A stretch of DNA of 64,000 bases from an uncultured Mycoplasmatota bacterium (GTDB lineage: Bacteria; Bacillota_I; Bacilli_A; Izemoplasmatales; Izemoplasmataceae). Positions within the stretch are counted from its first letter, which is position 1. Each line of letters opens with the position of its first letter. Below the pieces are notes generated by a model, which was not told the DNA's origin, searched no databases, and saw only the letters and a list, made by a program, of their open reading frames with translations. The DNA lies in the NCBI GenBank assembly GCA_913062645.1, contig CAJXVW010000002.1, forward strand, positions 62,001 through 126,000. The letters run 5' to 3'. Positions 1 to 64,000 of the stretch are shown here, piece after piece. The position numbers and the translations under genes were made by a program.

Positions 1-1085
1 TGCATCATGTCCGCCTTGTTGAGCATGCAGGCGCCGCAATGAACGACCAGTTGCACGTCATCGAGCTCTTTCGGGAACGAGTATCCGCTCGAATACAGGA
101 ACTCGAAATCCTTGCCGGTATGCTGCCGCAACCAGCGGGGAATCTTGACGGTGCCGATGTCATCACTCTGGCGATGGTGGGTACATCCTTCGCTGATCAG
201 GATCTTGTCACCATTCTTGAGTGATTCAATGGCCACGGCACCTTTGACGAGTTCCGGCAGATCGCCTTTGTTGCGGGCGAACAGAATCGAAAAACTCGTC
301 AGGGGAACACTGGGCGGGGTGTCGGCGCTGACTTTCAGGAACGCCTGTGAGTCGGTCACGACCAGCGCCGGCGGTTTGTTGAGATTCATCAATGTCTCAC
401 GCAGTTCGTATTCCTTGGTCACGATGGCGATCGCATCGCTTTCCAGAACATCGCGAATGACTTGTTGTTGCGGCAAGATCAGCCGTCCTTTGGGGGCGGC
501 CTTGTCGATCGGCGTCACCAGTACGACGATGTCACCGGGCTGGATCAGATCGCCGACCAGGCGGAACTTCTCCTCTTCGATCTCGAGCGTGGTGCCGATC
601 GCCTCCTTGAGTTCATGAATGCCAGTGCGATCAACGGCGCTGACCAGATGAACGTCGTCGTCGAACACACGCTGGTAGTCCTGGTTCGCCGATGCATCGA
701 TCTTATTGCCGACCAGGAGATAGGGTTTCTTACGTTTTTTGAACTCCTTGATCAGACGCAGTTCATCGTCAAAGGCGCGTTGTGCGACATCGAACACGAT
801 CAGTCCGATATCGGTTTTGTTGATCACGTCGTAGGTTCGGTCGACGCGCATCGTGCCGAGCACTCCGACATCGTCGATGCCGGCGGTGTCAATCAACACA
901 CACGGGCCGAGCGGCAGAATCTCCATGCTTTTGAAGACCGGATCGGTTGTCGTTCCGGCGACGTTGCTGACGAGCGAAATGGATTGATTGGTGAGCGCGT
1001 TGATGACGCTGCTCTTGCCAACATTGCGGCGGCCGAAGATGGCAATGTGGGTGCGGTTCGACCGCGGAGTACGGTTCATGGACAT
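1..1085 (-). CDS. hydF: [FeFe]-hydrogenase H-cluster maturation GTPase HydF (C-terminus cut by window edge)
   Basis: HydF is the GTPase scaffold on which the 2Fe subcluster of [FeFe]-hydrogenase is assembled before transfer to HydA. The reverse-strand translation opens with a GTPase P-loop (GRRNVGKSS), a DTAG switch II and an NKID base-recognition motif. It then shows the HydF cluster-binding pattern: CTHH followed about 50 residues later by HCGAC, which bind the [4Fe-4S] cluster. The frame runs off base 1, so the last few dozen residues are missing. I start it at ATG 1085, because GAGGAG sits 7 nt upstream; ATG 1079 is the alternative. The Shine-Dalgarno lies inside the end of aspA, so the two are translationally coupled. 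It is the last visible gene of the hydE-hydG-aspA-hydF operon. Confidence 0.93.
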   Translation of the reverse strand, partial: MSMNRTPRSNRTHIAIFGRRNVGKSSVINALTNQSISLVSNVAGTTTDPVFKSMEILPLGPCVLIDTAGIDDVGVLGTMRVDRTYDVINKTDIGLIVFDVAQRAFDDELRLIKEFKKRKKPYLLVGNKIDASANQDYQRVFDDDVHLVSAVDRTGIHELKEAIGTTLEIEEEKFRLVGDLIQPGDIVVLVTPIDKAAPKGRLILPQQQVIRDVLESDAIAIVTKEYELRETLMNLNKPPALVVTDSQAFLKVSADTPPSVPLTSFSILFARNKGDLPELVKGAVAIESLKNGDKILISEGCTHHRQSDDIGTVKIPRWLRQHTGKDFEFLYSSGYSFPKELDDVQLVVHCGACMLNKADMM

Positions 1086-1089
1086 CAGA

Positions 1090-2481
1090 TCACTCCTCGA
1101 TGATGCCGGGTTTGGTGATGTTGTAGGGATTGAGCAGTTCGTCCAACTGCTCGTTGGTGAACAAATCTTCGTCTAAGAGCACATCTTTGATCGTCCGTCC
1201 TTCGGCGTGTGCGCGTTTGACGATGGCGCTGGCGCGGTCGTATCCAATCAACGTGATCAACGGTGTGATCAATGCATGTGACTTCTCCAGGTTTTCGAGG
1301 CAGCGCTGTTCATTGACCACCAGCGTCTTGACAACCTTGTTCGTAAAGGCGATCACAGTTCGCTCCAACAGTTCGAGCGATTCCAACAGCGCCTCGGCAA
1401 TCTCGGGCAGGAACGCATTCAGTTCAAGATTGCCGGCGGCGGCAAGATTCGTGATCAAAACGTCATTCGCGATCACGCGCTGGGCCGCTTGAACGGTCAT
1501 TTCAAGAATCACCGGATTGACTTTTCCGGGCATGATCGACGAACCCGCTTGATGGTCTTCCAAGATGATTTCGCCAATGCCGCCGTTTGGTCCGGAGGCA
1601 AGGTAGCGCAGATCGTTGGCGATTTTGTGCAAGGACACGGCGGCCACCTTCAGCAGACCCGATGTCTCGACGATGGCGTCCAAATTCTGAGTCGCGTCAA
1701 TCAGGTTTTCCGCACGGCTGAGTCCGATGTTGGTCGACTGTTGGAGATGTGACGTCATCATGAACGTGTACTTCACTGGCGCGTTCAGTCCGGTGCCGAC
1801 GGCGGTACCGCCGATGTTCATCACGCGCATCCGTTCTTCAACCTTGTAAATGCGCCAACGGTCACGACTGGTGACGCTCGCCCAGGCGCCGAACATCTGT
1901 CCGGCGAGCATTGGTACGGCGTCCATGAGCTCGGTGCGCGACAACTTCAAAACGTGGCCGTATTCACGTTCCTTCGCTTGAAACGCCTGTTGTAGCGACG
2001 CATACGCATCAGCGAGTCGGCGGATGCGTTTGATCGCCGCGATGCGAACCGCGGTCGGATAGGTGTCGTTGGTCGATTGGTGGCGGTTCACGTCGTTGAT
2101 CGGGTGAATCGTGTCATAGTCGCCCAAGGGACGACGGAGCTGCTCGAGGGCGACGTTGGCGACGACCTCGTTGACGTTCATGTTGGTGCTGGTTCCGGCG
2201 CCGCCTTGATGGCGGTTGACAACGAACATGTTGGCGAACTCCCCAGCCAGAATGCGGTCGCAGGCAGTGATGATCGCCGTTGCTTTGTCTTCGTTCAGAT
2301 ATCCCAGTGACCGATTGACGATGGCGGCTTGTTTCTTGATGTTGACCAGCTCGTGAATGATCGCCGGGTGGACCGCGTCGTTCGACACGTTGAAATTGGC
2401 GATCGCCCGGGCGGTCGCGATGCCGTAATAGCAATCATCGGGCAGCTGTATGCTGCCCAGCAAATCCGTTTCGGTGCGCAT
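1090..2481 (-). CDS. aspA: Aspartate ammonia-lyase (aspartase)
   Basis: The enzyme reversibly deaminates L-aspartate to fumarate and ammonium. The 463-residue product has the normal length of the aspartase/fumarase superfamily and carries the catalytic-loop signature GSSIMPGKVNP, plus GGAGTSTNMNVNEV and NRHQSTNDTYPT substrate-binding segments. A strong GGGAGG precedes ATG 2481. It lies between hydG and hydF. Aspartase genes are known to recur in hydEFG clusters; I infer it may supply ammonium or nitrogen for maturation of the dithiomethylamine bridge. Fumarase is less likely, given the context and the sequence around the signature. It ends in TGA overlapping the hydF ribosome binding site. 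Confidence 0.9.
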   Translation of the reverse strand: MRTETDLLGSIQLPDDCYYGIATARAIANFNVSNDAVHPAIIHELVNIKKQAAIVNRSLGYLNEDKATAIITACDRILAGEFANMFVVNRHQGGAGTSTNMNVNEVVANVALEQLRRPLGDYDTIHPINDVNRHQSTNDTYPTAVRIAAIKRIRRLADAYASLQQAFQAKEREYGHVLKLSRTELMDAVPMLAGQMFGAWASVTSRDRWRIYKVEERMRVMNIGGTAVGTGLNAPVKYTFMMTSHLQQSTNIGLSRAENLIDATQNLDAIVETSGLLKVAAVSLHKIANDLRYLASGPNGGIGEIILEDHQAGSSIMPGKVNPVILEMTVQAAQRVIANDVLITNLAAAGNLELNAFLPEIAEALLESLELLERTVIAFTNKVVKTLVVNEQRCLENLEKSHALITPLITLIGYDRASAIVKRAHAEGRTIKDVLLDEDLFTNEQLDELLNPYNITKPGIIEE

Positions 2482-2496
2482 GCGGGTTCCTCCCTT

Positions 2497-3861
2497 CTAG
2501 AAGTACAGGTCTCGTTCGCCTTTGATGATCCGGTAGATGTTGTTTTTGAGTTTGTCCTTGACGGTCTGATGTTTGATCGTTTCGGCGTGATGGAAGATGA
2601 ATTTCAGACCGTGTTCGATCAAGTCTTCATCGCCGTAGTCCATCACGTACTCCGTCAAGGTCATCAGAGCGTTCGGTTCGCAGATGAGACCGATCGTACC
2701 ACCCTTGGCGAGCCGCATGAAGCGGTCACCGGTCCGGCCTTTGCGATAACAGGCGGTACAGTAGGAGGGAATCAGACCACGTCGAATCAGGTCTTTGTTG
2801 ACTTCGAGAACGCTGCGTTCGTCCGCCAGTTCGAACTGATCGTGTTCCTCGATCTCTTCGATTTCATCGTGGTATCCTCCGACTTCGGTCTTGCTGCCGG
2901 CGCTGATCTGCGAGACCCCGTGCTGAATCAGTTCTTCGCGCATTTCCTTGTTTTCTCGCGTGGAGAGAATCAGACCCACATAGGGGACTGCGAGGCGCAA
3001 TACGGTGACGAGTCGTTTGAATTGCTCGTCGTTGATCATGTGCGGGTAGTCCGACAGGCGCATGCCGTCGGCTTTCTTGAGTCGCGGCACGCTGATGGTG
3101 TGGAACCCAACGCCATACTTCTCTTCCAGATACTCGTTGTGAAGAACCAATCCCATGACCTCGAACTTCCAGTCGGCGAGGCCGAACAACACACCGCCGC
3201 CGACATCGTCGATGCCGGCTTCGAACGCTCGGTCGAAGGCATGCAGGTGATAGTCATAGTCGCCTTTCCGGCTCTTTGGATGCTGATCGGCATAGGCATC
3301 GGGATCATAGGTTTCCTGAAACAGGATGTAGGTGCCGATGCCGACCTCGTGGAGTTGCTTGTATTCCTCGACGGTGGTGGCCGCAATGTTTACGTTGATG
3401 CGACGAATCGACGAGTTGTCGTAGATGGTCTTGATCGACTCGACAACGTAATCAATCGGCGTTTCCACAGGATGTTCGCCGACTTCGAGGGCGAGGCGTT
3501 TGTGGCCGAGTTTCTCGAGCGTGATGGCTTGGCGTTTGATTTCTTCTTGGGTCAGTTTTCGGCGATCGAACTTGTTGTCGCGGCGATACCCGCAGTACTT
3601 GCAGTTGTTGACGCAGAAATCGGAGATGTACAGCGGCGCAAATATGACGACCCGGCTGCCGTAGATCTCTTCTTTCAATGTGCCGGCGATGTCATAGATC
3701 TCGCGCAACTGGTCGGGACGATGGGCATTCAGCAACATCGCCACTTCGACGTGGTTCAGTTTCAAGCGCTTGCGCGCTTTGTCCATGATCATCTGAATCT
3801 CTTCCATGGTGGGGTTTTGCGCCGCCTTCAGGACTTTGTTGATGTACGTTTTATCAATCAT
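2497..3861 (-). CDS. hydG: [FeFe]-hydrogenase maturase HydG (radical SAM tyrosine lyase)
   Basis: HydG cleaves tyrosine to p-cresol and dehydroglycine and builds the Fe(CO)2(CN)-cysteine synthon of the H-cluster. The 454-residue protein has the radical SAM motif CVNNCKYC (C-x3-C-x2-C) near residue 85. Its C-terminal extension has YCTACYRKG followed by a third cysteine (GLICEPN), which bind the auxiliary cluster that separates HydG from ThiH. The start overlaps the end of hydE by 8 nt, with AAAGGATGATC as ribosome binding site. It belongs to the hyd maturation operon. Confidence 0.95.
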   Translation of the reverse strand: MIDKTYINKVLKAAQNPTMEEIQMIMDKARKRLKLNHVEVAMLLNAHRPDQLREIYDIAGTLKEEIYGSRVVIFAPLYISDFCVNNCKYCGYRRDNKFDRRKLTQEEIKRQAITLEKLGHKRLALEVGEHPVETPIDYVVESIKTIYDNSSIRRINVNIAATTVEEYKQLHEVGIGTYILFQETYDPDAYADQHPKSRKGDYDYHLHAFDRAFEAGIDDVGGGVLFGLADWKFEVMGLVLHNEYLEEKYGVGFHTISVPRLKKADGMRLSDYPHMINDEQFKRLVTVLRLAVPYVGLILSTRENKEMREELIQHGVSQISAGSKTEVGGYHDEIEEIEEHDQFELADERSVLEVNKDLIRRGLIPSYCTACYRKGRTGDRFMRLAKGGTIGLICEPNALMTLTEYVMDYGDEDLIEHGLKFIFHHAETIKHQTVKDKLKNNIYRIIKGERDLYF

Positions 3862-4978
3862 GACGGATCATCCTTTCGATGTCCACGTGATCGCCGGCGC
3901 TGAAGTCGGCGATGTGGTGGAATGCTTCGATGCGGCGTTTGGTGTCGTCGCGATCGTACTGATCGGTGTCTTTGGCGCGGATCTTGTTCTGATAGATCTC
4001 ATAGAGGGCTTTGTTGGCCTCGGGTGACAGGTTCGGCATCATCACGTTGGCACCGACCATCAGGGCGTTTTCACGCCCGAGCTTGTCGAGCGTGCCGAGC
4101 GCCGTGGTCGCCGGCAGCATCGCCTTCGGACAGACCAGCCGTACGAGCGCGAGCAGGATCAACGTGGCGATCAGCGTTCCCGAGTCGTTTCCGGCCAGTT
4201 CGGTGTCTTCGTGACAGAGGTAGGGACCGATGCCGATCATGTGCGGGTCGAGATCTTTGAGAAACATCAAGTCTTCGACCAGATCGGCGTTGGTCTGCGT
4301 CGGTGAACCGACCATGAATCCGGCGCCGACCTGATAGCCGAGTTCCTTCAGATCATACAGACAGCGGATGCGCTCGTCGAAGTTGGAATCGTTTGGATGC
4401 AGGTGTTCATACAAACGCCTCGAAGCCGTTTCGTGACGCAACAGATACCGATCCGCACCGGCGTCCTTGAGACGCTGGTAGGAGTCTTTGGAGCGTTCTC
4501 CAAGCGACAATGTGATGCGCGTGTCGGGATGGATCGTTTTGATGGAACGAATCAAGCCGGTGAGACGATCATCGGTGAAGTAGGGATCCTCGCCGCCCTG
4601 GAGGACGAACGTGCGGTAGCCGAGTGCGTACCCGCGTTCGACGCAGTCGAGAATCTCGTCGGGTTGGAGTCGATAGCGTTGCAGCGATCGGTTGTTGCGG
4701 TTGATGCCGCAATACCGACAACCGCGGACGCAGTGGTTAGAAATTTCGATCAGGCCACGTAGAAAGACCCGGTTCTGGTAGTGGGGCTGTTTGGCTTCAT
4801 AAGCCCGTTGGAACAGGTGCGCGGTGTCGTCAACGGTGATGTGATCGAGCACGTACAAATACTCATCACGCGTCAGTTCGTGACGTTCGGCCAATCTGTC
4901 GATGAGCGTGCGAACGCGTCGTTTGATCGTGGCGGACGAATCCGTTGCAGACGAAATGTTGGGTAGAATCTTGTTCAT
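3854..4978 (-). CDS. hydE: [FeFe]-hydrogenase maturase HydE (radical SAM)
   Basis: HydE is the radical SAM enzyme that converts the HydG product into the Fe(I) intermediate loaded onto HydF. The 374-residue protein has CVRGCRYCG (C-x3-C-x2-C) at about residues 85-95, followed by the HydE-typical GGEDPYF segment. AGGAGG precedes ATG 4978. It is the first gene of the operon; the promoter and a perfect palindrome lie immediately upstream. The hydrogenase itself (HydA) is not in this window. BioB-like enzymes were considered, but the neighbours and the length favour HydE. Confidence 0.94.
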   Translation of the reverse strand: MNKILPNISSATDSSATIKRRVRTLIDRLAERHELTRDEYLYVLDHITVDDTAHLFQRAYEAKQPHYQNRVFLRGLIEISNHCVRGCRYCGINRNNRSLQRYRLQPDEILDCVERGYALGYRTFVLQGGEDPYFTDDRLTGLIRSIKTIHPDTRITLSLGERSKDSYQRLKDAGADRYLLRHETASRRLYEHLHPNDSNFDERIRCLYDLKELGYQVGAGFMVGSPTQTNADLVEDLMFLKDLDPHMIGIGPYLCHEDTELAGNDSGTLIATLILLALVRLVCPKAMLPATTALGTLDKLGRENALMVGANVMMPNLSPEANKALYEIYQNKIRAKDTDQYDRDDTKRRIEAFHHIADFSAGDHVDIERMIRHD

Positions 4979-5001
4979 CGAAGCACCTCCTCACCATTCG
5001 C

Positions 5002-5030
5002 ATTATACCGAAAACCAAACAAAAACTTCG
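5002..5030 (-). promoter_or_regulatory. hydE operon promoter
   Basis: A perfect -10 TATAAT (5002-5007) lies on the minus strand. The position 17 bp upstream is occupied by a weak -35 (CGAAGT, 5025-5030), formed by the end of the palindrome at 5025-5048. The weak -35 and its overlap with an inverted repeat suggest activator or repressor control. The start site would fall about 17 nt before the hydE start codon. Confidence 0.6.
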
Positions 5031-5048
5031 TAACATATGTTACGAAGT
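5025..5048. promoter_or_regulatory. Perfect 24-bp palindrome: dnaB terminator and/or hydE operator
   Basis: Arms ACTTCGTAACAT and ATGTTACGAAGT abut with no spacer. Read on the minus strand it follows the dnaB stop and is followed by TTTTTGTTTGG, so it can act as the dnaB terminator. It also covers the -35 of the hydE promoter. Its core TAACA-N2-TGTTA resembles Crp/Fnr-family half-sites (PrfA-box-like); it does not match the Rex consensus. Which role it plays cannot be decided from sequence. Confidence 0.65.
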
Positions 5049-5078
5049 CAGTTTAGAAAGTATAAAAAGTAAAGCAAG

Positions 5079-6431
5079 TTACGCGATGTCGCCGATCGGT
5101 GAGGTGCGGGCCTGGGTCGTGATGTTGCCGAAGTAGCTGCACTGCTTGTTGAACGACAGACGGATGTTGTCGACAGTAGTCGCGCCCTGACGGTTCTTGG
5201 CGATGATCAGATCGACGGTGTCGGGATATTTGGATTCCTTTTTCTTGTAGTAGTCGTCGCGGTACATGAAGACGATGATGTCGGCGTCCTGTTCGATCGA
5301 TCCCGAGTCACGCAAGTCGGCCATGATCGGAATCTTGTCCTCGCGGCGTTCGACCTGACGGGAGAGCTGCGACAAGGCGATGACGGGAATCTTGAGTTCG
5401 CGGGCCATCTCCTTGAGCGTCCGCGAGATCTCGGAGACTTCCTGAACGCGGTTCTCCTTGGTCGTTCCGCTGAGCAGCTGAAGGTAGTCGACAATGACCA
5501 GATCGAGTTTTTTCTCCTGGGCCAGTTTGCGACACTTCTGACGCAAGTCGGTGACCTTGACGGTCCCGCTGTCGTCGAACAGGATGTTGAGCTGGCTGAG
5601 CGTTTGTTGGGCGAGTGAGATCTGTTGCCACTGCGTTGGCGACAGACTGCCGGTACGGATGTTCATCGTGTGCACGTGGCTCTCCGCCGACAGCATGCGG
5701 CTGACGAGCTGATCGCTGCCCATTTCGAGACTGAAGAAGGCGACGTAGGGGCGGCTTTCCGTCTTGGCGACGTTGGTCGCGAGGTTGAGCGCGAACGCGC
5801 TTTTCCCCATCGACGGACGGGCGGCGATGATCATCAGTTCCGATTTCTGCAGCCCGAGCGTGTATTCGTTGAGCTGATCGAACCCGGTGTCGAGTCCGGT
5901 GAGTTTGCCGACGTTGTTCTTGGCGTTCTCGGTTTTTTCGATGACGTCTTCAAGGACTTCGCTGACCTTGATGAAATCGGTCGTACGACGTTCCTTGGCG
6001 ATGTCGAAGATGGTCTTCTCGGCGCCGTCGACGAAGTCGATGGCGTCTTCGTTGGTGTAACCGTCCTCGATGATCTTGCGGCAGGCGTCCATGATCCGCC
6101 GGGTGATCGACTTGTCGCGGACGATGTTGATGTAGCTGCCGAGATTGACGATCGACGGGACGCTGTTGATCAGACCGAGGATGTAGTCAATGCCGCCGGC
6201 ATCGTTGAGGAGACCTTTGGTTTCGAGTTTGTTGGAGAGTGTCGTGTAGTCGATTTCGATGTTCTCCTGAAACAGCTCCACCATGGCGGTGAAGATGACC
6301 TTGTGCTGGTAGCGGTGAAAGTCATCGCTTTCGAGTTTGTCGACGAGCGTCTTGATTGCGCCCTGATCGACGAACACGCTGCCCAGGACGGCTTGTTCCG
6401 CTTCGTAGTTGTGTGGCGTGATGCGTTCCAT
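5079..6431 (-). CDS. dnaB: Replicative DNA helicase DnaB (DnaC in Bacillus nomenclature)
   Basis: This is the hexameric 5'-3' helicase that opens the replication fork. The 450-residue protein has the N-terminal DnaB domain (PHNYEAEQAVLGS), a RecA-type ATPase with Walker A ARPSMGKSAFALN, Walker B (LVIVDYLQL), and the DLRDSGSIEQDAD arginine-finger region. AAGGAGG lies before ATG 6431. It follows the gdpP-rplI frame by 12 nt, the same rplI-dnaB order as in Bacillus, and is probably cotranscribed with it. Confidence 0.97.
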   Translation of the reverse strand: MERITPHNYEAEQAVLGSVFVDQGAIKTLVDKLESDDFHRYQHKVIFTAMVELFQENIEIDYTTLSNKLETKGLLNDAGGIDYILGLINSVPSIVNLGSYINIVRDKSITRRIMDACRKIIEDGYTNEDAIDFVDGAEKTIFDIAKERRTTDFIKVSEVLEDVIEKTENAKNNVGKLTGLDTGFDQLNEYTLGLQKSELMIIAARPSMGKSAFALNLATNVAKTESRPYVAFFSLEMGSDQLVSRMLSAESHVHTMNIRTGSLSPTQWQQISLAQQTLSQLNILFDDSGTVKVTDLRQKCRKLAQEKKLDLVIVDYLQLLSGTTKENRVQEVSEISRTLKEMARELKIPVIALSQLSRQVERREDKIPIMADLRDSGSIEQDADIIVFMYRDDYYKKKESKYPDTVDLIIAKNRQGATTVDNIRLSFNKQCSYFGNITTQARTSPIGDIA

Positions 6432-6443
6432 CGGGGTGCCTCC

Positions 6444-6887
6444 TTATTCTTCGACGACGAGCACTTCGATCTGCGCCGTGACGTTCTTGTGCAGTTTCAC
6501 GTCGACCTTGTAGTTGCCGAGCGCGGCGATGTTCTGTTTGAGTTCGATCTTGCGTTTGTCGATGTCGATCTTGTGTTGTTTCTTGAAGGCCGTGGAAATC
6601 TGTTTGGAGTTGACTTTGCCGAACAGCTTGCCGCTTTCACCGATCTTGACGAAGACCTTGACGGGGAGCTTTTCGATCTTCTCCTTGAGTTCTTTCATCT
6701 CTTCCAGAGTCTTGCGTTCGATTTCATCCTGTTTGGCTTTTTCGAGTTCGATCGAATGCAAGTTCTCCTGCGTCGCCTCGATGGCGATTTTGCTGGACAA
6801 GAGGTAATTGCCGTAGCCGGTCGCCACTTCGATGACCTGGCCTTTCTTGCCCTTGCCTTTCAAGTCTTTGATCAGTATTACTTTCAT
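6444..6887 (-). CDS. rplI: 50S ribosomal protein L9, probable independent product from an internal start
   Basis: L9 binds 23S rRNA at the base of the L1 stalk. The 147-residue segment begins MKVILIKDLKGKGKKGQV, the classical L9 N-terminus, and has normal L9 length. AGGAGG (6896-6901) stands exactly 8 nt before ATG 6887 while being read in frame as part of GdpP. I infer that free L9 is made by internal initiation, in addition to, or instead of, the fusion protein. It needs stoichiometric expression with other ribosomal proteins, which a membrane fusion could not give. Confidence 0.75.
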   Translation of the reverse strand: MKVILIKDLKGKGKKGQVIEVATGYGNYLLSSKIAIEATQENLHSIELEKAKQDEIERKTLEEMKELKEKIEKLPVKVFVKIGESGKLFGKVNSKQISTAFKKQHKIDIDKRKIELKQNIAALGNYKVDVKLHKNVTAQIEVLVVEE

Positions 6888-8870
6888 CGGTTTTTCCTCC
6901 TGTACGGTTTCGTTGAGAATCTGAATCAGGTCCAGGCGGACTTGCTTGATGTCATCGGTTTCAATCTGGGCGCCGGCGTTGTTGAGGTGGCCGCCGCCGT
7001 TGAATTTCTCCATCACGACCTGGACGTTGAACCCTTCCAGACTGCGGGCGGAGATGCCGACGGTGGTGGGACCGAGATAGCCGAGTGCGAAGCTGGCGAT
7101 CGTGTCCTCGATCTCAAGGAGGTCGTCGGCGACCTTGGCGAGCAGGTTCCGCGAGGCATCCATGTCCCGGGGAATGATGACGATCGTGAACCGCTTGTGG
7201 ATGACTTCGGCACGGCTCAGAAGTTGGCTCTTGAGTTGAATCTCGTCGAGTCCGGGCCGGAGAATTGTCTTGACCTTGAACGTGTCGGCGCCGTACTTGC
7301 GCAGGAACGCGCTGGCTTCGAAGGTGCGGCTGCCGGTGCGGTACATGAAGTTGTTGGTGTCGACGATGATGCCCGACAACATGACGGTCGCTTCAAAGTT
7401 GTTGATTTCGACGTCCTTGGTCGTCAGTTCGATCATTTCCGCAATCAGTTCGACGCTCGACGAGGCGTATGGTTCGATGTGGCTGATCAGGGCGCCGTCG
7501 ATGGCGTCGTTGAGTTTGCGGTGATGGTCGATGATGACCAGGTTCTTGGTCTTGGCGAGCAGTTTCGGTTCGACTGTCTGGTTGAACGAGTGGTGATCGA
7601 CCAGGATCAGCAAATCCTCCTTGGTGATTTGGTCGAGCGCCCGCGATGGCGTGACGATGTAATCGAGGAAGGTGATGTATTCGTACTCGATCATCTGGAG
7701 GATCTTGGTTACGGTCTTGTCGAGGTTGTCGCGGTCGAGCACGATGTGCGCGTCGCGATTGTAGGCCTGCGCCAGTTTCAAGACGCCCATCGCGGCACCG
7801 AAGGCGTCGGTGTCGGGATGATGATGGGGCACGATGTAAACCGTCTTGTGTTCGTCGAACAGACGTTCGAGTTTCTGGGTGTTGGTGCGGGTCGTGATGC
7901 GCGTGCGTTTTTCGGCGGTGTTGGTGTTGCCGCCGAAGTACATCAGATCGTTGCCTTCGATGTTGACGACGATCTGGTCGCCGCCGCGTGACAACGCGAG
8001 ATCGAGCGCATCCGACGCGATGTCGCCGAGTTTGCTCAGTTTGATGTTGCTGCAGGCGACGCCGGCCGACAGGGTCACGAGAATGCCGTATTCGCGTGAG
8101 ATTTCGGCGACGGTGTCGACGATCTTGAACTCGTTCTTGACGAGGTTCATCAGCGTCTGCTTGTTCATCACGGCGATCAGTTTCGAGTTGGTGAGCGGCG
8201 TGATGTAGAAGCCGAACTCTTCGCCCCAGGCTTCGAGGACTTCGAGATAACGACCCTGAACGAAGCTCCGGTTGGAGACGTCGAGCACGCTGATCGCATC
8301 GTCGAGGTTGTCGAGGTTGAGCATCGCGATGGTGGCCACCGATGCGTCGAATCGGCGTTGCAGTTCTTCGCGTTGGGTGACCTGGGTCAGATAGAGGATC
8401 CGTTCGTTGGTGTCGACTTCGACTTCATACTCGTGGGTGTAGATCCTGGTGATGAAGGTGCCGACGGTGTACTTGCCGATGACGTGTTCGTAAATGTCCT
8501 TGTTGACAAGTTCCAGCGACCGCTGTTCGAGGACGTTCTCAAAGATGTCCTTGGAATAGCCGTTGGCCCATTTGATGTTGTACTTCTGGTCGTAGATGAT
8601 GATCCCGATCGGCAGGTCGTTGACCATCCGTTTTTCAACGATGTCCTTGCGGCTGAGCGTGTCCTTGGTGTCTTGAAGTTTGCGCGACAGCCAGACGATT
8701 TTCTGTGTTTTCTTGCGTTGAATGTGGAGCTGGATGAAGATGTTGATGGCAACCCACATCACTGCCGAAAAAACCAGCGTGGCGGTCAGGTTCGACCAGA
8801 TCAGAACATCCACGACGGCGGTGATGAGAAGCAACATGATGGCGATGATGAGATGTTTGTATTCACTCAA
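6444..8870 (-). CDS. GdpP-type c-di-AMP phosphodiesterase fused in frame to ribosomal protein L9
   Basis: The N-terminal part (about 660 residues) is GdpP: two transmembrane helices (residues 10-50), a PAS-like region, a degenerate GGDEF domain, then DHH/DHHA1 phosphoesterase motifs (HHHPDTDAFGAAMG, VDHHS, VIIDHHRK, GGGHLNNAGA). GdpP proteins degrade the messenger c-di-AMP. The C-terminal 147 residues are a complete L9. The fused arrangement is known from Mollicutes. The start is probably TTG 8870, 5 nt after GAGGTGAT; GTG 8879 is possible, but its ribosome binding site would be poor. No stop codon separates the two parts, yet a full Shine-Dalgarno precedes the L9 ATG (separate entry). Confidence 0.92.
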   Translation of the reverse strand: MSEYKHLIIAIMLLLITAVVDVLIWSNLTATLVFSAVMWVAINIFIQLHIQRKKTQKIVWLSRKLQDTKDTLSRKDIVEKRMVNDLPIGIIIYDQKYNIKWANGYSKDIFENVLEQRSLELVNKDIYEHVIGKYTVGTFITRIYTHEYEVEVDTNERILYLTQVTQREELQRRFDASVATIAMLNLDNLDDAISVLDVSNRSFVQGRYLEVLEAWGEEFGFYITPLTNSKLIAVMNKQTLMNLVKNEFKIVDTVAEISREYGILVTLSAGVACSNIKLSKLGDIASDALDLALSRGGDQIVVNIEGNDLMYFGGNTNTAEKRTRITTRTNTQKLERLFDEHKTVYIVPHHHPDTDAFGAAMGVLKLAQAYNRDAHIVLDRDNLDKTVTKILQMIEYEYITFLDYIVTPSRALDQITKEDLLILVDHHSFNQTVEPKLLAKTKNLVIIDHHRKLNDAIDGALISHIEPYASSSVELIAEMIELTTKDVEINNFEATVMLSGIIVDTNNFMYRTGSRTFEASAFLRKYGADTFKVKTILRPGLDEIQLKSQLLSRAEVIHKRFTIVIIPRDMDASRNLLAKVADDLLEIEDTIASFALGYLGPTTVGISARSLEGFNVQVVMEKFNGGGHLNNAGAQIETDDIKQVRLDLIQILNETVQEEKPMKVILIKDLKGKGKKGQVIEVATGYGNYLLSSKIAIEATQENLHSIELEKAKQDEIERKTLEEMKELKEKIEKLPVKVFVKIGESGKLFGKVNSKQISTAFKKQHKIDIDKRKIELKQNIAALGNYKVDVKLHKNVTAQIEVLVVEE

Positions 8871-8895
8871 GGGAATCACCTCGATTGTTGAGATA

Positions 8896-8923
8896 ATTAT
8901 ACCACACTATGTGGGCTTTGCAA
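8896..8923 (-). promoter_or_regulatory. Promoter for gdpP-rplI-dnaB
   Basis: -35 TTGCAA (8918-8923), 16-bp spacer, -10 TATAAT (8896-8901) on the minus strand, about 25 nt before the GdpP start. Confidence 0.7.
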
Positions 8924-8953
8924 AATCAATATATATGCAAGATATATATTGTT

Positions 8954-8980
8954 GTCAAAAAAAGACTCGCTAGCGAGTCT
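8954..8980 (-). terminator. Rho-independent terminator of rpsF-ssb-rpsR
   Basis: An 18-bp perfect palindrome (AGACTCGCTAGCGAGTCT, 8963-8980) is followed on the minus strand by seven Ts. It begins inside the rpsR stop codon. Confidence 0.9.
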
Positions 8981-9209
8981 ATTCTTTGATATACGGCAGG
9001 AGCGCCATGTGACGCGCCCGTTTGATGGCTTTGGTCAAATCCGCTTGATAGTTCGATTTGGTTCCGGTCACGCGACGCGGCAGGATTTTGCCACGATCGC
9101 TGATGAAACGCTTCAGCAGTTCGAAGTCTTTGAAATCGATGTATTTGATATTGTTTTCGGTGAAGTAGCAACGCTTTTTGCGTCGTTTCCGATATCCACC
9201 TCTGGCCAT
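8979..9209 (-). CDS. rpsR: 30S ribosomal protein S18
   Basis: S18 binds the central domain of 16S rRNA as a pair with S6. The 76-residue basic protein shows the S18 core: [24 protein letters not shown] followed by [26 protein letters not shown] (quoted here as two separated segments). It ends the rpsF-ssb-rpsR operon, the usual Firmicute order, and its TAG stop is built into the terminator stem. Confidence 0.97.
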
Positions 9210-9232
9210 GTACTGATTCCTCCTTTACAAGA

Positions 9233-9685
9233 TTAAAACGGCAAGTCGTCTTCGCTCACGTCGATTTTCGGCGTGGACTGTTTCTTTTCGACATTGCGGT
9301 CGTTGTAGTTGTTCGGCTCGTAGCCGCGCGGTTCGTCGGGTTCGTAATCGCTGTTGCTGGAATCCCCTTTGGGTTCCAGGAACTGAACGCTGTCACAAAC
9401 GATGTCGGTCGTGTATTTGCGGACGCCGTCCTTGTCATCGTAGTATCCGGTCTGGATCCGACCTTCAACCCCCACCAAACTGCCCTTGTTCACGTAACGC
9501 GCGACGGTTTCGGCCTGACGGCGCCATGCGACGCACTGAATGAAATCGGCTTCCTTGTCGCCCGATGCGTTCGAATAGGGACGGTTGATCGCCACCGTGA
9601 AACGGGTGTAGGCGATGTTGCTCGACGTGTAGCGGAGCTCGGGGTCTTTGGTTAATCTTCCAACTAATACGACACGATTGATCAT
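9233..9685 (-). CDS. ssb: Single-stranded DNA-binding protein
   Basis: SSB coats single-stranded DNA during replication and repair. The 150-residue protein has the OB-fold start [20 protein letters not shown] and the FTVAINRPY and [12 protein letters not shown] strands. It has a low-complexity acidic tail ending SEDDLPF, the conserved tip that recruits partner proteins. It lies between rpsF and rpsR with 13-23 nt gaps. Confidence 0.97.
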
Positions 9686-9698
9686 AGGTTACACTCCC

Positions 9699-9986
9699 TT
9701 ATCTTTCATCGCGGATGATGATGTGACGAATAATGTCTTCGCGAATGCGGCAAATGCGGTCGAATTCGGCGCGTGCCTCTTCGTTGCATGTGACGTTCAA
9801 TACGACATAGTACCCTTTGCGATGTTTCTGAATCTCATAGGCAAGGTCTCTCATGCCCCACTCGTTCACTTCGAAGAGTTCGCCGCCGCGCGAGATGAAA
9901 ATCTCGTTCAAGTCGTCAATGACTTTGGGACGTGCTTCGTCGGTCACGGTAGGATCAATGATGTACATGATTTCGTACTTTCTCAT
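9699..9986 (-). CDS. rpsF: 30S ribosomal protein S6
   Basis: S6 pairs with S18 on the 30S platform. The 95-residue protein begins MRKYEIMYIIDP, with the S6 motif WGMRDLAYEIQKHRKGYY. An AAGGAGG site precedes ATG 9986. It is the first gene of its operon, with a short structured leader that may serve S6:S18 feedback. Confidence 0.97.
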   Translation of the reverse strand: MRKYEIMYIIDPTVTDEARPKVIDDLNEIFISRGGELFEVNEWGMRDLAYEIQKHRKGYYVVLNVTCNEEARAEFDRICRIREDIIRHIIIRDER

Positions 9987-9995
9987 TTTTCTACC

Positions 9996-10051
9996 TCCTT
10001 CTGGTCGTTTGGCTGCTAAAGCAGCAAGGATGCGCTAACTCACGCTTGGCT
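9996..10051 (-). promoter_or_regulatory. Structured leader of rpsF, candidate S6:S18 autoregulatory site
   Basis: The transcript contains hairpin GCTGC-TTTA-GCAGC (10012-10025). This is flanked by CCTT and AAGG, which can pair and would include the start of the AAGGAGG ribosome binding site. S6:S18 feedback leaders are known upstream of rpsF. I cannot confirm the conserved bulge by eye. Confidence 0.4.
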
Positions 10052-10080
10052 ATTATATCACAAACGTTTTTTGAATGCAA
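10052..10080 (-). promoter_or_regulatory. rpsF operon promoter
   Basis: -35 TTGCAT (10075-10080), 17-bp spacer, -10 TATAAT (10052-10057), minus strand. Confidence 0.8.
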
Positions 10081-10374
10081 GAGTTACATTTTAATTGACA
10101 TATGTATATATAATACCCTGCGCGATCACCTAAATTATATCAAATATCACCGGTGGATGTAAGATGGAAATGAAAAAATGCAAGATGGCCGCATGGACTT
10201 TTTCAAACGGACGGTTTTTGGTATTCTAACGATGGGTGATGACAATGAAACGAATCCTGCTTGCCATGCTGCTGTTCGAAGCGGCCATCGTGCTGATCGA
10301 CATCCTGCTGGCCTAGCGGGTGTTGTTGACAGAACCCGAAAAAAAGGCGATCCGCCCCCCAACGGTCGCCTTTT
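10081..10374. other. Intergenic region between rpsF and the hydrolase gene
   Basis: Apart from the 23-codon frame and the terminator, I see nothing convincing here. 10081-10230 is AT-rich without a clear gene. Confidence 0.6.
10245..10316 (+). CDS. Putative 23-residue hydrophobic peptide
   Basis: A short frame encodes MKRILLAMLL followed by an almost wholly hydrophobic stretch ending IDILLA, enough for a single membrane helix. GGTGAT (10235-10240), complementary to the 16S 3' end, lies 4 nt before ATG 10245. A strong hairpin follows at 10339-10377. A possible promoter is TTTTCA-16 bp-TATTCT just upstream. It lies alone on the plus strand in a gap between minus-strand genes. It could be a membrane micropeptide, a type I toxin-like peptide or chance. 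No family is recognised. Confidence 0.4.
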   Translation: MKRILLAMLLFEAAIVLIDILLA

Positions 10375-10377
10375 TTA
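10339..10377. terminator. Bidirectional terminator
   Basis: The stem AAAAAAGGCGA/TCGCCTTTTTT, extended by CCG/CGG, has A and T tracts on both sides. It can end the plus-strand micropeptide transcript and the minus-strand phzF-cinA-hydrolase operon. Confidence 0.85.
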
Positions 10378-11100
10378 TTGGTCGATGTAGTCGAAGATGG
10401 CGAGTTGCATCGGACGGCTGACGCTGTGTCCGACGTCGAAGCTCGCAAGTCTCATCCGCTTGTCGCCATGGGCCTCGAAGAATGCTTCGGTCGGGCCTTT
10501 GGGAACGACCTCGTCGCGGTCGCCGACCAGCGCGAACAACGACTGGAACGCCATCTTGTCGAGCCGGTTGAGCGGATTCAAAGACGCGATGAAGTCCAGT
10601 TTGTCCGACGTGAAGAACGTCGTGGTATCCAGTCCCGCCGCACCGACGGCGTGATACGCCTGATGTTGGAAGTCGGGCGTGCTGATGACCGGCACCAACT
10701 TGCCGAGTCGGTTCGTCTTGGTGGCGAGATAATACCCGACCATGCCGCCGAGACTGACGCCGATGAAGTCGAATGTCGGAAACTCCTTGTACTGATTGTG
10801 ATGGAGCCGGATGATGTCGAGCGCCGTGCGTTTGACGACGACGAACGCTTCGTTGAGACGGTCCTCGGCCGTACCGGTGACGTAGGGTTCGAGGATGCGT
10901 TCGCCGTGCTTGTAGGCGTCGATGGCGACGACGAAAAAGCCACGACGGGCCAGGTCGAGCGCCAGATAATCACTGCCGTACTCCTTGGTCGATTCGTAGC
11001 CGTGCTGGATGAATACAAGTCCTTTGTACGGATAGTTGTCACGCTTGTACTCGATCAACGGAATCGATTCGACGACTTGCGTTTCAAGCGTCAATTTCAT
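10375..11100 (-). CDS. Alpha/beta hydrolase (prolyl oligopeptidase-like esterase)
   Basis: The 241-residue protein has the alpha/beta-hydrolase layout: oxyanion segment FIQHGYEST, nucleophile elbow GVSLGGMVG (Ser catalytic), acidic residue in LVGDRDEVVP and a C-terminal His in DVGHSVS. Such enzymes hydrolyse esters or peptides; the substrate cannot be told. There is no signal peptide, so it is cytoplasmic. The start overlaps cinA by 17 nt, with AAAGGAG as ribosome binding site, so it ends the phzF-cinA-hydrolase operon. Confidence 0.85.
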   Translation of the reverse strand: MKLTLETQVVESIPLIEYKRDNYPYKGLVFIQHGYESTKEYGSDYLALDLARRGFFVVAIDAYKHGERILEPYVTGTAEDRLNEAFVVVKRTALDIIRLHHNQYKEFPTFDFIGVSLGGMVGYYLATKTNRLGKLVPVISTPDFQHQAYHAVGAAGLDTTTFFTSDKLDFIASLNPLNRLDKMAFQSLFALVGDRDEVVPKGPTEAFFEAHGDKRMRLASFDVGHSVSRPMQLAIFDYIDQ

Positions 11101-12304
11101 CTAGCAACAACTCCTTTCGTACCTGGTTGAGAGCGAAGATCACGGCGCGGTAGCGTACCATGTCGCGATCGCCGTTGAAGACTTTGCGGTAGACCGTTGT
11201 TCGTCCGTGATGACGGATGCCGAAATAGACCAGTCCGACAGGTTTCTCATCGGTACCGCCGGTTGGTCCGGCGATGCCGCTGATGGCGACACTGACGTCG
11301 GCAGACGTCCGTTCGGCGAGACGATCGGCCATGGCATGGACGACCTCGGGGCTGACGGCGCCGTGCTCCTTCAAGATGTCTTCGGGAACGTTCAGATACT
11401 TCATCTTGGCTTCGTTGCTGTAGACGACGAGGCCTTCTTTGAAGACTTGCGAACAGCCGGACACACCGGTGATCGTCGAAGCCAGCATGCCGCCGGTACA
11501 ACTTTCGGCCAGCGCGATGATCTTGTTCTGTCGTTTGAGCATCTCGACCACGACGCCTTGGAGCGTGTCCTCGAGATCGCCGTAGATGAACTCCTCGAAC
11601 TTGTTGTAGAAGTCCTTCATGCAGCGGTCCAGCGCGTCGGTGTCTTTGGATGTGAAGATGTACTTGATCTCTCCGACGTTGGCATACGGTGCGACGTTCA
11701 CTTTCGGATGAACGCCATAGAACCCTTTCAGGTTGTTTTCCATCGAGGACTCGCCGGTACCGACCAGTTTGTACCCGCGACTGATCAGATTGATGTCCAG
11801 CTCGTCTTTGATGATGTCGATCACCTGATTGAGCATCGGGATCATTTCGTGCGGGGGTCCCGGCAAGAGGATGATCCGTTTGCCGCCGGTTTTGAAATAC
11901 ACCCCGGGCGCCGTGCCGAGCTCGTTGTCGAGCTTGATCGAATCGACGGGAAACAAAGCTTGTTTGTTGTTGGTGTCCTTCATCTCGACTTCGGCGCGGT
12001 CGAAATAATATTTGATCTTGTCGAGGACCGCCGGATCCATGAACGTGTCGACCTGGAAGTAGTCGATTACCGTTTCACGGGTGATGTCGTCGACCGTCGG
12101 TCCCAGTCCGCCGGTGAAGAAGATCAGATCCTCATCCATGAAATCGAGGACCGTCTTGAATTCTTTTTTAAGATCGTCAATGACGTAGCTGCGATTGACG
12201 TCGATGCCGATCGATTTCAGTTTGAGCGCGATCGTGCGCAGATTGCTGTTGAGCGTCCGTCCGGTGAGGATTTCCTTACCGACGGCGACCACTGCTGTTC
12301 TCAT
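11084..12304 (-). CDS. cinA: CinA-family protein (nicotinamide-nucleotide amidase / competence-damage inducible)
   Basis: The 406-residue protein joins an N-terminal MoCF_biosynth domain (AVGKEILTGRTLNSN, FFTGGLGPTVDDITRE, LPGPPHEM) and a C-terminal NMN deamidase domain (ALAESCTGGMLASTI, AISGIAGPTGGTDEKPVG). It recycles NMN in pyridine nucleotide metabolism, and in Bacillus it is linked to competence. I use ATG 12304, because a GGAGG lies upstream and the stop of the phzF-like gene overlaps it as ATGA. The open frame upstream of that ATG is only the phzF shadow. Confidence 0.93.
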   Translation of the reverse strand: MRTAVVAVGKEILTGRTLNSNLRTIALKLKSIGIDVNRSYVIDDLKKEFKTVLDFMDEDLIFFTGGLGPTVDDITRETVIDYFQVDTFMDPAVLDKIKYYFDRAEVEMKDTNNKQALFPVDSIKLDNELGTAPGVYFKTGGKRIILLPGPPHEMIPMLNQVIDIIKDELDINLISRGYKLVGTGESSMENNLKGFYGVHPKVNVAPYANVGEIKYIFTSKDTDALDRCMKDFYNKFEEFIYGDLEDTLQGVVVEMLKRQNKIIALAESCTGGMLASTITGVSGCSQVFKEGLVVYSNEAKMKYLNVPEDILKEHGAVSPEVVHAMADRLAERTSADVSVAISGIAGPTGGTDEKPVGLVYFGIRHHGRTTVYRKVFNGDRDMVRYRAVIFALNQVRKELLLDEIDA

Positions 12305-13143
12305 GTGTTGTCCTCCTTGGTGTCGATCCGGATGGCGCTTCCGCCCACCCAGACAGCGGTGATTTGATTGGCTTCGATGGATAGATTGACAATGATTTCC
12401 GATGGTTGATTCATGCTGTAACCTTGACGTAAAACGTACTGTGTTTGAGGCGGCTGATATTGATGCAGATAACATGCCAGCGCACCGTTCGAGGTACCAG
12501 TCGCACTCTCCTCGTCAATGCCGACGAGCGGGGCGAAATTCCGTCCATAGGCAGCAACCTCGGTATCGAGCGCAAAGGCGTGCACACCGATGGCTCCATG
12601 AGCCTTGGTAAGACGCCCGATGGCATCCAGATCGGGAGTCAGGCGGTGCAAGGTATCGACATCCCGAATCGGTACGAAAATCTCGTACAGCCCCGTGGAT
12701 ACCAGTTGGATCGGCAGGGCATGATCGATGACATCGGTTTCTCGGAAACAAGCCGCGACGTCCTGTCCGTTCAGAACCGCTCCGAAGACGGGGCGATTCT
12801 GTTGCATGAACACCGTGTCTTCCCGGATGTCGATGGCCAGAATGCCGGCGTTGGTTTCCTGGGTGTAACGACCGGGGGCAAGACGCTTCAAATCGCGCAT
12901 CAGATTGAATGTGGCGATCGTCGCATGACCACACAGATCGACCTCTTGACGCGGCGTGAAGAAACGCACTTTGACGTCAGCTTTGGCGCTCGTTGTCACA
13001 AATGCCGTTTCACTATAGCCGACTTCGGCGGCGATGCGTTGCATGTCGGCGTCGTTCAAACACTCGGCGTCAAGCACTACGCCGGCTTTGTTGCCGCCTT
13101 GTTTGGTTTTGGGAAACGCGCTGAGTCGATATGGTCCAATCAT
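12301..13143 (-). CDS. PhzF-family isomerase/epimerase-like protein
   Basis: The 280-residue protein shows family features: an N-terminal F-x-GN-like region (here SAFPKTKQGGNKAGVVLD), SETAFV, FFTPRQEVDLCGHATIATF and the late SATGTSNGALACYL. The family isomerises small acids or amino acids, and most members have unknown substrates. AGGTGAT precedes ATG 13143. It heads an operon with cinA and a hydrolase and is divergent from the membrane protein at 13224. A TATAAT on the minus strand upstream serves as a likely -10, with a poor -35. Confidence 0.85.
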   Translation of the reverse strand: MIGPYRLSAFPKTKQGGNKAGVVLDAECLNDADMQRIAAEVGYSETAFVTTSAKADVKVRFFTPRQEVDLCGHATIATFNLMRDLKRLAPGRYTQETNAGILAIDIREDTVFMQQNRPVFGAVLNGQDVAACFRETDVIDHALPIQLVSTGLYEIFVPIRDVDTLHRLTPDLDAIGRLTKAHGAIGVHAFALDTEVAAYGRNFAPLVGIDEESATGTSNGALACYLHQYQPPQTQYVLRQGYSMNQPSEIIVNLSIEANQITAVWVGGSAIRIDTKEDNT

Positions 13144-13223
13144 GATATCACCTACAACTATTATACACGAAACAAGCCCGATTTGTGATATAATGTTTAT
13201 GCATCCGGAAGGGAGTGCTACCT

Positions 13224-14906
13224 ATGTTTAGTCTATATGCGATCGTTCCGATCGTCATTGTCATCGCTGCCACGTACGTGTTCAACCACAAACTCACCGA
13301 TGACAGCAACAGCGTCAAGTTGCTGTATTTCGGTTTGGAAATGCTGGCGATCGTGGCACTTACGTATTTGCTGTTTCTGTTCGGCTTCCTGCCGAACGTG
13401 TTCGTGGTGATCCTGCTCATCGTGCTCACGTTCGTCTCACTGCTGACACTCTACTTGTTCACGCTTCACTACTACGACAACTATTACGATCAGCTCGCCG
13501 TCGTCGGCAACGCCCTGTTGTTCTTCATCAAGACGGTGTTGGCCTTCTATGTGTTCCTAACCATCTTCCGCTATCAGCCCGCAGTGGCTCAAATCAGTCT
13601 CGCAGTGGCATTGACCGGAATACTGTTCATTGTGTCACTATTCTTGGAAAAATACATATTGACGACAATCAACAATGTCCTTCAGTATTTGACCAACTTC
13701 GATCGTTATGAGTTTGTTGCGATTCCCACCTTGCTCATTCTCGTCGCCATCTTTTTGTTCCAGGCACCGACCCAACAGACCGCCCAGGTGCTCAACATGA
13801 ACAACCACATTCGCTACCTCGCATTCTACAGCGACATCCCCAACGACGTCAACGTCAACTTTGAACAGGACGAACTGATGCGTTACGAAGTCGACGACTT
13901 GCGCTCGTTCGCCCGTGATTACTACTATGACGATGACTACATCTATCTGTACACCGCGGACAATGAACGCAGCGCGTTCGTCAACGGCGTCCTGATCATC
14001 CTCGATCGAACGACCGGCGAAGTCGTCTACCGCGAACTGACGCTCGATCAACCGTTCACCAACATCGGCCCGGATGCGTACTACCCGTTCGAGGCCCAGC
14101 AACAGTTCATTCCCTTTAACGATGAACTGCTGTTTTTCGCCACCGACGGCATCTATCGACTCGATGACGCGACACCGATCAAATTGTCGCCGCTGACTGT
14201 CATGGAATCGAAATATTTCTTTGAAAACGGCGAACTCTACTTCATTGTCGCCACCGACTTCCGCACCCACGAAGTATACCATTACGACGGCACCGACATC
14301 ACGCTCAGCGAGACGATATCCCTCGACGCCGAAGTCATCAGCAGACTGGAAGTCGTCAACGCTCATCTGATGTACTATCAGGATGGACAGATCTATTTGC
14401 GCAGCAATCCCACCATCCTCTATGACCCGAGCAGCGACACCTACTTCGCCGACGGCGAAGGCGGCTACATCCATCACTACGACACCATCTACGAGCCGAA
14501 TACGGAGTTGTTCTATCGTTACGACTACTTCGAAGAGCATCACCAACTGTTGGAGGTGTACGACAAGAACAAGGATATTTACGGGTTCTTCTACCACACC
14601 GCGCTCCATCGCTGGCTGATCACCCAGTCCTACGACACCGCCACCGACATCGAGTATCGCATCTTCGATGGCAACCTTGAGTTCATGTTGGTGAGCTTGC
14701 AAGGCGACACGACGACCTTCACGATGTACCGCATGCTCCATCAGGATTCGGCACTCGATCTGCCGTTTTACAGTCACTTCTCGCTGACGACCTTCATTGT
14801 TGTCATCGTCAGCATCTTCATCCCCTTCTTCAACAATGAGAAGTACTACACGTACATCGACTTCGATTCGGTATTGCGTCGCGACAAGACCAAGGAAAAC
14901 AAATAG
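13224..14906 (+). CDS. Membrane protein of unknown function, multispanning N-terminus and large extracytoplasmic domain
   Basis: I do not recognise the family. The 560-residue product opens with about six hydrophobic helices (residues 1-185). A long polar domain rich in Tyr, Asp and Thr follows (200-525), with repeated short beta-type units such as FFENGELYFIVATD and MYYQDGQIYLRSN that suggest a propeller-like fold. Then come one helix (LTTFIVVIVSIFIPFF) and a basic tail. ATG 13224 is 9 nt after GGGAG and fits better than GTG 13215. It is a single-gene unit with a plus-strand TATAAT upstream and its own terminator. Sensing or cell-envelope roles are guesses. Confidence 0.75.
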   Translation: MFSLYAIVPIVIVIAATYVFNHKLTDDSNSVKLLYFGLEMLAIVALTYLLFLFGFLPNVFVVILLIVLTFVSLLTLYLFTLHYYDNYYDQLAVVGNALLFFIKTVLAFYVFLTIFRYQPAVAQISLAVALTGILFIVSLFLEKYILTTINNVLQYLTNFDRYEFVAIPTLLILVAIFLFQAPTQQTAQVLNMNNHIRYLAFYSDIPNDVNVNFEQDELMRYEVDDLRSFARDYYYDDDYIYLYTADNERSAFVNGVLIILDRTTGEVVYRELTLDQPFTNIGPDAYYPFEAQQQFIPFNDELLFFATDGIYRLDDATPIKLSPLTVMESKYFFENGELYFIVATDFRTHEVYHYDGTDITLSETISLDAEVISRLEVVNAHLMYYQDGQIYLRSNPTILYDPSSDTYFADGEGGYIHHYDTIYEPNTELFYRYDYFEEHHQLLEVYDKNKDIYGFFYHTALHRWLITQSYDTATDIEYRIFDGNLEFMLVSLQGDTTTFTMYRMLHQDSALDLPFYSHFSLTTFIVVIVSIFIPFFNNEKYYTYIDFDSVLRRDKTKENK

Positions 14907-14937
14907 CGAAGCCCCAAACGGGCTTCGCTTTTCTTTT
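14906..14937. terminator. Terminator after the 13224-14906 gene, possibly bidirectional with ychF
   Basis: The stem GCGAAGCCC/GGGCTTCGC (14906-14928) is followed by TTTTCTTTT on the plus strand. The ychF stop lies immediately beyond on the other strand. Confidence 0.85.
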
Positions 14938-14939
14938 GC

Positions 14940-16043
14940 TTACAGGTTAAACAGGAAATGAAGCACATCGCCGTCCTGAACGACGTAGTCACGGCCCTCG
15001 AGCCGCATCTTGCCGGCTTCCTTGGCCCCGTGTTCACCGCCAAAGGCGATGTAATCGGGATACTTGATGGTTTCGGCGCGGATGAATCCCTTTTCGAAAT
15101 CGCTGTGGATGATGCCGGCGCACGTCGGCGCTTTGGATCCATGGCGGAACGTCCATGCCCGGACCTCCTTCGGTCCGGCGGTGAAGAACGTCTCGAGACC
15201 AAGCAGCGCATAGCTGTGCTTGATCAACTGGTCGAGTCCGCTTTCCGACACACCCAGTTCTTCCAGGAACATCGTTTTCTCATCATCGTCCAGTTCGGAC
15301 AGTTCGCTTTCGATCTTGGCGCTGATCACGACCATGTCGCTGGCGTCATCGCCGGCGAACCGCGCGATTTGTTTGACGTACGGATTGTCGTCGTAATCGG
15401 CGATGTCGTTCTCGTCGATGTTGGCGACGTATACCATCGGTTTCAAGGTCAGGAAGTTGAAGTGTTTGAGGAACCGCTTTTCGTTGTCGTTGAGACGCAT
15501 CGTGCGAATCGGCTTGTCGCTCAGCAACACGTCGTGGATGGCACTCAGGAGACGGTACTCTTCGACGCTCTCCGGATCGACTTTCATGATCGCCTTCTTC
15601 TCGATTTTCGGCAGGCGTTTTTCCACCACCTCGAGATCGGCGAAGATCAGTTCGAGATTGATCGTTTCAATGTCGCGGATCGGATCGACGCTGCCGTCGA
15701 CGTGGGTGACGTTGGGATCTTCGAAGGCGCGCACGACCTGCACGATCGCGTCGACTTCGCGGATGTGGGAGAGGAACTTGTTGCCCAGTCCTTCGCCTTT
15801 GGAGGCACCCTTGACGATGCCGGCGATGTCAGTAAACTCGAAAATGGTCGGGACCGTCTTTTTCGGTTGCACCAGTTCCGACAGTTTGTCCAGTCGTTCA
15901 TCCGGCACTTCGACGACGCCGACGTTGGGATCGATGGTCGCGAACGGGTAGTTCGCGGCGAGCGCTCCGGCTTTGGTGATGGCGTTGAACAAGGTCGATT
16001 TGCCGACGTTCGGCAGACCGACGATTCCAGCGGTGAGTCCCAT
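14940..16043 (-). CDS. ychF: Redox-responsive ATPase/GTPase YchF (OLA1 family)
   Basis: YchF is a ribosome-associated P-loop NTPase that prefers ATP. The 367-residue protein has P-loop GLPNVGKSTLFNAITKAGA at the N-terminus, FTDIAGIVKGASKGEGLGNKF (quoted in part) as switch region, NIDEND in place of the usual NKxD, and a C-terminal TGS-type domain ending RDYVVQDGDVLHFLFN. The length is typical. It has its own promoter and no operon partner. Confidence 0.96.
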   Translation of the reverse strand: MGLTAGIVGLPNVGKSTLFNAITKAGALAANYPFATIDPNVGVVEVPDERLDKLSELVQPKKTVPTIFEFTDIAGIVKGASKGEGLGNKFLSHIREVDAIVQVVRAFEDPNVTHVDGSVDPIRDIETINLELIFADLEVVEKRLPKIEKKAIMKVDPESVEEYRLLSAIHDVLLSDKPIRTMRLNDNEKRFLKHFNFLTLKPMVYVANIDENDIADYDDNPYVKQIARFAGDDASDMVVISAKIESELSELDDDEKTMFLEELGVSESGLDQLIKHSYALLGLETFFTAGPKEVRAWTFRHGSKAPTCAGIIHSDFEKGFIRAETIKYPDYIAFGGEHGAKEAGKMRLEGRDYVVQDGDVLHFLFNL

Positions 16044-16072
16044 CGAATCACTCCTTCGTTTTGGCCTAATCC

Positions 16073-16101
16073 ATTGTACTCGATTTGGTTTTCATTTACA
16101 A
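16073..16101 (-). promoter_or_regulatory. ychF promoter
   Basis: -35 TTGTAA (16096-16101), 17-bp spacer, -10 TACAAT (16073-16078), minus strand. Confidence 0.7.
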
Positions 16102-16102
16102 G

Positions 16103-16127
16103 AAAAAAAGCAAATCCTAGGATTTGC
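16103..16127 (-). terminator. Terminator of the tatD-htrA-nitroreductase operon
   Basis: The perfect stem GCAAATCC-TA-GGATTTGC (16110-16127) is followed on the minus strand by TTTTTTTC. The last codons of the nitroreductase gene lie within it. Confidence 0.88.
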
Positions 16128-16944
16128 CGACGTGGATCGTACAGACGTATTCCCAATCATCGCGGAGCGCCTTGCCGTCTTCCACTTCGATCGTCCAGGC
16201 GACGTGATTCGATCGGAGACCGATCGTGAAATGAGCGAGGGCGATGCCGATGTCGAGCAACTGAATGTCGTACTTCAACAAACGCGCGTAATTCGGCGTG
16301 CGGGCAAGATACCAGCGCACCGTGTCACCGTCCACGCTGGCGCGCCATGGCTGGCGGTTGGACGCGCTCGGACCACGCCGAACGAGCGCCAGGGACTCGA
16401 TGATCGGATTGGAATAGTCGAGCACCAGATGTCCGTTGGCGGCATCGTGGAATAGTTCCGCAAAATCCTTGCGACGAATCGACTGGGCGCCGCTGCGCAG
16501 CAACTGATCGACGAGCGTGCGGTGTTTGGCGCGATGACCGACGGGGCTGATCGCCGGGATCACTTCGTTGTCGCCAAGTTGTTTCTGATAGTGGGTGCGG
16601 CGGAACGTGCCGCCGAGCCAACAGGTGTCGAAACCGGCTTTGGTGAGTTCGAGGATGAGGTGTTCGAACACGAAGCCGAAATCGATCAGACTGAATCGTT
16701 CGTTGGTGGCCACGCCGCCGACAAACGCCGGGACGTTGCGCAACAATCCGTAAGTGCCGATCTTCTGACCGCCGGGTGTGCGGTTGGTGTTGAGTCGGAA
16801 CGTGAAATCGAATTGATGCTGAAACGGACCCACCATCTCGCTCACATGCGAAACAACCGACGAGATTTGTTTGATCTCGTCGGCAGTGAGGTCGTCGTGC
16901 TTGAAGGTGCGTGTGCTCTGTCGTTCGTGGATGGCGTTCTTCAC
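16117..16944 (-). CDS. Nitroreductase-like flavoprotein (putative TM nitroreductase family)
   Basis: The protein of about 275 residues begins KNAIHERQSTRTFKHDDL, with the R-S-x-R FMN-binding start of nitroreductases. It contains FGFVFEHLILELTKAGFDTCWLGGTF and PSASNRQPWRASVD, features of the large TM1586-like nitroreductase family with two pseudo-repeats. The substrate is unknown. I choose GTG 16944, because GGAGG (16952-16956) is 7 nt away, whereas ATG 16950 would touch the ribosome binding site. It ends the tatD-protease-nitroreductase operon. Confidence 0.83.
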   Translation of the reverse strand: MKNAIHERQSTRTFKHDDLTADEIKQISSVVSHVSEMVGPFQHQFDFTFRLNTNRTPGGQKIGTYGLLRNVPAFVGGVATNERFSLIDFGFVFEHLILELTKAGFDTCWLGGTFRRTHYQKQLGDNEVIPAISPVGHRAKHRTLVDQLLRSGAQSIRRKDFAELFHDAANGHLVLDYSNPIIESLALVRRGPSASNRQPWRASVDGDTVRWYLARTPNYARLLKYDIQLLDIGIALAHFTIGLRSNHVAWTIEVEDGKALRDDWEYVCTIHVGKS

Positions 16945-16960
16945 GCGCATACCTCCGTTT

Positions 16961-18079
16961 CTACTGGTCGTCGGGATGCGTGCCGAGGACCGTTTCGGTG
17001 CTGACGTATTCGATGCCGTTGCGGATGTACTTGAGCTGGATCGTTTCGCCGACGCTGGAATTGAGGATCGCTTCGCGCAGATCGTTGAAGTTGTAGATGT
17101 CGCGGAACTCTTCCATGTCGGCGTTCTTGTAGCCGATGATGACGTCGTTGTCCTCGAGGCCCGCCGCGTCGGCGGCGCCGCCGGCTTGCACTTCGACGCA
17201 AACGCCGTAGTCGAGTCCACAGACGTTGACCTGGGCGAGCGTCGAGATGCCTAGATAAGGACGGGTCACGATGCCGTCGTCTTCCAGATCGGCGGCGATC
17301 CGGGCAACGGTGTTGGAGGGAATCGCGAAGCCGATGTCAGAGACGTCCTGATCGACGATCTTGAGGTTGTTGATGCCGACCAGTTCACCGTTGATGTTGA
17401 GCAGCGCACCACCGCTGTTGCCAGGGCTGATCGCCGCGTCGTGCTGCAACAACGTCGCATCGAAGATGCCGTTGGACACATAGCGGGTGGTACCGCTGAT
17501 GACACCCATCGTGACGGTGCCATAGTAGTCGAACCCGAGCGGATTGCCCAGGGCGAACACGAATTCACCGGGATGAATGTCATACGAATCGGCGAACGGA
17601 ATCACCGTGAAGTTCTCGGTCGACGTGAAGGTCAACACCGCGAGATCGGTCGTCACGTCCATCCCGAGCAGCGTGATGTCGCTGTCTTCGATCTCGAAGA
17701 GGAGACCGTTTTTCTCATAAACGATCGTCAGCGCCGTGGCGTCGGCGACGACGTGTTCGTTGGTGACGAGGTAGTAGGTGTTGCCTTCTTGTTTGTAGAT
17801 CACGCCACTGCCGGTGCCGCTGCCGAAGGCGGTCTGGCTGATCACGCCAAGCACGCCGGTGCGAGCTTCACTGAGCATCGTGACGATGGCCGCCTGAAAG
17901 CCGGCGAGATCGAACGTGGTGTCGATCTGGGCATCGGGCAACAATGACTCGATCAAGTCGATCAGTTCATCTTCGGTATACGTGGTGGTGACGGGATCTT
18001 CGGTTTCGGTGATGACCGGATTGCACGCCGACAGGGTCAGGGTGAGTCCGATCAACAGTGCGAACAGTAGTTTTTTCAT
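16961..18079 (-). CDS. HtrA/DegP-like serine protease lipoprotein with PDZ domain
   Basis: The 372-residue protein has a lipoprotein signal (MKKLLFALLIGLTLTLSAC, Cys 19 lipidated), so it is anchored on the outer membrane face. The trypsin-like triad is visible: His in VTNEHVVADA, Asp in TTDLAVLTF, Ser in SPGNSGGALLN. A C-terminal PDZ domain (YLGISTLAQVNVC, AAGLEDNDVIIGYKN) follows. HtrA proteases degrade misfolded exported proteins; a lipid anchor instead of a transmembrane helix is less common. It lies 11 nt after tatD and 16 nt before the nitroreductase, pointing to one operon. Confidence 0.92.
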   Translation of the reverse strand: MKKLLFALLIGLTLTLSACNPVITETEDPVTTTYTEDELIDLIESLLPDAQIDTTFDLAGFQAAIVTMLSEARTGVLGVISQTAFGSGTGSGVIYKQEGNTYYLVTNEHVVADATALTIVYEKNGLLFEIEDSDITLLGMDVTTDLAVLTFTSTENFTVIPFADSYDIHPGEFVFALGNPLGFDYYGTVTMGVISGTTRYVSNGIFDATLLQHDAAISPGNSGGALLNINGELVGINNLKIVDQDVSDIGFAIPSNTVARIAADLEDDGIVTRPYLGISTLAQVNVCGLDYGVCVEVQAGGAADAAGLEDNDVIIGYKNADMEEFRDIYNFNDLREAILNSSVGETIQLKYIRNGIEYVSTETVLGTHPDDQ

Positions 18080-18090
18080 GGTATCATCTC

Positions 18091-18849
18091 CTATATGCGG
18101 AACAACGCCTTGGCGTTGTCGGTGGTGATCTTGGCGATATCGGAATAACTCATGTCGCGAAGGCGCGCGATCTCTTCGGCGACCAGTTTGACACGAGCCG
18201 GTTCATTGGTCTTGCCGCGGAACGGGTGCGGCGACAGATAGGGTGAATCGGTCTCGATCAACAAGCGATCGAGCGGTACGACCTTGGCGACGGCCTTGGG
18301 TTTGTGCCCGTTGTGGAACGTCACCGGGCCGGCAAGCGAAATGTGAAGCCCGAGTTCCGTGAACAGGGGGACCATTTCCGCACTGCCGCTGTACGAATGC
18401 ATGATGCCCTTCACCGGAGCGTGCTCGGCGAGCACGTTGTAGGTTGCTTCGCTGGCGTCACGCATGTGGATCACGAGCGGTTTGTCGAAGCGCTTCGACA
18501 GTTCGATCTGTTTGTTCAACACGGCAACCTGCTGGTCGATGTGATCTTTGTCCCAGTAGAAATCAAGGCCGCATTCACCGACGCCGACGACGCGCTCATG
18601 CGCCAGTTGCCGTTCCAGCAACCGAAAGTCCGGATCGGTGATGTGCTTGGCTTCGGTCGGGTGGTACCCCACCGTTGCGTACAAAAACGGATGGCGCTCG
18701 GCCAGTTCGATTGCTTTCTTGTTGGTTTCCTTGTCGTAGCCGACGACGATCATGACGCCGACATCGGCCGCGCGAGCGCGGTTGATGACGTCGTCGACGT
18801 GTTCGCCGTATTTGTGACTGTTGAGATGGGTATGGGTATCGATCAGCAT
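18091..18849 (-). CDS. tatD: TatD-family metal-dependent DNase/hydrolase
   Basis: The 252-residue TIM-barrel hydrolase begins MLIDTHTHLNS, with the HxH metal site. It has GECGLDFYWD, HMRDASEATYNVL, MHSYSG and ETDSPYLSPHPFRGK (family metal and active-site segments). TatD proteins are 3'-5' exonucleases in DNA repair and quality control. I use ATG 18849, 4 nt after AGGTGAT, rather than the earlier GTG/ATG codons. It heads the operon with the HtrA-like lipoprotein and nitroreductase. A TATAAT lies just upstream. Confidence 0.93.
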   Translation of the reverse strand: MLIDTHTHLNSHKYGEHVDDVINRARAADVGVMIVVGYDKETNKKAIELAERHPFLYATVGYHPTEAKHITDPDFRLLERQLAHERVVGVGECGLDFYWDKDHIDQQVAVLNKQIELSKRFDKPLVIHMRDASEATYNVLAEHAPVKGIMHSYSGSAEMVPLFTELGLHISLAGPVTFHNGHKPKAVAKVVPLDRLLIETDSPYLSPHPFRGKTNEPARVKLVAEEIARLRDMSYSDIAKITTDNAKALFRI

Positions 18850-18910
18850 ATGCATCACCTGTCATATATTATAACAAATAAGTATGTATTTTTAATGGAA
18901 AACGGAATAA

Positions 18911-18936
18911 AAAAAAGAGACCGAAGTCTCTTTTCG
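18911..18936 (-). terminator. tuf terminator (duplicated sequence)
   Basis: The stem AAAAGAGAC-CGAA-GTCTCTTTT (18913-18934) carries flanking T tracts. The same hairpin with its flanking As recurs at 59080-59101. Confidence 0.88.
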
Positions 18937-18949
18937 TGATTGGTGTTTG

Positions 18950-20140
18950 CTACTCGATGATTTTCGAAACGTTGCCTGCGCCCACGGTACGGCCGCCTTC
19001 GCGAATCGAGAACTTGGTTCCCTGTTCGAGAGCGATCGGGTGGATGAGGTCGACAATCATCGTGACGTCGTCGCCAGGCATGACCATTTCAACGCCGGCC
19101 GGCAGTTCGATGACGCCGGTTACGTCGGTGGTGCGGAAATAGAACTGGGGACGATAGTTGCTGAAGAACGGAGTGTGGCGTCCGCCTTCGTCTTTGGACA
19201 GAACGTAGACCTGACCTTCGAATTTGGTGTGCGGAGTAACGCTTTTCGGTTTCGACAGGACTTGGCCGCGCTGGACGCTGTCACGGCTGATGCCGCGGAG
19301 CAGGGCGCCGATGTTGTCGCCGGCTTCGGCCTGGTCGAGCAGTTTACGGAACATTTCAACGCCGGTTACGACGCTGTTCTGGGTTTCCTTGATACCGACG
19401 ATTTCGACGGGGTCGCCGACTTTGACGGTGCCGCGTTCGACACGGCCGGTGGCGACGGTGCCGCGACCGGTGATGGTGAAGACGTCTTCAACGGGCATCA
19501 GGAACGGTTTGTCGGTTTCACGGACGGGGTCTTCGAAGTATTCGTCGACAGCATCCATGAGTTCGAGGATTTTGGCTTCGTGATCGGCATCGCCGTTGAG
19601 GGCGAGCAGCGCGGAGCCCATGACGACGGGGATGTCGTCGCCGGGGAATTCGTACTCATCGAGGAGTTCGCGAATTTCCATTTCAACCAGTTCGAGCAGT
19701 TCTTCGTCGTCGACTTGGTCGGTTTTGTTCATGAAGACAACCATTTTCGGAACGCCAACCTGGCGAGCGAGAAGGATGTGTTCACGGGTTTGCGGCATGG
19801 CGCCGTCGGCAGCCGAAACAACGAGGATCGCGCCGTCCATCTGAGCGGCGCCGGTGATCATGTTCTTGACATAGTCGGCATGTCCCGGGCAGTCCACGTG
19901 GGCGTAGTGACGCTTGTTGGTTTCGTACTCGATGTGAGCGGTGTTGATCGTGATTCCGCGTTCGCGCTCTTCGGGCGCGTTGTCGATCGAAGCGTAATCA
20001 GCGGCTTTGTTGCCACCGATGCCAGCTTTGGTGAGAACGCCGGTGATGGCAGCGGTCAGCGTCGTTTTGCCGTGGTCGACGTGGCCGATGGTTCCGATGT
20101 TCATATGCGGCTTGTTGCGAATGAATTTTTCTTTAGCCAT
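18950..20140 (-). CDS. tuf: Elongation factor Tu
   Basis: EF-Tu delivers aminoacyl-tRNA to the ribosome. The 396-residue product has [15 protein letters not shown] (P-loop), [23 protein letters not shown] and domain 2-3 sequences of normal length. AAGGAGG precedes the start. It lies last after rpsL-rpsG-fusA, but a separate promoter stands in the 94-bp gap. Confidence 0.99.
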
Positions 20141-20192
20141 TGGTAGTTTTCCTCCTTAGAATCTGTTGGGTTTGTTATTTTTTACCATTCAT

Positions 20193-20221
20193 ATTTTAGC
20201 GCATTATATTCTATAATGCAA
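20193..20221 (-). promoter_or_regulatory. tuf promoter with inverted repeat in the spacer
   Basis: -35 TTGCAT (20216-20221), 17-bp spacer, -10 TAAAAT (20193-20198). The spacer carries GCATTATA-GAA-TATAATGC, an 8-bp inverted repeat that also supplies an alternative TATAAT. Confidence 0.65.
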
Positions 20222-20234
20222 GTTTTAAGTCATA

Positions 20235-22304
20235 TTAACCGTTGCGGCGTTTGATGACCTCTTCGGCAATTGACTTGGGGCATGCCTCGTAGTGAGCGAA
20301 CTGCATCGTGTAGTTCCCGCGGCCCTGCGTGTTGGACCGGAGCGAGGTGGCGTACCCGAACATTTCTGCCAAAGGAACTTTGGCGGTTACCTGTTGCGCG
20401 TTACTGCGTTGGGTTTGTCCTTCGACGCGGCCCCGTCGGCTCGTCAGGTCGCCGATCACGTTACCGAGATAATCATCCGGTACGATAACGTCCACACTCA
20501 TGATCGGTTCCAAGAGGATGGCACCGCAAGCTTCCTTGGCCTTTTTGAGCGCCATCGAAGCAGCGATTTTGAATGCCATTTCACTCGAGTCGACTTCGTG
20601 GTAGCTACCATCGAAGAGTGTTGCCTTGAGGTCGATGATCGGGTATCCGGCGAGGATCCCGGTGGCGAGACTGTCTTCGAGTCCCTTGCCGACAACGGGG
20701 ATGTACTCGCGGGGGACAACCCCACCAACGATTTTGTCCACGAATTCGTAGCCTTTGCCGGGGTTCGGTTCGAACTCGATCCAGACGTGACCGTACTGGC
20801 CGCGTCCGCCCGACTGACGAACGAATTTTCCTTCGACTTTGGCCGGCGTCGTGATCGTTTCTCGATACGACACCTGCGGTGCGCCGACGTTGGCGGCGAC
20901 TTTGAACTCGCGTTTCATGCGGTCGACGATGATGTCGAGATGGAGTTCGCCCATCCCGGCGATGATCGTCTGACCGGTTTCCTGGTCGGTATAGGTGCGG
21001 AACGTCGGATCCTCTTCGGCGAGTTTCGTCAGGGCGATGCCCATCTTGTCCTGATCGGCCCGGCTGTTGGGCTCGATCGCCACCGAGATGACCGGTTCGG
21101 GGAACACCATTTTTTCCAGGATGATGTAGTTCTTGTCATTGCACAGCGTATCGCCGGTGGACGTGTTCTTGAGTCCGACGGCGGCGGCGATGTCGCCGGA
21201 ATACACCATGTCGATTTCTTCACGGCTGTTGGCATGCATCTGTAGGATGCGGCCAATCCGTTCTTTCTTTTCCTTGGTTGCATTCATCACGTAAGACCCT
21301 TTGGCGAGTTTGCCGGAATAGACACGGAAGAATGTCAGCTTCCCGACGAACGGGTCGGTCATTACCTTGAATGCGAGCGCGGCGAATTCGGCTTCGTCCT
21401 TGGCCGGCAGGCGAATTTCTTCGCCTTGTTTGTTGATGCCGCGAACGGCAGCAACATCCAGCGGGGACGGCAGATAGTCGATGACCGCGTCCAATAACAG
21501 TTTCACGCCTTTGTTCTTAAAGGCGGACCCGCACAACACGGGGAAGAATTTGACCGCCAGGGTCACATTGCGAATTGCTTGTTTGAGTGTATCGGCGTCG
21601 ATTTCTTCGCCTTCGAGATACATCATCATCAGCTCTTCGTCGAGTTCCGCGACGGTTTCAATCAGCTCAATGCGTTTTTCTTCGGCAATCTCTTCGAGAT
21701 GCGAGGGGATCGCCACTTCTTCGGGCAGTTCTTCCGGCGCGCCGTCGTAGACGTACGCCGTCATGTTCACCAGATCGATGATCCCGTCGAAGTTCGCTTC
21801 TGCTCCGATCGGCCATTGAATCGCGGCGGCGTTGGCCCCGAGGCGTTCGCCGAGGGTCCGGACGCTGAATGCGAAATCGGCGCCGATCTTGTCCATCTTG
21901 TTGGCGAAGACGATCCGCGGTACCTTGTAGTCGTTGGCTTGACGCCATACGGTTTCGGTTTGCGGTTCGACTCCGGCCTGGGCATCGAGCAGGGCGACGC
22001 TACCGTCGAGAACGCGGAGCGATCTCGACACTTCTACGGTAAAGTCGACGTGTCCTGGTGTGTCGATGATGTTGACACGATGTTCTTTCCAGTACGCTGT
22101 CGTTGCCGCCGAGGTGATGGTGATGCCGCGTTCCTGTTCCTGTTCCATCCAGTCCATCTGTGAAGCCCCGTCATGGGTTTCACCGATTTTGTGAATGCGT
22201 CCAGTATGATACAGGATGCGTTCGGTTGCAGTTGTCTTACCGGCGTCGATATGAGCCATGATCCCGATGTTGCGAGTCATTTTTAAACTATACTCACGAG
22301 CCAT
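20235..22304 (-). CDS. fusA: Elongation factor G
   Basis: EF-G drives ribosomal translocation and, with RRF, recycling. The 689-residue product has [18 protein letters not shown] (P-loop), [19 protein letters not shown] and the C-terminal domains IV-V ([15 protein letters not shown]). The length is normal. It follows rpsG by 15 nt in the str operon. No tetracycline-resistance features distinguish it from ordinary EF-G. Confidence 0.99.
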
Positions 22305-22319
22305 AACACAACGTCCTTA

Positions 22320-22790
22320 TTACCAACGATAGTGAGCGAATGCCTTGTTTGCTTCTGCCATTCTGTGAGTATCTTCTTTTTTCTTAACCGATGCACCGAG
22401 TCCTTGCGATGCATCAACGATCTCTTTGGCGAGTCGTTCTTCCATGGTTTTTTCGTTACGCAGTCTAGCGTATTGGGTGAGCCATCTGAGGCCGAGTGTA
22501 TAACGGCGTTCCGGGCGCACCTCCGAGGGGACTTGATAGTTTTGGCCACCAATTCGTCTGGAACGAACTTCGAACGTAGGCATAATGTTGTTCAAAGCTT
22601 CTTCGAAGACTTCGATCGGCGGTTGATTTGTCATTGATTCAATGCGCTGAAACGCATTGTACAGGATCCGCTGCGCGGTTCCTTTTTTACCGTCGAGCAT
22701 GATGTTGTTGATGAGTTTGGTTACCAGTTTCGAGCTGTAGAGCGGATCCGGCAACACATCACGCTTGGGGATATGTCCTTTGCGAGGCAT
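22320..22790 (-). CDS. rpsG: 30S ribosomal protein S7
   Basis: S7 nucleates assembly of the 16S 3' domain. The 156-residue protein begins [18 protein letters not shown], with [20 protein letters not shown] and [16 protein letters not shown]. It is in the str operon between rpsL and fusA. Confidence 0.98.
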
Positions 22791-22821
22791 AATCGTTTCC
22801 TCCTTTCAAACTTTGATCGAA

Positions 22822-23229
22822 TTATGCTTTTTTCGTTCCGTATTTCGAACGACCTTGTTTGCGCCCTTCAACACCACCGGTGTCAAGGGTGCCGCGCACG
22901 ATGTGGTACCGTACGCCCGGCAAGTCTTTTACACGTCCACCGCGGATCAGCACGACGCTGTGTTCCTGCAGTTTGTGTCCTTCGCCGGGAATGTATGCTG
23001 TTACTTCAATGCCGTTGGACAGACGAACACGGGCGAACTTACGGAGAGCCGAGTTCGGTTTCTTCGGTGTCATCGTCGCAACACGAGTACATACACCTCG
23101 TTTCTGCGGGCTCGGATTGTTGGTGTATTGTTTCTTCAAGGTGTTGAATCCGATCCCCAGACTCGGTGATTTGGTTTTTTTGGTTTTGCTTTTTCTTCCT
23201 TTACGGACTAATTGGTTAATCGTTGGCAT
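22822..23229 (-). CDS. rpsL: 30S ribosomal protein S12
   Basis: S12 controls decoding accuracy. The 135-residue protein begins [13 protein letters not shown] and has the streptomycin-region motifs [12 protein letters not shown]-like (here [16 protein letters not shown]) and [14 protein letters not shown] start it at ATG 23229, after GGAGGAAACC. The frame is open further upstream, but that part is leader. It is the first gene of the str operon. Confidence 0.98.
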
Positions 23230-23344
23230 GTCATGGTTTCCTCCTCTCTTCGTTAAATCCACGCATCCAGGTGGTTCACTTTTGTCATAAAAACTAGGGC
23301 TTATGCGATAAACCCTGTTGTTTTTTCCATATAACAGCACACAC

Positions 23345-23373
23345 ATTATACATCACACATGCAGGTGTGTCAA
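23345..23373 (-). promoter_or_regulatory. str operon promoter (perfect consensus)
   Basis: -35 TTGACA (23368-23373), exactly 17 bp, -10 TATAAT (23345-23350). A leader of about 105 nt follows, which can form CCAC-CTGGATGC-GTGG near the rpsL ribosome binding site. Confidence 0.9.
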
Positions 23374-23406
23374 CTGTTAGATCATATTTTTTCTTGTGAT
23401 GCGCCG

Positions 23407-23434
23407 AGAAAAATAATACCCCATAAAGGGGTAT
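23407..23434 (-). terminator. Terminator of the DUF4143 ATPase gene
   Basis: The stem ATACCCC-TTTAT-GGGGTAT (23416-23434) is followed on the minus strand by TATTTTTC. Confidence 0.8.
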
Positions 23435-23457
23435 GTGTCAAGAACTTTGTTCTGAAC

Positions 23458-24768
23458 CTACGAACGTTGCAGGAACATGACCATATATAAAGGATAAGTG
23501 ACAATATTGTCGGACACCTCGATGTTGTTGGTGCCAAGCTTGATACCATGTGGTACATCATAATTGTTGATTAACGAATGCAAGACCTTTGATTTGGGAT
23601 GATCGGCGGTTTTAACTTCAAGGGCGTATAGTTCCCGCTTGAGAGTGATCAGGAAGTCGACTTCCAACTTAGAGTTTCTTTCAAAATAATACAGTGTCTG
23701 GCCGAGTTTCACAAGCAGGCTGGCCATCACGGATTCGAAAATCGCTCCATTGTAAGCATCCATTCCACCACGTAGAATTTCGAGCTGAATTTCATCACCA
23801 AGCATGGCTACAAACAACCCGGGATCATGAAGATACAGTTTGAATGCATCGCTCCTCATGCGGGTATGAAGTGGCTTTTTTGGATATTCAACATTTACTG
23901 CTTTTAGTAATACACCTGCGTCGATTAACCATTGCACGCTTGATGCGTACTTTGAGGATCTTCCACCCTCTGAAACGTTACTATATTGGAATTTCTTATA
24001 ATCTCTATATAAATGAATAGGCAGTGACTTGAAACATTCATTGACCTTTTTTGTTTCTCTTTTATTGCAATATTTAGATACGTCAGTAATATAGTCTTCC
24101 AAGATGTCTTCTTGAATGCTGTAAGCCAGTTTGAAATCACGATCAACCAAATATTCCTGGACGACTTTCGGCATACCTCCGATGGCCATGTATTCACGAA
24201 ACAGGTTTAGAAAAACATTGTGTGTTGCTTTTAGGAGTGGTTCTTTCCGTTCGAAGTGATCACGAAGCACGGAAATCATGTCTTCTTCATACCCGTTCGC
24301 CCATAGGAATTCTTCAAAATCGAGTGATCCCATTGTATATCGCTCAATATATCCCACCGGAAACGCAGTGATTTCGTGGTAGGCATTCCCGAGATATGAG
24401 CCTATGGCGATGACGTCAAACGCACCATAATTGGTGAAAGATTTCAATGCGATTATTGCTCTGTGACAGACCTGTATATCGTCCAAAATGATCAAACTTT
24501 TCTCTTTGACCAACTTCTTCTTCGGGAAGTAGACCTTAAGGGATTGGAAGATTCGTTCGGCATCCAGATTGGGCTCGAATACTTCAATCATTTCTGGCTG
24601 CTGTATGAAATTTATATAGACATAGTGGTTTTTCGGGTAATAACGTTCAGCGTAGTCAATGACACTTGTCGTTTTTCCAATGTATTTGGGCCCCTCGATT
24701 ATGAGTGCCTTTTTCTTGTCTCGATCCTTCCAGTTTGATAAATATTGCTCGATTTTACGTTTTAACAT
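23458..24768 (-). CDS. AAA ATPase with C-terminal DUF4143 (nuclease-like) domain
   Basis: The 436-residue protein has an AAA_14 ATPase domain: Walker A EGPKYIGKTTSV at about residues 25-36, Walker B LIILDDIQ, sensor-like IAIGSYLG. A C-terminal DUF4143 region follows, ending in a PD-(D/E)xK-like block: KLEVDFLITLKRELYALEVKT. These proteins are common, strain-variable and of unknown function; some resemble toxin or defence ATPases. ATG 24768 follows GGTGAT. Codons are visibly AT-richer than in neighbours, which suggests transfer. It sits in the usually tight rpoC-rpsL interval. Confidence 0.88.
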   Translation of the reverse strand: MLKRKIEQYLSNWKDRDKKKALIIEGPKYIGKTTSVIDYAERYYPKNHYVYINFIQQPEMIEVFEPNLDAERIFQSLKVYFPKKKLVKEKSLIILDDIQVCHRAIIALKSFTNYGAFDVIAIGSYLGNAYHEITAFPVGYIERYTMGSLDFEEFLWANGYEEDMISVLRDHFERKEPLLKATHNVFLNLFREYMAIGGMPKVVQEYLVDRDFKLAYSIQEDILEDYITDVSKYCNKRETKKVNECFKSLPIHLYRDYKKFQYSNVSEGGRSSKYASSVQWLIDAGVLLKAVNVEYPKKPLHTRMRSDAFKLYLHDPGLFVAMLGDEIQLEILRGGMDAYNGAIFESVMASLLVKLGQTLYYFERNSKLEVDFLITLKRELYALEVKTADHPKSKVLHSLINNYDVPHGIKLGTNNIEVSDNIVTYPLYMVMFLQRS

Positions 24769-24785
24769 GTCAATCACCTATCCAA

Positions 24786-24814
24786 ATTATACAATTACTC
24801 GAACGAAAGAACAA
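24786..24814 (-). promoter_or_regulatory. Promoter of the DUF4143 ATPase gene
   Basis: -35 TTGTTC (24809-24814), 17-bp spacer, -10 TATAAT (24786-24791), minus strand. TTCGTACGAA, a 10-bp palindrome, lies just upstream. Confidence 0.7.
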
Positions 24815-24884
24815 TATATTTTACAATTTTTCGTACGAATTATTGCAATGAAATCCATTATATTCGCGTGGATTATTGCATTTC

Positions 24885-24915
24885 TGAAATAAAAACCGCT
24901 TTATTCAGCGGTTTT
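24885..24915 (-). terminator. Terminator of the VOC gene
   Basis: The stem AAAACCGC/GCGGTTTT (24892-24915) with an 8-nt loop overlaps the end of the gene. TTTTATTTC follows on the minus strand. Confidence 0.8.
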
Positions 24916-25320
24916 ATTTGACCTTGCATAGATTTGCCAATTGACACCAAATTTGTCCTTAACGGTACCAAACAAGCCACCCCAGAACACTGTTTCCAGT
25001 GGTTGTACCACGGTTCCTTCCAAAGAAAGCAGTTTGAATACCCGTTTCAGTGTCTCCTCATCAGGGAGGTCAAGAACTAGTTGAATTCGATCACCTGGCT
25101 GGAGCGGATGTTGTTCGATTGCATCATTGATAAAAATTACAGAATCATAAATGCGAAGATTGCAGTGACCAATTTTGCCAGCGTACTCTGGAAGATCCAT
25201 TCCCGGAACGCTTTGAAGCATGGTGATTTCACCCTGGATTTCAGCATTGAAAACATCCTTGTAGAATGCGATTGCAGATGCAGCATCATCGACGGTAACA
25301 AACGGTATGATCGTACCCAT
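24901..25320 (-). CDS. VOC (glyoxalase/PhnB-like) superfamily protein
   Basis: The 139-residue protein has the PhnB/3-demethylubiquinone methyltransferase-like glyoxalase fold: MGTIIPFVTVDDAASAIAFY, IGHCNLRIYDSVIFINDA, and a closing VFWGGLFGTVKDKFGVNWQI. Members bind metals or small ligands, and most have no assigned reaction. GGAGGT precedes ATG 25320. It has its own promoter, lies between the ATPase and tRNA-Thr, and shares their AT-rich composition. Confidence 0.85.
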   Translation of the reverse strand: MGTIIPFVTVDDAASAIAFYKDVFNAEIQGEITMLQSVPGMDLPEYAGKIGHCNLRIYDSVIFINDAIEQHPLQPGDRIQLVLDLPDEETLKRVFKLLSLEGTVVQPLETVFWGGLFGTVKDKFGVNWQIYARSNKTAE

Positions 25321-25343
25321 GAATCTACCTCCTTTATAACTTC

Positions 25344-25372
25344 ATTGTAAAACAAAAATCATATTCGCTCAA
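25344..25372 (-). promoter_or_regulatory. VOC gene promoter overlapping the tRNA terminator
   Basis: -35 TTGAGC (25367-25372), 17-bp spacer, -10 TACAAT (25344-25349). The -35 is the loop of the tRNA terminator hairpin. Confidence 0.55.
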
Positions 25373-25384
25373 CGAATATGATTT
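25351..25384 (-). terminator. tRNA-Thr terminator
   Basis: The stem AAATCATATTCG/CGAATATGATTT with loop TTGAG (25356-25384) is followed by TTGTTTT on the minus strand. Confidence 0.8.
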
Positions 25385-25393
25385 GATTTCAAA

Positions 25394-25470
25394 TGGTGCC
25401 GCATGTAGGATTTGAACCTACGACCTCTGCCTTACCATGGCATTGCTCTACCTAGCTGAGCTAAAGCGGC
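25394..25470 (-). tRNA. tRNA-Thr (anticodon GGT)
   Basis: The 77-nt cloverleaf includes an encoded CCA. D stem GCTC/GAGC, anticodon loop ATGGTAA (anticodon GGT, reads ACC/ACU), T arm GTAGG-TTCAAAT-CCTAC. The acceptor pairs GCCGCTT with ATGCGGC, leaving one T-T mismatch at pair 6, and the first pair of the anticodon stem is A-G. Both mismatches are unusual. Its promoter lies immediately upstream. Confidence 0.9.
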
Positions 25471-25482
25471 CTAGCAAAATTT

Positions 25483-25510
25483 ATTATACCACAAAATGTC
25501 CACTTGGCAA
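25483..25510 (-). promoter_or_regulatory. tRNA-Thr promoter
   Basis: -35 TTGCCA (25505-25510), 16-bp spacer, -10 TATAAT (25483-25488), minus strand. Confidence 0.7.
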
Positions 25511-25957
25511 GGCAATAACTTAATTTTTTATTTGTTTTTTGATCAAACACTAATTGTACATGGCGATCAAGCTTGTTAAATGGCCGAGAATCCGCAATAT
25601 TCGTATGAGAACAACATGATCAAAAACACGTTCCAAAACACTCCATTCGATCGGTTTCATACACATTCAGACGGTATTTGCAGTTCTATCACAGTGGATG
25701 CAGGGTAATATCATTATTCAGGATGGAAATCGATGTCAGACGACCTGACGAACTATGAGCGAACAAATATACGATGATTGTCTCGCTCGATCACAGACAC
25801 CATCCAGGATGAATCCCTACAATGTAACCTAGTACCCGTTTCAATTTGATTGAGTTAAGGGTGAACCTTGTTTCAACAAAGCGATTTTTCGAGCATCACT
25901 CCAACAAGAAACGGCCCACGCTAGGTATTTGTCTTTATTTGTATATACAAATAAACC
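25511..25957. other. Gene-free stretch, possibly decayed sequence
   Basis: About 450 bp lack a convincing frame on either strand. Short open segments on the plus strand (25582-25707, opening MAENPQYSYENNMIKNTF) are interrupted soon after. A 22-bp perfect palindrome lies at its right end (25934-25955). The stretch is consistent with remnants of inserted DNA between rpoC and the tRNA gene, but I cannot name a parent gene. Confidence 0.45.
25934..25955. repeat. 22-bp perfect palindrome
   Basis: Arms TTTATTTGTAT and ATACAAATAAA abut exactly, directly beyond the rpoC terminator. It is AT-rich, has no T tract of its own, and has unknown role: operator, extra terminator or chance. Confidence 0.6.
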
Positions 25958-25990
25958 AGAAAAGAACAGCCATCCATGACGGATGGCTGT
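25958..25990 (-). terminator. rpoBC operon terminator
   Basis: The stem ACAGCCATCC/GGATGGCTGT with loop GTCAT (25966-25990) is followed by TCTTTTC on the minus strand. Confidence 0.88.
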
Positions 25991-25999
25991 CGGTTTGAA

Positions 26000-29701
<3,702 letters not shown>

Positions 29702-29717
29702 CAAATCACTACCTTTC

Positions 29718-32700
29718 TTAAGAGTTGAAGCCGTATTTCGAGATGTAGTCCTCGCCGTCTTCGTTGACGAGCGACTTGTTTGCTTCGTTGACGCCGGTTT
29801 CCTTGTTGATCAGTTCGACGTAGATGCCGAGGGACTGCAGTTCGCGCGTCAGGACGCGGAAGCTTTCCGGCAGGCTCGGATTGGGAATGCTCTTGCCGTC
29901 GACGATCGCCCGGAAGACCTTGTTGCGGCCGATCAGGTCGTCGGACTTGACCGTCAGCATCTCTTGCAGCGTGTAGGCTGCGCCGTATGCCTCGAGCGCC
30001 CAAACTTCCATTTCACCAAAGCGTTGTCCACCGTTTTGTGCTTTACCACCCATCGGTTGCTGGGTGACGAGCGTGTAGGGACCGACGCTCCGGGCATGGA
30101 GTTTGTCGTCGACCATGTGATCGAGTTTGATCATGTACATGACGCCGACCGAAATCGGATTGTCGTAGGCTTCGCCGGTCTGACCCGAGAACAGAATCTG
30201 CTTCCCGTCGGGGGCAACGCCGGCTTCGGCCATGATTTGTGCCAAATCGCTGTTCTTGACGCCGTCAAAGACCGGAGTGGCGATGTGCACGCCAAGCTTC
30301 TTGGCGGCCATGCCGAGATGGATTTCAAGCACCTGGCCGATGTTCATGCGGCTCGGGACACCGAGCGGATTGAGCATGATGTCGATTGGCGTGCCGTCCG
30401 CCATGAACGGCATGTCTTCGACCGGTAGGATCTTCGAGATGACGCCCTTGTTGCCGTGGCGTCCGGCCATCTTGTCGCCTTCGTTAATCTTGCGTTTCTG
30501 AACGATGAAGATACGCACGACTTCGTTGACGCCCGGGGACAGTTCGTCGCCGTTGGCGCGGCTGAAGTACTTGACGCTCTGAACGATACCGCCACCACCG
30601 TGGGGAACCTTCAGCGAGGTGTCACGCACTTCGCGGGATTTTTCCCCGAAGATCGCCAGAAGTAACTTGTCTTCCGGCGTCGGGTCGGTGACGCCTTTGG
30701 GCGTGACCTTGCCGACGAGGATGTCGCCTTCGAAGACTTCGGCACCGGGGATGATGATGCCACGGTCGTCGAGATAACGCCGTCCTTCTTCCCCGATGTG
30801 GGGAATCTCGCGGGTGATTTCTTCTTTGCCCAGCTTGGTGTCACGGGCTTCGATTTCATATTTTTCGATGTGGATTGATGTGTAGATGTCTTCTTTCACG
30901 AGTCGTTCGCTCATGATGATGGCATCTTCGTAGTTGTATCCGTTCCAGGTCATGAACGCCACGGTGACGTTGCGGCCGAGGGCCAGTTCGCCTTTGTCCA
31001 TCGACGGACCGTCACTGATCGTTTCATTGGCGTCGACGTGGTCGCCGGCGCGAACGATCGGAACCTGCGAGAAACAGGTCCCCTGATTGGAACGTTGGAA
31101 TTTGTCGAGTTCATAGGTGTCAAGTTTGCCGTCTTCGCGACGAATCTTGATTGTCTTCGAATCGACGAATTCGACGGTGCCAGCGTGGGTCGCGACGGTG
31201 GCGCTGCCACTGTCGTGAGCGGCTTTGTATTCGATGCCGGTACCGACGAAGGGAGCTTCGGGCAACAACAGCGGAATCGCCTGCCGTTGCATGTTCGCAC
31301 CCATCAGTGCGCGGTTGGCGTCATCATGTTCGAGGAACGGGATGCAGGCCGTCGAGATCGAAACGATCTGTTTCGGGCTGACGTCCATCAGTTCCAATTG
31401 ATCTTTGGGGAACATCTTGGTTTCGCCCTGATGACGGGCGACGACCGAAGCGGGGACGATTTCCATGTCGTCGTTGACAATCGTGTTGCCCTGCGCGATG
31501 ATGAAGCGTTCTTCTTCATCGGCCGACAGATACACCATTTCATCGGTGACGACGACACTGCCGTCTTCCTTGGTGTCGAGCTTCAGATACGGCGTTTCCA
31601 TGAAGCCGTATTTGTTGACTTTGACGTAGCTGGCGAGGCTGTTGATCAGCCCGATGTTCTGACCTTCGGGGGTTTCAATCGGACAAATCCGGCCATAATG
31701 GGAATGGTGGACGTCACGGACTTCGAAACCAGCGCGGTCGCGCGTCAGCCCGCCGGGGCCGAGGGCGCTGATGCGGCGCTTGTGGGTCAGTTCGTCGAGC
31801 GGGTTCGTCTGGGCCATGAATTGGCTCAATTGGCTTGAACCGAAGAACTCTTTGAGTGAAGAGGTCAACGGACGAATGTTGATCAGTTTTTGCGGTGTGA
31901 TCTCATCCGGTTCTTTGGTTGACATGCGGTCCTTGACGTTTTTCTCCATCTTCGTCAGACCGATGCGGAACTGGTTCTTGAGCAGTTCGCCGATCAGACG
32001 CAGGCGGCGGTTGCCGAGATGGTCGATGTCGTCGAGATTGCCGACGCGGTCGAACAGGTTGAGATAGTAGGAGATGCTGGCGATGATGTCGGACGGCACG
32101 ATGTGCACGGCGTCTTCGAAGGTGTTGTTACCGATGACCTTGACGACGATGTCCTGATCCTCTTCGTTCTTGGTGAGAATTTCGAGGATTTGAATTTCCG
32201 CCAGTTCGAAATAGATGTTCTCATTGTCGAAGACTTGTTCAAAGGCTTCCTTGAGTTCTTTGACGTGCTGCTTGCCGAACTCCTCGGTTAGCATCTTCTC
32301 GGTTTTGCCTTTGGCCTGCAGATAGGCGTTGTAATAGTCTTCCCACGGATCGTATTCCTGGTTCTTGATCTGCGCGAGCAGCTGCTCGTCGGAGAGGAAC
32401 GAGAACAGGAATTCGTCGTTGACCTGCACACCACGAAATACCGACAGTTGGGTTTCATAGTCGTACTCGAGATCGTACGCGCCAACGGCCGGAACCTTTT
32501 GTGTGAACAGGTGACGGTAATCTTTCAGTTTTTCGACGAGTTTGCGCGTCACGAAGGTCTCTTTCTCGACGATGATTTCACCCGTGTCGGGATCGATCAA
32601 ATCGTAGGCGAGACGTTTGCCGTGAACGCGGTTGAGAACGTCGAGTTTCTTGTTGATCTTGTAACGGCCGACCTCGGCGAGGTCGTAACGCTTGGAATCG

Positions 32701-33482
32701 AACAAACGGCTCATCAAGAATGATTTCGCACCGTCAACCGTGGCGGTTTCGCCCTGGCGCAGTTTCGAATAGACTTCCTTGATCGCGTCGTCGGAATTCT
32801 TGGTGACGTCTTTGGCAAGCGTCAGTGAAAGCAGTTCGCTTTCCCCATAGGTTTCGACGATCTGTTCGGAGTTTTGGAACCCAAGCGCACGCAGCAACGT
32901 GGTCAGGGGGATCTTCTTGCTGCGGTCGAGTTTGACATAGAGCACGTTCTTCGAGCCCATTTCGTACTCGAGCCATGCACCACGGGTCGGGATGACCTGT
33001 CCCAGGTACTTGCTGCGCAGCGTCTTCTTGTCGATGTTCTCGCTGAAGAACACGCCCGCCGAGCGGACGATCTGCGAGACGATGACGCGCTCGCTGCCGT
33101 TGATGATGAACGACCCGGTCGGGGTCATCATCGGGAAATCACCCATGAAGATCTTCTGTTCCTTGACTTCACCGGTGTCCTTGTTTTCGAGACGGACGTT
33201 GACGCGGAGTGGACGCGCATACGTCATGTCCTTGATCTTCGCTTCCGCGATGTCGTATTTGAAATCTCCCAGCTCGTATTCGCTGAAATAGAGATTGATG
33301 TTCTCCGTAAAGTTCTGAATCGGGGAGATGTCCCGGAACAGTTCGGCCAACCCCTTGTCAATGAACCACTGGAACGACTTGGTCTGGACCTTGATCAGGT
33401 CCGGAAGTTCCACATTGGATTTGACGCGGGAGTAGTTTCTCCGTTCGCGTTCTCGCCCATACTTTACCAGTTTATAACTCAC
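29718..33482 (-). CDS. rpoB: DNA-directed RNA polymerase subunit beta
   Basis: The beta subunit has about 1254 residues. It has the conserved start [20 protein letters not shown], a rifampicin-region segment ([23 protein letters not shown], here quoted in part) and the C-terminal [21 protein letters not shown]. In the rifampicin segment a Q replaces the frequent D in FMDQ (FMAQTNPL). I use GTG 33482, preceded by GGGGTGA. The frame extends upstream through the leader, but that part is not family sequence. It heads rpoBC. Confidence 0.98.
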
Positions 33483-33553
33483 AAAGTTCACCCCATTTTT
33501 TGTGCTGCGAAAGTGCAAAAAACGCAAAAAAGCGCATCTTTTGGCAATTTAAT

Positions 33554-33582
33554 ATATTAACATATATTAGTCAAGTCGTCAA
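33554..33582 (-). promoter_or_regulatory. Probable rpoBC promoter
   Basis: -35 TTGACG (33577-33582), 17-bp spacer, -10 TAATAT (33554-33559). It overlaps the end of rsmC. The leader has paired T6-G and C-A6 tracts (TTTTTTG/CAAAAAA) that could form a hairpin ahead of the GTG start. Confidence 0.6.
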
Positions 33583-34173
33583 ATGCTTTTTGCATTTAAT
33601 GACCTGGAATCCCTTTTGCCGGCCGAGGATTTCCACACTTTCGTAGACGGTTTTGACGTGTTTCAGGGCACTGTCGGCCCCATGTTTCTTGTTGATGACG
33701 AAGACCAGGCTGCCATCTTCGGTGAGATGATCTCCCGCGCCGTCAAGCAGCTCGTACAGACGCTGTTTGCCGATCCGGATCGGCGGATTGGTGACGATCA
33801 GATCGTACTGCTTGTTGATCCGTTCGTACCCATCACTCTGGAACACATCGGCGGTGACGTCGTTGGCGGCCAGATTGGCTCGGGTCAGCTCCAGTGCTCG
33901 GGGATTCACATCGGTCATGTCGACGGCGAGGTCAAACACCTTGCCGAGCACAATGCCGATCGCTCCCCAGCCGCAGCCGAGATCGAGAACGTTTCGCGCA
34001 GCGTCCGGGACATCGAGATACTTCAGGAGCACGGCCGTGCCACGGTCCAGTCCGCCCTTGGCGAACACCCCGTGATCGGTGGTGCAGGTGAAGTCGGTCT
34101 CATACGCACGAAAAGCAATCGCTTGCGGATTGCTTTTTAGCGTGTGATTGTCCTCGGAAAAATAGTGCGGCAT
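33571..34173 (-). CDS. RsmC-like class I SAM methyltransferase (YbxB-type)
   Basis: The 200-residue protein corresponds to Bacillus YbxB, found at the same place between rplL and rpoB. It has the SAM-binding VLDLGCGWGAIGIVLGK, the MTDVNPRALELTRAN acidic loop and the catalytic NPPI motif (IVTNPPIRIGKQ) of N2-guanine 16S rRNA methyltransferases. ATG 34173 is 7 nt after GAGGA. The upstream open frame runs back into the rplL terminator and is not coding. Confidence 0.93.
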   Translation of the reverse strand: MPHYFSEDNHTLKSNPQAIAFRAYETDFTCTTDHGVFAKGGLDRGTAVLLKYLDVPDAARNVLDLGCGWGAIGIVLGKVFDLAVDMTDVNPRALELTRANLAANDVTADVFQSDGYERINKQYDLIVTNPPIRIGKQRLYELLDGAGDHLTEDGSLVFVINKKHGADSALKHVKTVYESVEILGRQKGFQVIKCKKHLTT

Positions 34174-34204
34174 CCAATCATCCTCGCGGTCTTCATTAAA
34201 CAGG

Positions 34205-34230
34205 CAAAAACCTGAGTGGTTCACTCAGGT
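34205..34230 (-). terminator. rplJL terminator
   Basis: The stem ACCTGAGTG-AAC-CACTCAGGT (34210-34230) is followed by TTTTGCC on the minus strand. rsmC lies beyond it, so rsmC relies on read-through or a weak promoter. Confidence 0.88.
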
Positions 34231-34251
34231 CGTTGCCAATTGGGTTAATGA

Positions 34252-34617
34252 TTATTTGACAGAAACAACTGCGCCTGCTTCTTCCAGTTGCGCTTTGAGC
34301 TCTTCTGCCTCTTCCGGTGAGATGTTTTCTTTGATCGGAGCCGGAGCGCTGTCAACCAGTGCTTTGGCTTCTTTCAGGCCGAGGCCGGTGATGGCGCGGA
34401 CGGCTTTGATAACGGGGATCTTGCTTTGTCCGGGGTTCTCGATGGTAACCGTTACTTCGGTCGGTCCTTCGTCCGCAGCGGCAGCACCAGGTGCGGCGAC
34501 GGCGACGGCGCTCGGGTCAACACCGAATTCTTCTTTCATCAGATCGACTAAGTCTTTCAGTTCGAGCAGCGTTTTCTCTTTCAACGCTTCAATAATTTCT
34601 TGGTTCGTTAATGCCAT
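34252..34617 (-). CDS. rplL: 50S ribosomal protein L7/L12
   Basis: This is the stalk protein that recruits translational GTPases. The 121-residue sequence has an N-terminal dimerisation helix, the Ala/Gly hinge ([16 protein letters not shown]) and the C-terminal [20 protein letters not shown] domain. It follows rplJ by 15 nt. Confidence 0.99.
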
Positions 34618-34632
34618 GATGGTTCCTCCTTC

Positions 34633-35136
34633 TTAAGCTTGTTGTTCTTCCAATTCTTGGGCCATCAGGTCGAGGGCGATGGCGACTTCCTTGATCGGTT
34701 GCAGGATTCCTGCGGCGATCATCGTCAGCAAGGTTTCTCTCGACGGGATGGTTGCGATGACTTTGATGTTGTCGTTGTCCATGTATTCACCATCGACAAC
34801 ACCGACTTTCAGTTCCAGTGCTTTGTTTTCCAACGCGAAATCGTAGACGATCTTCGCGGCGGAAACGCTGTCTTCGTGACTGAACGCGACGGCGTTCGGG
34901 CCGACAAGGGTCTGTTCGAGTTCGTTGAACCCGAGTTCCTGGGCGGCGCGGCGCGTGATGTTGTTCTTGATGACGGCCATTTCGCATCCGTTGTCACGCA
35001 ATTCGCGACGTAATTTGGTGACCTGTTCGACGGTCAGTCCGCTGTAGTCGATGATGACGAAGCTACGCGCACTCTGCATCCGTTCGACGAGGTCGGCCAC
35101 TTGTTGTTTCTTACGTTCGATTGCTCTTTCTGACAT
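34633..35136 (-). CDS. rplJ: 50S ribosomal protein L10
   Basis: L10 anchors L7/L12 dimers on 23S rRNA. The 167-residue protein begins MSERAIERKKQQVADLVERM, with FVIIDYSGLTVEQVTKLRRE. ATG 35136 follows GGAGGTGAATTGG, so the longer frame start is rejected. It is controlled by the L10 leader upstream. Confidence 0.98.
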   Translation of the reverse strand: MSERAIERKKQQVADLVERMQSARSFVIIDYSGLTVEQVTKLRRELRDNGCEMAVIKNNITRRAAQELGFNELEQTLVGPNAVAFSHEDSVSAAKIVYDFALENKALELKVGVVDGEYMDNDNIKVIATIPSRETLLTMIAAGILQPIKEVAIALDLMAQELEEQQA

Positions 35137-35178
35137 CCAATTCACCTCCATGATGGTGTCGTGTTGCTGGGGTTATAA

Positions 35179-35280
35179 ATAAAAACCTCTGATGTCGTGG
35201 ACAAAAGAGGTTTTGCATTCCTAGTTCTCTTTCGTCTCGTTGGGATATTAAGCGGCTTGGGCACCCAAGTCTTAGACATG
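35179..35280 (-). ncRNA. Ribosomal protein L10 leader with attenuator
   Basis: Minus-strand RNA upstream of rplJ carries the L10-leader core: AAGACTTGGGTGCCCAAGCC, then GCTTAATATCCC...GAAAGAGAACTAGG. A terminator hairpin CCTCTTTTGTCC...GACATCAGAGG plus TTTTTATTT (35181-35214) follows. Excess L10(L7/L12)4 is known to bind such leaders and promote termination before rplJ. Confidence 0.88.
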
Positions 35281-35309
35281 AAGTTTCTATTCGATTGTGG
35301 GGGTGTTGC

Positions 35310-36011
35310 TTATTCTTCGTCCTTGATGATCGAGTCTTTGTCGACTTTGATGCCAGGACCCATCGTCGACGAGATCGTGACGTTTTGCACGAAGACGCCT
35401 TTGACGGTTGCCGGACGCAGTTTCACCAGCGTGTCGTAGATGACGCGGATGTTCTCGACGAGCTTCTGTTTGTCGAACGAGACTTTTCCGACCGGAACGT
35501 GGATGTTCCCGACTTTGTCGACACGGTAGTTGACTTTACCGGCTTTGATTTCACCGACTGCCTTCTCGACATCCATGGTGACCGTTCCGGTTTTCGGGTT
35601 CGGCATCAGTCCGCGCGGACCGAGTACACGACCTAGACGGCCGATTTTCGACATCATGTCAGGCGTCGCCACGACGGTGTCGAACTCGAGCCAACCTTCC
35701 TGGATTTTCTGGACGTATTCGTCGTCGCCGACATAATCGGCGCCGGCGGCTTCGGCTTCTTTCGCTTTTTCGCCCTGGGCGAACACGAGCACCGTCTTGG
35801 TTTTACCGGTACCGTGCGGCAGGACGACCGCGCCGCGCAGATTCTGTTCTGCTTTGCGGGGGTCGAGATTCAGGCGAATGGCGAATTCCACGGAAGCGTC
35901 GAAACCTTCAAACGAGATTTCCTTGAGCAGGTCGACCGCTTTGCCGAGAGGGTATTTGACGTTCTCGACTTTCGCAGCGGCAGCCAGCAGTTTTTTTCCT
36001 TTTTTGGCCAT
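35310..36011 (-). CDS. rplA: 50S ribosomal protein L1
   Basis: L1 forms the mobile E-site stalk and is a translational repressor of its own operon in many bacteria. The 233-residue protein begins [18 protein letters not shown] and has the signature [15 protein letters not shown]. Its ribosome binding site GGAGG directly abuts the 3' arm of a long hairpin resembling an L1 target. Confidence 0.98.
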
Positions 36012-36024
36012 TGCGATTTTCCTC

Positions 36025-36061
36025 CTAAATGTGGTCTAACGGAATTTCCTCCCACATTTAG
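36025..36061 (-). promoter_or_regulatory. Hairpin before rplA with L1-binding-site character
   Basis: The ten-pair stem CTAAATGTGG/CCACATTTAG encloses GAGGAAATTCC and GTTAGA. The resulting GTGGGAGG-hairpin-GTTAGA-CCAC pattern resembles the GUGGGAGG segment of the 23S L1 stalk, and also the leader element at 36535-36566. The 3' arm ends at the rplA ribosome binding site, so L1 binding could block translation. Confidence 0.5.
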
Positions 36062-36082
36062 CTGTATAATACAACTAAATGG

Positions 36083-36508
36083 TTAGTCCTTGATTGTAAT
36101 TCCCATGTTTCGCGCCGAACCGGCGACGATGTTCATTGCCGCTTCAATGTCGTTGGCATTGAGGTCGGGCATTTTGATTTCCGCAATTTCTTTCAATTGC
36201 GCTCTTGTGATGGATCCGACTTTTTCCTTGAGCGGATTGCCGGCTCCCTTGTCGACGCCAGCCGCTTTTTTCAGCAGGTCGCTGGCCGGCGGGGTTTTGG
36301 TGATGAACGAGAACGTTCTGTCATCATAAACGGTGATGACGACGGGGATGATGCTGCCCATTTTGTCCTTGGTCGCCTCGTTGAACTTGAGGCAGAATTC
36401 TTGGATGTTGACGCCTGCCTGACCGAGAGCCGGTCCGACCGGGGGCGCAGGGTTCGCACGTCCCGCAGGGATTTGCAGTTTCACCAGAGTCTTGATTTCT
36501 TTAGCCAC
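36083..36508 (-). CDS. rplK: 50S ribosomal protein L11
   Basis: L11 forms the GTPase-associated centre with 23S rRNA and is needed for stringent response signalling. The 141-residue protein has [38 protein letters not shown] and the C-terminal GSARNMGI. I use GTG 36508, 8 nt after AGGAGG. GTG 36517 is embedded in that ribosome binding site and is unlikely. Confidence 0.97.
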
Positions 36509-36534
36509 GAAAGACACCTCCTCTTTTTCGTGAT

Positions 36535-36566
36535 GTGGTTAGTCAGATGCGCTCGCATCCTCCCAC
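36535..36566 (-). promoter_or_regulatory. L1-binding-site mimic in the rplK leader
   Basis: GTGG/CCAC helix, asymmetric loop GAG opposite TGACTAA, then helix GATGC-GAGC-GCATC. GTGGGAGG and CTGAC match the arrangement of the 23S L1-binding stalk (GGUGGGAGG...CCGAC). L1 feedback at the rplKA leader is well established in bacteria. Confidence 0.6.
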
Positions 36567-36567
36567 T

Positions 36568-36602
36568 CAAAAAATAGCATGGCATACTGCATGCCACGCT
36601 AT
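36568..36602 (-). terminator. Terminator after nusG, overlapping the rplK promoter
   Basis: The twelve-pair stem ATAGCGTGGCAT/ATGCCATGCTAT (one G-T pair, loop GCAGT) is followed by TTTTTTG. Its 5' arm begins within the -10 box of the promoter at 36601-36629. Confidence 0.85.
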
Positions 36603-36629
36603 TATACTATACTAGTGTTTTGATGTCAA
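36601..36629 (-). promoter_or_regulatory. rplK-rplA promoter (perfect consensus)
   Basis: -35 TTGACA (36624-36629), 17-bp spacer, -10 TATAAT (36601-36606), minus strand, just after the nusG stop. Confidence 0.88.
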
Positions 36630-36638
36630 GAATATTCC

Positions 36639-37178
36639 CTATAGTTTCATGATGTCGTCGAACGACAGTTCCACCGGCGTCTGGCGACCGAACATGTCGA
36701 CCAGCACGGTGACTTCCTGTTTCTCCTCGTCGATCGAATCGACGGTGCCGATCTGATCGCGGAAGGGACCGGTCGCAACCTTGATTTTCTCGCCGACTGC
36801 GACGTCGAGTTTGGGGAGTTCCATGAGTCCTTGTTTTTTCAGGATCGGATTGATTTCGTCGGGTGGGAGGGGAACCGGTTTGGTCCCGCCGCCGGAGCTT
36901 CCGAGGAAGCCGGTGACGCCCGGCGTGTTCCGAACCACGAACCACGAGTCGTCGGTGACGACCATTTCGACGAAGACGTATCCCGGGAAGATCTTTACGA
37001 GCTTTTCCTTGAGGGTGCCGTCGGCTTTGCGTTCCTGACGGAGCTCTTCGGGAATCATGACCTGATAGATCTTGTCTTCCATCTGCATCGATTCGATGCG
37101 TCGTTCTAAGTTCAGTTTGACGGAGTTTTCATACCCGGCGTAGGTTTGGACAACATACCATCTGCGCTCGCCTAGCAT
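36639..37178 (-). CDS. nusG: Transcription termination/antitermination factor NusG
   Basis: NusG binds RNA polymerase and links it to pausing, Rho and the ribosome. The 179-residue protein has the NGN domain (RRWYVVQTYAGYENSVK, FPGYVFVEMVVTDDSW, GVTGFLGSSGG) and a KOW domain (VATGPFRDQIGTVDSI). It follows secE with only 1 nt between genes. Confidence 0.97.
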   Translation of the reverse strand: MLGERRWYVVQTYAGYENSVKLNLERRIESMQMEDKIYQVMIPEELRQERKADGTLKEKLVKIFPGYVFVEMVVTDDSWFVVRNTPGVTGFLGSSGGGTKPVPLPPDEINPILKKQGLMELPKLDVAVGEKIKVATGPFRDQIGTVDSIDEEKQEVTVLVDMFGRQTPVELSFDDIMKL

Positions 37179-37179
37179 G

Positions 37180-37611
37180 TCAGACTCCCAGGCTGGTGAT
37201 CCAGTTGAAGAAGGGCCGGAAGGCGAAGTCCGCGAGAATGAAGAAGAACGAAATGATCAGAATGAATCCGAACACACGGGCCGTGTGGTTGAGGATCGTG
37301 TTCTTGTTCGGCCACGTCACCTTGCGCATTTCCGCAAAGCTCGGGACGAAGAACGGCCACACCGACATGAACAGCGACACAGCGCCGATCACGATGACGA
37401 AAATCGAAAAGATCAGGATTTTCGTGTCGGTGTTGAAGATCCACCAGTTGGTGAGGCGGATTTCCAGCACGGTGCCTTCGATCAGGTACACGCCGAGGAT
37501 GATGACCAGCGCGCCGAGCACGCCGAGCAGGATCCGCTCGAACGGGTATTCTTTCTTCAGGATCTCGAGGATCCGATTGGGTTTTTGTTCCGGTAGTTTC
37601 ATCTTAGCCAT
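37180..37611 (-). CDS. secE: Protein translocase subunit SecE (three-helix form)
   Basis: SecE stabilises SecY in the Sec translocon. The 143-residue product has the family amphipathic motif AEMRKVTWPNKNT followed by the conserved C-terminal helix. Two extra N-terminal helices (ILLGVLGALVIILGVYLIEG, ILIFSIFVIVIGAVSLFMSV) make it like the three-span proteobacterial form. Many Firmicutes have only one span. ATG 37611 follows AGGAGAG. It sits between rpmG and nusG as usual. Confidence 0.93.
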   Translation of the reverse strand: MAKMKLPEQKPNRILEILKKEYPFERILLGVLGALVIILGVYLIEGTVLEIRLTNWWIFNTDTKILIFSIFVIVIGAVSLFMSVWPFFVPSFAEMRKVTWPNKNTILNHTARVFGFILIISFFFILADFAFRPFFNWITSLGV

Positions 37612-37622
37612 GGTTAACTCTC

Positions 37623-37769
37623 CTACTTGCTCTCTTTGTGCAGCGTGTGCTTGCCGCAACGTTTGCAGTGCTTGCGCACTTCGAGGCGTTCTTTTTTATC
37701 CTTATTTTTATACGTGGTATAGTTCCGTGACAGGCACTGGGTGCAGATCAGGATGATTTTTTGTCGCAT
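37623..37769 (-). CDS. rpmG: 50S ribosomal protein L33
   Basis: The 48-residue protein has two CxxC pairs (CTQC, CKRC), the zinc-binding form of L33, and the motif [23 protein letters not shown] 37769 gives normal L33 length; longer starts extend into the leader. It is placed before secE as in Bacillus. Confidence 0.95.
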
Positions 37770-37820
37770 GTGCATCAACTCTCTTGCAAATATATAATCT
37801 ACCAAAATATGTGGTCTTTG

Positions 37821-38369
37821 TCAAGTTCCGGACTGAAAATGTTCGCGTATTTTGCGCCGCGCCCGAGTCAGACAGTTGTAGACCGTCTTGTCCTTGATGT
37901 CGAGCTTGGTCGCGATGTAGCCGATCGAGTAGTTGCGCAGTTCTCTTAAAGTATATATCAAATACTCGCGTTTTGTAAGCAAATTCGCAATTTCTTTTTT
38001 GTACAATTCGTAGTAGGCGCTCGGTTGATAGGTGTCGTGATTGTGTTCGTAGATGTAGGCGCTGTTGTGCTTGAAGATTTCACTGCGTCGGACCCGCTTG
38101 GTGACGATCGAGATGAAGCGACGCTCGATGTTCAACTGGACATAGCGCGTGAATGTCTTGTTCATGGCCGGATCGAATGATCGGATCGACTTGTGGACAA
38201 TCATGTAGGCTTCCTGCATCATGTCGTCATAATCGTAGGTCAGGTTGAATCTGCGGATGGTTTTCGCAATCAGTCCCTGGTACTTGTCAAACATCAACTT
38301 CAGCGCGTCGGGATTGCCTTCGCGGATTTCCTTGAGGATCTCGTAGTCGTTGTGTTTGACGTAGGTCAT
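37821..38369 (-). CDS. sigH: RNA polymerase sigma factor, SigH-like
   Basis: The 182-residue sigma-70-family protein has region 2 (YDYDDMMQEAYMIVHKSIRSFD) and region 4 (RELRNYSIGYIATKLDIKDKTVYNCLTRARRKI, quoted here as a description of the helix-turn-helix). Its position between rlmB and rpmG equals that of sigH in Bacillus, where SigH directs early stationary phase, competence and sporulation genes. No anti-sigma factor is adjacent. It could be ComX-like. The symbol rests on synteny plus family. Confidence 0.8.
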   Translation of the reverse strand: MTYVKHNDYEILKEIREGNPDALKLMFDKYQGLIAKTIRRFNLTYDYDDMMQEAYMIVHKSIRSFDPAMNKTFTRYVQLNIERRFISIVTKRVRRSEIFKHNSAYIYEHNHDTYQPSAYYELYKKEIANLLTKREYLIYTLRELRNYSIGYIATKLDIKDKTVYNCLTRARRKIREHFQSGT

Positions 38370-38372
38370 GGA

Positions 38373-39080
38373 TCAACCTCGCTTGCGGTAGATTTCGTAC
38401 AGCACGATGGCGGCGCTGACGCTGGCGTTGAGACTGTTGACGTGACCGCTCATCGGAATTTTGACGATGTAGTCGCAGTTGTCGCGGATCAGTCGGCTCA
38501 TGCCTTTGCCTTCACTGCCGATGACGACGCACAGATTGGCGTTGGCGTCGATGTCATGTATGGTCTGCGGCGTGTCCATGTCGGTACCCACGATCCAGAA
38601 GCCGTTTTCCTTGAGCTTGCGGATCGTCTGATGGAGATTGGTGACCTGGATCACGTCGACGTATTCAATCGCCCCAGTCGAGACCTTGGCAACGGTCGCC
38701 GTCACTTGCGCGCTCCGTCGTTTGGGGATGATCACGCCGTCGACGTTAAAGGCGTCGGCGCTCCGTAAAATGGCGCCGAGGTTATGGGGATCCTCGATCG
38801 AATCCAGCATCACGTAAAGCTTTCGCTCGGTTGGTTTGGCAAGTGCATCCTCAAGCGTCAGCAACTCATAATCCGCGACCTCGGCGACGATGCCTTGATG
38901 GTTGCCGGGAAGCAGGTTCCCGAGGTCCTGTTTGGATACGATGTCAAATGCGATGTCCCGTTCGCGCAGCATGTGCTGCAGGTCTTTGTTGGTGCCGTCT
39001 TGAACGAACACCCGTTCGATCTTTCGCTCGGCCTTGATGGCCTCGAGCACGGTGTTCTTACCGCTGATCAATGTCGCCAT
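38373..39080 (-). CDS. rlmB: 23S rRNA (guanosine-2'-O-)-methyltransferase RlmB / TrmH family
   Basis: This is a SPOUT methyltransferase for 23S rRNA G2251 or a related nucleoside. The 235-residue protein has the substrate-binding N-domain (SGKNTVLEAIKAERKI) and SPOUT motifs LDSIEDPHNLGAILRSADAF, VVIGSEGKGMSRL and IPMSGHVNSLNASVSAAI. I use ATG 39080 after GGAGTGATC. The frame stays open far upstream, but that part is antisense to the next gene. It is syntenic with Bacillus yacO. Confidence 0.94.
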   Translation of the reverse strand: MATLISGKNTVLEAIKAERKIERVFVQDGTNKDLQHMLRERDIAFDIVSKQDLGNLLPGNHQGIVAEVADYELLTLEDALAKPTERKLYVMLDSIEDPHNLGAILRSADAFNVDGVIIPKRRSAQVTATVAKVSTGAIEYVDVIQVTNLHQTIRKLKENGFWIVGTDMDTPQTIHDIDANANLCVVIGSEGKGMSRLIRDNCDYIVKIPMSGHVNSLNASVSAAIVLYEIYRKRG

Positions 39081-39153
39081 GCGATCACTCCTTTGCCACT
39101 TCATATTGTACCATAGGACCACGTCAAAACCTATTGAGAAATTCGAAAAGTTG

Positions 39154-39182
39154 TTGCCCTCCTTTGGTGCACTCGGTATAAT
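39154..39182 (+). promoter_or_regulatory. Promoter of the cysteine desulfidase-like gene
   Basis: -35 TTGCCC (39154-39159), 17-bp spacer, -10 TATAAT (39177-39182), plus strand. Confidence 0.75.
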
Positions 39183-39203
39183 GAAATCATGAGAGGTGAG
39201 GAC

Positions 39204-40469
39204 ATGGACAACTACACTGCGAAGCGACTTCTGGACGGCAACATGACCAAGACGATGGGCTGCACCGACATCGGCGTGGTCGGTTACATTGCCTCGATCG
39301 GGGCATACATCCTGCGCAACAAGACGATTCGGTCGGTCGATCTCGTGATGAGCGAAGAACTCTACAAGAACAGCGTCAACGTCGGTGTTCCCGGTTTGCG
39401 CAAGAGCGGCCTCGACAAGGCGCTCGCCCTCGGCATTTTGCTGAAAAACCCCAAACAGCAACTCAGCGTCTTCGAAAGCGTCACCAACGATGACATCGCC
39501 AAAATCGACGAACTGCTGGCTGAAATCGACGTCACCATCTCCCATCGCAAGTTTCTCGACACCGTGTTGTACGAAGAACTGCACATCACCTCCGTCGAGG
39601 GCGACGAAGCCCGCATCGTCATCCGTGATTTCTACGACAACGTCGTCAGCGTCACCCGCAACGGCGAGGTGTTGAAAGAATTCGAACGCGATGCGCTCAT
39701 CGATCGCGTCCACAAATATCGCATCGCCTCCTACGATGAAGTTCTCGACTTTGTCGAAGCCGGCGATTTCACCGATCTCGACGACTTGTTCCGGATCGCC
39801 GACGAACAGTATCAAAGCGCTCGCGACGAGATTCAGAAAGAAGGCGGCGACTACCTCGTCGAGGATCTTCGCGACGCTCAGCGAACCTGTCTGTACGACC
39901 TCTCCAACTTCCTTCGCAAGCACATCACCGTCCCGTCTCGCAAGCGGATGCTTGGTGACATCTACACCGTCTATGGCGTCGCCGGCAGCGGCAACCTCGG
40001 CATCGGCACGCTGGTCACGCCGTTGTTCCTCGCCGACGCGTTCCAAGTCGATGCCGACACCAAACGGAAACTCGTCGTGTTGTCGTTCCTCACCAGCGTC
40101 TATGTCAAACAGGAGATGAGCGTCGTCACGGTGCTCTGCGGGACCGGTCATGCGACCGGCTGCGGCGCGGCCGCGACCACCGCGTTCGTCAAACAAGCCG
40201 ACCGCGAACAGATCAAGGAAGCGATCAACATGTACCTCGCCAGTTCGATGGGCGTGGTCTGCGACGGTGCGAAAGTATCGTGCACCTACAAGGTGTCGTT
40301 CGCCGCGATGAATGGGATGATCGCCGCCAAGACGGTTCTCGACCACCCCAACATGTGCGACGGCATCGGGCTCAACCGCCAGAGCGTCGACGAGACGATC
40401 AAGAATCTCGGCGTGCTCAACAACGAGATTCTCAACAACGCCAACAAAGGCATCATCGATCTGATATGA
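39204..40469 (+). CDS. L-cysteine desulfidase / serine dehydratase alpha-chain-like protein (UPF0597 family)
   Basis: The 421-residue product matches the CyuA/YhaM (UPF0597) family of Fe-S dehydratases. It has MGCTDIGVVGYIAS near the N-terminus (family GCTEP-like), GVAGSGNLGIG, GTGHATGCGAAAT and VCDGAKVSC. The conserved cysteines are expected to bind a [4Fe-4S] cluster. Characterised members split cysteine to sulfide, pyruvate and ammonia or dehydrate serine. ATG 39204 follows GAGGTGAG. It is a single-gene unit with its own promoter and terminator. Confidence 0.85.
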   Translation: MDNYTAKRLLDGNMTKTMGCTDIGVVGYIASIGAYILRNKTIRSVDLVMSEELYKNSVNVGVPGLRKSGLDKALALGILLKNPKQQLSVFESVTNDDIAKIDELLAEIDVTISHRKFLDTVLYEELHITSVEGDEARIVIRDFYDNVVSVTRNGEVLKEFERDALIDRVHKYRIASYDEVLDFVEAGDFTDLDDLFRIADEQYQSARDEIQKEGGDYLVEDLRDAQRTCLYDLSNFLRKHITVPSRKRMLGDIYTVYGVAGSGNLGIGTLVTPLFLADAFQVDADTKRKLVVLSFLTSVYVKQEMSVVTVLCGTGHATGCGAAATTAFVKQADREQIKEAINMYLASSMGVVCDGAKVSCTYKVSFAAMNGMIAAKTVLDHPNMCDGIGLNRQSVDETIKNLGVLNNEILNNANKGIIDLI

Positions 40470-40470
40470 A

Positions 40471-40500
40471 AAAAGCACCTTCGCGGGAAGGTGCTTTCTA
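40471..40500. terminator. Bidirectional terminator
   Basis: The stem AAAGCACCTT/AAGGTGCTTT with loop CGCGGG (40472-40497) lies between two convergent genes. Confidence 0.88.
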
Positions 40501-40501
40501 T

Positions 40502-41173
40502 TTACTGGATCCGGGCCATCGTGACGAGGGCGGAGAATACGTCCTTGTCATCATCCGGTGTGGAGTACTTGTCAAGGAGTGTCGAGATCGTGTCAACGAA
40601 CTCGTTGCGTTCCTCGGGAGTCATGTAGAGGTGACGGATTTGCGAGACCAGCTGGCCGCGTTCGCCTTTGGGTTTCGACTTGACGAAATCCCAGTGGGTG
40701 TTCAAGTCCTGCTTGAACTTTTCGATCGCGTGATCGACGCTGTGCTGGATGGCTTTGCTCTGGGCGATGTAGACGTCATTGGAGAGCGTGTTCGATTCGA
40801 ACATGATCGCATTGTACGGACTGTGATAGTACTTGGCGATGATGCCGTTGATGTTCTCCGTCTTGGCAAGCTCAAGAATCCCCGCTTTGATGAACTTCTG
40901 CACGTGGTAGTGGACCTTGGCGGGTTGGTCGCCCAACTTGTCGGCCACTTGTTTCACGGTCAGCGGTTCCTTGCTGCGGATGAAGGTTCCGAGAATTTTC
41001 TTGCGATACGGATCGAACACCAGTTTTACCTGTTCGTCCGATTGCAGCACGAGTTTTTTGAACTCTTTCACGGATTTCTTGATCTCTTCTTTGACTTCCT
41101 TGTTGATGCCGTCTTTCACGGACTTCCGGATCAGATCCTTCAGTTCTTGTTTCTTCGCTTGCTTGTCGTCCAT
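40502..41173 (-). CDS. ArsR-like winged-helix transcriptional regulator with N-terminal coiled coil
   Basis: The 223-residue protein starts with a charged coiled coil (residues 1-45, repeated KK/EE). A winged helix then follows: DPYRKKILGTFIRSKEPLTV, KQVADKLGDQPAKVHYHVQKF and IKAGILELAKTENING. This resembles ArsR/HTH_20 regulators that use a K-VHYH recognition helix. No metal-binding cysteines are visible. GGGGTGAT precedes the start. It follows a 40-residue gene in the same transcript, whose promoter carries an inverted repeat, so autoregulation is likely. Confidence 0.8.
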   Translation of the reverse strand: MDDKQAKKQELKDLIRKSVKDGINKEVKEEIKKSVKEFKKLVLQSDEQVKLVFDPYRKKILGTFIRSKEPLTVKQVADKLGDQPAKVHYHVQKFIKAGILELAKTENINGIIAKYYHSPYNAIMFESNTLSNDVYIAQSKAIQHSVDHAIEKFKQDLNTHWDFVKSKPKGERGQLVSQIRHLYMTPEERNEFVDTISTLLDKYSTPDDDKDVFSALVTMARIQ

Positions 41174-41211
41174 TCAAATCACCCCGTTGAGTTTGATCTC
41201 GCCGTCACTTG

Positions 41212-41334
41212 TTACTTTTTTGATGCAGTGTAGAGTAACCAATTGTAATTGATCGAATCCACCATGTTGACGTAGTTGGGATGGTTCTGTTCGTCCGGCA
41301 ATTTGCGGAAACGTTTCGCGTTGTTGTTGGTCAT
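41212..41334 (-). CDS. Small protein (40 residues) upstream of the HTH regulator
   Basis: The frame reads MTNNNAKRFRKLPDEQ, then NHPNYVNMVDSINYNWLL and ends KK. GAGGTGAT lies 4 nt before ATG 41334, an excellent ribosome binding site. The gap of 38 nt to the next gene has another GGGGTGAT. I do not recognise the family. Its conserved-looking translation signals and its position as first gene of the regulator transcript make it a likely real gene. It may be a co-regulator or target of the HTH protein. Confidence 0.6.
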   Translation of the reverse strand: MTNNNAKRFRKLPDEQNHPNYVNMVDSINYNWLLYTASKK

Positions 41335-41389
41335 CCAAATCACCTCGTTCAATTTATTCGTACGTGTAAACTTCTTTATCGTACAACTT

Positions 41390-41419
41390 ATTTTACCATT
41401 AAAATTATTTTAATGTCAA
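41390..41419 (-). promoter_or_regulatory. Promoter with operator-like inverted repeat for the 40-aa/HTH operon
   Basis: -35 TTGACA (41414-41419), 18-bp spacer, -10 TAAAAT (41390-41395). The spacer contains ATTAAAAT-A-ATTTTAAT (41398-41414), an 8-1-8 inverted repeat, a natural repressor site. Confidence 0.75.
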
Positions 41420-41480
41420 GTATTTTTGCACGATTTTTGATTTTTTTTTGCACTTATGCCATAAAACGGCTTTCTTGCGC

Positions 41481-41507
41481 AAAAAAAGAGTAGGCTTGCG
41501 CCTACTC
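41481..41507 (-). terminator. Terminator of the 254-residue protein gene
   Basis: The stem GAGTAGGC-GCAA-GCCTACTC (41488-41507) is followed by TTTTTTTGCG on the minus strand. Confidence 0.88.
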
Positions 41508-42266
41508 TGCGAGTACGTATTCTTTGTATTCGTCCTTGTTCTCGAGAACGAAGAAGCGGATCTGGTATTTGAGGATCAGTTTGCCGAGGAACGAGTTGGG
41601 ATCGGTGTGCAGCAGTTCCTTGCGCGCTTCAGAGTCTTCAAACAACAAGATCGCCGGGGTAATGTCCTGACGATGATGCTTGAAGCGGAACTTGTTGTTC
41701 TGGGCTGTCTTGTACTCCTCGAGCAGCTTGGTGCGGCTGATCATGTTGAGGTATGTGATGACCTGAAGGACGATCCGGTGCAAGGGATCCTTGGCACCCT
41801 GTTTCAACGCTTCAATCAAGTACACATGATCCCCGGTCTCGGTCAACAGATCGAAGGTTCCGAGGTTGAAATGTCCGCTCTTGTCGACGGGGACGTCATA
41901 ATCGACGACGCGGCCGATCTGGGGATCGACGAACCCATCTTCCTTCTTGCGATTGATGGCGTAGATCTGGCGGCACATGTGCTGCACCTGTTCGCGGTCC
42001 GTCAAGGTCTTGACAACGTATTTGTTGGGATCGGGCGCGGCACCGTCGAACGTGCCGTCATGGTCCTCGATCACATAGGATTCATGTTTGGACAGGAGTT
42101 CATCGCGCTTGTCCTTGAAATCGATGCGCGAAAACGAAATGTGATTGTCGATGCATGCCTGACGAATGACCACGCAGGCATCTTGTCCGTCTTCGGTCTT
42201 CTTCTGACCGAATGCATCGTAAATGGAGTGGATGGGAACGATCTTGTCCCCGACTTTGAGATTCAT
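41502..42266 (-). CDS. Uncharacterised 254-residue protein, possible PD-(D/E)xK-like fold
   Basis: I do not recognise the family. It has no signal peptide or membrane helix. The middle part GTFDLLTETGDHVYLIEALK, followed by RIVLQVITYLNMI, resembles the D...E-x-K...Q order of PD-(D/E)xK nuclease folds, but the E-A-L-K spacing is off by one residue. The C-terminus (LGKLILKYQIRFFVLEN) resembles domains that query a cellular partner. A strong terminator follows. It is a single-gene unit between the HTH operon and the LOG-family gene. Confidence 0.6.
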   Translation of the reverse strand: MNLKVGDKIVPIHSIYDAFGQKKTEDGQDACVVIRQACIDNHISFSRIDFKDKRDELLSKHESYVIEDHDGTFDGAAPDPNKYVVKTLTDREQVQHMCRQIYAINRKKEDGFVDPQIGRVVDYDVPVDKSGHFNLGTFDLLTETGDHVYLIEALKQGAKDPLHRIVLQVITYLNMISRTKLLEEYKTAQNNKFRFKHHRQDITPAILLFEDSEARKELLHTDPNSFLGKLILKYQIRFFVLENKDEYKEYVLAE

Positions 42267-42357
42267 ATGAAATCACCAACCTTTAATATATTGTACCACA
42301 ACTCGAGTCATTAGTGAACGAAAGTTATCGGAAAATGGCGAAGGAAAATCGGGACGC

Positions 42358-42930
42358 CTACCGATCGGCCTTCATCACGATTTGGTGGTGGTACTTGTCG
42401 TACTGGTCCACCGTCTTGGCGATGATTTCCATCAGTTCCTCCGCCGTCGAGACGGCGTAGATGTAATCATCGAAATCGTAACGCGTCCGGTGATCCAGTT
42501 TGCTTCCCGCGACCTTGGCGCTCCACCCGCTGACGCCGGTGAATGCGGCGATCGGCCGGTACAGCATCCACGCGCTGCAGATCTCGGCCAGCGTGCCGGC
42601 TCCACCGCCGATCGCGACAACGAAGTCGGCGTTGGCGACGAGGCTTGCGCGATTGATGTCAAGACCGGTGGGAACGACGATGTCGGCCAGTTGGTTGCTC
42701 GCCGTTTTGTCAAACGACGGCACGAACGCGATCAGATCGCCTTCCTGGTAGTTCGCACTGCTGCGGGCGCCACGACTCACGGCGTTCATGATGCCGCCCA
42801 TGCCGCCGCTTTGAATGCGGTAGCCGGCGTCAATCAACGCTTTGCCGACCGCTTGCGCAAGGTGATCCTTTGTTCCACCTGATTCGATGCTGTTGTCGCC
42901 GATCACGGCGACGATTCGTTTGCTGTTCAA
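42358..42930 (-). CDS. LOG-family / TIGR00725-like nucleotide-binding protein
   Basis: The 190-residue Rossmann-like protein has VAVIGDNSIESGGTKD, SGGMGGIMNAVSRGA and AIGGGAGTLAEICSAW, the last corresponding to the PGGxGTxxE motif of LOG-type proteins. Here Pro is replaced by Gly. Relatives cleave cytokinin-type ribotides or bind molybdopterin-like ligands (MoCo carrier proteins); the substrate here is unknown. The start is TTG 42930 after AAGGAG. Confidence 0.8.
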   Translation of the reverse strand: MNSKRIVAVIGDNSIESGGTKDHLAQAVGKALIDAGYRIQSGGMGGIMNAVSRGARSSANYQEGDLIAFVPSFDKTASNQLADIVVPTGLDINRASLVANADFVVAIGGGAGTLAEICSAWMLYRPIAAFTGVSGWSAKVAGSKLDHRTRYDFDDYIYAVSTAEELMEIIAKTVDQYDKYHHQIVMKADR

Positions 42931-42984
42931 CTCGCATCATCTCCTTGCTTCCATTGTAGCACAACATTGTCCCGCAGATACGAT

Positions 42985-43010
42985 AAAAAAAAGCCGCGAG
43001 CGGCTTTTTT
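42985..43010 (-). terminator. Terminator of the lipoprotein gene
   Basis: The stem AAAAAAGCCG/CGGCTTTTTT with loop CTCG (42987-43010), minus strand. Confidence 0.85.
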
Positions 43011-43417
43011 CATTCAAACAAATCGCGGGTCGCCTGCGTGTAGGTGAGCACGACCGTGTTGCCGTCCTGGTAGACCAGCTGGCCTTCGTCGTCCTCGCCG
43101 GTGAACGCATCGTACACCGAACTGGCGTCTTCGGCATCGTCAAGACCGATGACCTGGACCCAGTTGTCGCCATCCTGATATCCGATGTAGAGTGCGGTGA
43201 CCGTAAGATCAAGGCCAAAATCACCAAGCGTGTTCTCCGAAAAGTACGTCCGTGCGTCCGCATCGTGCTCGGTCAGTTCGTATCCGGCGTTTTCCAAAAT
43301 CGTAACGATGTCGGCCGTCGTATCCTGACCGCCATCCAGTCCCCGGCCACCATCATCACAGGCGGCGAGACCGAAGATGGCAAACAGCAGGGTGAATCCA
43401 ATCAACAAACGTTTCAT
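43010..43417 (-). CDS. Small acidic lipoprotein of unknown function
   Basis: The 135-residue product begins MKRLLIGFTLLFAIFGLAAC, a clear lipoprotein signal with LAAC lipobox. The mature part is acidic, with a predicted alpha/beta domain (TADIVTILENAGYELTEHD, VQVIGLDDAEDASSVYDAF). ATG 43417 follows AGGAGG. No family is recognised. It should be anchored to the membrane surface by Lgt, which is encoded nearby. Confidence 0.8.
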   Translation of the reverse strand: MKRLLIGFTLLFAIFGLAACDDGGRGLDGGQDTTADIVTILENAGYELTEHDADARTYFSENTLGDFGLDLTVTALYIGYQDGDNWVQVIGLDDAEDASSVYDAFTGEDDEGQLVYQDGNTVVLTYTQATRDLFE

Positions 43418-43488
43418 GTGTCCTCCTAGGTTGTATGTATTTTCCTTAATTATAACACAGTTCAATCTGGAGTCGATGAAATCTTACA

Positions 43489-43514
43489 AAAACGGACGCC
43501 AGCGCGTCCGTTGA
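43489..43514 (-). terminator. Terminator of the CPBP protease gene
   Basis: The stem AACGGACGC/GCGTCCGTT with loop GCTG (43491-43512) is followed by TTTG. Confidence 0.8.
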
Positions 43515-44318
43515 TCAATGCTTGATGGCATGTGTCGCCAGGGCCTGAACATCCTTGGGTTTGACGTGATCCAAGCGCCATAGATAATAGGCTGCCGCCA
43601 GGATCCCGACAACGATCGTCGACACGATCGTGACGGTATCGTAACGATCGGTGACCGACCCCAGTCGGAACAGAACCAGTCCGAAGAAGTTGTACAAGGC
43701 ATGCAGACCCATCGCATAGTAGATGTTCCTAGTCGCCACGAACACGACCGCCCAAAGCGCCCCCATCAACGATGAGTATCCGACTTGCTGTAACGTCGGC
43801 CACAGCGCTGCTCCTTGAAACAGGTTCAACAAATGGACGAAGCCAAACAGGACCGAAGACAGCACAATGGCCTGGAACAGACCGGTCTTGGTCTGCGGCA
43901 ACCGCTGAAGCAACACGATCAGCACCAAACCGCGGAACACCAGTTCTTCAAAGAATCCGACACTGAGACATTCCAAAACGAAGACCCAGATTGTCCATGA
44001 TGGTTCCACCAGTTCCGTGCGTCCGTTCACAAACGCGCTGATTGGAAAGTTGTTGATGGCCACCAGCACGCCCGGAACCATGATCAGAACCGCGGTCCAG
44101 GTCACGCCCGGGAACCGAAACAATCCACGATACCCGAACAGGAGGAGGACGATCACGAAGATCGCACCGCCGATCAGTCGCGCGATCGCATCGCCGAACA
44201 TCTCATTGGCCAATTCATTCTCAAACCAGCCGATGTCGACGAACTCGACAACGGCCATCACGGCCAGCCCCGCCGCAACCACGGCGATGGCGATCCAGTC
44301 GGTGCGCGTGCGCATCAT
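43515..44318 (-). CDS. CPBP-family intramembrane metalloprotease
   Basis: The 267-residue membrane protein has about seven to eight helices and the family motifs EELVFRG (catalytic Glu-Glu), FGFVHLLN (His) and a second LHALYNF. CPBP proteins (Abi/CAAX family) cleave prenylated or membrane substrates; some confer bacteriocin immunity. GGAGG precedes ATG 44318. It follows the lgt gene on the same strand but is separated by a terminator. Confidence 0.92.
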   Translation of the reverse strand: MMRTRTDWIAIAVVAAGLAVMAVVEFVDIGWFENELANEMFGDAIARLIGGAIFVIVLLLFGYRGLFRFPGVTWTAVLIMVPGVLVAINNFPISAFVNGRTELVEPSWTIWVFVLECLSVGFFEELVFRGLVLIVLLQRLPQTKTGLFQAIVLSSVLFGFVHLLNLFQGAALWPTLQQVGYSSLMGALWAVVFVATRNIYYAMGLHALYNFFGLVLFRLGSVTDRYDTVTIVSTIVVGILAAAYYLWRLDHVKPKDVQALATHAIKH

Positions 44319-44388
44319 CGATTCTCCTCCTTCGTTTGGATTCGCTGTACACTAATACAGTACCACACGTGCGCGTCATAGTAAAAGA

Positions 44389-44416
44389 AAAAGATGCCAG
44401 CAGTCTGACATCTTGA
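44389..44416 (-). terminator. lgt terminator
   Basis: The stem AAGATG-T-CAG/CTG-G-CATCTT with loop ACTG (44391-44414) is followed by TTTTTC on the minus strand. Confidence 0.75.
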
Positions 44417-44422
44417 CATGGA

Positions 44423-45217
44423 TTATTGATGCACGTGATTGTTCGGCTGATGGAAGGTCCGGTACAACAGATATCCACCAAGCAGAACCATCAGAACACT
44501 GAGAAACTGCGACGGGGTCGGAAAAACATTGTACTCGGTGGTGATGAGCGGGAACAGTTCGCCGCGGTCGTCACCACGAATGAACTCGATCGCAAACCGC
44601 CAGATACCGTACGAAACCAGATAGATCTGAACCTCGATGTTCTTGAACGTGTTCACCTTGTTGAGGGCGATGAACAGCAGGAACAGGAAGAACGCCTCGA
44701 ACAACTGTGTCGGATAGACGGCCTGGTCGGGATAGAGGTCGTGCGCATGACCACTGGGGAAGATGACGCCGAGGAAACTCTCGGTCGGGATTCCGAAACA
44801 ACACCCGGCGAAGAAACAGCCGATGCGTCCGAAAGCGTGCGCCAGCACGACGCCCGTGAGCGTTGCGTTCATGATCGTCTTCATGTCTTTGTTGTCGTCT
44901 TTGTAGAAGTACTTCATCAATACAACGAAGGCGACCACACCACCGATCAAACCACCGATGAAGGTGATTGAACCGAAGTCCAGTTCACCGGCCTGAATCG
45001 AATGAAAGATGCCATCGAACACCCAGCTTGACGCCAAGGCGAGAAACAGACTGATGACCAGGAGAATGCCGATGCGATTGGTCTGGGCACGATTGTAGCC
45101 GTTCTTCTCCAATCGATTCAGCACATAAAGCAACATGAAGAAACAACCGAGCACGATCATGACATCATACAGCGGTATCGTATAGCCGAACACCTCCGGC
45201 AGCAAAAATGGATACAT
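44423..45217 (-). CDS. lgt: Prolipoprotein diacylglyceryl transferase-like protein (Lgt)
   Basis: Lgt adds diacylglycerol to the lipobox cysteine of prolipoproteins. The 264-residue multispanning protein shows RIGCFFAGCCFGIPTESFLG and VYPTQLFEAFFLFLL, the pattern of the divergent LGT branch. The canonical RxGN motif is not clear, so a related transferase cannot be excluded. The window contains at least three lipoproteins that would be its substrates. Confidence 0.82.
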   Translation of the reverse strand: MYPFLLPEVFGYTIPLYDVMIVLGCFFMLLYVLNRLEKNGYNRAQTNRIGILLVISLFLALASSWVFDGIFHSIQAGELDFGSITFIGGLIGGVVAFVVLMKYFYKDDNKDMKTIMNATLTGVVLAHAFGRIGCFFAGCCFGIPTESFLGVIFPSGHAHDLYPDQAVYPTQLFEAFFLFLLFIALNKVNTFKNIEVQIYLVSYGIWRFAIEFIRGDDRGELFPLITTEYNVFPTPSQFLSVLMVLLGGYLLYRTFHQPNNHVHQ

Positions 45218-45377
45218 CGCACCAACTCCTTCTCTTACTTGCTACCATTGTACCACAGGAACGAGCGGATTTATAAACTGGATATGATTTTTCTATTTTG
45301 GAAGAAAACTTTCCAATGTAACATCGAGTATCCTTGTTCGCAACACCTACCATGGGATGTCTTCTCGGTAGAATGAA

Positions 45378-45402
45378 AAACAGACCGCAGGTGGCGGTCT
45401 GT
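45378..45402 (-). terminator. Terminator of the GH17 gene
   Basis: The stem ACAGACCGC-CACCT-GCGGTCTGT (45380-45402) is followed by TTTTTC on the minus strand. The rest of 45218-45409 contains no gene I can see. Confidence 0.85.
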
Positions 45403-45409
45403 CATGTAA

Positions 45410-46300
45410 TCATTTGCGGGTGCGGTCGACGTAGTAGATGCCCCAGTGCTTTTCCGGTTCATCGGGATGATTGCCGCCTTTCCACGGCTCGTCGAATGCT
45501 TCGAACAGATACACCAGCACATTATTGTCCTTGCCCCATGCGCTGATCTGAGCGTTGTAGATCCTCTGATTGGTTTCGTTCGCCCATTCCGCCTTGATCT
45601 TGTTGCCGTGGCTGCTGGTCGGCCAGCCGGTTTCGGTGATGATGGCCGGTTTGTCGGGATAGGCGTCGCGTACTTCCTGGTAATTACGGACAGCGACATC
45701 AAGCGCTTCTTCGATGGGCGAACCCTGCCACGCCGGATAGGTGTGCAGGCTGATGAAATCGACGGCGGCGGCGAGTGGTGCGAGATCGGCGATCCAGATC
45801 TGATATTCCTCGCAGTACGTCACCGGGGCCTTGATGTCGGCCTGGATCTGCTTGGTGATTTCGACCATGCGGTCGACCGCCAGGCGACGATTGCTCCAGG
45901 GCGAGCGGATTTCGTTGCCGATCGACACCGCTGAGACAATGTGTTCGTAGCGGTTGGCGAGATCGATGATTTCCTGGATGCGCTCCTCGTTATCCATCAC
46001 GTTTTCGGCGAGACGCTCCTCGGGATACACCCAGAAGTAGGGATGATCGACGTGGTTGATTTCCGCAGCGAGCGAGAGTCCAAGCATCACCTTGAAGTCC
46101 AGTTCGTGTTCATCGATCAACTCCAGCACGCGATAGGCATGCGGGGAACAGTCGTAGATGCGGAGATGGTAGAATTCGCCTTCGAGCAGTTTCAGGTCCT
46201 CGAGGATTTCTTCTTTGGACGGATACGTCTTATACCTGGGGTGCTGATTTTCACGGTAGCCGGAATAGTTGATGGCTGGTCGCTGTTCCAATCGTTTCAT
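45410..46300 (-). CDS. Glycoside hydrolase family 17 (beta-1,3-glucanase type)
   Basis: The 296-residue TIM-barrel protein has the two GH17 catalytic segments: SIGNEIRS (acid/base Glu) and IITETGWPTSS (nucleophile Glu), plus FISLHTYPAW. There is no signal peptide, so it is probably cytoplasmic and acts on imported oligosaccharides, for example laminarin fragments. A TATAAT lies at 46333-46338. It is not in an operon with the GH5 locus 5 kb away but probably shares substrates. Confidence 0.88.
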   Translation of the reverse strand: MKRLEQRPAINYSGYRENQHPRYKTYPSKEEILEDLKLLEGEFYHLRIYDCSPHAYRVLELIDEHELDFKVMLGLSLAAEINHVDHPYFWVYPEERLAENVMDNEERIQEIIDLANRYEHIVSAVSIGNEIRSPWSNRRLAVDRMVEITKQIQADIKAPVTYCEEYQIWIADLAPLAAAVDFISLHTYPAWQGSPIEEALDVAVRNYQEVRDAYPDKPAIITETGWPTSSHGNKIKAEWANETNQRIYNAQISAWGKDNNVLVYLFEAFDEPWKGGNHPDEPEKHWGIYYVDRTRK

Positions 46301-46389
46301 GGGTGATTCCCCCTCGTGTGTTGGCTGGTGTCATTATATCATGCCCACCCCATTCCCTCACAGCGATATGATTGAAAATGCGCAAACAA

Positions 46390-46421
46390 TAAATGGGAAT
46401 CCATTGCTGGATTCCCATTGC
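46390..46421 (-). terminator. Terminator of the large surface protein gene
   Basis: The stem AATGGGAATCCA-GCAA-TGGATTCCCATT (46392-46419), minus strand, ahead of a TTTATTG tract. Confidence 0.85.
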
Positions 46422-46442
46422 ATACTCGTTCTTGAATCACGG

Positions 46443-48815
46443 TTATTCCGCGGTGAAGTCGACGGTGATCGGAACCGTTCGTGTCTCGGCCAGGACCCAG
46501 CCGTCATTGTCCCAGGTGAAGAGTTCGATGGTGAGCGTGAAGGATTCGCCATCGGCCACAGTGAACAAATAACCCACCGATCCCCAAGGCGAGAATCGTT
46601 CGTACGGGTTGTCATAGCGCGGATCGGTGACAACCAGTTTGACGTATGGATCACTCGTGTTGATGCGAATCTCCGTCTGCAGATTGTTGCCGTCGGGCTT
46701 ACCCATGTCGAGTTTCCACTGGAGATCGTAATGGATCGTCTCGGGCAGAACGTCATACATGTGTTCATAGTAGTTGTCGTGGGTGTTCACAAACGCTACA
46801 CGATGGCGGAAGTAATACTCGTACTCAGTCGTATCCTGACGTTCATACACGATGTACGATTCATCATCAAACGTGAGCGTCAAGGTTCTGTCGTACGGAT
46901 CGATGGTATAGAGGTCTTCGTCCAACGCGAGTTCCGCGGCGACCCAGAATACCGGTGTGCCGGCTTCAAAGCCCGGCACCGTCTCCGACACACTCCAGCG
47001 GCCGGCGCCGAGGGCGACGTGATTCACCGCATCATAGAGAATCGCGCTGGTCTGGGGGGTGCCGCTGGTGTCGGCGTAGGTGCCGATCACGATGTCGACA
47101 ACCGGATAGTTCGTATCAGCGTCCGGACTTCGCTCGACTTCGACATAGCGTCCCGGGAGATCCTCACGGACTTGATCGAGGTCGATCTCTTCCACCGATT
47201 CGGGATCGAGTGTGATGGCATAGGAATGATACGCATTGTATTGACTGGAGTATGGATCGACACTCTTCTCGCGGTATTGATACCAATGAATCAGACCGAC
47301 ATCGTTTGCGCCCGGATCAAGGGGGATTCTGACTTGCACCTTGGTCCCACTGTTTGTATAGATGGACGTCAGCCAACTATCATTGTGAATCGGCGTGATG
47401 AGGTAGTCGGTATGGTTCGAAGTCGCCCGAATGACAATCTCATTGGCGGCGAGCTGATCCTCGATCGCGAACCCCTGATAGGTCAGATTGTCGGGAAGCG
47501 GACGCCAGATCAGATTGCCGAACTCATCCTGATCCAAGTATTCATAGGATACGCTTTTGTAGACATCATCACCGATCGTGCCGTCGAGGACCTGTTGATA
47601 GTAGGATGCGATCGTCTTGTAATCCACGAGCGCGGATTGTCCCATGTGGGTGAACTCGGTGTAGGTGATGCCCTTCTGATTGGCGATGTCCTCGGCGTTC
47701 TCGCCGGAGAAATAGGTGCCGAATCCATTGGTTTCGTCGTAGGTTACCATACGGGACGCGTCGCCACTGAAGTTGGGATCGGCAAGATGCAGTTCATAGC
47801 GGTTCACGTTGTATTCCAGCTTGTAGACGAGAATCGCATGGCCGTTGTCGACGTCCATCTTCTGCGTCGTTGGATCGATTTTGGTCGTATAGATGGCGAA
47901 GAGTTGCGGTCGTTTGGTCATGTGAAGCGCGTATGCGAACGAGAAAAACCGTTCGTGATCCGCCGCTTCCAACAAATCGAAATAGTAATCGAACGCGTCG
48001 GAATTGAAATCGAATTTGCTTTGCAGGATTGAGGCGAACCGGTACGCATCCATGTCGTCGTACCAGATCTCCGGTGTTTCGTTGTCAAACCGAGTGAACA
48101 GATTGGCATCGCCATGTTTCAGTTTGCGTTCGGTGTAATACCAGCTCATCGCCAGCGACTGCCCGGCGCAGTGACCACCGATGGCCACCTCCGAGCCGTA
48201 GTTGTCGAACGGGAAGTCGTCGACGCCGGGACGAAAGCCCGTGTCAAACTGCGATGGGTTCATCAGAACCATCTCGAGGAGCTGGCTGTGCATCACTTTC
48301 GAGACGACGATCGAACTGAAATGGGTGGTCCCGATGACGATTTCATCATCGGACAGAGACAACGTCGGAATCGCGTCGTACGTATCGGTTTCAACGTCAT
48401 AATAAAACGCCATCGCGAACTCGGTCGTAGTGTCGATGTCGATTGGAATCGAAACGGCCAGCGGCATCGCCGCCGGCGCATCCCCGTTGTCGACATGGAT
48501 GAGCGGCGTCACGGCATTGAGCAGGGCCGGCGGATTGACGGGTTCGAACGGCTCCAGGGCAACGGTGAACGAGATCGTCTCGTCAAACGCACCTACGGGA
48601 ACGTCGATGGTGACATCGCCAACGTCGTCGCCGAGTTCAAAGATCAGTTCGCCGCCGTTGGCATCGGCTTGAAGACGTCCCGACAAGTCGAGATCCGGGG
48701 AAATCAACCGTCCGATCGGACCGGCAAAGACGATCATCAACGTGAGCGTCAGCGCACTGAGCACGCCGATGACGATCTTGTGAATGACGCCCGGGGCGGT
48801 GAAGAATGCTTTCAT
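46443..48815 (-). CDS. Large surface protein with papain-like (Cys-His-Asp/Asn) region
   Basis: The 790-residue protein starts with one membrane-spanning signal anchor (residues about 10-35). A beta-rich Ig-like domain follows (to about 165), then a putative cysteine peptidase region: IGGHCAGQSLAMSWYYTE supplies Cys, DNGHAILVYKL supplies His and LHLADPNF the third residue. This is the order of C39/papain-like peptidases. The rest is beta-rich and acidic and looks extracellular. ATG 48815 follows GGAGGGAG. No exact family is recognised. A role in processing surface or secreted peptides is inferred. Confidence 0.7.
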   Translation of the reverse strand: MKAFFTAPGVIHKIVIGVLSALTLTLMIVFAGPIGRLISPDLDLSGRLQADANGGELIFELGDDVGDVTIDVPVGAFDETISFTVALEPFEPVNPPALLNAVTPLIHVDNGDAPAAMPLAVSIPIDIDTTTEFAMAFYYDVETDTYDAIPTLSLSDDEIVIGTTHFSSIVVSKVMHSQLLEMVLMNPSQFDTGFRPGVDDFPFDNYGSEVAIGGHCAGQSLAMSWYYTERKLKHGDANLFTRFDNETPEIWYDDMDAYRFASILQSKFDFNSDAFDYYFDLLEAADHERFFSFAYALHMTKRPQLFAIYTTKIDPTTQKMDVDNGHAILVYKLEYNVNRYELHLADPNFSGDASRMVTYDETNGFGTYFSGENAEDIANQKGITYTEFTHMGQSALVDYKTIASYYQQVLDGTIGDDVYKSVSYEYLDQDEFGNLIWRPLPDNLTYQGFAIEDQLAANEIVIRATSNHTDYLITPIHNDSWLTSIYTNSGTKVQVRIPLDPGANDVGLIHWYQYREKSVDPYSSQYNAYHSYAITLDPESVEEIDLDQVREDLPGRYVEVERSPDADTNYPVVDIVIGTYADTSGTPQTSAILYDAVNHVALGAGRWSVSETVPGFEAGTPVFWVAAELALDEDLYTIDPYDRTLTLTFDDESYIVYERQDTTEYEYYFRHRVAFVNTHDNYYEHMYDVLPETIHYDLQWKLDMGKPDGNNLQTEIRINTSDPYVKLVVTDPRYDNPYERFSPWGSVGYLFTVADGESFTLTIELFTWDNDGWVLAETRTVPITVDFTAE

Positions 48816-48876
48816 GGAACTCCCTCCATCCTGCATGCATCAAGTATATAAGACGATTATATCACTCATGAAACGG

Positions 48877-50094
48877 TTATACAACAACCGGTTGTTGTTC
48901 GTCCTTGATTCGTCCGACGGCGCCGAGAGCGACGAGCGGTACGACCAACAACAGCGCCGTCACAAGGTACATGTTGGCCAGACCGAGCCAGACCGACACG
49001 CCCACCATGAGAGCGCCGGACAACAACTGTCCGATCGCATCGAGCTGGCCGAAAGCGCTGAGCACCGTGGCCTTGATCGGCGACGGCGTGTTCTTGATCA
49101 GAATCGCGTTGAGCAGCGGATAGGTACCCTGACGCGAGAAACTGAAAAACAGGAAACCAAACAGCGCCACGTAGGCATTGGGCACAAAGGCGAAGACAAG
49201 AATGCCGAGAATCATCATCGCCGTGAAGTTGACGGCCCATAGCGACAGATGGCGACCGCTCTTGGCATAGCGTTTGACGACGCCAAGCATCGCCAATCCG
49301 ACGACTTCGATGACGGCGGCGACGATGGCGAGAATCCAGATCGGGGGAATGTCCCACAACCCGCGGAAACCGAGTCCGTCGAGAATGTTCAGTTCATAGG
49401 TGCGATCGATGCCTTCGGAGTAGAGTCCGAAAAACAACATCGCCACGAACATGTACCGGAGAATGCGGTTGGTGCGGATGTGCTTGACACCCTTGACGAG
49501 GTGGATGTAATACTCCTTGAAGACTCCTTGTTCATGCGGTGTCTTGTGGAAGTGCTCCTCGTTCATCGCAATCAACGCAATTACACCCATCGCGAGAAAC
49601 AGTCCGCCGGCCAGATAAATGGCGAATCGGATGTCGATCATCCCGACCAATCCGGCCAACAGGATGCCGAGAAACGCGAACGCCTTGTGGAACTGGCTGC
49701 CGGTGATGATCGTGTGTTCGATGTTGACATCTTTCGTCTCATCGCTGATCCAGGAATCCAGCGCACCGCTGATGAACGTATATCCGAGACCCCAGATGAT
49801 CTGCGCCAGGAAGATGATCGCGAACAGTGGAGTCAACGCCTCGATGACGAAGCCCAGCCCAACCACGAACAAGCCGATGATCACACTCAAACGCCGACTT
49901 TTCAAATCGGCGACGACCCCGGTCGGTGTCTCGAACAGAAACACCGCGATTTCCAGCGCGGTGCCGATCAGAATCAGCTCGAACACTTCCAGTTTCGCAA
50001 TGTCGATGCGGTAGAGCGCGGCCGCCGTGAACATCATGTTGAATGACAGACCCATCACGCTGCGGATCAGATAATACATCTTGGTTGGTTTCAT
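48877..50094 (-). CDS. MFS transporter
   Basis: The 405-residue protein has twelve predicted helices and the MFS loop motif after helix 2 (TGVVADLKSRRLSVIIG; family GxxxDRxGRR). It is similar to drug or metabolite exporters. The substrate is unknown. GGAGGACACC precedes ATG 50094. It is divergent from the aldo/keto reductase gene. Confidence 0.88.
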   Translation of the reverse strand: MKPTKMYYLIRSVMGLSFNMMFTAAALYRIDIAKLEVFELILIGTALEIAVFLFETPTGVVADLKSRRLSVIIGLFVVGLGFVIEALTPLFAIIFLAQIIWGLGYTFISGALDSWISDETKDVNIEHTIITGSQFHKAFAFLGILLAGLVGMIDIRFAIYLAGGLFLAMGVIALIAMNEEHFHKTPHEQGVFKEYYIHLVKGVKHIRTNRILRYMFVAMLFFGLYSEGIDRTYELNILDGLGFRGLWDIPPIWILAIVAAVIEVVGLAMLGVVKRYAKSGRHLSLWAVNFTAMMILGILVFAFVPNAYVALFGFLFFSFSRQGTYPLLNAILIKNTPSPIKATVLSAFGQLDAIGQLLSGALMVGVSVWLGLANMYLVTALLLVVPLVALGAVGRIKDEQQPVVV

Positions 50095-50255
50095 GGTGTC
50101 CTCCGTACATGCTTCTTAAGACAAGAATACCACAGAATGCCCAGCAAGAAAACAACGTCTTGTCGTCAACCGTGTTTTCGGCATTGATGTCGCAGCATGT
50201 CCAGCGATGTGGTATAATAAAATGGACAACGAATCACAACCATAGGAGGAAAGCA

Positions 50256-51254
50256 ATGTACCAACCAGCACCCGATCGTTACGACAAGATGCCCTATCGC
50301 CGCGTCGGCAAAAGCGGTCTGAAACTGCCCATCATCTCCCTCGGTTTCTGGCAAAACTTCGGCCATGAAAAACCCTTCGAGGAAGTCAAGGAAATCGTCC
50401 TCAAGGCATTTGACGCAGGCATCACCCATTTCGACCTCGCCAACAATTACGGCCGCCCCGGCGGCAGCGCCGAAAGCAATCTCGGCAAGATTCTCGCCAA
50501 CGAACTGAAAGATTACCGGGATGAGCTGATCATCTCGACCAAAGCCGGTTACGGCATGTGGCCCGGCCCCTACGGCGACTTCGGCTCCCGCAAGTATCTG
50601 ATGGCCAGTCTGGATCAATCGCTCAAGCGAATGGGTCTTGACTACGTCGACATCTTCTACCACCACCGTCCCGATTACGACACCCCGCTCGAAGAAACGA
50701 TGACGGCGCTCGCCGACATCGTCAAGATGGGCAAAGCCCTTTACGTCGGCATCTCGTCCTATCCCGCCGATCGTGCCTACAAAGCCAAGCAACTGCTTGC
50801 CGACCAAGGGGTGCGCCTGCTCATCCATCAACCTAGTTTCAGCATGCTCAACCGCTGGATTCAAACCGAAGGTCTGGCTGACGCGATGCACGAAGAAGGC
50901 GTCGGCATCATCCCCTTCAGCATTCTCCAGCAAGGTCTGCTCACCAGCAAGTACCTCAAGGACGTCCCCAAGGATTCGCGCATGGGCGATCCCGACATCT
51001 GGTGGTTCAAAGAGTCGGAACTGACTGACGACGTCAAACACAAACTGGTTGAACTGAAAAAGATCGCCGATCGTCGCAATCAGTCGCTCGCCCAACTGGC
51101 AATCGCCTGGACCGCCGCTCAAAAAGGCATCTCCTCGGTACTCATCGGCGTGTCCCGTCTGAGCCAGTTGGAAAGCAATCTGCTTGCCCTCGACAATCTC
51201 GACTTCAGCGATGAGGAACTCGTCGAAATCGAATCCATCCTCACAACGGAATAA
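50256..51254 (+). CDS. Aldo/keto reductase, YghZ-like
   Basis: The 332-residue TIM barrel has the AKR tetrad: Asp/Tyr in THFDLANNYG, Lys in IISTKAGYG, His in DIFYHHRPD. It has the NADPH-binding end PFSILQQGLLTSKYL and SSVLIGVSRLSQLESN. The N-terminus MYQPAPDRYDKMPYRRVGKS matches the YghZ group, which reduces L-glyceraldehyde-3-phosphate and methylglyoxal. ATG 50256 follows AGGAGG. A TATAAT lies upstream. Confidence 0.93.
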   Translation: MYQPAPDRYDKMPYRRVGKSGLKLPIISLGFWQNFGHEKPFEEVKEIVLKAFDAGITHFDLANNYGRPGGSAESNLGKILANELKDYRDELIISTKAGYGMWPGPYGDFGSRKYLMASLDQSLKRMGLDYVDIFYHHRPDYDTPLEETMTALADIVKMGKALYVGISSYPADRAYKAKQLLADQGVRLLIHQPSFSMLNRWIQTEGLADAMHEEGVGIIPFSILQQGLLTSKYLKDVPKDSRMGDPDIWWFKESELTDDVKHKLVELKKIADRRNQSLAQLAIAWTAAQKGISSVLIGVSRLSQLESNLLALDNLDFSDEELVEIESILTTE

Positions 51255-51283
51255 CTGAACGTCGCTCCACAAGAATGACCAAA

Positions 51284-51316
51284 ACAAAACCACCTTGTCT
51301 GGCAAGGTGGTTTTAT
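51284..51316. terminator. Bidirectional terminator
   Basis: The stem AAAACCACCTTG/CAAGGTGGTTTT with loop TCTGG (51286-51314) lies between two convergent genes. Confidence 0.9.
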
Positions 51317-51336
51317 TGATCGCATCGATTTGTCGA

Positions 51337-51513
51337 TCATGCTCTCTTGACGAACACGACGATCGACACGATCAGAGCCGCGGTAACGACAATGGTCGCC
51401 AAAATGGAATACCACGGAAACGAACTGGTCCGAATCGTATACCATGCAAGCAGTCCATAGAAGGTGAGACCGCCGATGATCACCGAGGCAAACAATACCA
51501 GGTCCTTGCGCAT
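51337..51513 (-). CDS. Small membrane protein (58 residues)
   Basis: Two helices (LVLFASVIIGGLTFYGLLAW and WYSILATIVVTAALIVSIVVF) are joined by a short TIRTSS loop and end KRA. ATG 51513 follows AAAGGAG by 8 nt. It has its own promoter (TTGACT-18-TATAAT, 51581-51610). No family is recognised. Confidence 0.65.
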   Translation of the reverse strand: MRKDLVLFASVIIGGLTFYGLLAWYTIRTSSFPWYSILATIVVTAALIVSIVVFVKRA

Positions 51514-51580
51514 GATGTCATCTCCTTTCACTGTGTTGGGATAGTTTGATGTTGTTATTTATTTCTATCTTTATGTTAGA

Positions 51581-51610
51581 ATTATATCACATTCGATTCC
51601 GGAAAGTCAA
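51581..51610 (-). promoter_or_regulatory. Promoter of the 58-residue membrane protein
   Basis: -35 TTGACT (51605-51610), 18-bp spacer, -10 TATAAT (51581-51586), minus strand. Confidence 0.75.
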
Positions 51611-51649
51611 CTGTTTTTGTTATATTTTTCTAACATACCAAACGAGGCC

Positions 51650-51671
51650 AGAAAAAAAGCCCTTTCGGGCT
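51650..51671 (-). terminator. Terminator of the GH5/ABC operon
   Basis: The stem AGCCC-GAAA-GGGCT (51658-51671) is followed by seven Ts on the minus strand. Confidence 0.85.
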
Positions 51672-51675
51672 GAAA

Positions 51676-53208
51676 TCAATTCCGTCGTGAGACCACGTGA
51701 ATAAACTCCACTTGAGCATCGTGCTCCGTTGCCCCCACACGAACCCGCCATGGTTGCATCGATGCGGTAGGTGGGAACACCTCGAGCGTGACATCGGGCT
51801 CGGTATCATTCACTCCGATCACCTTGACATCGTCCAGACGATGCGGCGGGGTGAGATAAAATCCATAGATCACCCATTCACCTGGGGCGAGAATCAACGT
51901 GATACGCTCGTCTGTTGAAGGACATTCGCCGCCATAGTGACGGAAATTGGGTGTTACCACCCGATGGTCACGAGCGACCAGTCGCATGCCGTCGGAAATC
52001 CGCATGCTGGAGTCGTGTGAACGAATCGCATGATGCGATGTCTGATCACCGAAATGATCATATGCATGGGCCGGAATGATCAGATTGTTAAGCTGAAGAA
52101 TGTGGTTGACGACATTGTCGTTCCATGTCACCTGCTCTGGTTGAATGCCGTGCAGGAGTTCCTCGAGGACGATGCGGGCTTCGTCGGTCGCGAGTGTCCC
52201 TTCGAGAAACGCCGGCCAATTGGACGGTTCGGCAAACGACACGATCGAGTTCGAAGTATCCATCTTTTTGTAGGTCCAGAAGTTAAAGGAAATGTCGAGT
52301 TGGTCGTACAGTTTGAACACGGCGTAATACCACGGTAGGTTGTTTTCGCCGCCCTCGCCCATGAAAATCGGTACCTGCAGTTGCTCTCTCGTCTCAAGAT
52401 AGGGTGCGAGACTTTCCTTATCGGGATTGCTCCAGTACTTGTGAAACTGGAGGAGGATGTTATCATCCGGCAGTTCGGTGAAACACGACCAGTCGGTCGC
52501 CCAGTGCAACCCTTCGATTGTGATCATGTGATGCGGATCGACCGTCCGAATGGATTGAATGACACGGCGGTAGAGCGGCATCAGCAAATCATTGTACTTG
52601 GCCTGCCATTTCGGTAAAGGTTCGTTCAACAGATCGTATGCCGCAATCCATGGCTCATCCTTGTAACGAAGGGCGATCGTTCGCCAGACATGAAGCAATT
52701 GTTGTTGGTACAATTCGTTCGTGAACAAGTCGGGATGATCCGAGACGGAGTTGTCAATGTTGGTCCCGGTTTGTCCGCCCGGAGCCGCATGCAGATCGAG
52801 AATCACATACACCTCTTCCGTCGCGCACGAGCGGACGATCCGGTCGAGGATGGTGAAATGCCCGGGAATGATCGCCAGGGTGATCGCCGTCTCGCTCGGT
52901 TCGAACAAGAACGCATAATCGATCGCGATCCGGATCGAATTGAATCCGGCTTGTTTGATACGACGGACATCCCATTCCGTGAAAAATGTTTGATACCAAG
53001 AAGCGAAGAAGGCATTGGTTGCCGCGGGGCCGACCATCTTGCTCAGGTGACTGCGAAAACGGCGCGGTCGATCGATCGCGCCGAAACTCTTCAGCATGTA
53101 GCCTTCCGGCAACAGCCAGCCGCCGATGCCGACACCACGCAGGGTGAATGGGTTGTCATGGATGTCGTGGATGGTCGTACCGTGGCGATGGACGAATCCC
53201 GTCGTCAT
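51676..53208 (-). CDS. Glycoside hydrolase family 5 (exo-beta-1,3-glucanase/cellulase type)
   Basis: The 510-residue protein contains GVGIGGWLLPEGYM, YVILDLHAAPGGQ, AAYDLLNEPLPKW (acid/base Glu), HMITIEGLHW and FMGEGGENN (nucleophile Glu), the GH5 layout, plus a C-terminal beta domain. There is no signal peptide. I use ATG 53208, overlapping the permease stop as ATGA; the longer frame is read inside the permease gene. The ABC sugar operon context indicates intracellular hydrolysis of imported beta-glucosides. Confidence 0.9.
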   Translation of the reverse strand: MTTGFVHRHGTTIHDIHDNPFTLRGVGIGGWLLPEGYMLKSFGAIDRPRRFRSHLSKMVGPAATNAFFASWYQTFFTEWDVRRIKQAGFNSIRIAIDYAFLFEPSETAITLAIIPGHFTILDRIVRSCATEEVYVILDLHAAPGGQTGTNIDNSVSDHPDLFTNELYQQQLLHVWRTIALRYKDEPWIAAYDLLNEPLPKWQAKYNDLLMPLYRRVIQSIRTVDPHHMITIEGLHWATDWSCFTELPDDNILLQFHKYWSNPDKESLAPYLETREQLQVPIFMGEGGENNLPWYYAVFKLYDQLDISFNFWTYKKMDTSNSIVSFAEPSNWPAFLEGTLATDEARIVLEELLHGIQPEQVTWNDNVVNHILQLNNLIIPAHAYDHFGDQTSHHAIRSHDSSMRISDGMRLVARDHRVVTPNFRHYGGECPSTDERITLILAPGEWVIYGFYLTPPHRLDDVKVIGVNDTEPDVTLEVFPPTASMQPWRVRVGATEHDAQVEFIHVVSRRN

Positions 53209-54032
53209 GACTTGATGGCTCCGTCGGAAACGCCCTTGATGATGTGTTTCTGCATGATGACGTAAATGATGACGACCGGCAACAAGGCTAGGATCAGAAT
53301 CGCCAGGATTTTGCTCCAGTCGCTGCTGTACTGACCGAACAGCATCTTTGTCGACAACAGGATGGTGTACTTGTCCTTGTCGGAAATCATCAATAGCGGC
53401 AGGAGGAAATCGTTCCAGATCCACAGCGCATTCAAAATGATGATGGTGGCCGTGATCGGTCGCAACATCGGGAACACGATTTTGGTGTAGACCTGCAGTT
53501 CGCCACATCCGTCGATGCGCGCCGCTTCTTCGATTTCACGCGGGATGTTCTTGGTGAATCCGTGGTACAGGAACACTGCCATCGGCGATCCGATACCGAC
53601 GTAGATGACGGCCAGGCCGACGAGACTGTTGCGGACGTGGAGATCATTGGTCACCTTGACGAGACCGATCATGATCGAATGGAACGGAATCAGCATCGAC
53701 AGAATGAACACCGTAAACAGAATCTTGCTCAGTTTGGTTTTGGTCCGGGCCAGCTTGTATCCCGCCATCGATGCGGCGAGAACGATGCCCGTGAGACTGA
53801 GCACCACGAGAAAGACCGTGTTGCCGAGACTGCGGAGATAATTGGTGCGGACGAACGCCTGCACGTAGTTGTCGATCAACCATGTGTCGGGCAGCGTCAG
53901 AATGTTGGTGTAGATTTCCCCGTTGCTTTTGAACGAATTGATCAGCGCCAGCACGAGCGGTGCCAGCACCAACAGCGCCAGCATGGTTACCACCAAGGTC
54001 AACACAACGTTGATGAGACGTTTGATGTTCAT
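53205..54032 (-). CDS. Carbohydrate ABC transporter permease (MalG family)
   Basis: The 275-residue inner-membrane permease has six helices and the EAA motif (EEAARIDGCGELQVYTKIVF) that contacts the ATPase. ATG 54032 after GAGGTGG overlaps the upstream permease stop by 1 nt, so the two are coupled. No ATP-binding subunit is encoded here; a shared MsmX-type ATPase elsewhere is likely, as known for many Firmicute sugar importers. Confidence 0.93.
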   Translation of the reverse strand: MNIKRLINVVLTLVVTMLALLVLAPLVLALINSFKSNGEIYTNILTLPDTWLIDNYVQAFVRTNYLRSLGNTVFLVVLSLTGIVLAASMAGYKLARTKTKLSKILFTVFILSMLIPFHSIMIGLVKVTNDLHVRNSLVGLAVIYVGIGSPMAVFLYHGFTKNIPREIEEAARIDGCGELQVYTKIVFPMLRPITATIIILNALWIWNDFLLPLLMISDKDKYTILLSTKMLFGQYSSDWSKILAILILALLPVVIIYVIMQKHIIKGVSDGAIKS

Positions 54033-54901
54033 CAGTATTCCACCTCTTTTTGTTTCATCACGATCAGCTGAATGCCGGTGATCGTCAGGATCAGAACAAA
54101 CAGGACAACAGCCTTGGCGCTCGCGTAGCCGTAGCGGCTGCGCATGTGAAAGGCCTCCATGAAGATGTTGATCGAGACCACCTGCGTCGCCGTGCCCGGT
54201 CCGCCGCCGGTGAGGGCGAAGACCTGGTCGAAGACCTTGAACGAGGACGACAAGGCGATGAATATGCCGATCGTGATCGAGTTCATGATCAACGGCCGAA
54301 CCACGTGCCAGATCACCTGGAAGCGATTCGCGCCATCGATTTCCGCAGCTTCGACGAGCGATTGGGGAATGCTCTGGAGAGCGGCGATGTAGATGATCAT
54401 CAAGTATCCGACACTGCCCCACAATGACAGAATCAGGATACTGTAAAACGAATACTCGGGATTGCCGATCCACGATTCATTGAAGAGCATGATGCCGGTG
54501 AATTCGGCGATTTGCGGAAACACCCGGGTGAAGATGAACATCCAGATGAAGCCGCCGATGATCATGCTGATCATGTTGGGGAAGAAGAATATGGTGCGCA
54601 GCACGCGCTTGCCCTTGCGCAGGGATTCGATGATGATCGCGAGGAACAAGGCGATGCCGTTTTGCAACACGACCATGTAGACCACGTAGCGGGTCGTGAA
54701 CAGGAGCGACTGCAGGAACATCTTGTCTTCCAACAGCTCCCGATAATTAGAGAACCCCACATACTCACTTGTGGGGTTCAATCCATTCCAGTTGGTCAGG
54801 CTGAGCCGAAATCCATCGACGGCCGGGAACAAGACGAACGTGGAATACAATAGGAGGGCGGGAAGACAAAACAATACGAGACTCAGATTGACGCGTTTCA
54901 T
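54032..54901 (-). CDS. Carbohydrate ABC transporter permease (MalF/UgpA family)
   Basis: The 289-residue permease has six helices, the start LVLFCLPALLLYSTFVLFPA and the EAA loop VEAAEIDGANRFQVIWHVV. It partners with the MalG-type permease to form the membrane channel. It lies directly downstream of the binding-protein gene. Confidence 0.94.
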   Translation of the reverse strand: MKRVNLSLVLFCLPALLLYSTFVLFPAVDGFRLSLTNWNGLNPTSEYVGFSNYRELLEDKMFLQSLLFTTRYVVYMVVLQNGIALFLAIIIESLRKGKRVLRTIFFFPNMISMIIGGFIWMFIFTRVFPQIAEFTGIMLFNESWIGNPEYSFYSILILSLWGSVGYLMIIYIAALQSIPQSLVEAAEIDGANRFQVIWHVVRPLIMNSITIGIFIALSSSFKVFDQVFALTGGGPGTATQVVSINIFMEAFHMRSRYGYASAKAVVLFVLILTITGIQLIVMKQKEVEY

Positions 54902-54929
54902 ATCATTTCACCTTCTTCGATAACGTTCG

Positions 54930-56171
54930 TCAGTCGGTGAGCGCGCTGGCCCAGGCGGCGTCGATCGCTTCGATCACTTCTGCCTGCGTCTTGGTGCCAG
55001 CATAGTATTCCTGAAGCATCAGAGCGGTGACATCGGTGACGCCATCGGGCAGGGCCTGTTCGAGATAGGCTTTGCCATCGGCGACATAACTCATCGCTTC
55101 GTCGACCCAGGGGAAGGATTCATAGGTATGAACGGTCGCCAGCGGGTTGAACTTCAGATCGCTGAACAGATCGCTGGAATGCTCTTCGTCAAGGATGAAG
55201 TTGAGTAGCTTGATCGCGATGTCCTTGTGTTCGGACGTCGGCGATACGGCAAGCGACGTCGAGGTGCTGAGATTGATCATCGTCGTGTCGGGATTGTTGG
55301 TGACGGGCAGCGGTGCGAGACCGATGTTCATGTCGGGATTGACTTCGAGAATGCTGCCGGACATCCAGGGTCCTTGAACCCACATCGCGGCGTTGCCGTT
55401 CGCGAAATCGGCGCTACCGGCGGCACTGCCGGTTTCAAACGGACGATCCGTGCCGTTGGCCATGATCAGATCGATGATGCCGAACACTTCGTCGATGTCG
55501 GCATAGGATCCGGTGCCGGCGTTCATGTTAGCGATGAAGTCCGTTTCCTCGGAGTTGATCATGCCGCCGAGCGACAGGGCCATCATCAACTGCGGGATCC
55601 ACGATTCTTGGAAGGCGAGCAGGAACGGGGTTTCGTCGTTGGCGTTGAGCGTGGCGACGACGGTTTCCATTTCACTGAGCGTAGCCGGCGGCGTCAGGTC
55701 ATACGCTTCGAAGATATCTTTATTATATAGGTATCCCCAGGCGAGACTTTCCAGCGGCAAGGCGACGATCTTGTCGTCAAAGGTGACCGAATCCAGAACG
55801 CTGTCGTACACCACGTCGACAAAGGCGGCGTCACTGAGATCTTCGAGATATCCGGCTTCGTAATATTCCGGAATGTTGGAGATGGCGTGGAGCGTGAACA
55901 CATCCGGAGCGTCATCGGAGGACAGGCGAGCTTCGAGAAGCTGCTGGGCCGTGTCGCTGGACGGCATCTCCAGGTTGATGCGTACGGTGATGTTTTCTTC
56001 TTCGAGCATTTTCGCTTCGAACAGTTCGAAATAGTCTTCGAATTGTTCCTGGAAGCGGGGGAAACTCATGAATACGTCGAGTTCAACGACATCGGTGTCG
56101 TCTCCACCGTTGCAGGCGGCGAGCGAAATTGCCAACAGCGGCAACAACAGAACCATGAGAATTCGTTTCAT
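54930..56171 (-). CDS. Extracellular sugar-binding lipoprotein of the ABC transporter
   Basis: The 413-residue protein begins MKRILMVLLLPLLAISLAAC, a lipoprotein signal with lipobox LAAC. It has family-1 binding-protein features (DVFTLHAISNIPEYYEAGYL, AMWVQGPWMSG). ATG 56171 is preceded by AAAGGATG. It supplies substrate to the two permeases; beta-glucan oligosaccharides are inferred from the GH5 partner. A cre-like site lies immediately upstream. Confidence 0.94.
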   Translation of the reverse strand: MKRILMVLLLPLLAISLAACNGGDDTDVVELDVFMSFPRFQEQFEDYFELFEAKMLEEENITVRINLEMPSSDTAQQLLEARLSSDDAPDVFTLHAISNIPEYYEAGYLEDLSDAAFVDVVYDSVLDSVTFDDKIVALPLESLAWGYLYNKDIFEAYDLTPPATLSEMETVVATLNANDETPFLLAFQESWIPQLMMALSLGGMINSEETDFIANMNAGTGSYADIDEVFGIIDLIMANGTDRPFETGSAAGSADFANGNAAMWVQGPWMSGSILEVNPDMNIGLAPLPVTNNPDTTMINLSTSTSLAVSPTSEHKDIAIKLLNFILDEEHSSDLFSDLKFNPLATVHTYESFPWVDEAMSYVADGKAYLEQALPDGVTDVTALMLQEYYAGTKTQAEVIEAIDAAWASALTD

Positions 56172-56212
56172 AAGGGTACATCCTTTCTGTTTTTGATACC
56201 ACCATTCTATCA

Positions 56213-56226
56213 TTCAAGCGTTTTCA
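56213..56226. promoter_or_regulatory. cre-like site (CcpA operator candidate)
   Basis: TGAAAACGCTTGAA on the minus strand agrees with the Firmicute catabolite-responsive consensus TGWAANCGNTNWCA at all but two positions. It lies in the 56-bp gap between the response regulator and the binding-protein gene, where it could repress the transport genes in rich sugar. Confidence 0.55.
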
Positions 56227-56227
56227 T

Positions 56228-57295
56228 TTAATTGGACGTTTTTGATGTATTGGTTGTACTATATTGATGTTTCTCACGGTATTGAATCGGTGTCGCCCCC
56301 GTTACTTTACGAAATACGCGATAAAAATAATGGATGTCCGCGTACCCGCACATGAGCGCGATGCTGGCCACCGCCATGTTGGCGTGGCGCGTCAACAGGC
56401 GTTTCGCCAGATCGATCTTCTTGGCCATGATGTAGGCTTGCACGCTGAGTCCGGTTTCCTTCTTGAAGGTTCGCGCCAAGTGCTCTTTCGAGACGAAATG
56501 CTTGTCGGCGAGATCGGACAGCGTGAGATTGTCGCTGAGATGATTGGCGATGTACTTCTGAATGGCGAGAATCGACATTTTGCCACTGCTGTCCTGGTTG
56601 CGAATCTGCTTGGCGACGAGCAACAGACGATCCTTGACACCGTCGGGGAAGATGACATCGTCATATCGTTGAATCAAATGATTCTCCTGTTCGAGTTCCA
56701 ATACCGTCCGTTTCAGGTCGGACAGGATGAACTGGATCAATCCGGCATTGCCGTCATTGGTGAAAAAGGCGTGATGAATCTTGTCGACAAGCTTCACGAT
56801 GGCGAGGTCGTCGCCCTTTGATACGCTGTCTTGAAGATCATTGCGGAGTTCATAGTAACGATGGAACTCCTCGCGGACATCGTCCCGCTGCAGAATGTCG
56901 GCCAGGTACGTGTAGCCTTTGTTGCGATTGATGCGGTTGATGGCGGTGATAACGGCCGCATGCAACTCTTCCTTGACAATCGGTTTGAGCAAGTAATCGA
57001 CAGCCTTGGTCTTGAGCGCGGCGTGGAGGTACTTGTAGTCCTCATACCCGCTCATCACGATCGTTTCGATGTCGATGTCGTTGTCATGCAGGTGTTGCAG
57101 CAGCATCGCGCCATCGACACCGGGCATTCTCATATCGGTGATCATGATGTCGACCTGGCGTTTGGACAACAGCTCGATCGCCTGTTGCCCGTCGTCGGCT
57201 TCGAACATCTCATCAATGCCGTACTCCCGCCACGGGAGTAGGTTGCGGATCAGTCTGCGACTCCAGAATTCATCGTCGACGATCAACAGTTTCAT
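56228..57295 (-). CDS. AraC-type response regulator (YesN family)
   Basis: The 355-residue protein has an N-terminal receiver (ITDMRMPGVDG, phospho-acceptor Asp) and a C-terminal double helix-turn-helix of the AraC family (LSDLADKHFVSKEHLARTF and ALMCGYADIHYFYRVF). With the overlapping kinase it forms a two-component system. It should activate the adjacent sugar transport and GH5 genes. The ATGA overlap with the kinase stop indicates translational coupling. Confidence 0.94.
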   Translation of the reverse strand: MKLLIVDDEFWSRRLIRNLLPWREYGIDEMFEADDGQQAIELLSKRQVDIMITDMRMPGVDGAMLLQHLHDNDIDIETIVMSGYEDYKYLHAALKTKAVDYLLKPIVKEELHAAVITAINRINRNKGYTYLADILQRDDVREEFHRYYELRNDLQDSVSKGDDLAIVKLVDKIHHAFFTNDGNAGLIQFILSDLKRTVLELEQENHLIQRYDDVIFPDGVKDRLLLVAKQIRNQDSSGKMSILAIQKYIANHLSDNLTLSDLADKHFVSKEHLARTFKKETGLSVQAYIMAKKIDLAKRLLTRHANMAVASIALMCGYADIHYFYRVFRKVTGATPIQYREKHQYSTTNTSKTSN

Positions 57296-58977
57296 GACGA
57301 CACCACCTCGTTGGGAAGTTTGATTGCAACGGTGACGCCACCGTCCGGATTCGTCAGGAGCGTCAGACCGTACGCATTGCCATATAGTAACTTGATGCGC
57401 GAATTGATGTTCACCAGGCCGATCTTGAGCGCCATCTCAGACGTCGGGCGTTTGCCGGTTGGCGTACGTTGATGAAGCATGTCATTGATGTCCGCCATGG
57501 TGGCGGGTTCCATCCCGACGCCATTGTCGGCGATCCGAATGACGATGTCTTCGTTGACATCACTGGTGATGGCGATGCGCCAGTCCCCATGTTGTTTCTT
57601 GAGTCCGTATTTGAATGAGTTCTCAATAATCGGTTGAATCGTGAACTTGGGAATGCGCACCGCTTTGATATGGGGATCGATGGCCACGTTGAAGGCGAGT
57701 CGATCGCCATATCGCAACTTCTGGATGTCGAGGTAGTCACGGATGTGAAGCAGTTCTTCTTCCAGCGTGACCGCCTTTTCGTCGATGCGCATCGCATAGC
57801 GCACCAGCTTGCTCATTTTGATGGTGGCGTCGTACACATCGGGCGCATCTTGATCCATCGCCATGCCGCCGATCAATTGGAAGGTATTGGCCAGAAAATG
57901 CGGGTTGATCTGCGCCTGCAACGCCTTGAGTTGAATGTTTTGCCGTTCAATCTCATTCTGGTACTGTTCGGTGATCAATCTGTTGATCTTGTCCACCATG
58001 TCATTGTACGAGGTTTCGAGCACGGTGATCTCCTGGTACTTGTCGGATGACTTGTCAAGCGGATCGAGTTCATCCTTGTTCATGTGCGCCGCCAATCTGG
58101 TGATCGGCGCGGTGATATCTTGCGCCAACAACACCGAGACCATCGCCGTCAACGCGATCGATGAGGCGATGATCGCGACGCCGACGCTGATCATCGTGCG
58201 ACCGAACGCTTCCACGTCGCGTTCCGGGACCACAAGTGACACATACAGATCCAGCTGTTTCACGCGTTTGGTCCAGATGTAATTGTTGCGCGTTTCCGTC
58301 AGTTGCAGTTGATTGTACAAAATCGGATCGGACACATCGACCGTCATGCGTTCGCCGGTTGTGATCAAATCATCTTCGGGGGTGAACAACGCATGCGTCC
58401 CCGTCGTTCCGAAGATGCGTTCCAGTTCATCGGCGATGATGTCGTTGAGACGTAACACGATCACTCCTTCTAACGTTCTCGTTTCAAAATCATTGATGGT
58501 GTGAAGAACATAGGTCGAACCCCCGTCATCGTAAAAGCGGAGCGCTTCTTGTTCCTGCCCCGGCAACAGATTCAATTCATCGTATTGATAGAGACGGGAT
58601 GCGAACCCATTCTCATAATCATAACTGACGCCGCGATAGGAGTTCGTCGAAACAATCGACACCTTGCTCAGCAAGTTCCCATTGTTGTAAAGGGTGCTCC
58701 GAATGGTATCTTCAATGTCGCCATATTGGATCTGGGATTCATCGACGAGCGTCAGCAAATCATCCTGGATGTGGAGCGAGTAGACAATGTCGTCCAACTG
58801 CTCGACAACCTGTTCAAGATACTGATTCGCCCACACGACCTTCGTCTCGTACGCATCAACTTGAGAATCCGTGACACGATCGTTGACGAACACCAGCGCA
58901 TACAGCAAAAACGCGAACACCGGAACCAGCGATGCCAACAGAATATATAGAATCAATTTCGATCGGATGCTATTCAT
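57292..58977 (-). CDS. Sensor histidine kinase (YesM family)
   Basis: The 561-residue membrane kinase has two transmembrane helices enclosing an extracytoplasmic sensor domain (about residues 30-270). A HAMP region follows, then the His_kinase motif QAQINPHFLANTF (phospho-acceptor His), and an ATPase domain with N box IIENSFKYG and G box IADNGVGM. ATG 58977 follows GAGGTGAT. It senses an external signal, presumably the substrate of the neighbouring importer. Confidence 0.94.
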   Translation of the reverse strand: MNSIRSKLILYILLASLVPVFAFLLYALVFVNDRVTDSQVDAYETKVVWANQYLEQVVEQLDDIVYSLHIQDDLLTLVDESQIQYGDIEDTIRSTLYNNGNLLSKVSIVSTNSYRGVSYDYENGFASRLYQYDELNLLPGQEQEALRFYDDGGSTYVLHTINDFETRTLEGVIVLRLNDIIADELERIFGTTGTHALFTPEDDLITTGERMTVDVSDPILYNQLQLTETRNNYIWTKRVKQLDLYVSLVVPERDVEAFGRTMISVGVAIIASSIALTAMVSVLLAQDITAPITRLAAHMNKDELDPLDKSSDKYQEITVLETSYNDMVDKINRLITEQYQNEIERQNIQLKALQAQINPHFLANTFQLIGGMAMDQDAPDVYDATIKMSKLVRYAMRIDEKAVTLEEELLHIRDYLDIQKLRYGDRLAFNVAIDPHIKAVRIPKFTIQPIIENSFKYGLKKQHGDWRIAITSDVNEDIVIRIADNGVGMEPATMADINDMLHQRTPTGKRPTSEMALKIGLVNINSRIKLLYGNAYGLTLLTNPDGGVTVAIKLPNEVVSS

Positions 58978-59077
58978 GTCAATCACCTCATACTTTCATT
59001 GTAACACCAAAATATCAATATCATACAATAAATTCAAAATCATCTGATCGTTGGTGCCCAATCACCACAAGGCAATA

Positions 59078-59103
59078 AAAAAAGAGACCGAAGTCTCTTT
59101 TCT
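59078..59103 (-). terminator. Terminator, copy of the tuf terminator
   Basis: The stem AAAAGAGAC-CGAA-GTCTCTTTT (59080-59101) is identical, including flanking As, to 18913-18934. Confidence 0.85.
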
Positions 59104-59107
59104 ATGT

Positions 59108-60637
59108 TTAGAGGAAAATCAACGATATGGCAACGCCGATGACACCGGCGATGGCGAGTACGGCGAGCGCCTTGGTCGGCATCTTGCCGTCGTTGGTCAT
59201 GGCTTTGCCGAACATGCCGAAGACCAATGGGTGGATCAAGAACGGCATGGCGAAGATGAAGTTGATCAGACCGGGACTGCTGATGGCGGTGTTGACGGAG
59301 TCGAACATGCCACCCTGCACCGCTGCGAACAGGCCGAAGTGCGAAATCGCACTGCTGTTGGCCATCGCCGCGTTTTCCAAATCCATGCCGGCGAAGTGGA
59401 GCATCGTGAATCCACCGAATACGGCGACCAGCTGCCAGCCGATCGAAAACAGAATGAGACCTTTGATCTGCGCTTTCTCCTCGCCGTTGGCACCCCGCAA
59501 GGTGGTGAGTGCGAAATACGTCAGAACCGCACCCAGCAACACAACCAAGAGACCAGGGATCACCAGCAAGCTGCCGCGGGTGACGCTGATGGCGAGAATC
59601 GTGAACACGAACAGATGACCGAAGAACGGAATGTTGATCATGATCGGCGCCCGTTCTTTGGCGACTTCACCGATGTCACCGGCCGTGCAAGCACCGGTCA
59701 GACCACTGTGCGACAAGCTGCCGGCCATGCCGGGAGCGAGAATGTCGACGTGATTCGATTTGCCGATGAAGACAAGCAGACTGATTCCGACGAACATCCA
59801 GAACAATTGGCCGAAGAACCCATAGGCCATGACTTGCAGCATGCCATCCAACGAAAATGCTTCAAGGAGTCTCGTTCCCCCAACGATGAACACACCGGCG
59901 AGAACAATTGGAATCCCACCGAAGAGCAATGCCCGCATCGTCGGTCCCGGACGCCAGTCACTGAAGAACATGCCGAGTCCGCTTGACAGCAACATCGCGA
60001 AGAAGATCTGTGGCAGGGCGATGATGGGTTCGACTGCCAGTGAGATGACCTGGGCAAGCACCAATACGGCGAGGATCACAAGCAGTTCCACGATTCCGCG
60101 ACCCAGATAGACCCGTTTGTCATGAATCTTCGCTTTGCTGTCGATCAGGATGATCGACACGGCAATGCCGAAGAATGCCAACATCGGATAGAAATCATCC
60201 AATACGCCACCGGTCGGGTAGATGATACGGTAGATCGAGAAGATTCCGATCAATATAAAGAACGCGCGCGTAAGGAACACCAGTTGCGTTCCTTTCGTTC
60301 CGAGAATGACCTCTTCTTCGTTCAATACGACATCATCGTCCTTCGGTAATTTCGGTTTCCAGAACGTGTTGCGCAGTTTCTGGCCACCGGTGAAGAACGT
60401 GGCGATGAGGGCGATGATCGTCGTTCCGCCAGTCAGTCCGACAATCGGGAATTCCGCGAGTCCCGGTTCCGTCAGACCGCTCACTTCGAGCACCATGCCA
60501 AGGGCGAGCCCGAATACGACGATGATCAGAATCGGCGAATACTTCGATCCAGCCACCACGCTGCGAGCGATCAGCACGACCACGAGCAGCATCGCCAACG
60601 TCAACAGCAAATGCGTGAAAATCTCATACAGTTCCAT
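59108..60637 (-). CDS. Multispanning membrane protein of unknown function, transporter-like
   Basis: The 509-residue protein has about twelve hydrophobic helices and is not a family I can name. It has a soluble loop after helix 3 (WKPKLPKDDDVVLNEEEV) and a Gly/Ser/Thr-rich reentrant-type segment (PGMAGSLSHSGLTGACTAGD) typical of ion-coupled transporters. A second segment in the C-terminal half (FGLFAAVQGGMFDSVNTAIS) resembles it. ATG 60637 follows GGAGGTATC. It is a single-gene unit with an unusually long, foldable leader. Confidence 0.75.
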   Translation of the reverse strand: MELYEIFTHLLLTLAMLLVVVLIARSVVAGSKYSPILIIVVFGLALGMVLEVSGLTEPGLAEFPIVGLTGGTTIIALIATFFTGGQKLRNTFWKPKLPKDDDVVLNEEEVILGTKGTQLVFLTRAFFILIGIFSIYRIIYPTGGVLDDFYPMLAFFGIAVSIILIDSKAKIHDKRVYLGRGIVELLVILAVLVLAQVISLAVEPIIALPQIFFAMLLSSGLGMFFSDWRPGPTMRALLFGGIPIVLAGVFIVGGTRLLEAFSLDGMLQVMAYGFFGQLFWMFVGISLLVFIGKSNHVDILAPGMAGSLSHSGLTGACTAGDIGEVAKERAPIMINIPFFGHLFVFTILAISVTRGSLLVIPGLLVVLLGAVLTYFALTTLRGANGEEKAQIKGLILFSIGWQLVAVFGGFTMLHFAGMDLENAAMANSSAISHFGLFAAVQGGMFDSVNTAISSPGLINFIFAMPFLIHPLVFGMFGKAMTNDGKMPTKALAVLAIAGVIGVAISLIFL

Positions 60638-60640
60638 TGA

Positions 60641-60790
60641 TACCTCCATAAATATGTTTTTGGTATATTAAAAGGGTGTCGATTACGGCATCCTCTTAAT
60701 GGCACATCCGTTCCCCGAAGCATCGCGGAACCAAGTCGAATCACAAATGTTCTGTTCTTGTTACAGTGTGGCCGTTTCTGGCCATTACTC
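60641..60790 (-). ncRNA. Structured leader of the unknown transporter gene, candidate riboswitch
   Basis: The RNA starts where a closing helix begins. P1 is TAATGGC (60781-60787) pairing with GCCATTA (60697-60703). Inside are P2 CACA-CTGT-loop-ACAG-bulge-TGTG and P3 GTTCC (60727-60731) with GGAAC (60710-60714), giving a three-way junction. Downstream, ATACC (60662-60666) can pair with GGTAT (60641-60645), which overlaps the ribosome binding site GGAGGTATC, a possible expression platform. It matches no riboswitch class I recognise. Confidence 0.45.
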
Positions 60791-60794
60791 CATC

Positions 60795-60823
60795 ATTATA
60801 GCACGAACCCCGTTCAATGTCAC
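60795..60823 (-). promoter_or_regulatory. Promoter for the unknown transporter gene
   Basis: -35 GTGACA (60818-60823), 17-bp spacer, -10 TATAAT (60795-60800), minus strand. The predicted start site coincides with the beginning of the structured leader. Confidence 0.7.
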
Positions 60824-60832
60824 TTGAAAGTG

Positions 60833-62341
60833 TCAATGTGGGACGATCATGAACGTCAGACGCTGATCGTATTCCACGGCCCCGTTTTCAAACAAGACCA
60901 CAAGACGACCGTCACTGAGAACCCCCAGATCGCTGTAGCCGGATGGTCCGGCGTAGAGTCGCACGAATGGCGTGAACGTCGCTCCACCGTTGTCCGACAC
61001 CAGCAGCATCAGATTGTATCTTGCCTGATAATCGTACGGTCCGCTGTAGTATACCATTCCATCTCGCGATGCCAGTCCGCTCATGCAAAGCGGCGTCGGC
61101 ACCGATCGGTTGGCCACCGAATCAGTCCAAGTCAGTCCGCCGTCGTACGACGTCGCGAACAACTTGTCGATGTCGCCGTGCGGCACTGCCATTCCCACAT
61201 TGGCCCGCGTCGTCATCAGGATGGTGTTGTCATCGAGGATGGCGATCGCCGTTTCGTCTCCTTGGTTGGAACTTGCGCTCATGGACCATGTTTGTCCATG
61301 GTCGTCGCTGTAGTAGACGAGTCCGCCTTCGTCGTACCCGGGAACGAGGAGACGTCCCGCGTGGGGACCGTTCTCGAGTTGCACGCCGTGTCCGGGTCCG
61401 ACCCCGACATTGGCGAACAGCAAGGTCGCGTCGGACCACAACAATCCACCATCTTCACTGGTTATGACATAGGCGCCATTGGGATTGGAGTCGTCATAGA
61501 AGGTGCGCATGTGAACCATGTGGATGACGCCAGTGTCCGCGTCGAACACCGGCGTGAAATTGCCAAGCTTGTTGGTGCCCAGATCAAGAAACGACGGATC
61601 GCTCCAGGTCTGTCCCAAATCATCGGAATACGACATCACCATGTCGATGTCGCCATGGTCAGGGCTGCCGTTCTTGCGCGCTTCAGCAAACAGGAGGATG
61701 CGATCGGAAATAAGATCGTCCCCACTTGCCAGACTGCTTCCCTCGGGAATCACCAGCACGCTGGGAATGCGGTAACTGCCGTAGTTGTCCTGTCCTTGCA
61801 CGAAGACATGGGTCACATTGATTCCATCGTACATTGCGAAATCCGTTTGTGCCGCACCCCAGATGACGAGTACGATCAACAACAAAACGACGTTGATGTG
61901 CGGGAGATAATGATGTTCTTTCACAGTGCCGACATGGAACCGGACGCTGTCGATCGTCACTTTACCAAGCAACAGGATCAATCCGTACAATGTGCTATAA
62001 ATGGCCGGGTCGTAGATTGCGAACGGCTGAAAGTAATCAAACAGCGCAGCCTGAAGAAAGGCGATCACGAAAAGTCCGTTGAGCGTGATCAGAACCACGG
62101 TGATGAGGAACTTGCGTCTGGCCGACAACTGGATGACGGTTGTATTGCGGTGTCGCAAATAGACGTTCCACAGCATCACGGCCAGCATGTCGAGCACGAT
62201 CAGTACCAGGATCGTCGCCACCACTCCGAAGCGCTTGATGATCGCCTGGTTCTTCCACAAGAAGTGATAGACGCCATTGGCGAAGAAATACACGATCGCC
62301 AGATCGTATGCGGCGTATAGATAGTGCAGTACTCTTCTCAT
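60833..62341 (-). CDS. Membrane-anchored sialidase (GH33-like) with multispanning N-terminus
   Basis: The 502-residue protein has about five N-terminal helices (residues 1-165), then a sialidase propeller. It shows YRIP (first Arg), FAEARKNGSPDHGDID (acid/base Asp), GRLLVPGY (second Arg), ARYNLMLLVSDNG (third Arg), and PSGYSDLGVLSDG (Tyr region). Asp-boxes such as SDDLGQTWS, SDDHGQTWS and SYDGGLTWT recur. It probably cleaves terminal sialic acid outside the cell. The polytopic anchor is unusual, because sialidases are mostly secreted or single-anchored. Confidence 0.88.
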   Translation of the reverse strand: MRRVLHYLYAAYDLAIVYFFANGVYHFLWKNQAIIKRFGVVATILVLIVLDMLAVMLWNVYLRHRNTTVIQLSARRKFLITVVLITLNGLFVIAFLQAALFDYFQPFAIYDPAIYSTLYGLILLLGKVTIDSVRFHVGTVKEHHYLPHINVVLLLIVLVIWGAAQTDFAMYDGINVTHVFVQGQDNYGSYRIPSVLVIPEGSSLASGDDLISDRILLFAEARKNGSPDHGDIDMVMSYSDDLGQTWSDPSFLDLGTNKLGNFTPVFDADTGVIHMVHMRTFYDDSNPNGAYVITSEDGGLLWSDATLLFANVGVGPGHGVQLENGPHAGRLLVPGYDEGGLVYYSDDHGQTWSMSASSNQGDETAIAILDDNTILMTTRANVGMAVPHGDIDKLFATSYDGGLTWTDSVANRSVPTPLCMSGLASRDGMVYYSGPYDYQARYNLMLLVSDNGGATFTPFVRLYAGPSGYSDLGVLSDGRLVVLFENGAVEYDQRLTFMIVPH

Positions 62342-62359
62342 GACTTTCCTCCATGTTGA

Positions 62360-62382
62360 ACCGGCCGCGAAATGCGGCCGGT
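62360..62382. other. Strong GC-rich hairpin
   Basis: The stem ACCGGCCGC/GCGGCCGGT with loop GAAAT, between the sialidase start and the 138-aa gene, has no T tract on the minus strand. It could be a Rho-type or weak terminator, or a leader hairpin of the sialidase mRNA; a TATAAT (62390-62395) lies just upstream of it. Confidence 0.6.
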
Positions 62383-62390
62383 CTATCGCA

Positions 62391-62798
62391 TTATAGTGGT
62401 AAGACTTGTTCGAAAAACTCGATACAATGGCGAAGCTTCACTTCGTCATCGAGATCGTCGTCCGTATCACTATGAATAATGTGATTCATTCTAATCCAGT
62501 GACTAAATGCTTGATGGCGAGTGCTTTCTGTTTTATCAGAGAAGGTAGCAAAAATGAAATCCCTACCAGATAATTGTCGATCCACTTCACGTTGTCTTGC
62601 ATAGATCTCAATCAAACTTCTCATGGTAACAGCAGCTCCTTGCAGATCGTTCATCTTTAGTCGTTGTTTCGCTGATGTTATCGAAGCGGACTTAAGGTCG
62701 TCCTTGCGAATACTGTCAAAAGGTGCTTTCGTCGCATCTTTCGCAATTTTACCAATCCTCGATCCGATGTTTTTGATCTTTTTGTTGATGTCTGTCAT
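62391..62798 (-). CDS. Uncharacterised protein of about 135 residues
   Basis: The product starts MTDINKKIKNIGSRIGKIAK, with a basic amphipathic N-terminus. The middle part (DLKSASITSAKQRLKMNDLQ) is followed by VTMRSLIEIYARQREVDRQ and by a late helix-rich segment with HWIRMNHIIHSDTDDDLDDE. No family is recognised. It is the last gene of the HTH/TerB-DUF1232 operon, 20 nt after the preceding stop. AT-richer than the main window. Confidence 0.65.
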   Translation of the reverse strand: MTDINKKIKNIGSRIGKIAKDATKAPFDSIRKDDLKSASITSAKQRLKMNDLQGAAVTMRSLIEIYARQREVDRQLSGRDFIFATFSDKTESTRHQAFSHWIRMNHIIHSDTDDDLDDEVKLRHCIEFFEQVLPL

Positions 62799-62819
62799 GC
62801 CGTTCACCGCGTCTTTAGT

Positions 62820-63542
62820 TTAACCGTTTTTCATCATTTTTGACAATTGTGCCATGGCGTACGCCAATACTCCCACATCATCCGTCAGTCCCAAAACTGG
62901 TACAACATCAGGAATGACATCTAGTGGACTGATTAGGTAAATGAGAGCACCAATAGCGATGGCTTTAACGGTTGTATCGGCCTTGGGGTTCTGAACGACT
63001 TCCCACAACTTAAGCACCTGATCCCAAATCTTCTTGACGGGACCGCGTCGCATTTTCATCAACACCGTTTCGTCAATGTCATCGGCACTGCCTTCGGCGA
63101 ACTCATTCATCATCCGAATCGAATCATCAAGTATCTCTTGATCCGTTTGATCCTGATAGAAGAACTCTTTGACGTCAAATTCCTGAGTTCCATACTTGTC
63201 AAGAAACTTCTGCATTTGGCTGGCCGATTCTAGCGACAACAAGTCGAAAAAGGACTTGATCAGTTTGCGCTCATTCAGTGAAAAATCACCGTCGGCCATT
63301 GCCAGCAAAATAACATGCGTCAAAATGTTCATGACATCTTTTTCGTCCAGTTTTTCAAGCCGGAAACGGAGTTGCTCGGGAGTAAGGTGCTTGTACTCAT
63401 AGTTCTTCATCCGGTAAGTCTTCTTGACGCGATAGATAAGATCCATCTCATCATGTGTTACGTTGCCATCCACTTCTGAAATAACCTTCATAAACTCCAA
63501 CAATACCTCTCTTTGATACTTCCCCAATCGTGCTTTGAACAT
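62820..63542 (-). CDS. TerB-like and DUF1232 (YkvA-type) membrane-associated protein
   Basis: The 240-residue protein combines an N-terminal TerB-like helical domain (residues 5-120: VISEVDGNVTHDEMDLIYRV, LAMADGDFSLNERKLIKSFF) and a C-terminal DUF1232 hairpin (IGALIYLISPLDVIPDVVP). ATG 63542 follows AAAGGAG. DUF1232 proteins are membrane-associated with unknown function. It is the middle gene of a three-gene operon headed by an HTH protein. Confidence 0.82.
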   Translation of the reverse strand: MFKARLGKYQREVLLEFMKVISEVDGNVTHDEMDLIYRVKKTYRMKNYEYKHLTPEQLRFRLEKLDEKDVMNILTHVILLAMADGDFSLNERKLIKSFFDLLSLESASQMQKFLDKYGTQEFDVKEFFYQDQTDQEILDDSIRMMNEFAEGSADDIDETVLMKMRRGPVKKIWDQVLKLWEVVQNPKADTTVKAIAIGALIYLISPLDVIPDVVPVLGLTDDVGVLAYAMAQLSKMMKNG

Positions 63543-63570
63543 GTTCTTATCTCCTTTCATAGATTGGTTG

Positions 63571-63942
63571 TCATTTACTATATTTATTGATAAGCGACTC
63601 GAGTCTATCCACAAATCGCTTGTTGCCCAATAATTCACTCGCATGAACAAGCAGTTCCCGTTTGTGTTCATCATCAGCATGTTCGAGAATGGCGTTGACG
63701 AGCGGCATGTCCGATGATCGATCTTGTTGGTGCATCTTGCCAATGTATTCCATTACCTGCAACTTGGAAAACGTGGTTGCTTTCATAATGTAATCGAATA
63801 AGTACAACACGTCATGATTAATGTCCTTGTATTGTTTGGTTTCATATTCATCGATGTACTTGTACAAGGTCGGTCGGGAAACACCGACAAACGCCGCAAG
63901 TTCCGTCAACCTGATTTTGAGTTTTTGAAGTTTTTCTTTCAT
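63571..63942 (-). CDS. Small HTH DNA-binding protein
   Basis: The 123-residue protein has a helix-turn-helix at residues 8-35 (LKIRLTELAAFVGVSRPTLY, recognition helix VSRPTLYKYIDEY). A C-terminal helical domain with alternating acidic and basic residues follows. ATG 63942 follows GAGGTGG. It heads the operon with the TerB-DUF1232 gene. Its promoter carries a 6-5-6 inverted repeat, pointing to autoregulation. Confidence 0.78.
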   Translation of the reverse strand: MKEKLQKLKIRLTELAAFVGVSRPTLYKYIDEYETKQYKDINHDVLYLFDYIMKATTFSKLQVMEYIGKMHQQDRSSDMPLVNAILEHADDEHKRELLVHASELLGNKRFVDRLESLINKYSK

Positions 63943-63961
63943 AGGGAACCACCTCAATTCC

Positions 63962-63990
63962 ATTGTATCTCATTTTACACTATATGTAAA
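63962..63990 (-). promoter_or_regulatory. Promoter with overlapping inverted repeat for the HTH/TerB operon
   Basis: -35 TTTACA (63985-63990), 17-bp spacer, -10 TACAAT (63962-63967). TTTACA-CTATA-TGTAAA (63974-63990) covers the -35 and upstream spacer, a natural repressor site. Confidence 0.75.
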
Positions 63991-64000
63991 TAATAAATTA

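Follow-up and report, generated by a model that had tools for sequence, protein, structure and literature searches.

The window, meaning the whole stretch of 64,000 nucleotides that was analysed, begins with hydF, an aspartate ammonia-lyase gene, hydG and hydE, all on the minus strand and followed by dnaB on the same strand. The 100-bp gap between dnaB and hydE contains a perfect 24-bp palindrome, ACTTCGTAACAT/ATGTTACGAAGT, at 5025-5048, as the initial annotation had it. The genes and the proposed elements are:

3..1085, minus strand: hydF, maturation GTPase (TIGR03918, 510 bits, cut-off 326), running past the window start
1090..2481, minus strand: aspartate ammonia-lyase, aspA type (NF008909, 597 bits, cut-off 510)
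2497..3861, minus strand: hydG, radical SAM maturase (TIGR03955, 579 bits, cut-off 312)
3854..4978, minus strand: hydE, radical SAM maturase (TIGR03956, 452 bits, cut-off 254.6)
5002..5007, minus strand: –10 element TATAAT of the putative hydE promoter, 22 nt from the operator
5014..5025, minus strand: T-rich tract past the hairpin (T at 7 of the 8 positions past the outer arm)
5025..5029, minus strand: outer arm, 3' side of the RNA stem (covariation of outer pairs)
5025..5048, no strand: 24-bp palindrome, predicted terminator stem enclosing the predicted operator
5030..5043, no strand: inner 14-bp putative operator GTAACATATGTTAC (half-sites invariant in 14 of 14 regions; same 14-mer at a Crp/Fnr-type gene)
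5044..5048, minus strand: outer arm, 5' side of the RNA stem (covariation of outer pairs)
5079..6431, minus strand: dnaB (PF03796 and PF00772), its transcript presumably ended by the hairpin

The identities of hydE, hydG and hydF rest on scores above the NCBIfam cut-offs, and the third gene of the operon scored above the cut-off of the PRK12273 subfamily model and below that of the aspA equivalog model. Aspartate ammonia-lyase genes often adjoin hyd genes, and the enzyme can provide the bridge nitrogen of the H-cluster (accessible portion of PMC11736057). In a row with dnaB, a single open reading frame (6444-8879) fuses GdpP, a c-di-AMP phosphodiesterase part with PAS, GGDEF, DHH and DHHA1 domains, to ribosomal protein L9 with both L9 domains.

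The palindrome is the sole perfect one in the 64-kb window whose arms reach 12 or more; dinucleotide shuffles of the window gave one such palindrome in total over 60 shuffles, and no further copy of the 24-bp sequence was found in the 1.99-Mb genome with up to 3 mismatches allowed. The only other perfect palindrome in the window with arms of at least 10 is the AT-rich TTTATTTGTATATACAAATAAA at 25934-25955.

Read as RNA from the dnaB side, the palindrome forms a hairpin of –18.6 kcal/mol (z –6.1) with a T tract after it. Fourteen distinct dnaB-hydE regions, with dnaB upstream in all 14, aligned gap-free from the stem through the –10 element, and every stem cell in them is paired. The outer 5 pairs are all variable, 4 of them with compensatory changes, and the inner 5 pairs are invariant. 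The observed covariation was reached by 0 of 500 shuffles, and slid versions of the stem were paired in 31–44% of cells. A stable hairpin, a T tract and a stem kept through compensatory change are the features of an intrinsic terminator, and the covarying outer arms and the T tract support the earlier suggestion that the palindrome may terminate dnaB.

The same hairpin, covarying stem and T tract would be expected of a plain dnaB terminator whose likeness to a Crp/Fnr site is accidental. Such a terminator does not account for inner pairs that stay constant in 14 regions where all 5 outer pairs vary, nor for a core kept where the outer stem is not. At a second hydE copy without dnaB upstream (L011 = L023) the core is retained with 1 of 5 outer pairs. 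At the regulator genes described below the core is also kept, with 0–5 outer pairs and 1–4 T among the 8 bases that follow; dnaB-hydE sites have 5 of 5 pairs and 6–7 T. Given the frozen core and the core-only copies elsewhere, we rejected the plain terminator as very improbable. The initial annotation had itself held this outcome open, with conservation confined to stem pairing and no other copies near redox genes; conservation of pairing alone is excluded by the invariant half-sites, and the second copy of the core adjoins a Crp/Fnr gene. Frozen inner half-sites, together with a covarying outer stem and a T tract behind it, support a palindrome that would serve as terminator and operator together.

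The second hydE copy lies, with its own motif, behind an IS110 transposase gene and is followed by a short hydG fragment (L023:1-3239 in G002; L011 in G008). The hydE stretch is identical in the two genomes, which belong to different genera.

On the minus strand the operator is followed by the T tract and then by TATAAT at 5007-5002, which would place the hydE transcription start at about 4995. The –35 position falls in the right arm, where at most 2 of 6 bases match TTGACA at a spacing of 16–18. Across the 14 regions the best –35 candidates at this spacing matched 1–3 of 6 bases, leaving 14 of 14 without a –35, and the gap from operator to –10 is 22 nt in every one. Of the perfect TATAAT and the weak, palindrome-covered –35 originally described, the first therefore stands and the second is better called absent. 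Class II Crp/FNR-dependent promoters have an operator centred at –41.5, a good –10 and no –35. With a start assumed 7 nt past the –10, the fixed 22-nt gap puts the centre of the operator at –41.5, probably a class II activator position.

Among the 21 hydE loci studied, 18 carry the motif GTAAC-N4-GTTAC upstream of the gene, 47–64 bases before the matched start. They represent 15 distinct sequences, since L032 and L036 are duplicates of L006 and L009, and L023 is a duplicate of L011. The three loci without the site are L010, L025 and L041. In L025, from draft G008, hydE is close behind dnaB and there is no hairpin; L041 is an Erysipelotrichaceae genome with hydE. At 5069-5082 of the window, GTAAAGCAAGTTAC, with one mismatch to the motif, overlaps the dnaB stop ~39 bp upstream of the operator.

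A gene of Crp/Fnr type lies at G000:C2:289449-290069 in this genome and encodes a product of 206 residues with PF00027 and PF13545 above the cut-offs. PF13545 matched five times in the genome, the HTH of this regulator being the only match above cut-off; the PF00325 profile gave no match in this genome. The 14-mer GTAACATATGTTAC occurs twice in the genome, at hydE and at G000:C2:289419-289432, 16 bases ahead of the regulator ATG, and the gene and this second copy were located by independent searches. The search for a Crp/Fnr-family gene that the initial annotation had proposed thus yielded one with the same 14-bp palindrome before its own start codon. The idea of a Crp/Fnr regulator of the hyd maturation genes, as first suggested, is accordingly supported by the shared 14-mer. 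In the same-genus relative G002 the hydE site is GTAACCTATGTTAC and the regulator's own site GTAACAAATGTTAC.

A homologue of the regulator was matched in 39 of 61 genomes, among them the present one. The 30 regulator loci studied are those stored from the 39 matched genomes, and 23 of the 30 were aligned. The motif stands just upstream of all 30 homologues, exactly in 28 and with one mismatch in two (L176 and L182; 9/10). Regulators from the ten hyd-bearing genomes fall into a single clade (98/97; 1 change versus 8.5 in shuffles), which may come partly from species descent. No regulator was matched in the hydE-bearing drafts G003 and G008; G003 nonetheless has the hydE site. In the ten hyd-bearing genomes, the regulator promoter has its operator 4–8 nt past the best –10-like hexamer (4 nt in this genome), and at the other 20 loci the distance is 18 nt in 11 of 20 (range 5–23). 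With the operator 4–8 or 18 nt past the –10-like hexamer, a bound protein should block transcription of the regulator.

These blocking positions could also be taken as a hint that the same regulator, at the same operator, represses hydE and is released on a signal, the more so as the hydE site overlaps the –35 region, a position from which a bound protein can keep polymerase away. However, promoters without a –35 in 14 of 14 regions, together with the fixed 22-nt gap, fit a promoter needing help, and a repressor would not need exact spacing. We consider repression at hydE unlikely, and activation by the regulator remains the preferred reading.

A further candidate for the palindrome is Rex or another redox repressor. 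Rex controls hydG and the FeFe hydrogenase genes in Caldicellulosiruptor bescii, according to the available sections of PMC6391272. Against this, PF06971 was unmatched in this genome and matched in only 7 of 61 genomes, and the motif tracks the Crp/Fnr gene. The Rex operator also differs from the present motif. Rex was rejected, its gene not having been found in this genome (no PF06971 match), and binding of the palindrome by such a repressor is highly improbable; a Crp/Fnr protein is the better candidate.

The recognition helix of the regulator, RPSLSR, is invariant in 23 of 23 aligned sequences, and RPSL is found in the helix region of all 30. It carries Pro at the position of CRP Glu-181, the correspondence to CRP R180-E181 having been read by eye. 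In the accessible part of Rodionov et al. (2005; PMC1274295), the HcpR2 branch is assigned the motif GTAACnnnnGTTAC, which is linked to Pro replacing CRP Glu-181. The hydE and regulator sites both fit this motif. As helix and motif both match the published HcpR2 pair, they agree with an independent pairing, and the regulator appears to match HcpR2 in its DNA specificity. The resemblance of the core to Crp/Fnr-family sites, noted at the outset, is borne out by the same pair.

The likeness does not extend to the rest of HcpR. HcpR controls hcp under nitrosative stress, as described in the portions available of the published work, and hcp was not detected in this genome and is present in 5 of 61 genomes. 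In G012 the neighbour of hcp is a different regulator, whose helix reads RRETFSR and which lacks the motif. Met68 of P. gingivalis HcpR aligns with Ala52 of the regulator, and all 23 aligned sequences have His, Ala, Ser or Thr at this position, never Met. Since control of or co-occurrence with hcp and conservation of Met68 were both looked for and neither was found, the regulator is not classed as HcpR; a classical hcp-controlling HcpR was rejected, with hcp not found in this genome and Met68 not conserved. FNR-type Fe-S sensing was likewise rejected, the regulator having no cysteine (0–3 across the 23 aligned rows). In CRP an Arg-Ser pair binds cAMP, and the region of the regulator that would correspond to it has a YPG motif.

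Two observations concern hcp in the relatives. At L192:1378-1391 (G033), GTAACAATCGTTAA matches 9/10 half-site bases ~110 bases before hcp, and given this match a link to hcp is conceivable in some relatives. In G027 (C23, L193-L196) a hybrid cluster protein gene has stops and is split across ~13 kb.

The extent of the regulon was assessed from motif counts and placement. The core TAACANNTGTTA occurs 3 times in this genome, equal to the count for the reversed control; the third exact site is inside an open reading frame. With one mismatch the motif is rare, with 23 occurrences in the genome versus 175 for the reversed pattern. In the 12 genomes with hyd maturation genes, a set that includes G035, which shows hydG alone at a contig end, 39 exact sites were found, 10 at the regulator, 12 at hydE, 14 in open reading frames and 3 in other intergenic positions. 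The count is not enriched in these 12 genomes (39 versus 56 for the reversed pattern); rather than count, placement is enriched. Across the 61 genomes GTAACANNTGTTAC has 27 sites versus 21 in the control. By coordinates, a regulator homologue directly follows 16 of the 27 and hydE follows 6; the remaining 5 are elsewhere, two of them in open reading frames (L151, L220; the other three are L135, L144 and L152). Of the 3 other intergenic sites in the 12 genomes, one belongs to G012; the gene behind it encodes a VitK2_biosynth domain protein, and this site too is 22 nt before a TATTAT. In the same genome (L217:1501-1514), GTAACAACAGTTAC lies in a longer inverted repeat between lipoprotein and ABC ATPase genes.

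Copies near hydA had been anticipated. None was found at any of the four hydA genes, whose loci have no motif match of at least 9/10, and the nearest site with at most 1 mismatch in the genome list is at least 27 kb away; control of hydA by the same site was rejected. The same wiring in other Firmicutes was also rejected: among 74 further loci (L038-L111) scanned over their full length, some covering only a few hundred bases upstream, the exact motif was matched once, in L077, 5.4 kb downstream of hydE. The regulon looks tiny, probably the regulator itself and hydE-hydG-aspA-hydF.

What is read directly from sequence is the pair of sites and how they are conserved, the constant spacing, the covariation and the agreement of motif with helix. 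From these we infer that the regulator binds, where transcription starts, and that hydE is activated and the regulator gene repressed by its own product. In the reading we favour, with a probability of about 0.8, the palindrome is both the dnaB terminator and an HcpR2-type operator for a Crp/Fnr regulator that activates hydE-hydG-aspA-hydF and represses itself. As RNA from the dnaB side it would act as an intrinsic terminator and should halt dnaB transcripts, with transcription of the hyd operon left to a promoter of its own. At the DNA level, the inner 14 bp of the palindrome would be the operator for the regulator encoded elsewhere, at G000:C2:289449-290069. A dimer at –41.5, next to a –10 without a –35, would most likely give class II activation of the operon, and the operator behind the regulator's own –10-like hexamer most likely self-repression, a negative feedback; both effects are suggested by the geometry of the sites. 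More tentatively, and at somewhat less than even odds, Izemoplasma-type wall-less bacteria may gate H2 metabolism at H-cluster assembly and not at the hydrogenase genes. The gate would be a Crp/Fnr regulator dedicated to this role and limiting itself, with a ligand of an unrecognised kind, neither Fe-S, HcpR-type heme nor cAMP, and with its operator fused into the upstream terminator so that read-through cannot bypass the gate.

In zrk13 (Xianfuyuplasma coldseepsis), probably a cultured relative of the same genus, hydEFG are reported to be up-regulated as much as 30-fold in rich medium, an induction that the accessible part of the report (PMC8397711) does not tie to a regulator. Among the open-access literature matches listed there was no precedent for a Crp/Fnr or HcpR regulator of hydE, hydG or hydF, for the motif string, or for a terminator-operator overlap. 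What appears to be new is HcpR2-type Crp/Fnr specificity attached to cofactor maturation, with the operator built into a terminator. The analysis offers a concrete, testable regulator for H2 metabolism in a free-living wall-less lineage, and links to cofactor maturation a DNA specificity known from hcp and nitrosative stress. It also presents a clean natural example of a single palindrome constrained in two separable ways, in its base sequence by a protein and in its base pairing by an RNA.

Compared with known systems, the regulator is like the HcpR2 regulators in its motif, GTAACnnnnGTTAC, and the Arg-Pro of its recognition helix, and differs in its apparent targets, which are hydE-hydG-aspA-hydF and itself in a genome where no hcp was found. 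Unlike HcpR, it does not conserve the heme ligand Met68. The arrangement recalls Rex in C. bescii, a transcription factor over H-cluster maturation and its own gene in the available sections of PMC6391272, whereas the protein family and site are different and the hydA loci here lack the site. The hairpin and T tract, with their compensatory changes, are those of intrinsic terminators, but in the inner half of this stem the sequence does not vary. The hydE promoter resembles class II Crp/FNR promoters in an operator at –41.5 from the putative start, a good –10 and no –35, and departs from them in that the predicted operator sits within the stem that would terminate the upstream gene.

Follow-up and report, generated by a model that had tools for sequence, protein, structure and literature searches.

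A small hairpin with conserved A.C mismatches, new to Rfam, in the leader of an orphan transporter gene of wall-less bacteria and their relatives

The leader of an orphan transporter gene in the window, a stretch of 64,000 nucleotides that is part of a 1.99-Mb genome (G000:C2) related to the Izemoplasmatales, carries a small conserved hairpin that is new to Rfam. The hairpin is present in a single copy, is linked to this one gene, shows covariation in its stem, and conserves both its U-tract and its mismatches. Read from these features, it is most likely a gene-specific cis-regulatory element of the terminator type in the 5' UTR, an interpretation to which we give a probability of about 0.5. 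The hairpin is a modest but real new cis-element and not a demonstrated riboswitch class. A first-pass annotation of this DNA had correctly singled out both the leader and the orphan transporter, but the structure that it drew was wrong. A limited search of the literature found no description of the hairpin. The features of the locus, listed in the direction of transcription, are as follows.

60638-60823, minus strand: leader of the gene at 59108-60637
60795..60823, minus strand: sigma-70-type promoter, GTGACA-17-TATAAT, with 11/12 consensus matches
60697..60787, minus strand: variable leader spacer, not alignable among orthologues, in which the first-pass annotation had placed the helices P1-P3
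60667..60700, minus strand: window-specific stem extension, AUUAAGAGG/CCUUUUAAU, with outer A/U pairs partly kept in relatives
60674..60693, minus strand: conserved hairpin core, GGAUGCC-GUAAUC-GACACCC, with A.C and C.A mismatches, found in 13 aligned orthologous leaders and in genome G241
60670..60673, minus strand: U-tract UUUU directly 3' of the hairpin, terminator-like
60643..60647, minus strand: Shine-Dalgarno sequence GGAGG, seen in the sequence and not part of the conserved hairpin
59108..60637, minus strand: gene for a 509-aa multispanning membrane protein, downstream of the leader, without a Pfam/NCBIfam model

The promoter had been recognised correctly at the outset, on the minus strand from 60823 down to 60795, and GTGACA-(16/17)-TATAAT also lies ahead of four orthologues (L002, L003, L010, L013). 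Orthologues are present in assemblies of Candidatus Izimaplasma and of Tenericutes/Acholeplasmataceae. The start codon, ATG at 60637 on the minus strand, lies 36 nt downstream of the hairpin, and the GGAGG is found in the same position in most relatives. Depending on the species, 32 to 112 nt separate the -10 element from the hairpin, and this intervening sequence cannot be aligned. Immediately upstream of the leader (60833-62341, minus strand), the window encodes a BNR-repeat (sialidase-like) protein whose N-terminal region is hydrophobic; none of the other genomes examined has this gene next to the transporter. In L002, the cre (CcpA) consensus is matched perfectly about 133 nt before the ATG, just downstream of the -10, and L012 has a cre-like site with one mismatch; these sites suggest that catabolite control of the transporter is possible in some species.

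About 20 nt of the leader are nearly unchanged across the clade, while the leader sequence on either side is randomised and unalignable. In the leader alignment, the conserved block reads AGGAUGCC-N6-GACACCCUUUU and lies directly upstream of the Shine-Dalgarno region; in the window leader, the hairpin core pairs with a probability above 0.96. With the pairs numbered from the base of the stem, all 13 aligned leaders have G-C at pairs 1, 2 and 5 and C-G at pair 7. Pair 3 is A.C in 10 leaders, G-C in L003 and U-A in L018 and L019, and pair 4 is U-A in 11, C.A in L018 and A.C in L019. Pair 6 is C.A in all 13, and remains unrepaired in 14/14 when a fourteenth copy of the common type, that of G241 (L151/L162), is included. 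The loop-closing pair 8 is G-C in nine leaders, A-U in L015, U-A in L018 and L019, and A.C in L012. Every mismatch in the core is an A.C on the sense strand; the second of them, at pair 3 or 4, is nearly invariant. A single transition would repair either mismatch, and at pair 6 it could fall on either side. The loop is free in sequence and measures 6, 7 or 8 nt, its length being shifted by 1-2 nt in L018 and L015.

Three pairs have changed on both sides in a compensatory manner, including the loop-closing pair (G-C/A-U/U-A). The covariation score of 0.121 exceeds that of shuffled alignments (0.055; 0/500 shuffles as high) and of all slid registers, although the number of independent events is small, as L018 and L019 are sisters. 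At 53%, the GC content of the window departs strongly, for this group, from the 28-35% of most related loci, so that the identity of the block is not a product of base composition or of recent common ancestry. Downstream of the stem, at least four U residues follow in 13/13 aligned leaders, and the opposite 5' A-tract is not kept. The hairpin thus has the layout of an intrinsic terminator in all aligned leaders, even though the A.C mismatches weaken the stem and the U-run is short, with 4-6 U and a predicted stem energy of -5 to -10.6 kcal/mol for most leaders. L003 has a stronger version, with U6. A generic terminator scan did not report the window's own hairpin. In 0.89 Mb of fetched sequence, 164 terminator-like hairpins have a GC clamp and TTTT; of these, only nine versions of the element and two chance cases have exactly two A.C mismatches. 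As most versions of the element had been fetched for their transporter, this count shows no more than that such mismatches are uncommon in terminators.

The hairpin was found in 14 leaders of the transporter, with one copy per genome. In the transporter tree, all carriers fall into one clade (100/100 support), of which a single member, L017, is without it. The transporter itself is present in 14/90 genomes of the order and in 80 further loci across phyla. Within the order, the hairpin precedes it in 9/90 genomes, and these same nine are the genomes whose transporter reaches 79% identity or more; the five with transporters less than 75% identical have no hairpin. Strong matches to the CM, above 38.5 bits on the sense strand, fall in the same nine genomes with two exceptions, a true copy in G052 at 38.4 bits and an ordinary terminator in G065 at 38.6 bits. 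As this terminator is level in score with the weakest of the true copies, the model separates the two by sequence context and not by score alone. Across 395 genomes of the class, one further strong match was obtained, that of G241, which belongs to another family; there too the hairpin precedes the transporter, which is 89% identical; the lower matches in the class are fully paired ordinary terminators or weak, unrelated sequences. In the window genome, both pattern and model give a single convincing copy. A regulon was considered and set aside for this reason, the other matches there and in relatives being coding sequence, weak, or fully paired terminators.

The genes next to the transporter differ in every genome examined, which indicates that the hairpin travels with the transporter gene; for the same reason, gene neighbours gave no clue to function. 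An 89%-identical transporter with the same hairpin thus occurs in another family of the class (L162 of G241; also L011), and most genomes of the window's own order lack the gene. Together, these observations make horizontal transfer of the transporter gene plus its leader likely. The transporter of L011 (Tenericutes bacterium MO-XQ, L011:3001-4527) has an in-frame TAA at codon 18, which is either a recent pseudogene mutation or a sequencing error. L017 has lost the motif: in the same place between promoter and Shine-Dalgarno sequence, it has a fully paired canonical terminator hairpin with U7, about 80 nt before the ATG, and the predicted start of transcription lies about 14 nt upstream of this hairpin.

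The gene product is multispanning, transporter-like and without a named family, as first described, and in 37 transporter homologues no Pfam/NCBIfam model passes its cut-off. Conservation is high: across Mollicutes relatives, Bacteroidales, Spirochaetes and Exiguobacterium, identity is at least 52%. Many carriers, judged by record titles and names, are alkaliphiles or halophiles, including organisms from soda-lake or saline sources. A plasmid homologue was considered as a route to annotation, but its record has no annotation at the position of the transporter. An AlphaFold2 model was obtained with a mean pLDDT of 85 and a pTM of 0.85. In VIA-align, CPA antiporters, among them SOS1, NHA2, SLC9C1, NhaP1 and NapA, fill nearly all of the top rows together with CitS (Z 9.4-7.6, where values below 13 are not proof for helical proteins). 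The model aligns with antiporters of the CPA/NhaA fold (SOS1, NHA2, NhaP1, NapA) and with CitS over residues 6-485, with Z of 9.4 to 8.0, whereas the transporter has no detectable sequence similarity to solved structures, and Foldseek alone gives the model no significant match (E > 0.001). The predicted fold would be nearest to the Na+/H+-antiporter-like elevator transporters, a similarity that is suggestive only.

Because the conserved piece is a terminator-like hairpin of 12 pairs, control at the level of transcription is the more likely possibility. RNA polymerase would start at the GTGACA/TATAAT promoter and pass through a spacer that varies in both sequence and length before reaching a short, GC-clamped hairpin and the U run behind it. 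The two A.C mismatches would make this a weak stop, such that some transcripts end and others read through into the transporter gene. The balance between termination and read-through would be set by a factor or condition under which the mismatched hairpin becomes more stable or melts. Consistent with attenuation, a hairpin with a U-run lies between promoter and start codon, an arrangement seen in the window and in nine relatives with a recognisable promoter, and stronger forms occupy the same position in L017 and L003. We infer that the hairpin terminates transcription and that this termination is regulated, with the qualification that a short U-tract and a weak, mismatched stem may terminate poorly. 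In the leaders of Bacillota, terminators and attenuators (T-box, PyrR, LicT-type and riboswitch platforms) have the same GC-clamped hairpin and U run at the same position between promoter and Shine-Dalgarno sequence. The window element differs from them in having no conserved upstream sensor or antiterminator, in its two conserved A.C mismatches, and in being absent from Rfam; no alternative (antiterminator) pairing is conserved among the leaders. Three other candidates were rejected. As an antisense terminator, the element pairs better, but the run that this would need (the 5' A-tract of the sense strand) is not conserved. A second promoter, with a -35 in the 3' arm (CGACA/TTGACA), has a fitting -10 only in L010, L013 and L015. 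A leader peptide is not supported either, as short open reading frames occur in some leaders, none is conserved, and the frames across the hairpin vary or stop.

Two conserved A.C mismatches would be superfluous in a plain terminator, and the failure of the pair 6 mismatch to be repaired in any copy points to specific recognition rather than to merely stopping polymerase. The hairpin could accordingly be read as the site at which a trans factor binds, such as an RNA-binding protein specific to this gene, with the GCC/GAC core and its C.A mismatch as the recognised feature and the likeness to a terminator secondary. The persistence of both mismatches despite their easy repair suits such a site, as do the freedom of the loop in length and sequence, the free outer stem and the single copy per genome. 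Nevertheless, no regulator gene is linked to the transporter, its neighbours being different in every genome, and recognition of this kind leaves the conservation of the U-tract unexplained; we regard it as possible but rather improbable.

The recognised feature might also be DNA, as the core is an imperfect palindrome (GGRTGYC-N6-GRCAYCC) downstream of the promoter that could serve as operator for a dimeric repressor. The inverted repeat is indeed present at the DNA level, and the antisense strand would pair fully through G.U. However, the spacer varies by 1-2 bp (L018, L015), which would shift the half-sites, pair 6 always has C on the left and A on the right and is never swapped, and the T run is conserved on one side only, all of which make an operator unlikely. 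Similarly doubtful is the notion that the hairpin is the remnant of an ordinary terminator of an upstream unit, with no part in controlling the transporter. A hairpin does follow the stop codon of a same-strand upstream gene in L004 and in L005-L007, which are more distant; judged by reading its translation, this gene looks like a butyrate kinase. In the window and most relatives, however, the hairpin stands between the transporter's own promoter and start codon with unrelated genes upstream, where a useless terminator would be lost and the A.C mismatches would not stay conserved.

The conserved mismatches fit either recognition by a factor or the use of an A+.C pair. Such a pair forms on protonation and is isosteric with G.U. 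Protonation of a C-A+ pair in an RNA internal loop is exemplified by U6 (PMC6859860). It is conceivable, although we think it quite unlikely, that the hairpin is itself the sensor, in that protonated A+.C pairs would keep the terminator stable, and the transporter off, at lower pH, and the hairpin would melt, turning the transporter on, under alkaline conditions. The attraction of this reading lies in a product that looks like a cation/proton antiporter and in the many homologues from soda-lake, alkaliphilic and saline organisms. There are precedents for leader elements of cation-transporter genes: the Na+-I riboswitch (DUF1646 motif), which acts through an intrinsic terminator (PMC9337991), and the Li+ riboswitches (nhaA-I; PMC9646797) control genes similar to the window transporter. 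Yet the Na+ aptamer has stems P1 and P2 of its own consensus, and no Rfam riboswitch matches the region before the window gene or its scanned orthologues. The alx PRE of E. coli is a large pH-responsive leader that switches translation through pausing (PMC3874183). It resembles the window leader in acting in cis before a membrane-protein gene, with pH a conceivable signal here as well; it differs in that the window element is a hairpin of 12 pairs outside the Shine-Dalgarno sequence, for which a pH response is hypothetical only.

A position just upstream of the Shine-Dalgarno sequence, and the strong local hairpins of L003 and L017, would be compatible with a stabiliser or processing site at the 5' end of the mRNA, without switch function. 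A predicted distance of about 25 to 105 nt from transcription start to hairpin, and mismatches that would weaken a stabilising hairpin, make this very unlikely.

The first-pass annotation had instead drawn a three-way junction (P1-P3) closed by a 7-bp helix, and proposed an orphan metabolite- or ion-sensing riboswitch with a translation-level platform, looking to covariation among orthologous leaders for confirmation. No conservation or covariation of P1-P3 was found in any aligned orthologous leader. The arms of P1 (TAATGGC/GCCATTA) are present in the sequence, at 60781-60787 and 60697-60703, but the structure built on them is unsupported. A perfect 7-bp helix enclosing 40-100 nt is found in 19% of dinucleotide shuffles of the leader, and the folding energy of the region enclosed by P1, -25.9, does not differ significantly from that of shuffled sequences (mean -21.0, p = 0.07). 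In the full leader, the pair probability of P1 is 0.001-0.006, as the same bases are taken by the stem of the conserved hairpin and by a local TGGCC/GGCCA hairpin. The whole leader folds with z = -2.0, which appears to be carried mainly by the conserved downstream hairpin. Similarly, the ATACC/GGTAT pairing said to hide the Shine-Dalgarno sequence is possible in the window and missing in relatives. The three-way junction is thus not conserved and probably does not form. What survives of the structured leader before an unknown transporter is a conserved RNA element absent from Rfam, in place of the P1-P3 architecture.

The expectation that the leader would match no known riboswitch family was borne out. 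The window leader has no Rfam match up to E 10, the sole sub-threshold match (RAGATH-11) being unrelated and outside the leader, and at the gathering threshold no riboswitch matches the regions before the scanned orthologues. A new riboswitch class would call for a separate conserved, covarying aptamer domain; in the aligned leaders, only the terminator-like hairpin is conserved, and with no aptamer-like domain conserved upstream, a sensing riboswitch with a translation-level platform is unsupported. A P1-P3 aptamer governing access to the Shine-Dalgarno sequence, whose pairings can be drawn in the window sequence alone, is therefore scarcely credible, P1 being unconserved, below 1% in probability and equalled in 19% of shuffles.

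A concrete hairpin of 20 nt replaces a drawing made from a single sequence, and marks one clade of an uncharacterised, highly conserved transporter family, whose hairpin carriers are a group of wall-less bacteria and their relatives. The invariant C.A, a single mutation away from repair, is unusual in a terminator-like hairpin, and leads to the prediction that repair of this pair 6 mismatch alone should alter regulation. Should the hairpin prove to respond to pH or to a cation, it would rank with the smallest condition-sensing leaders known, and the response would disclose the substrate of the transporter.
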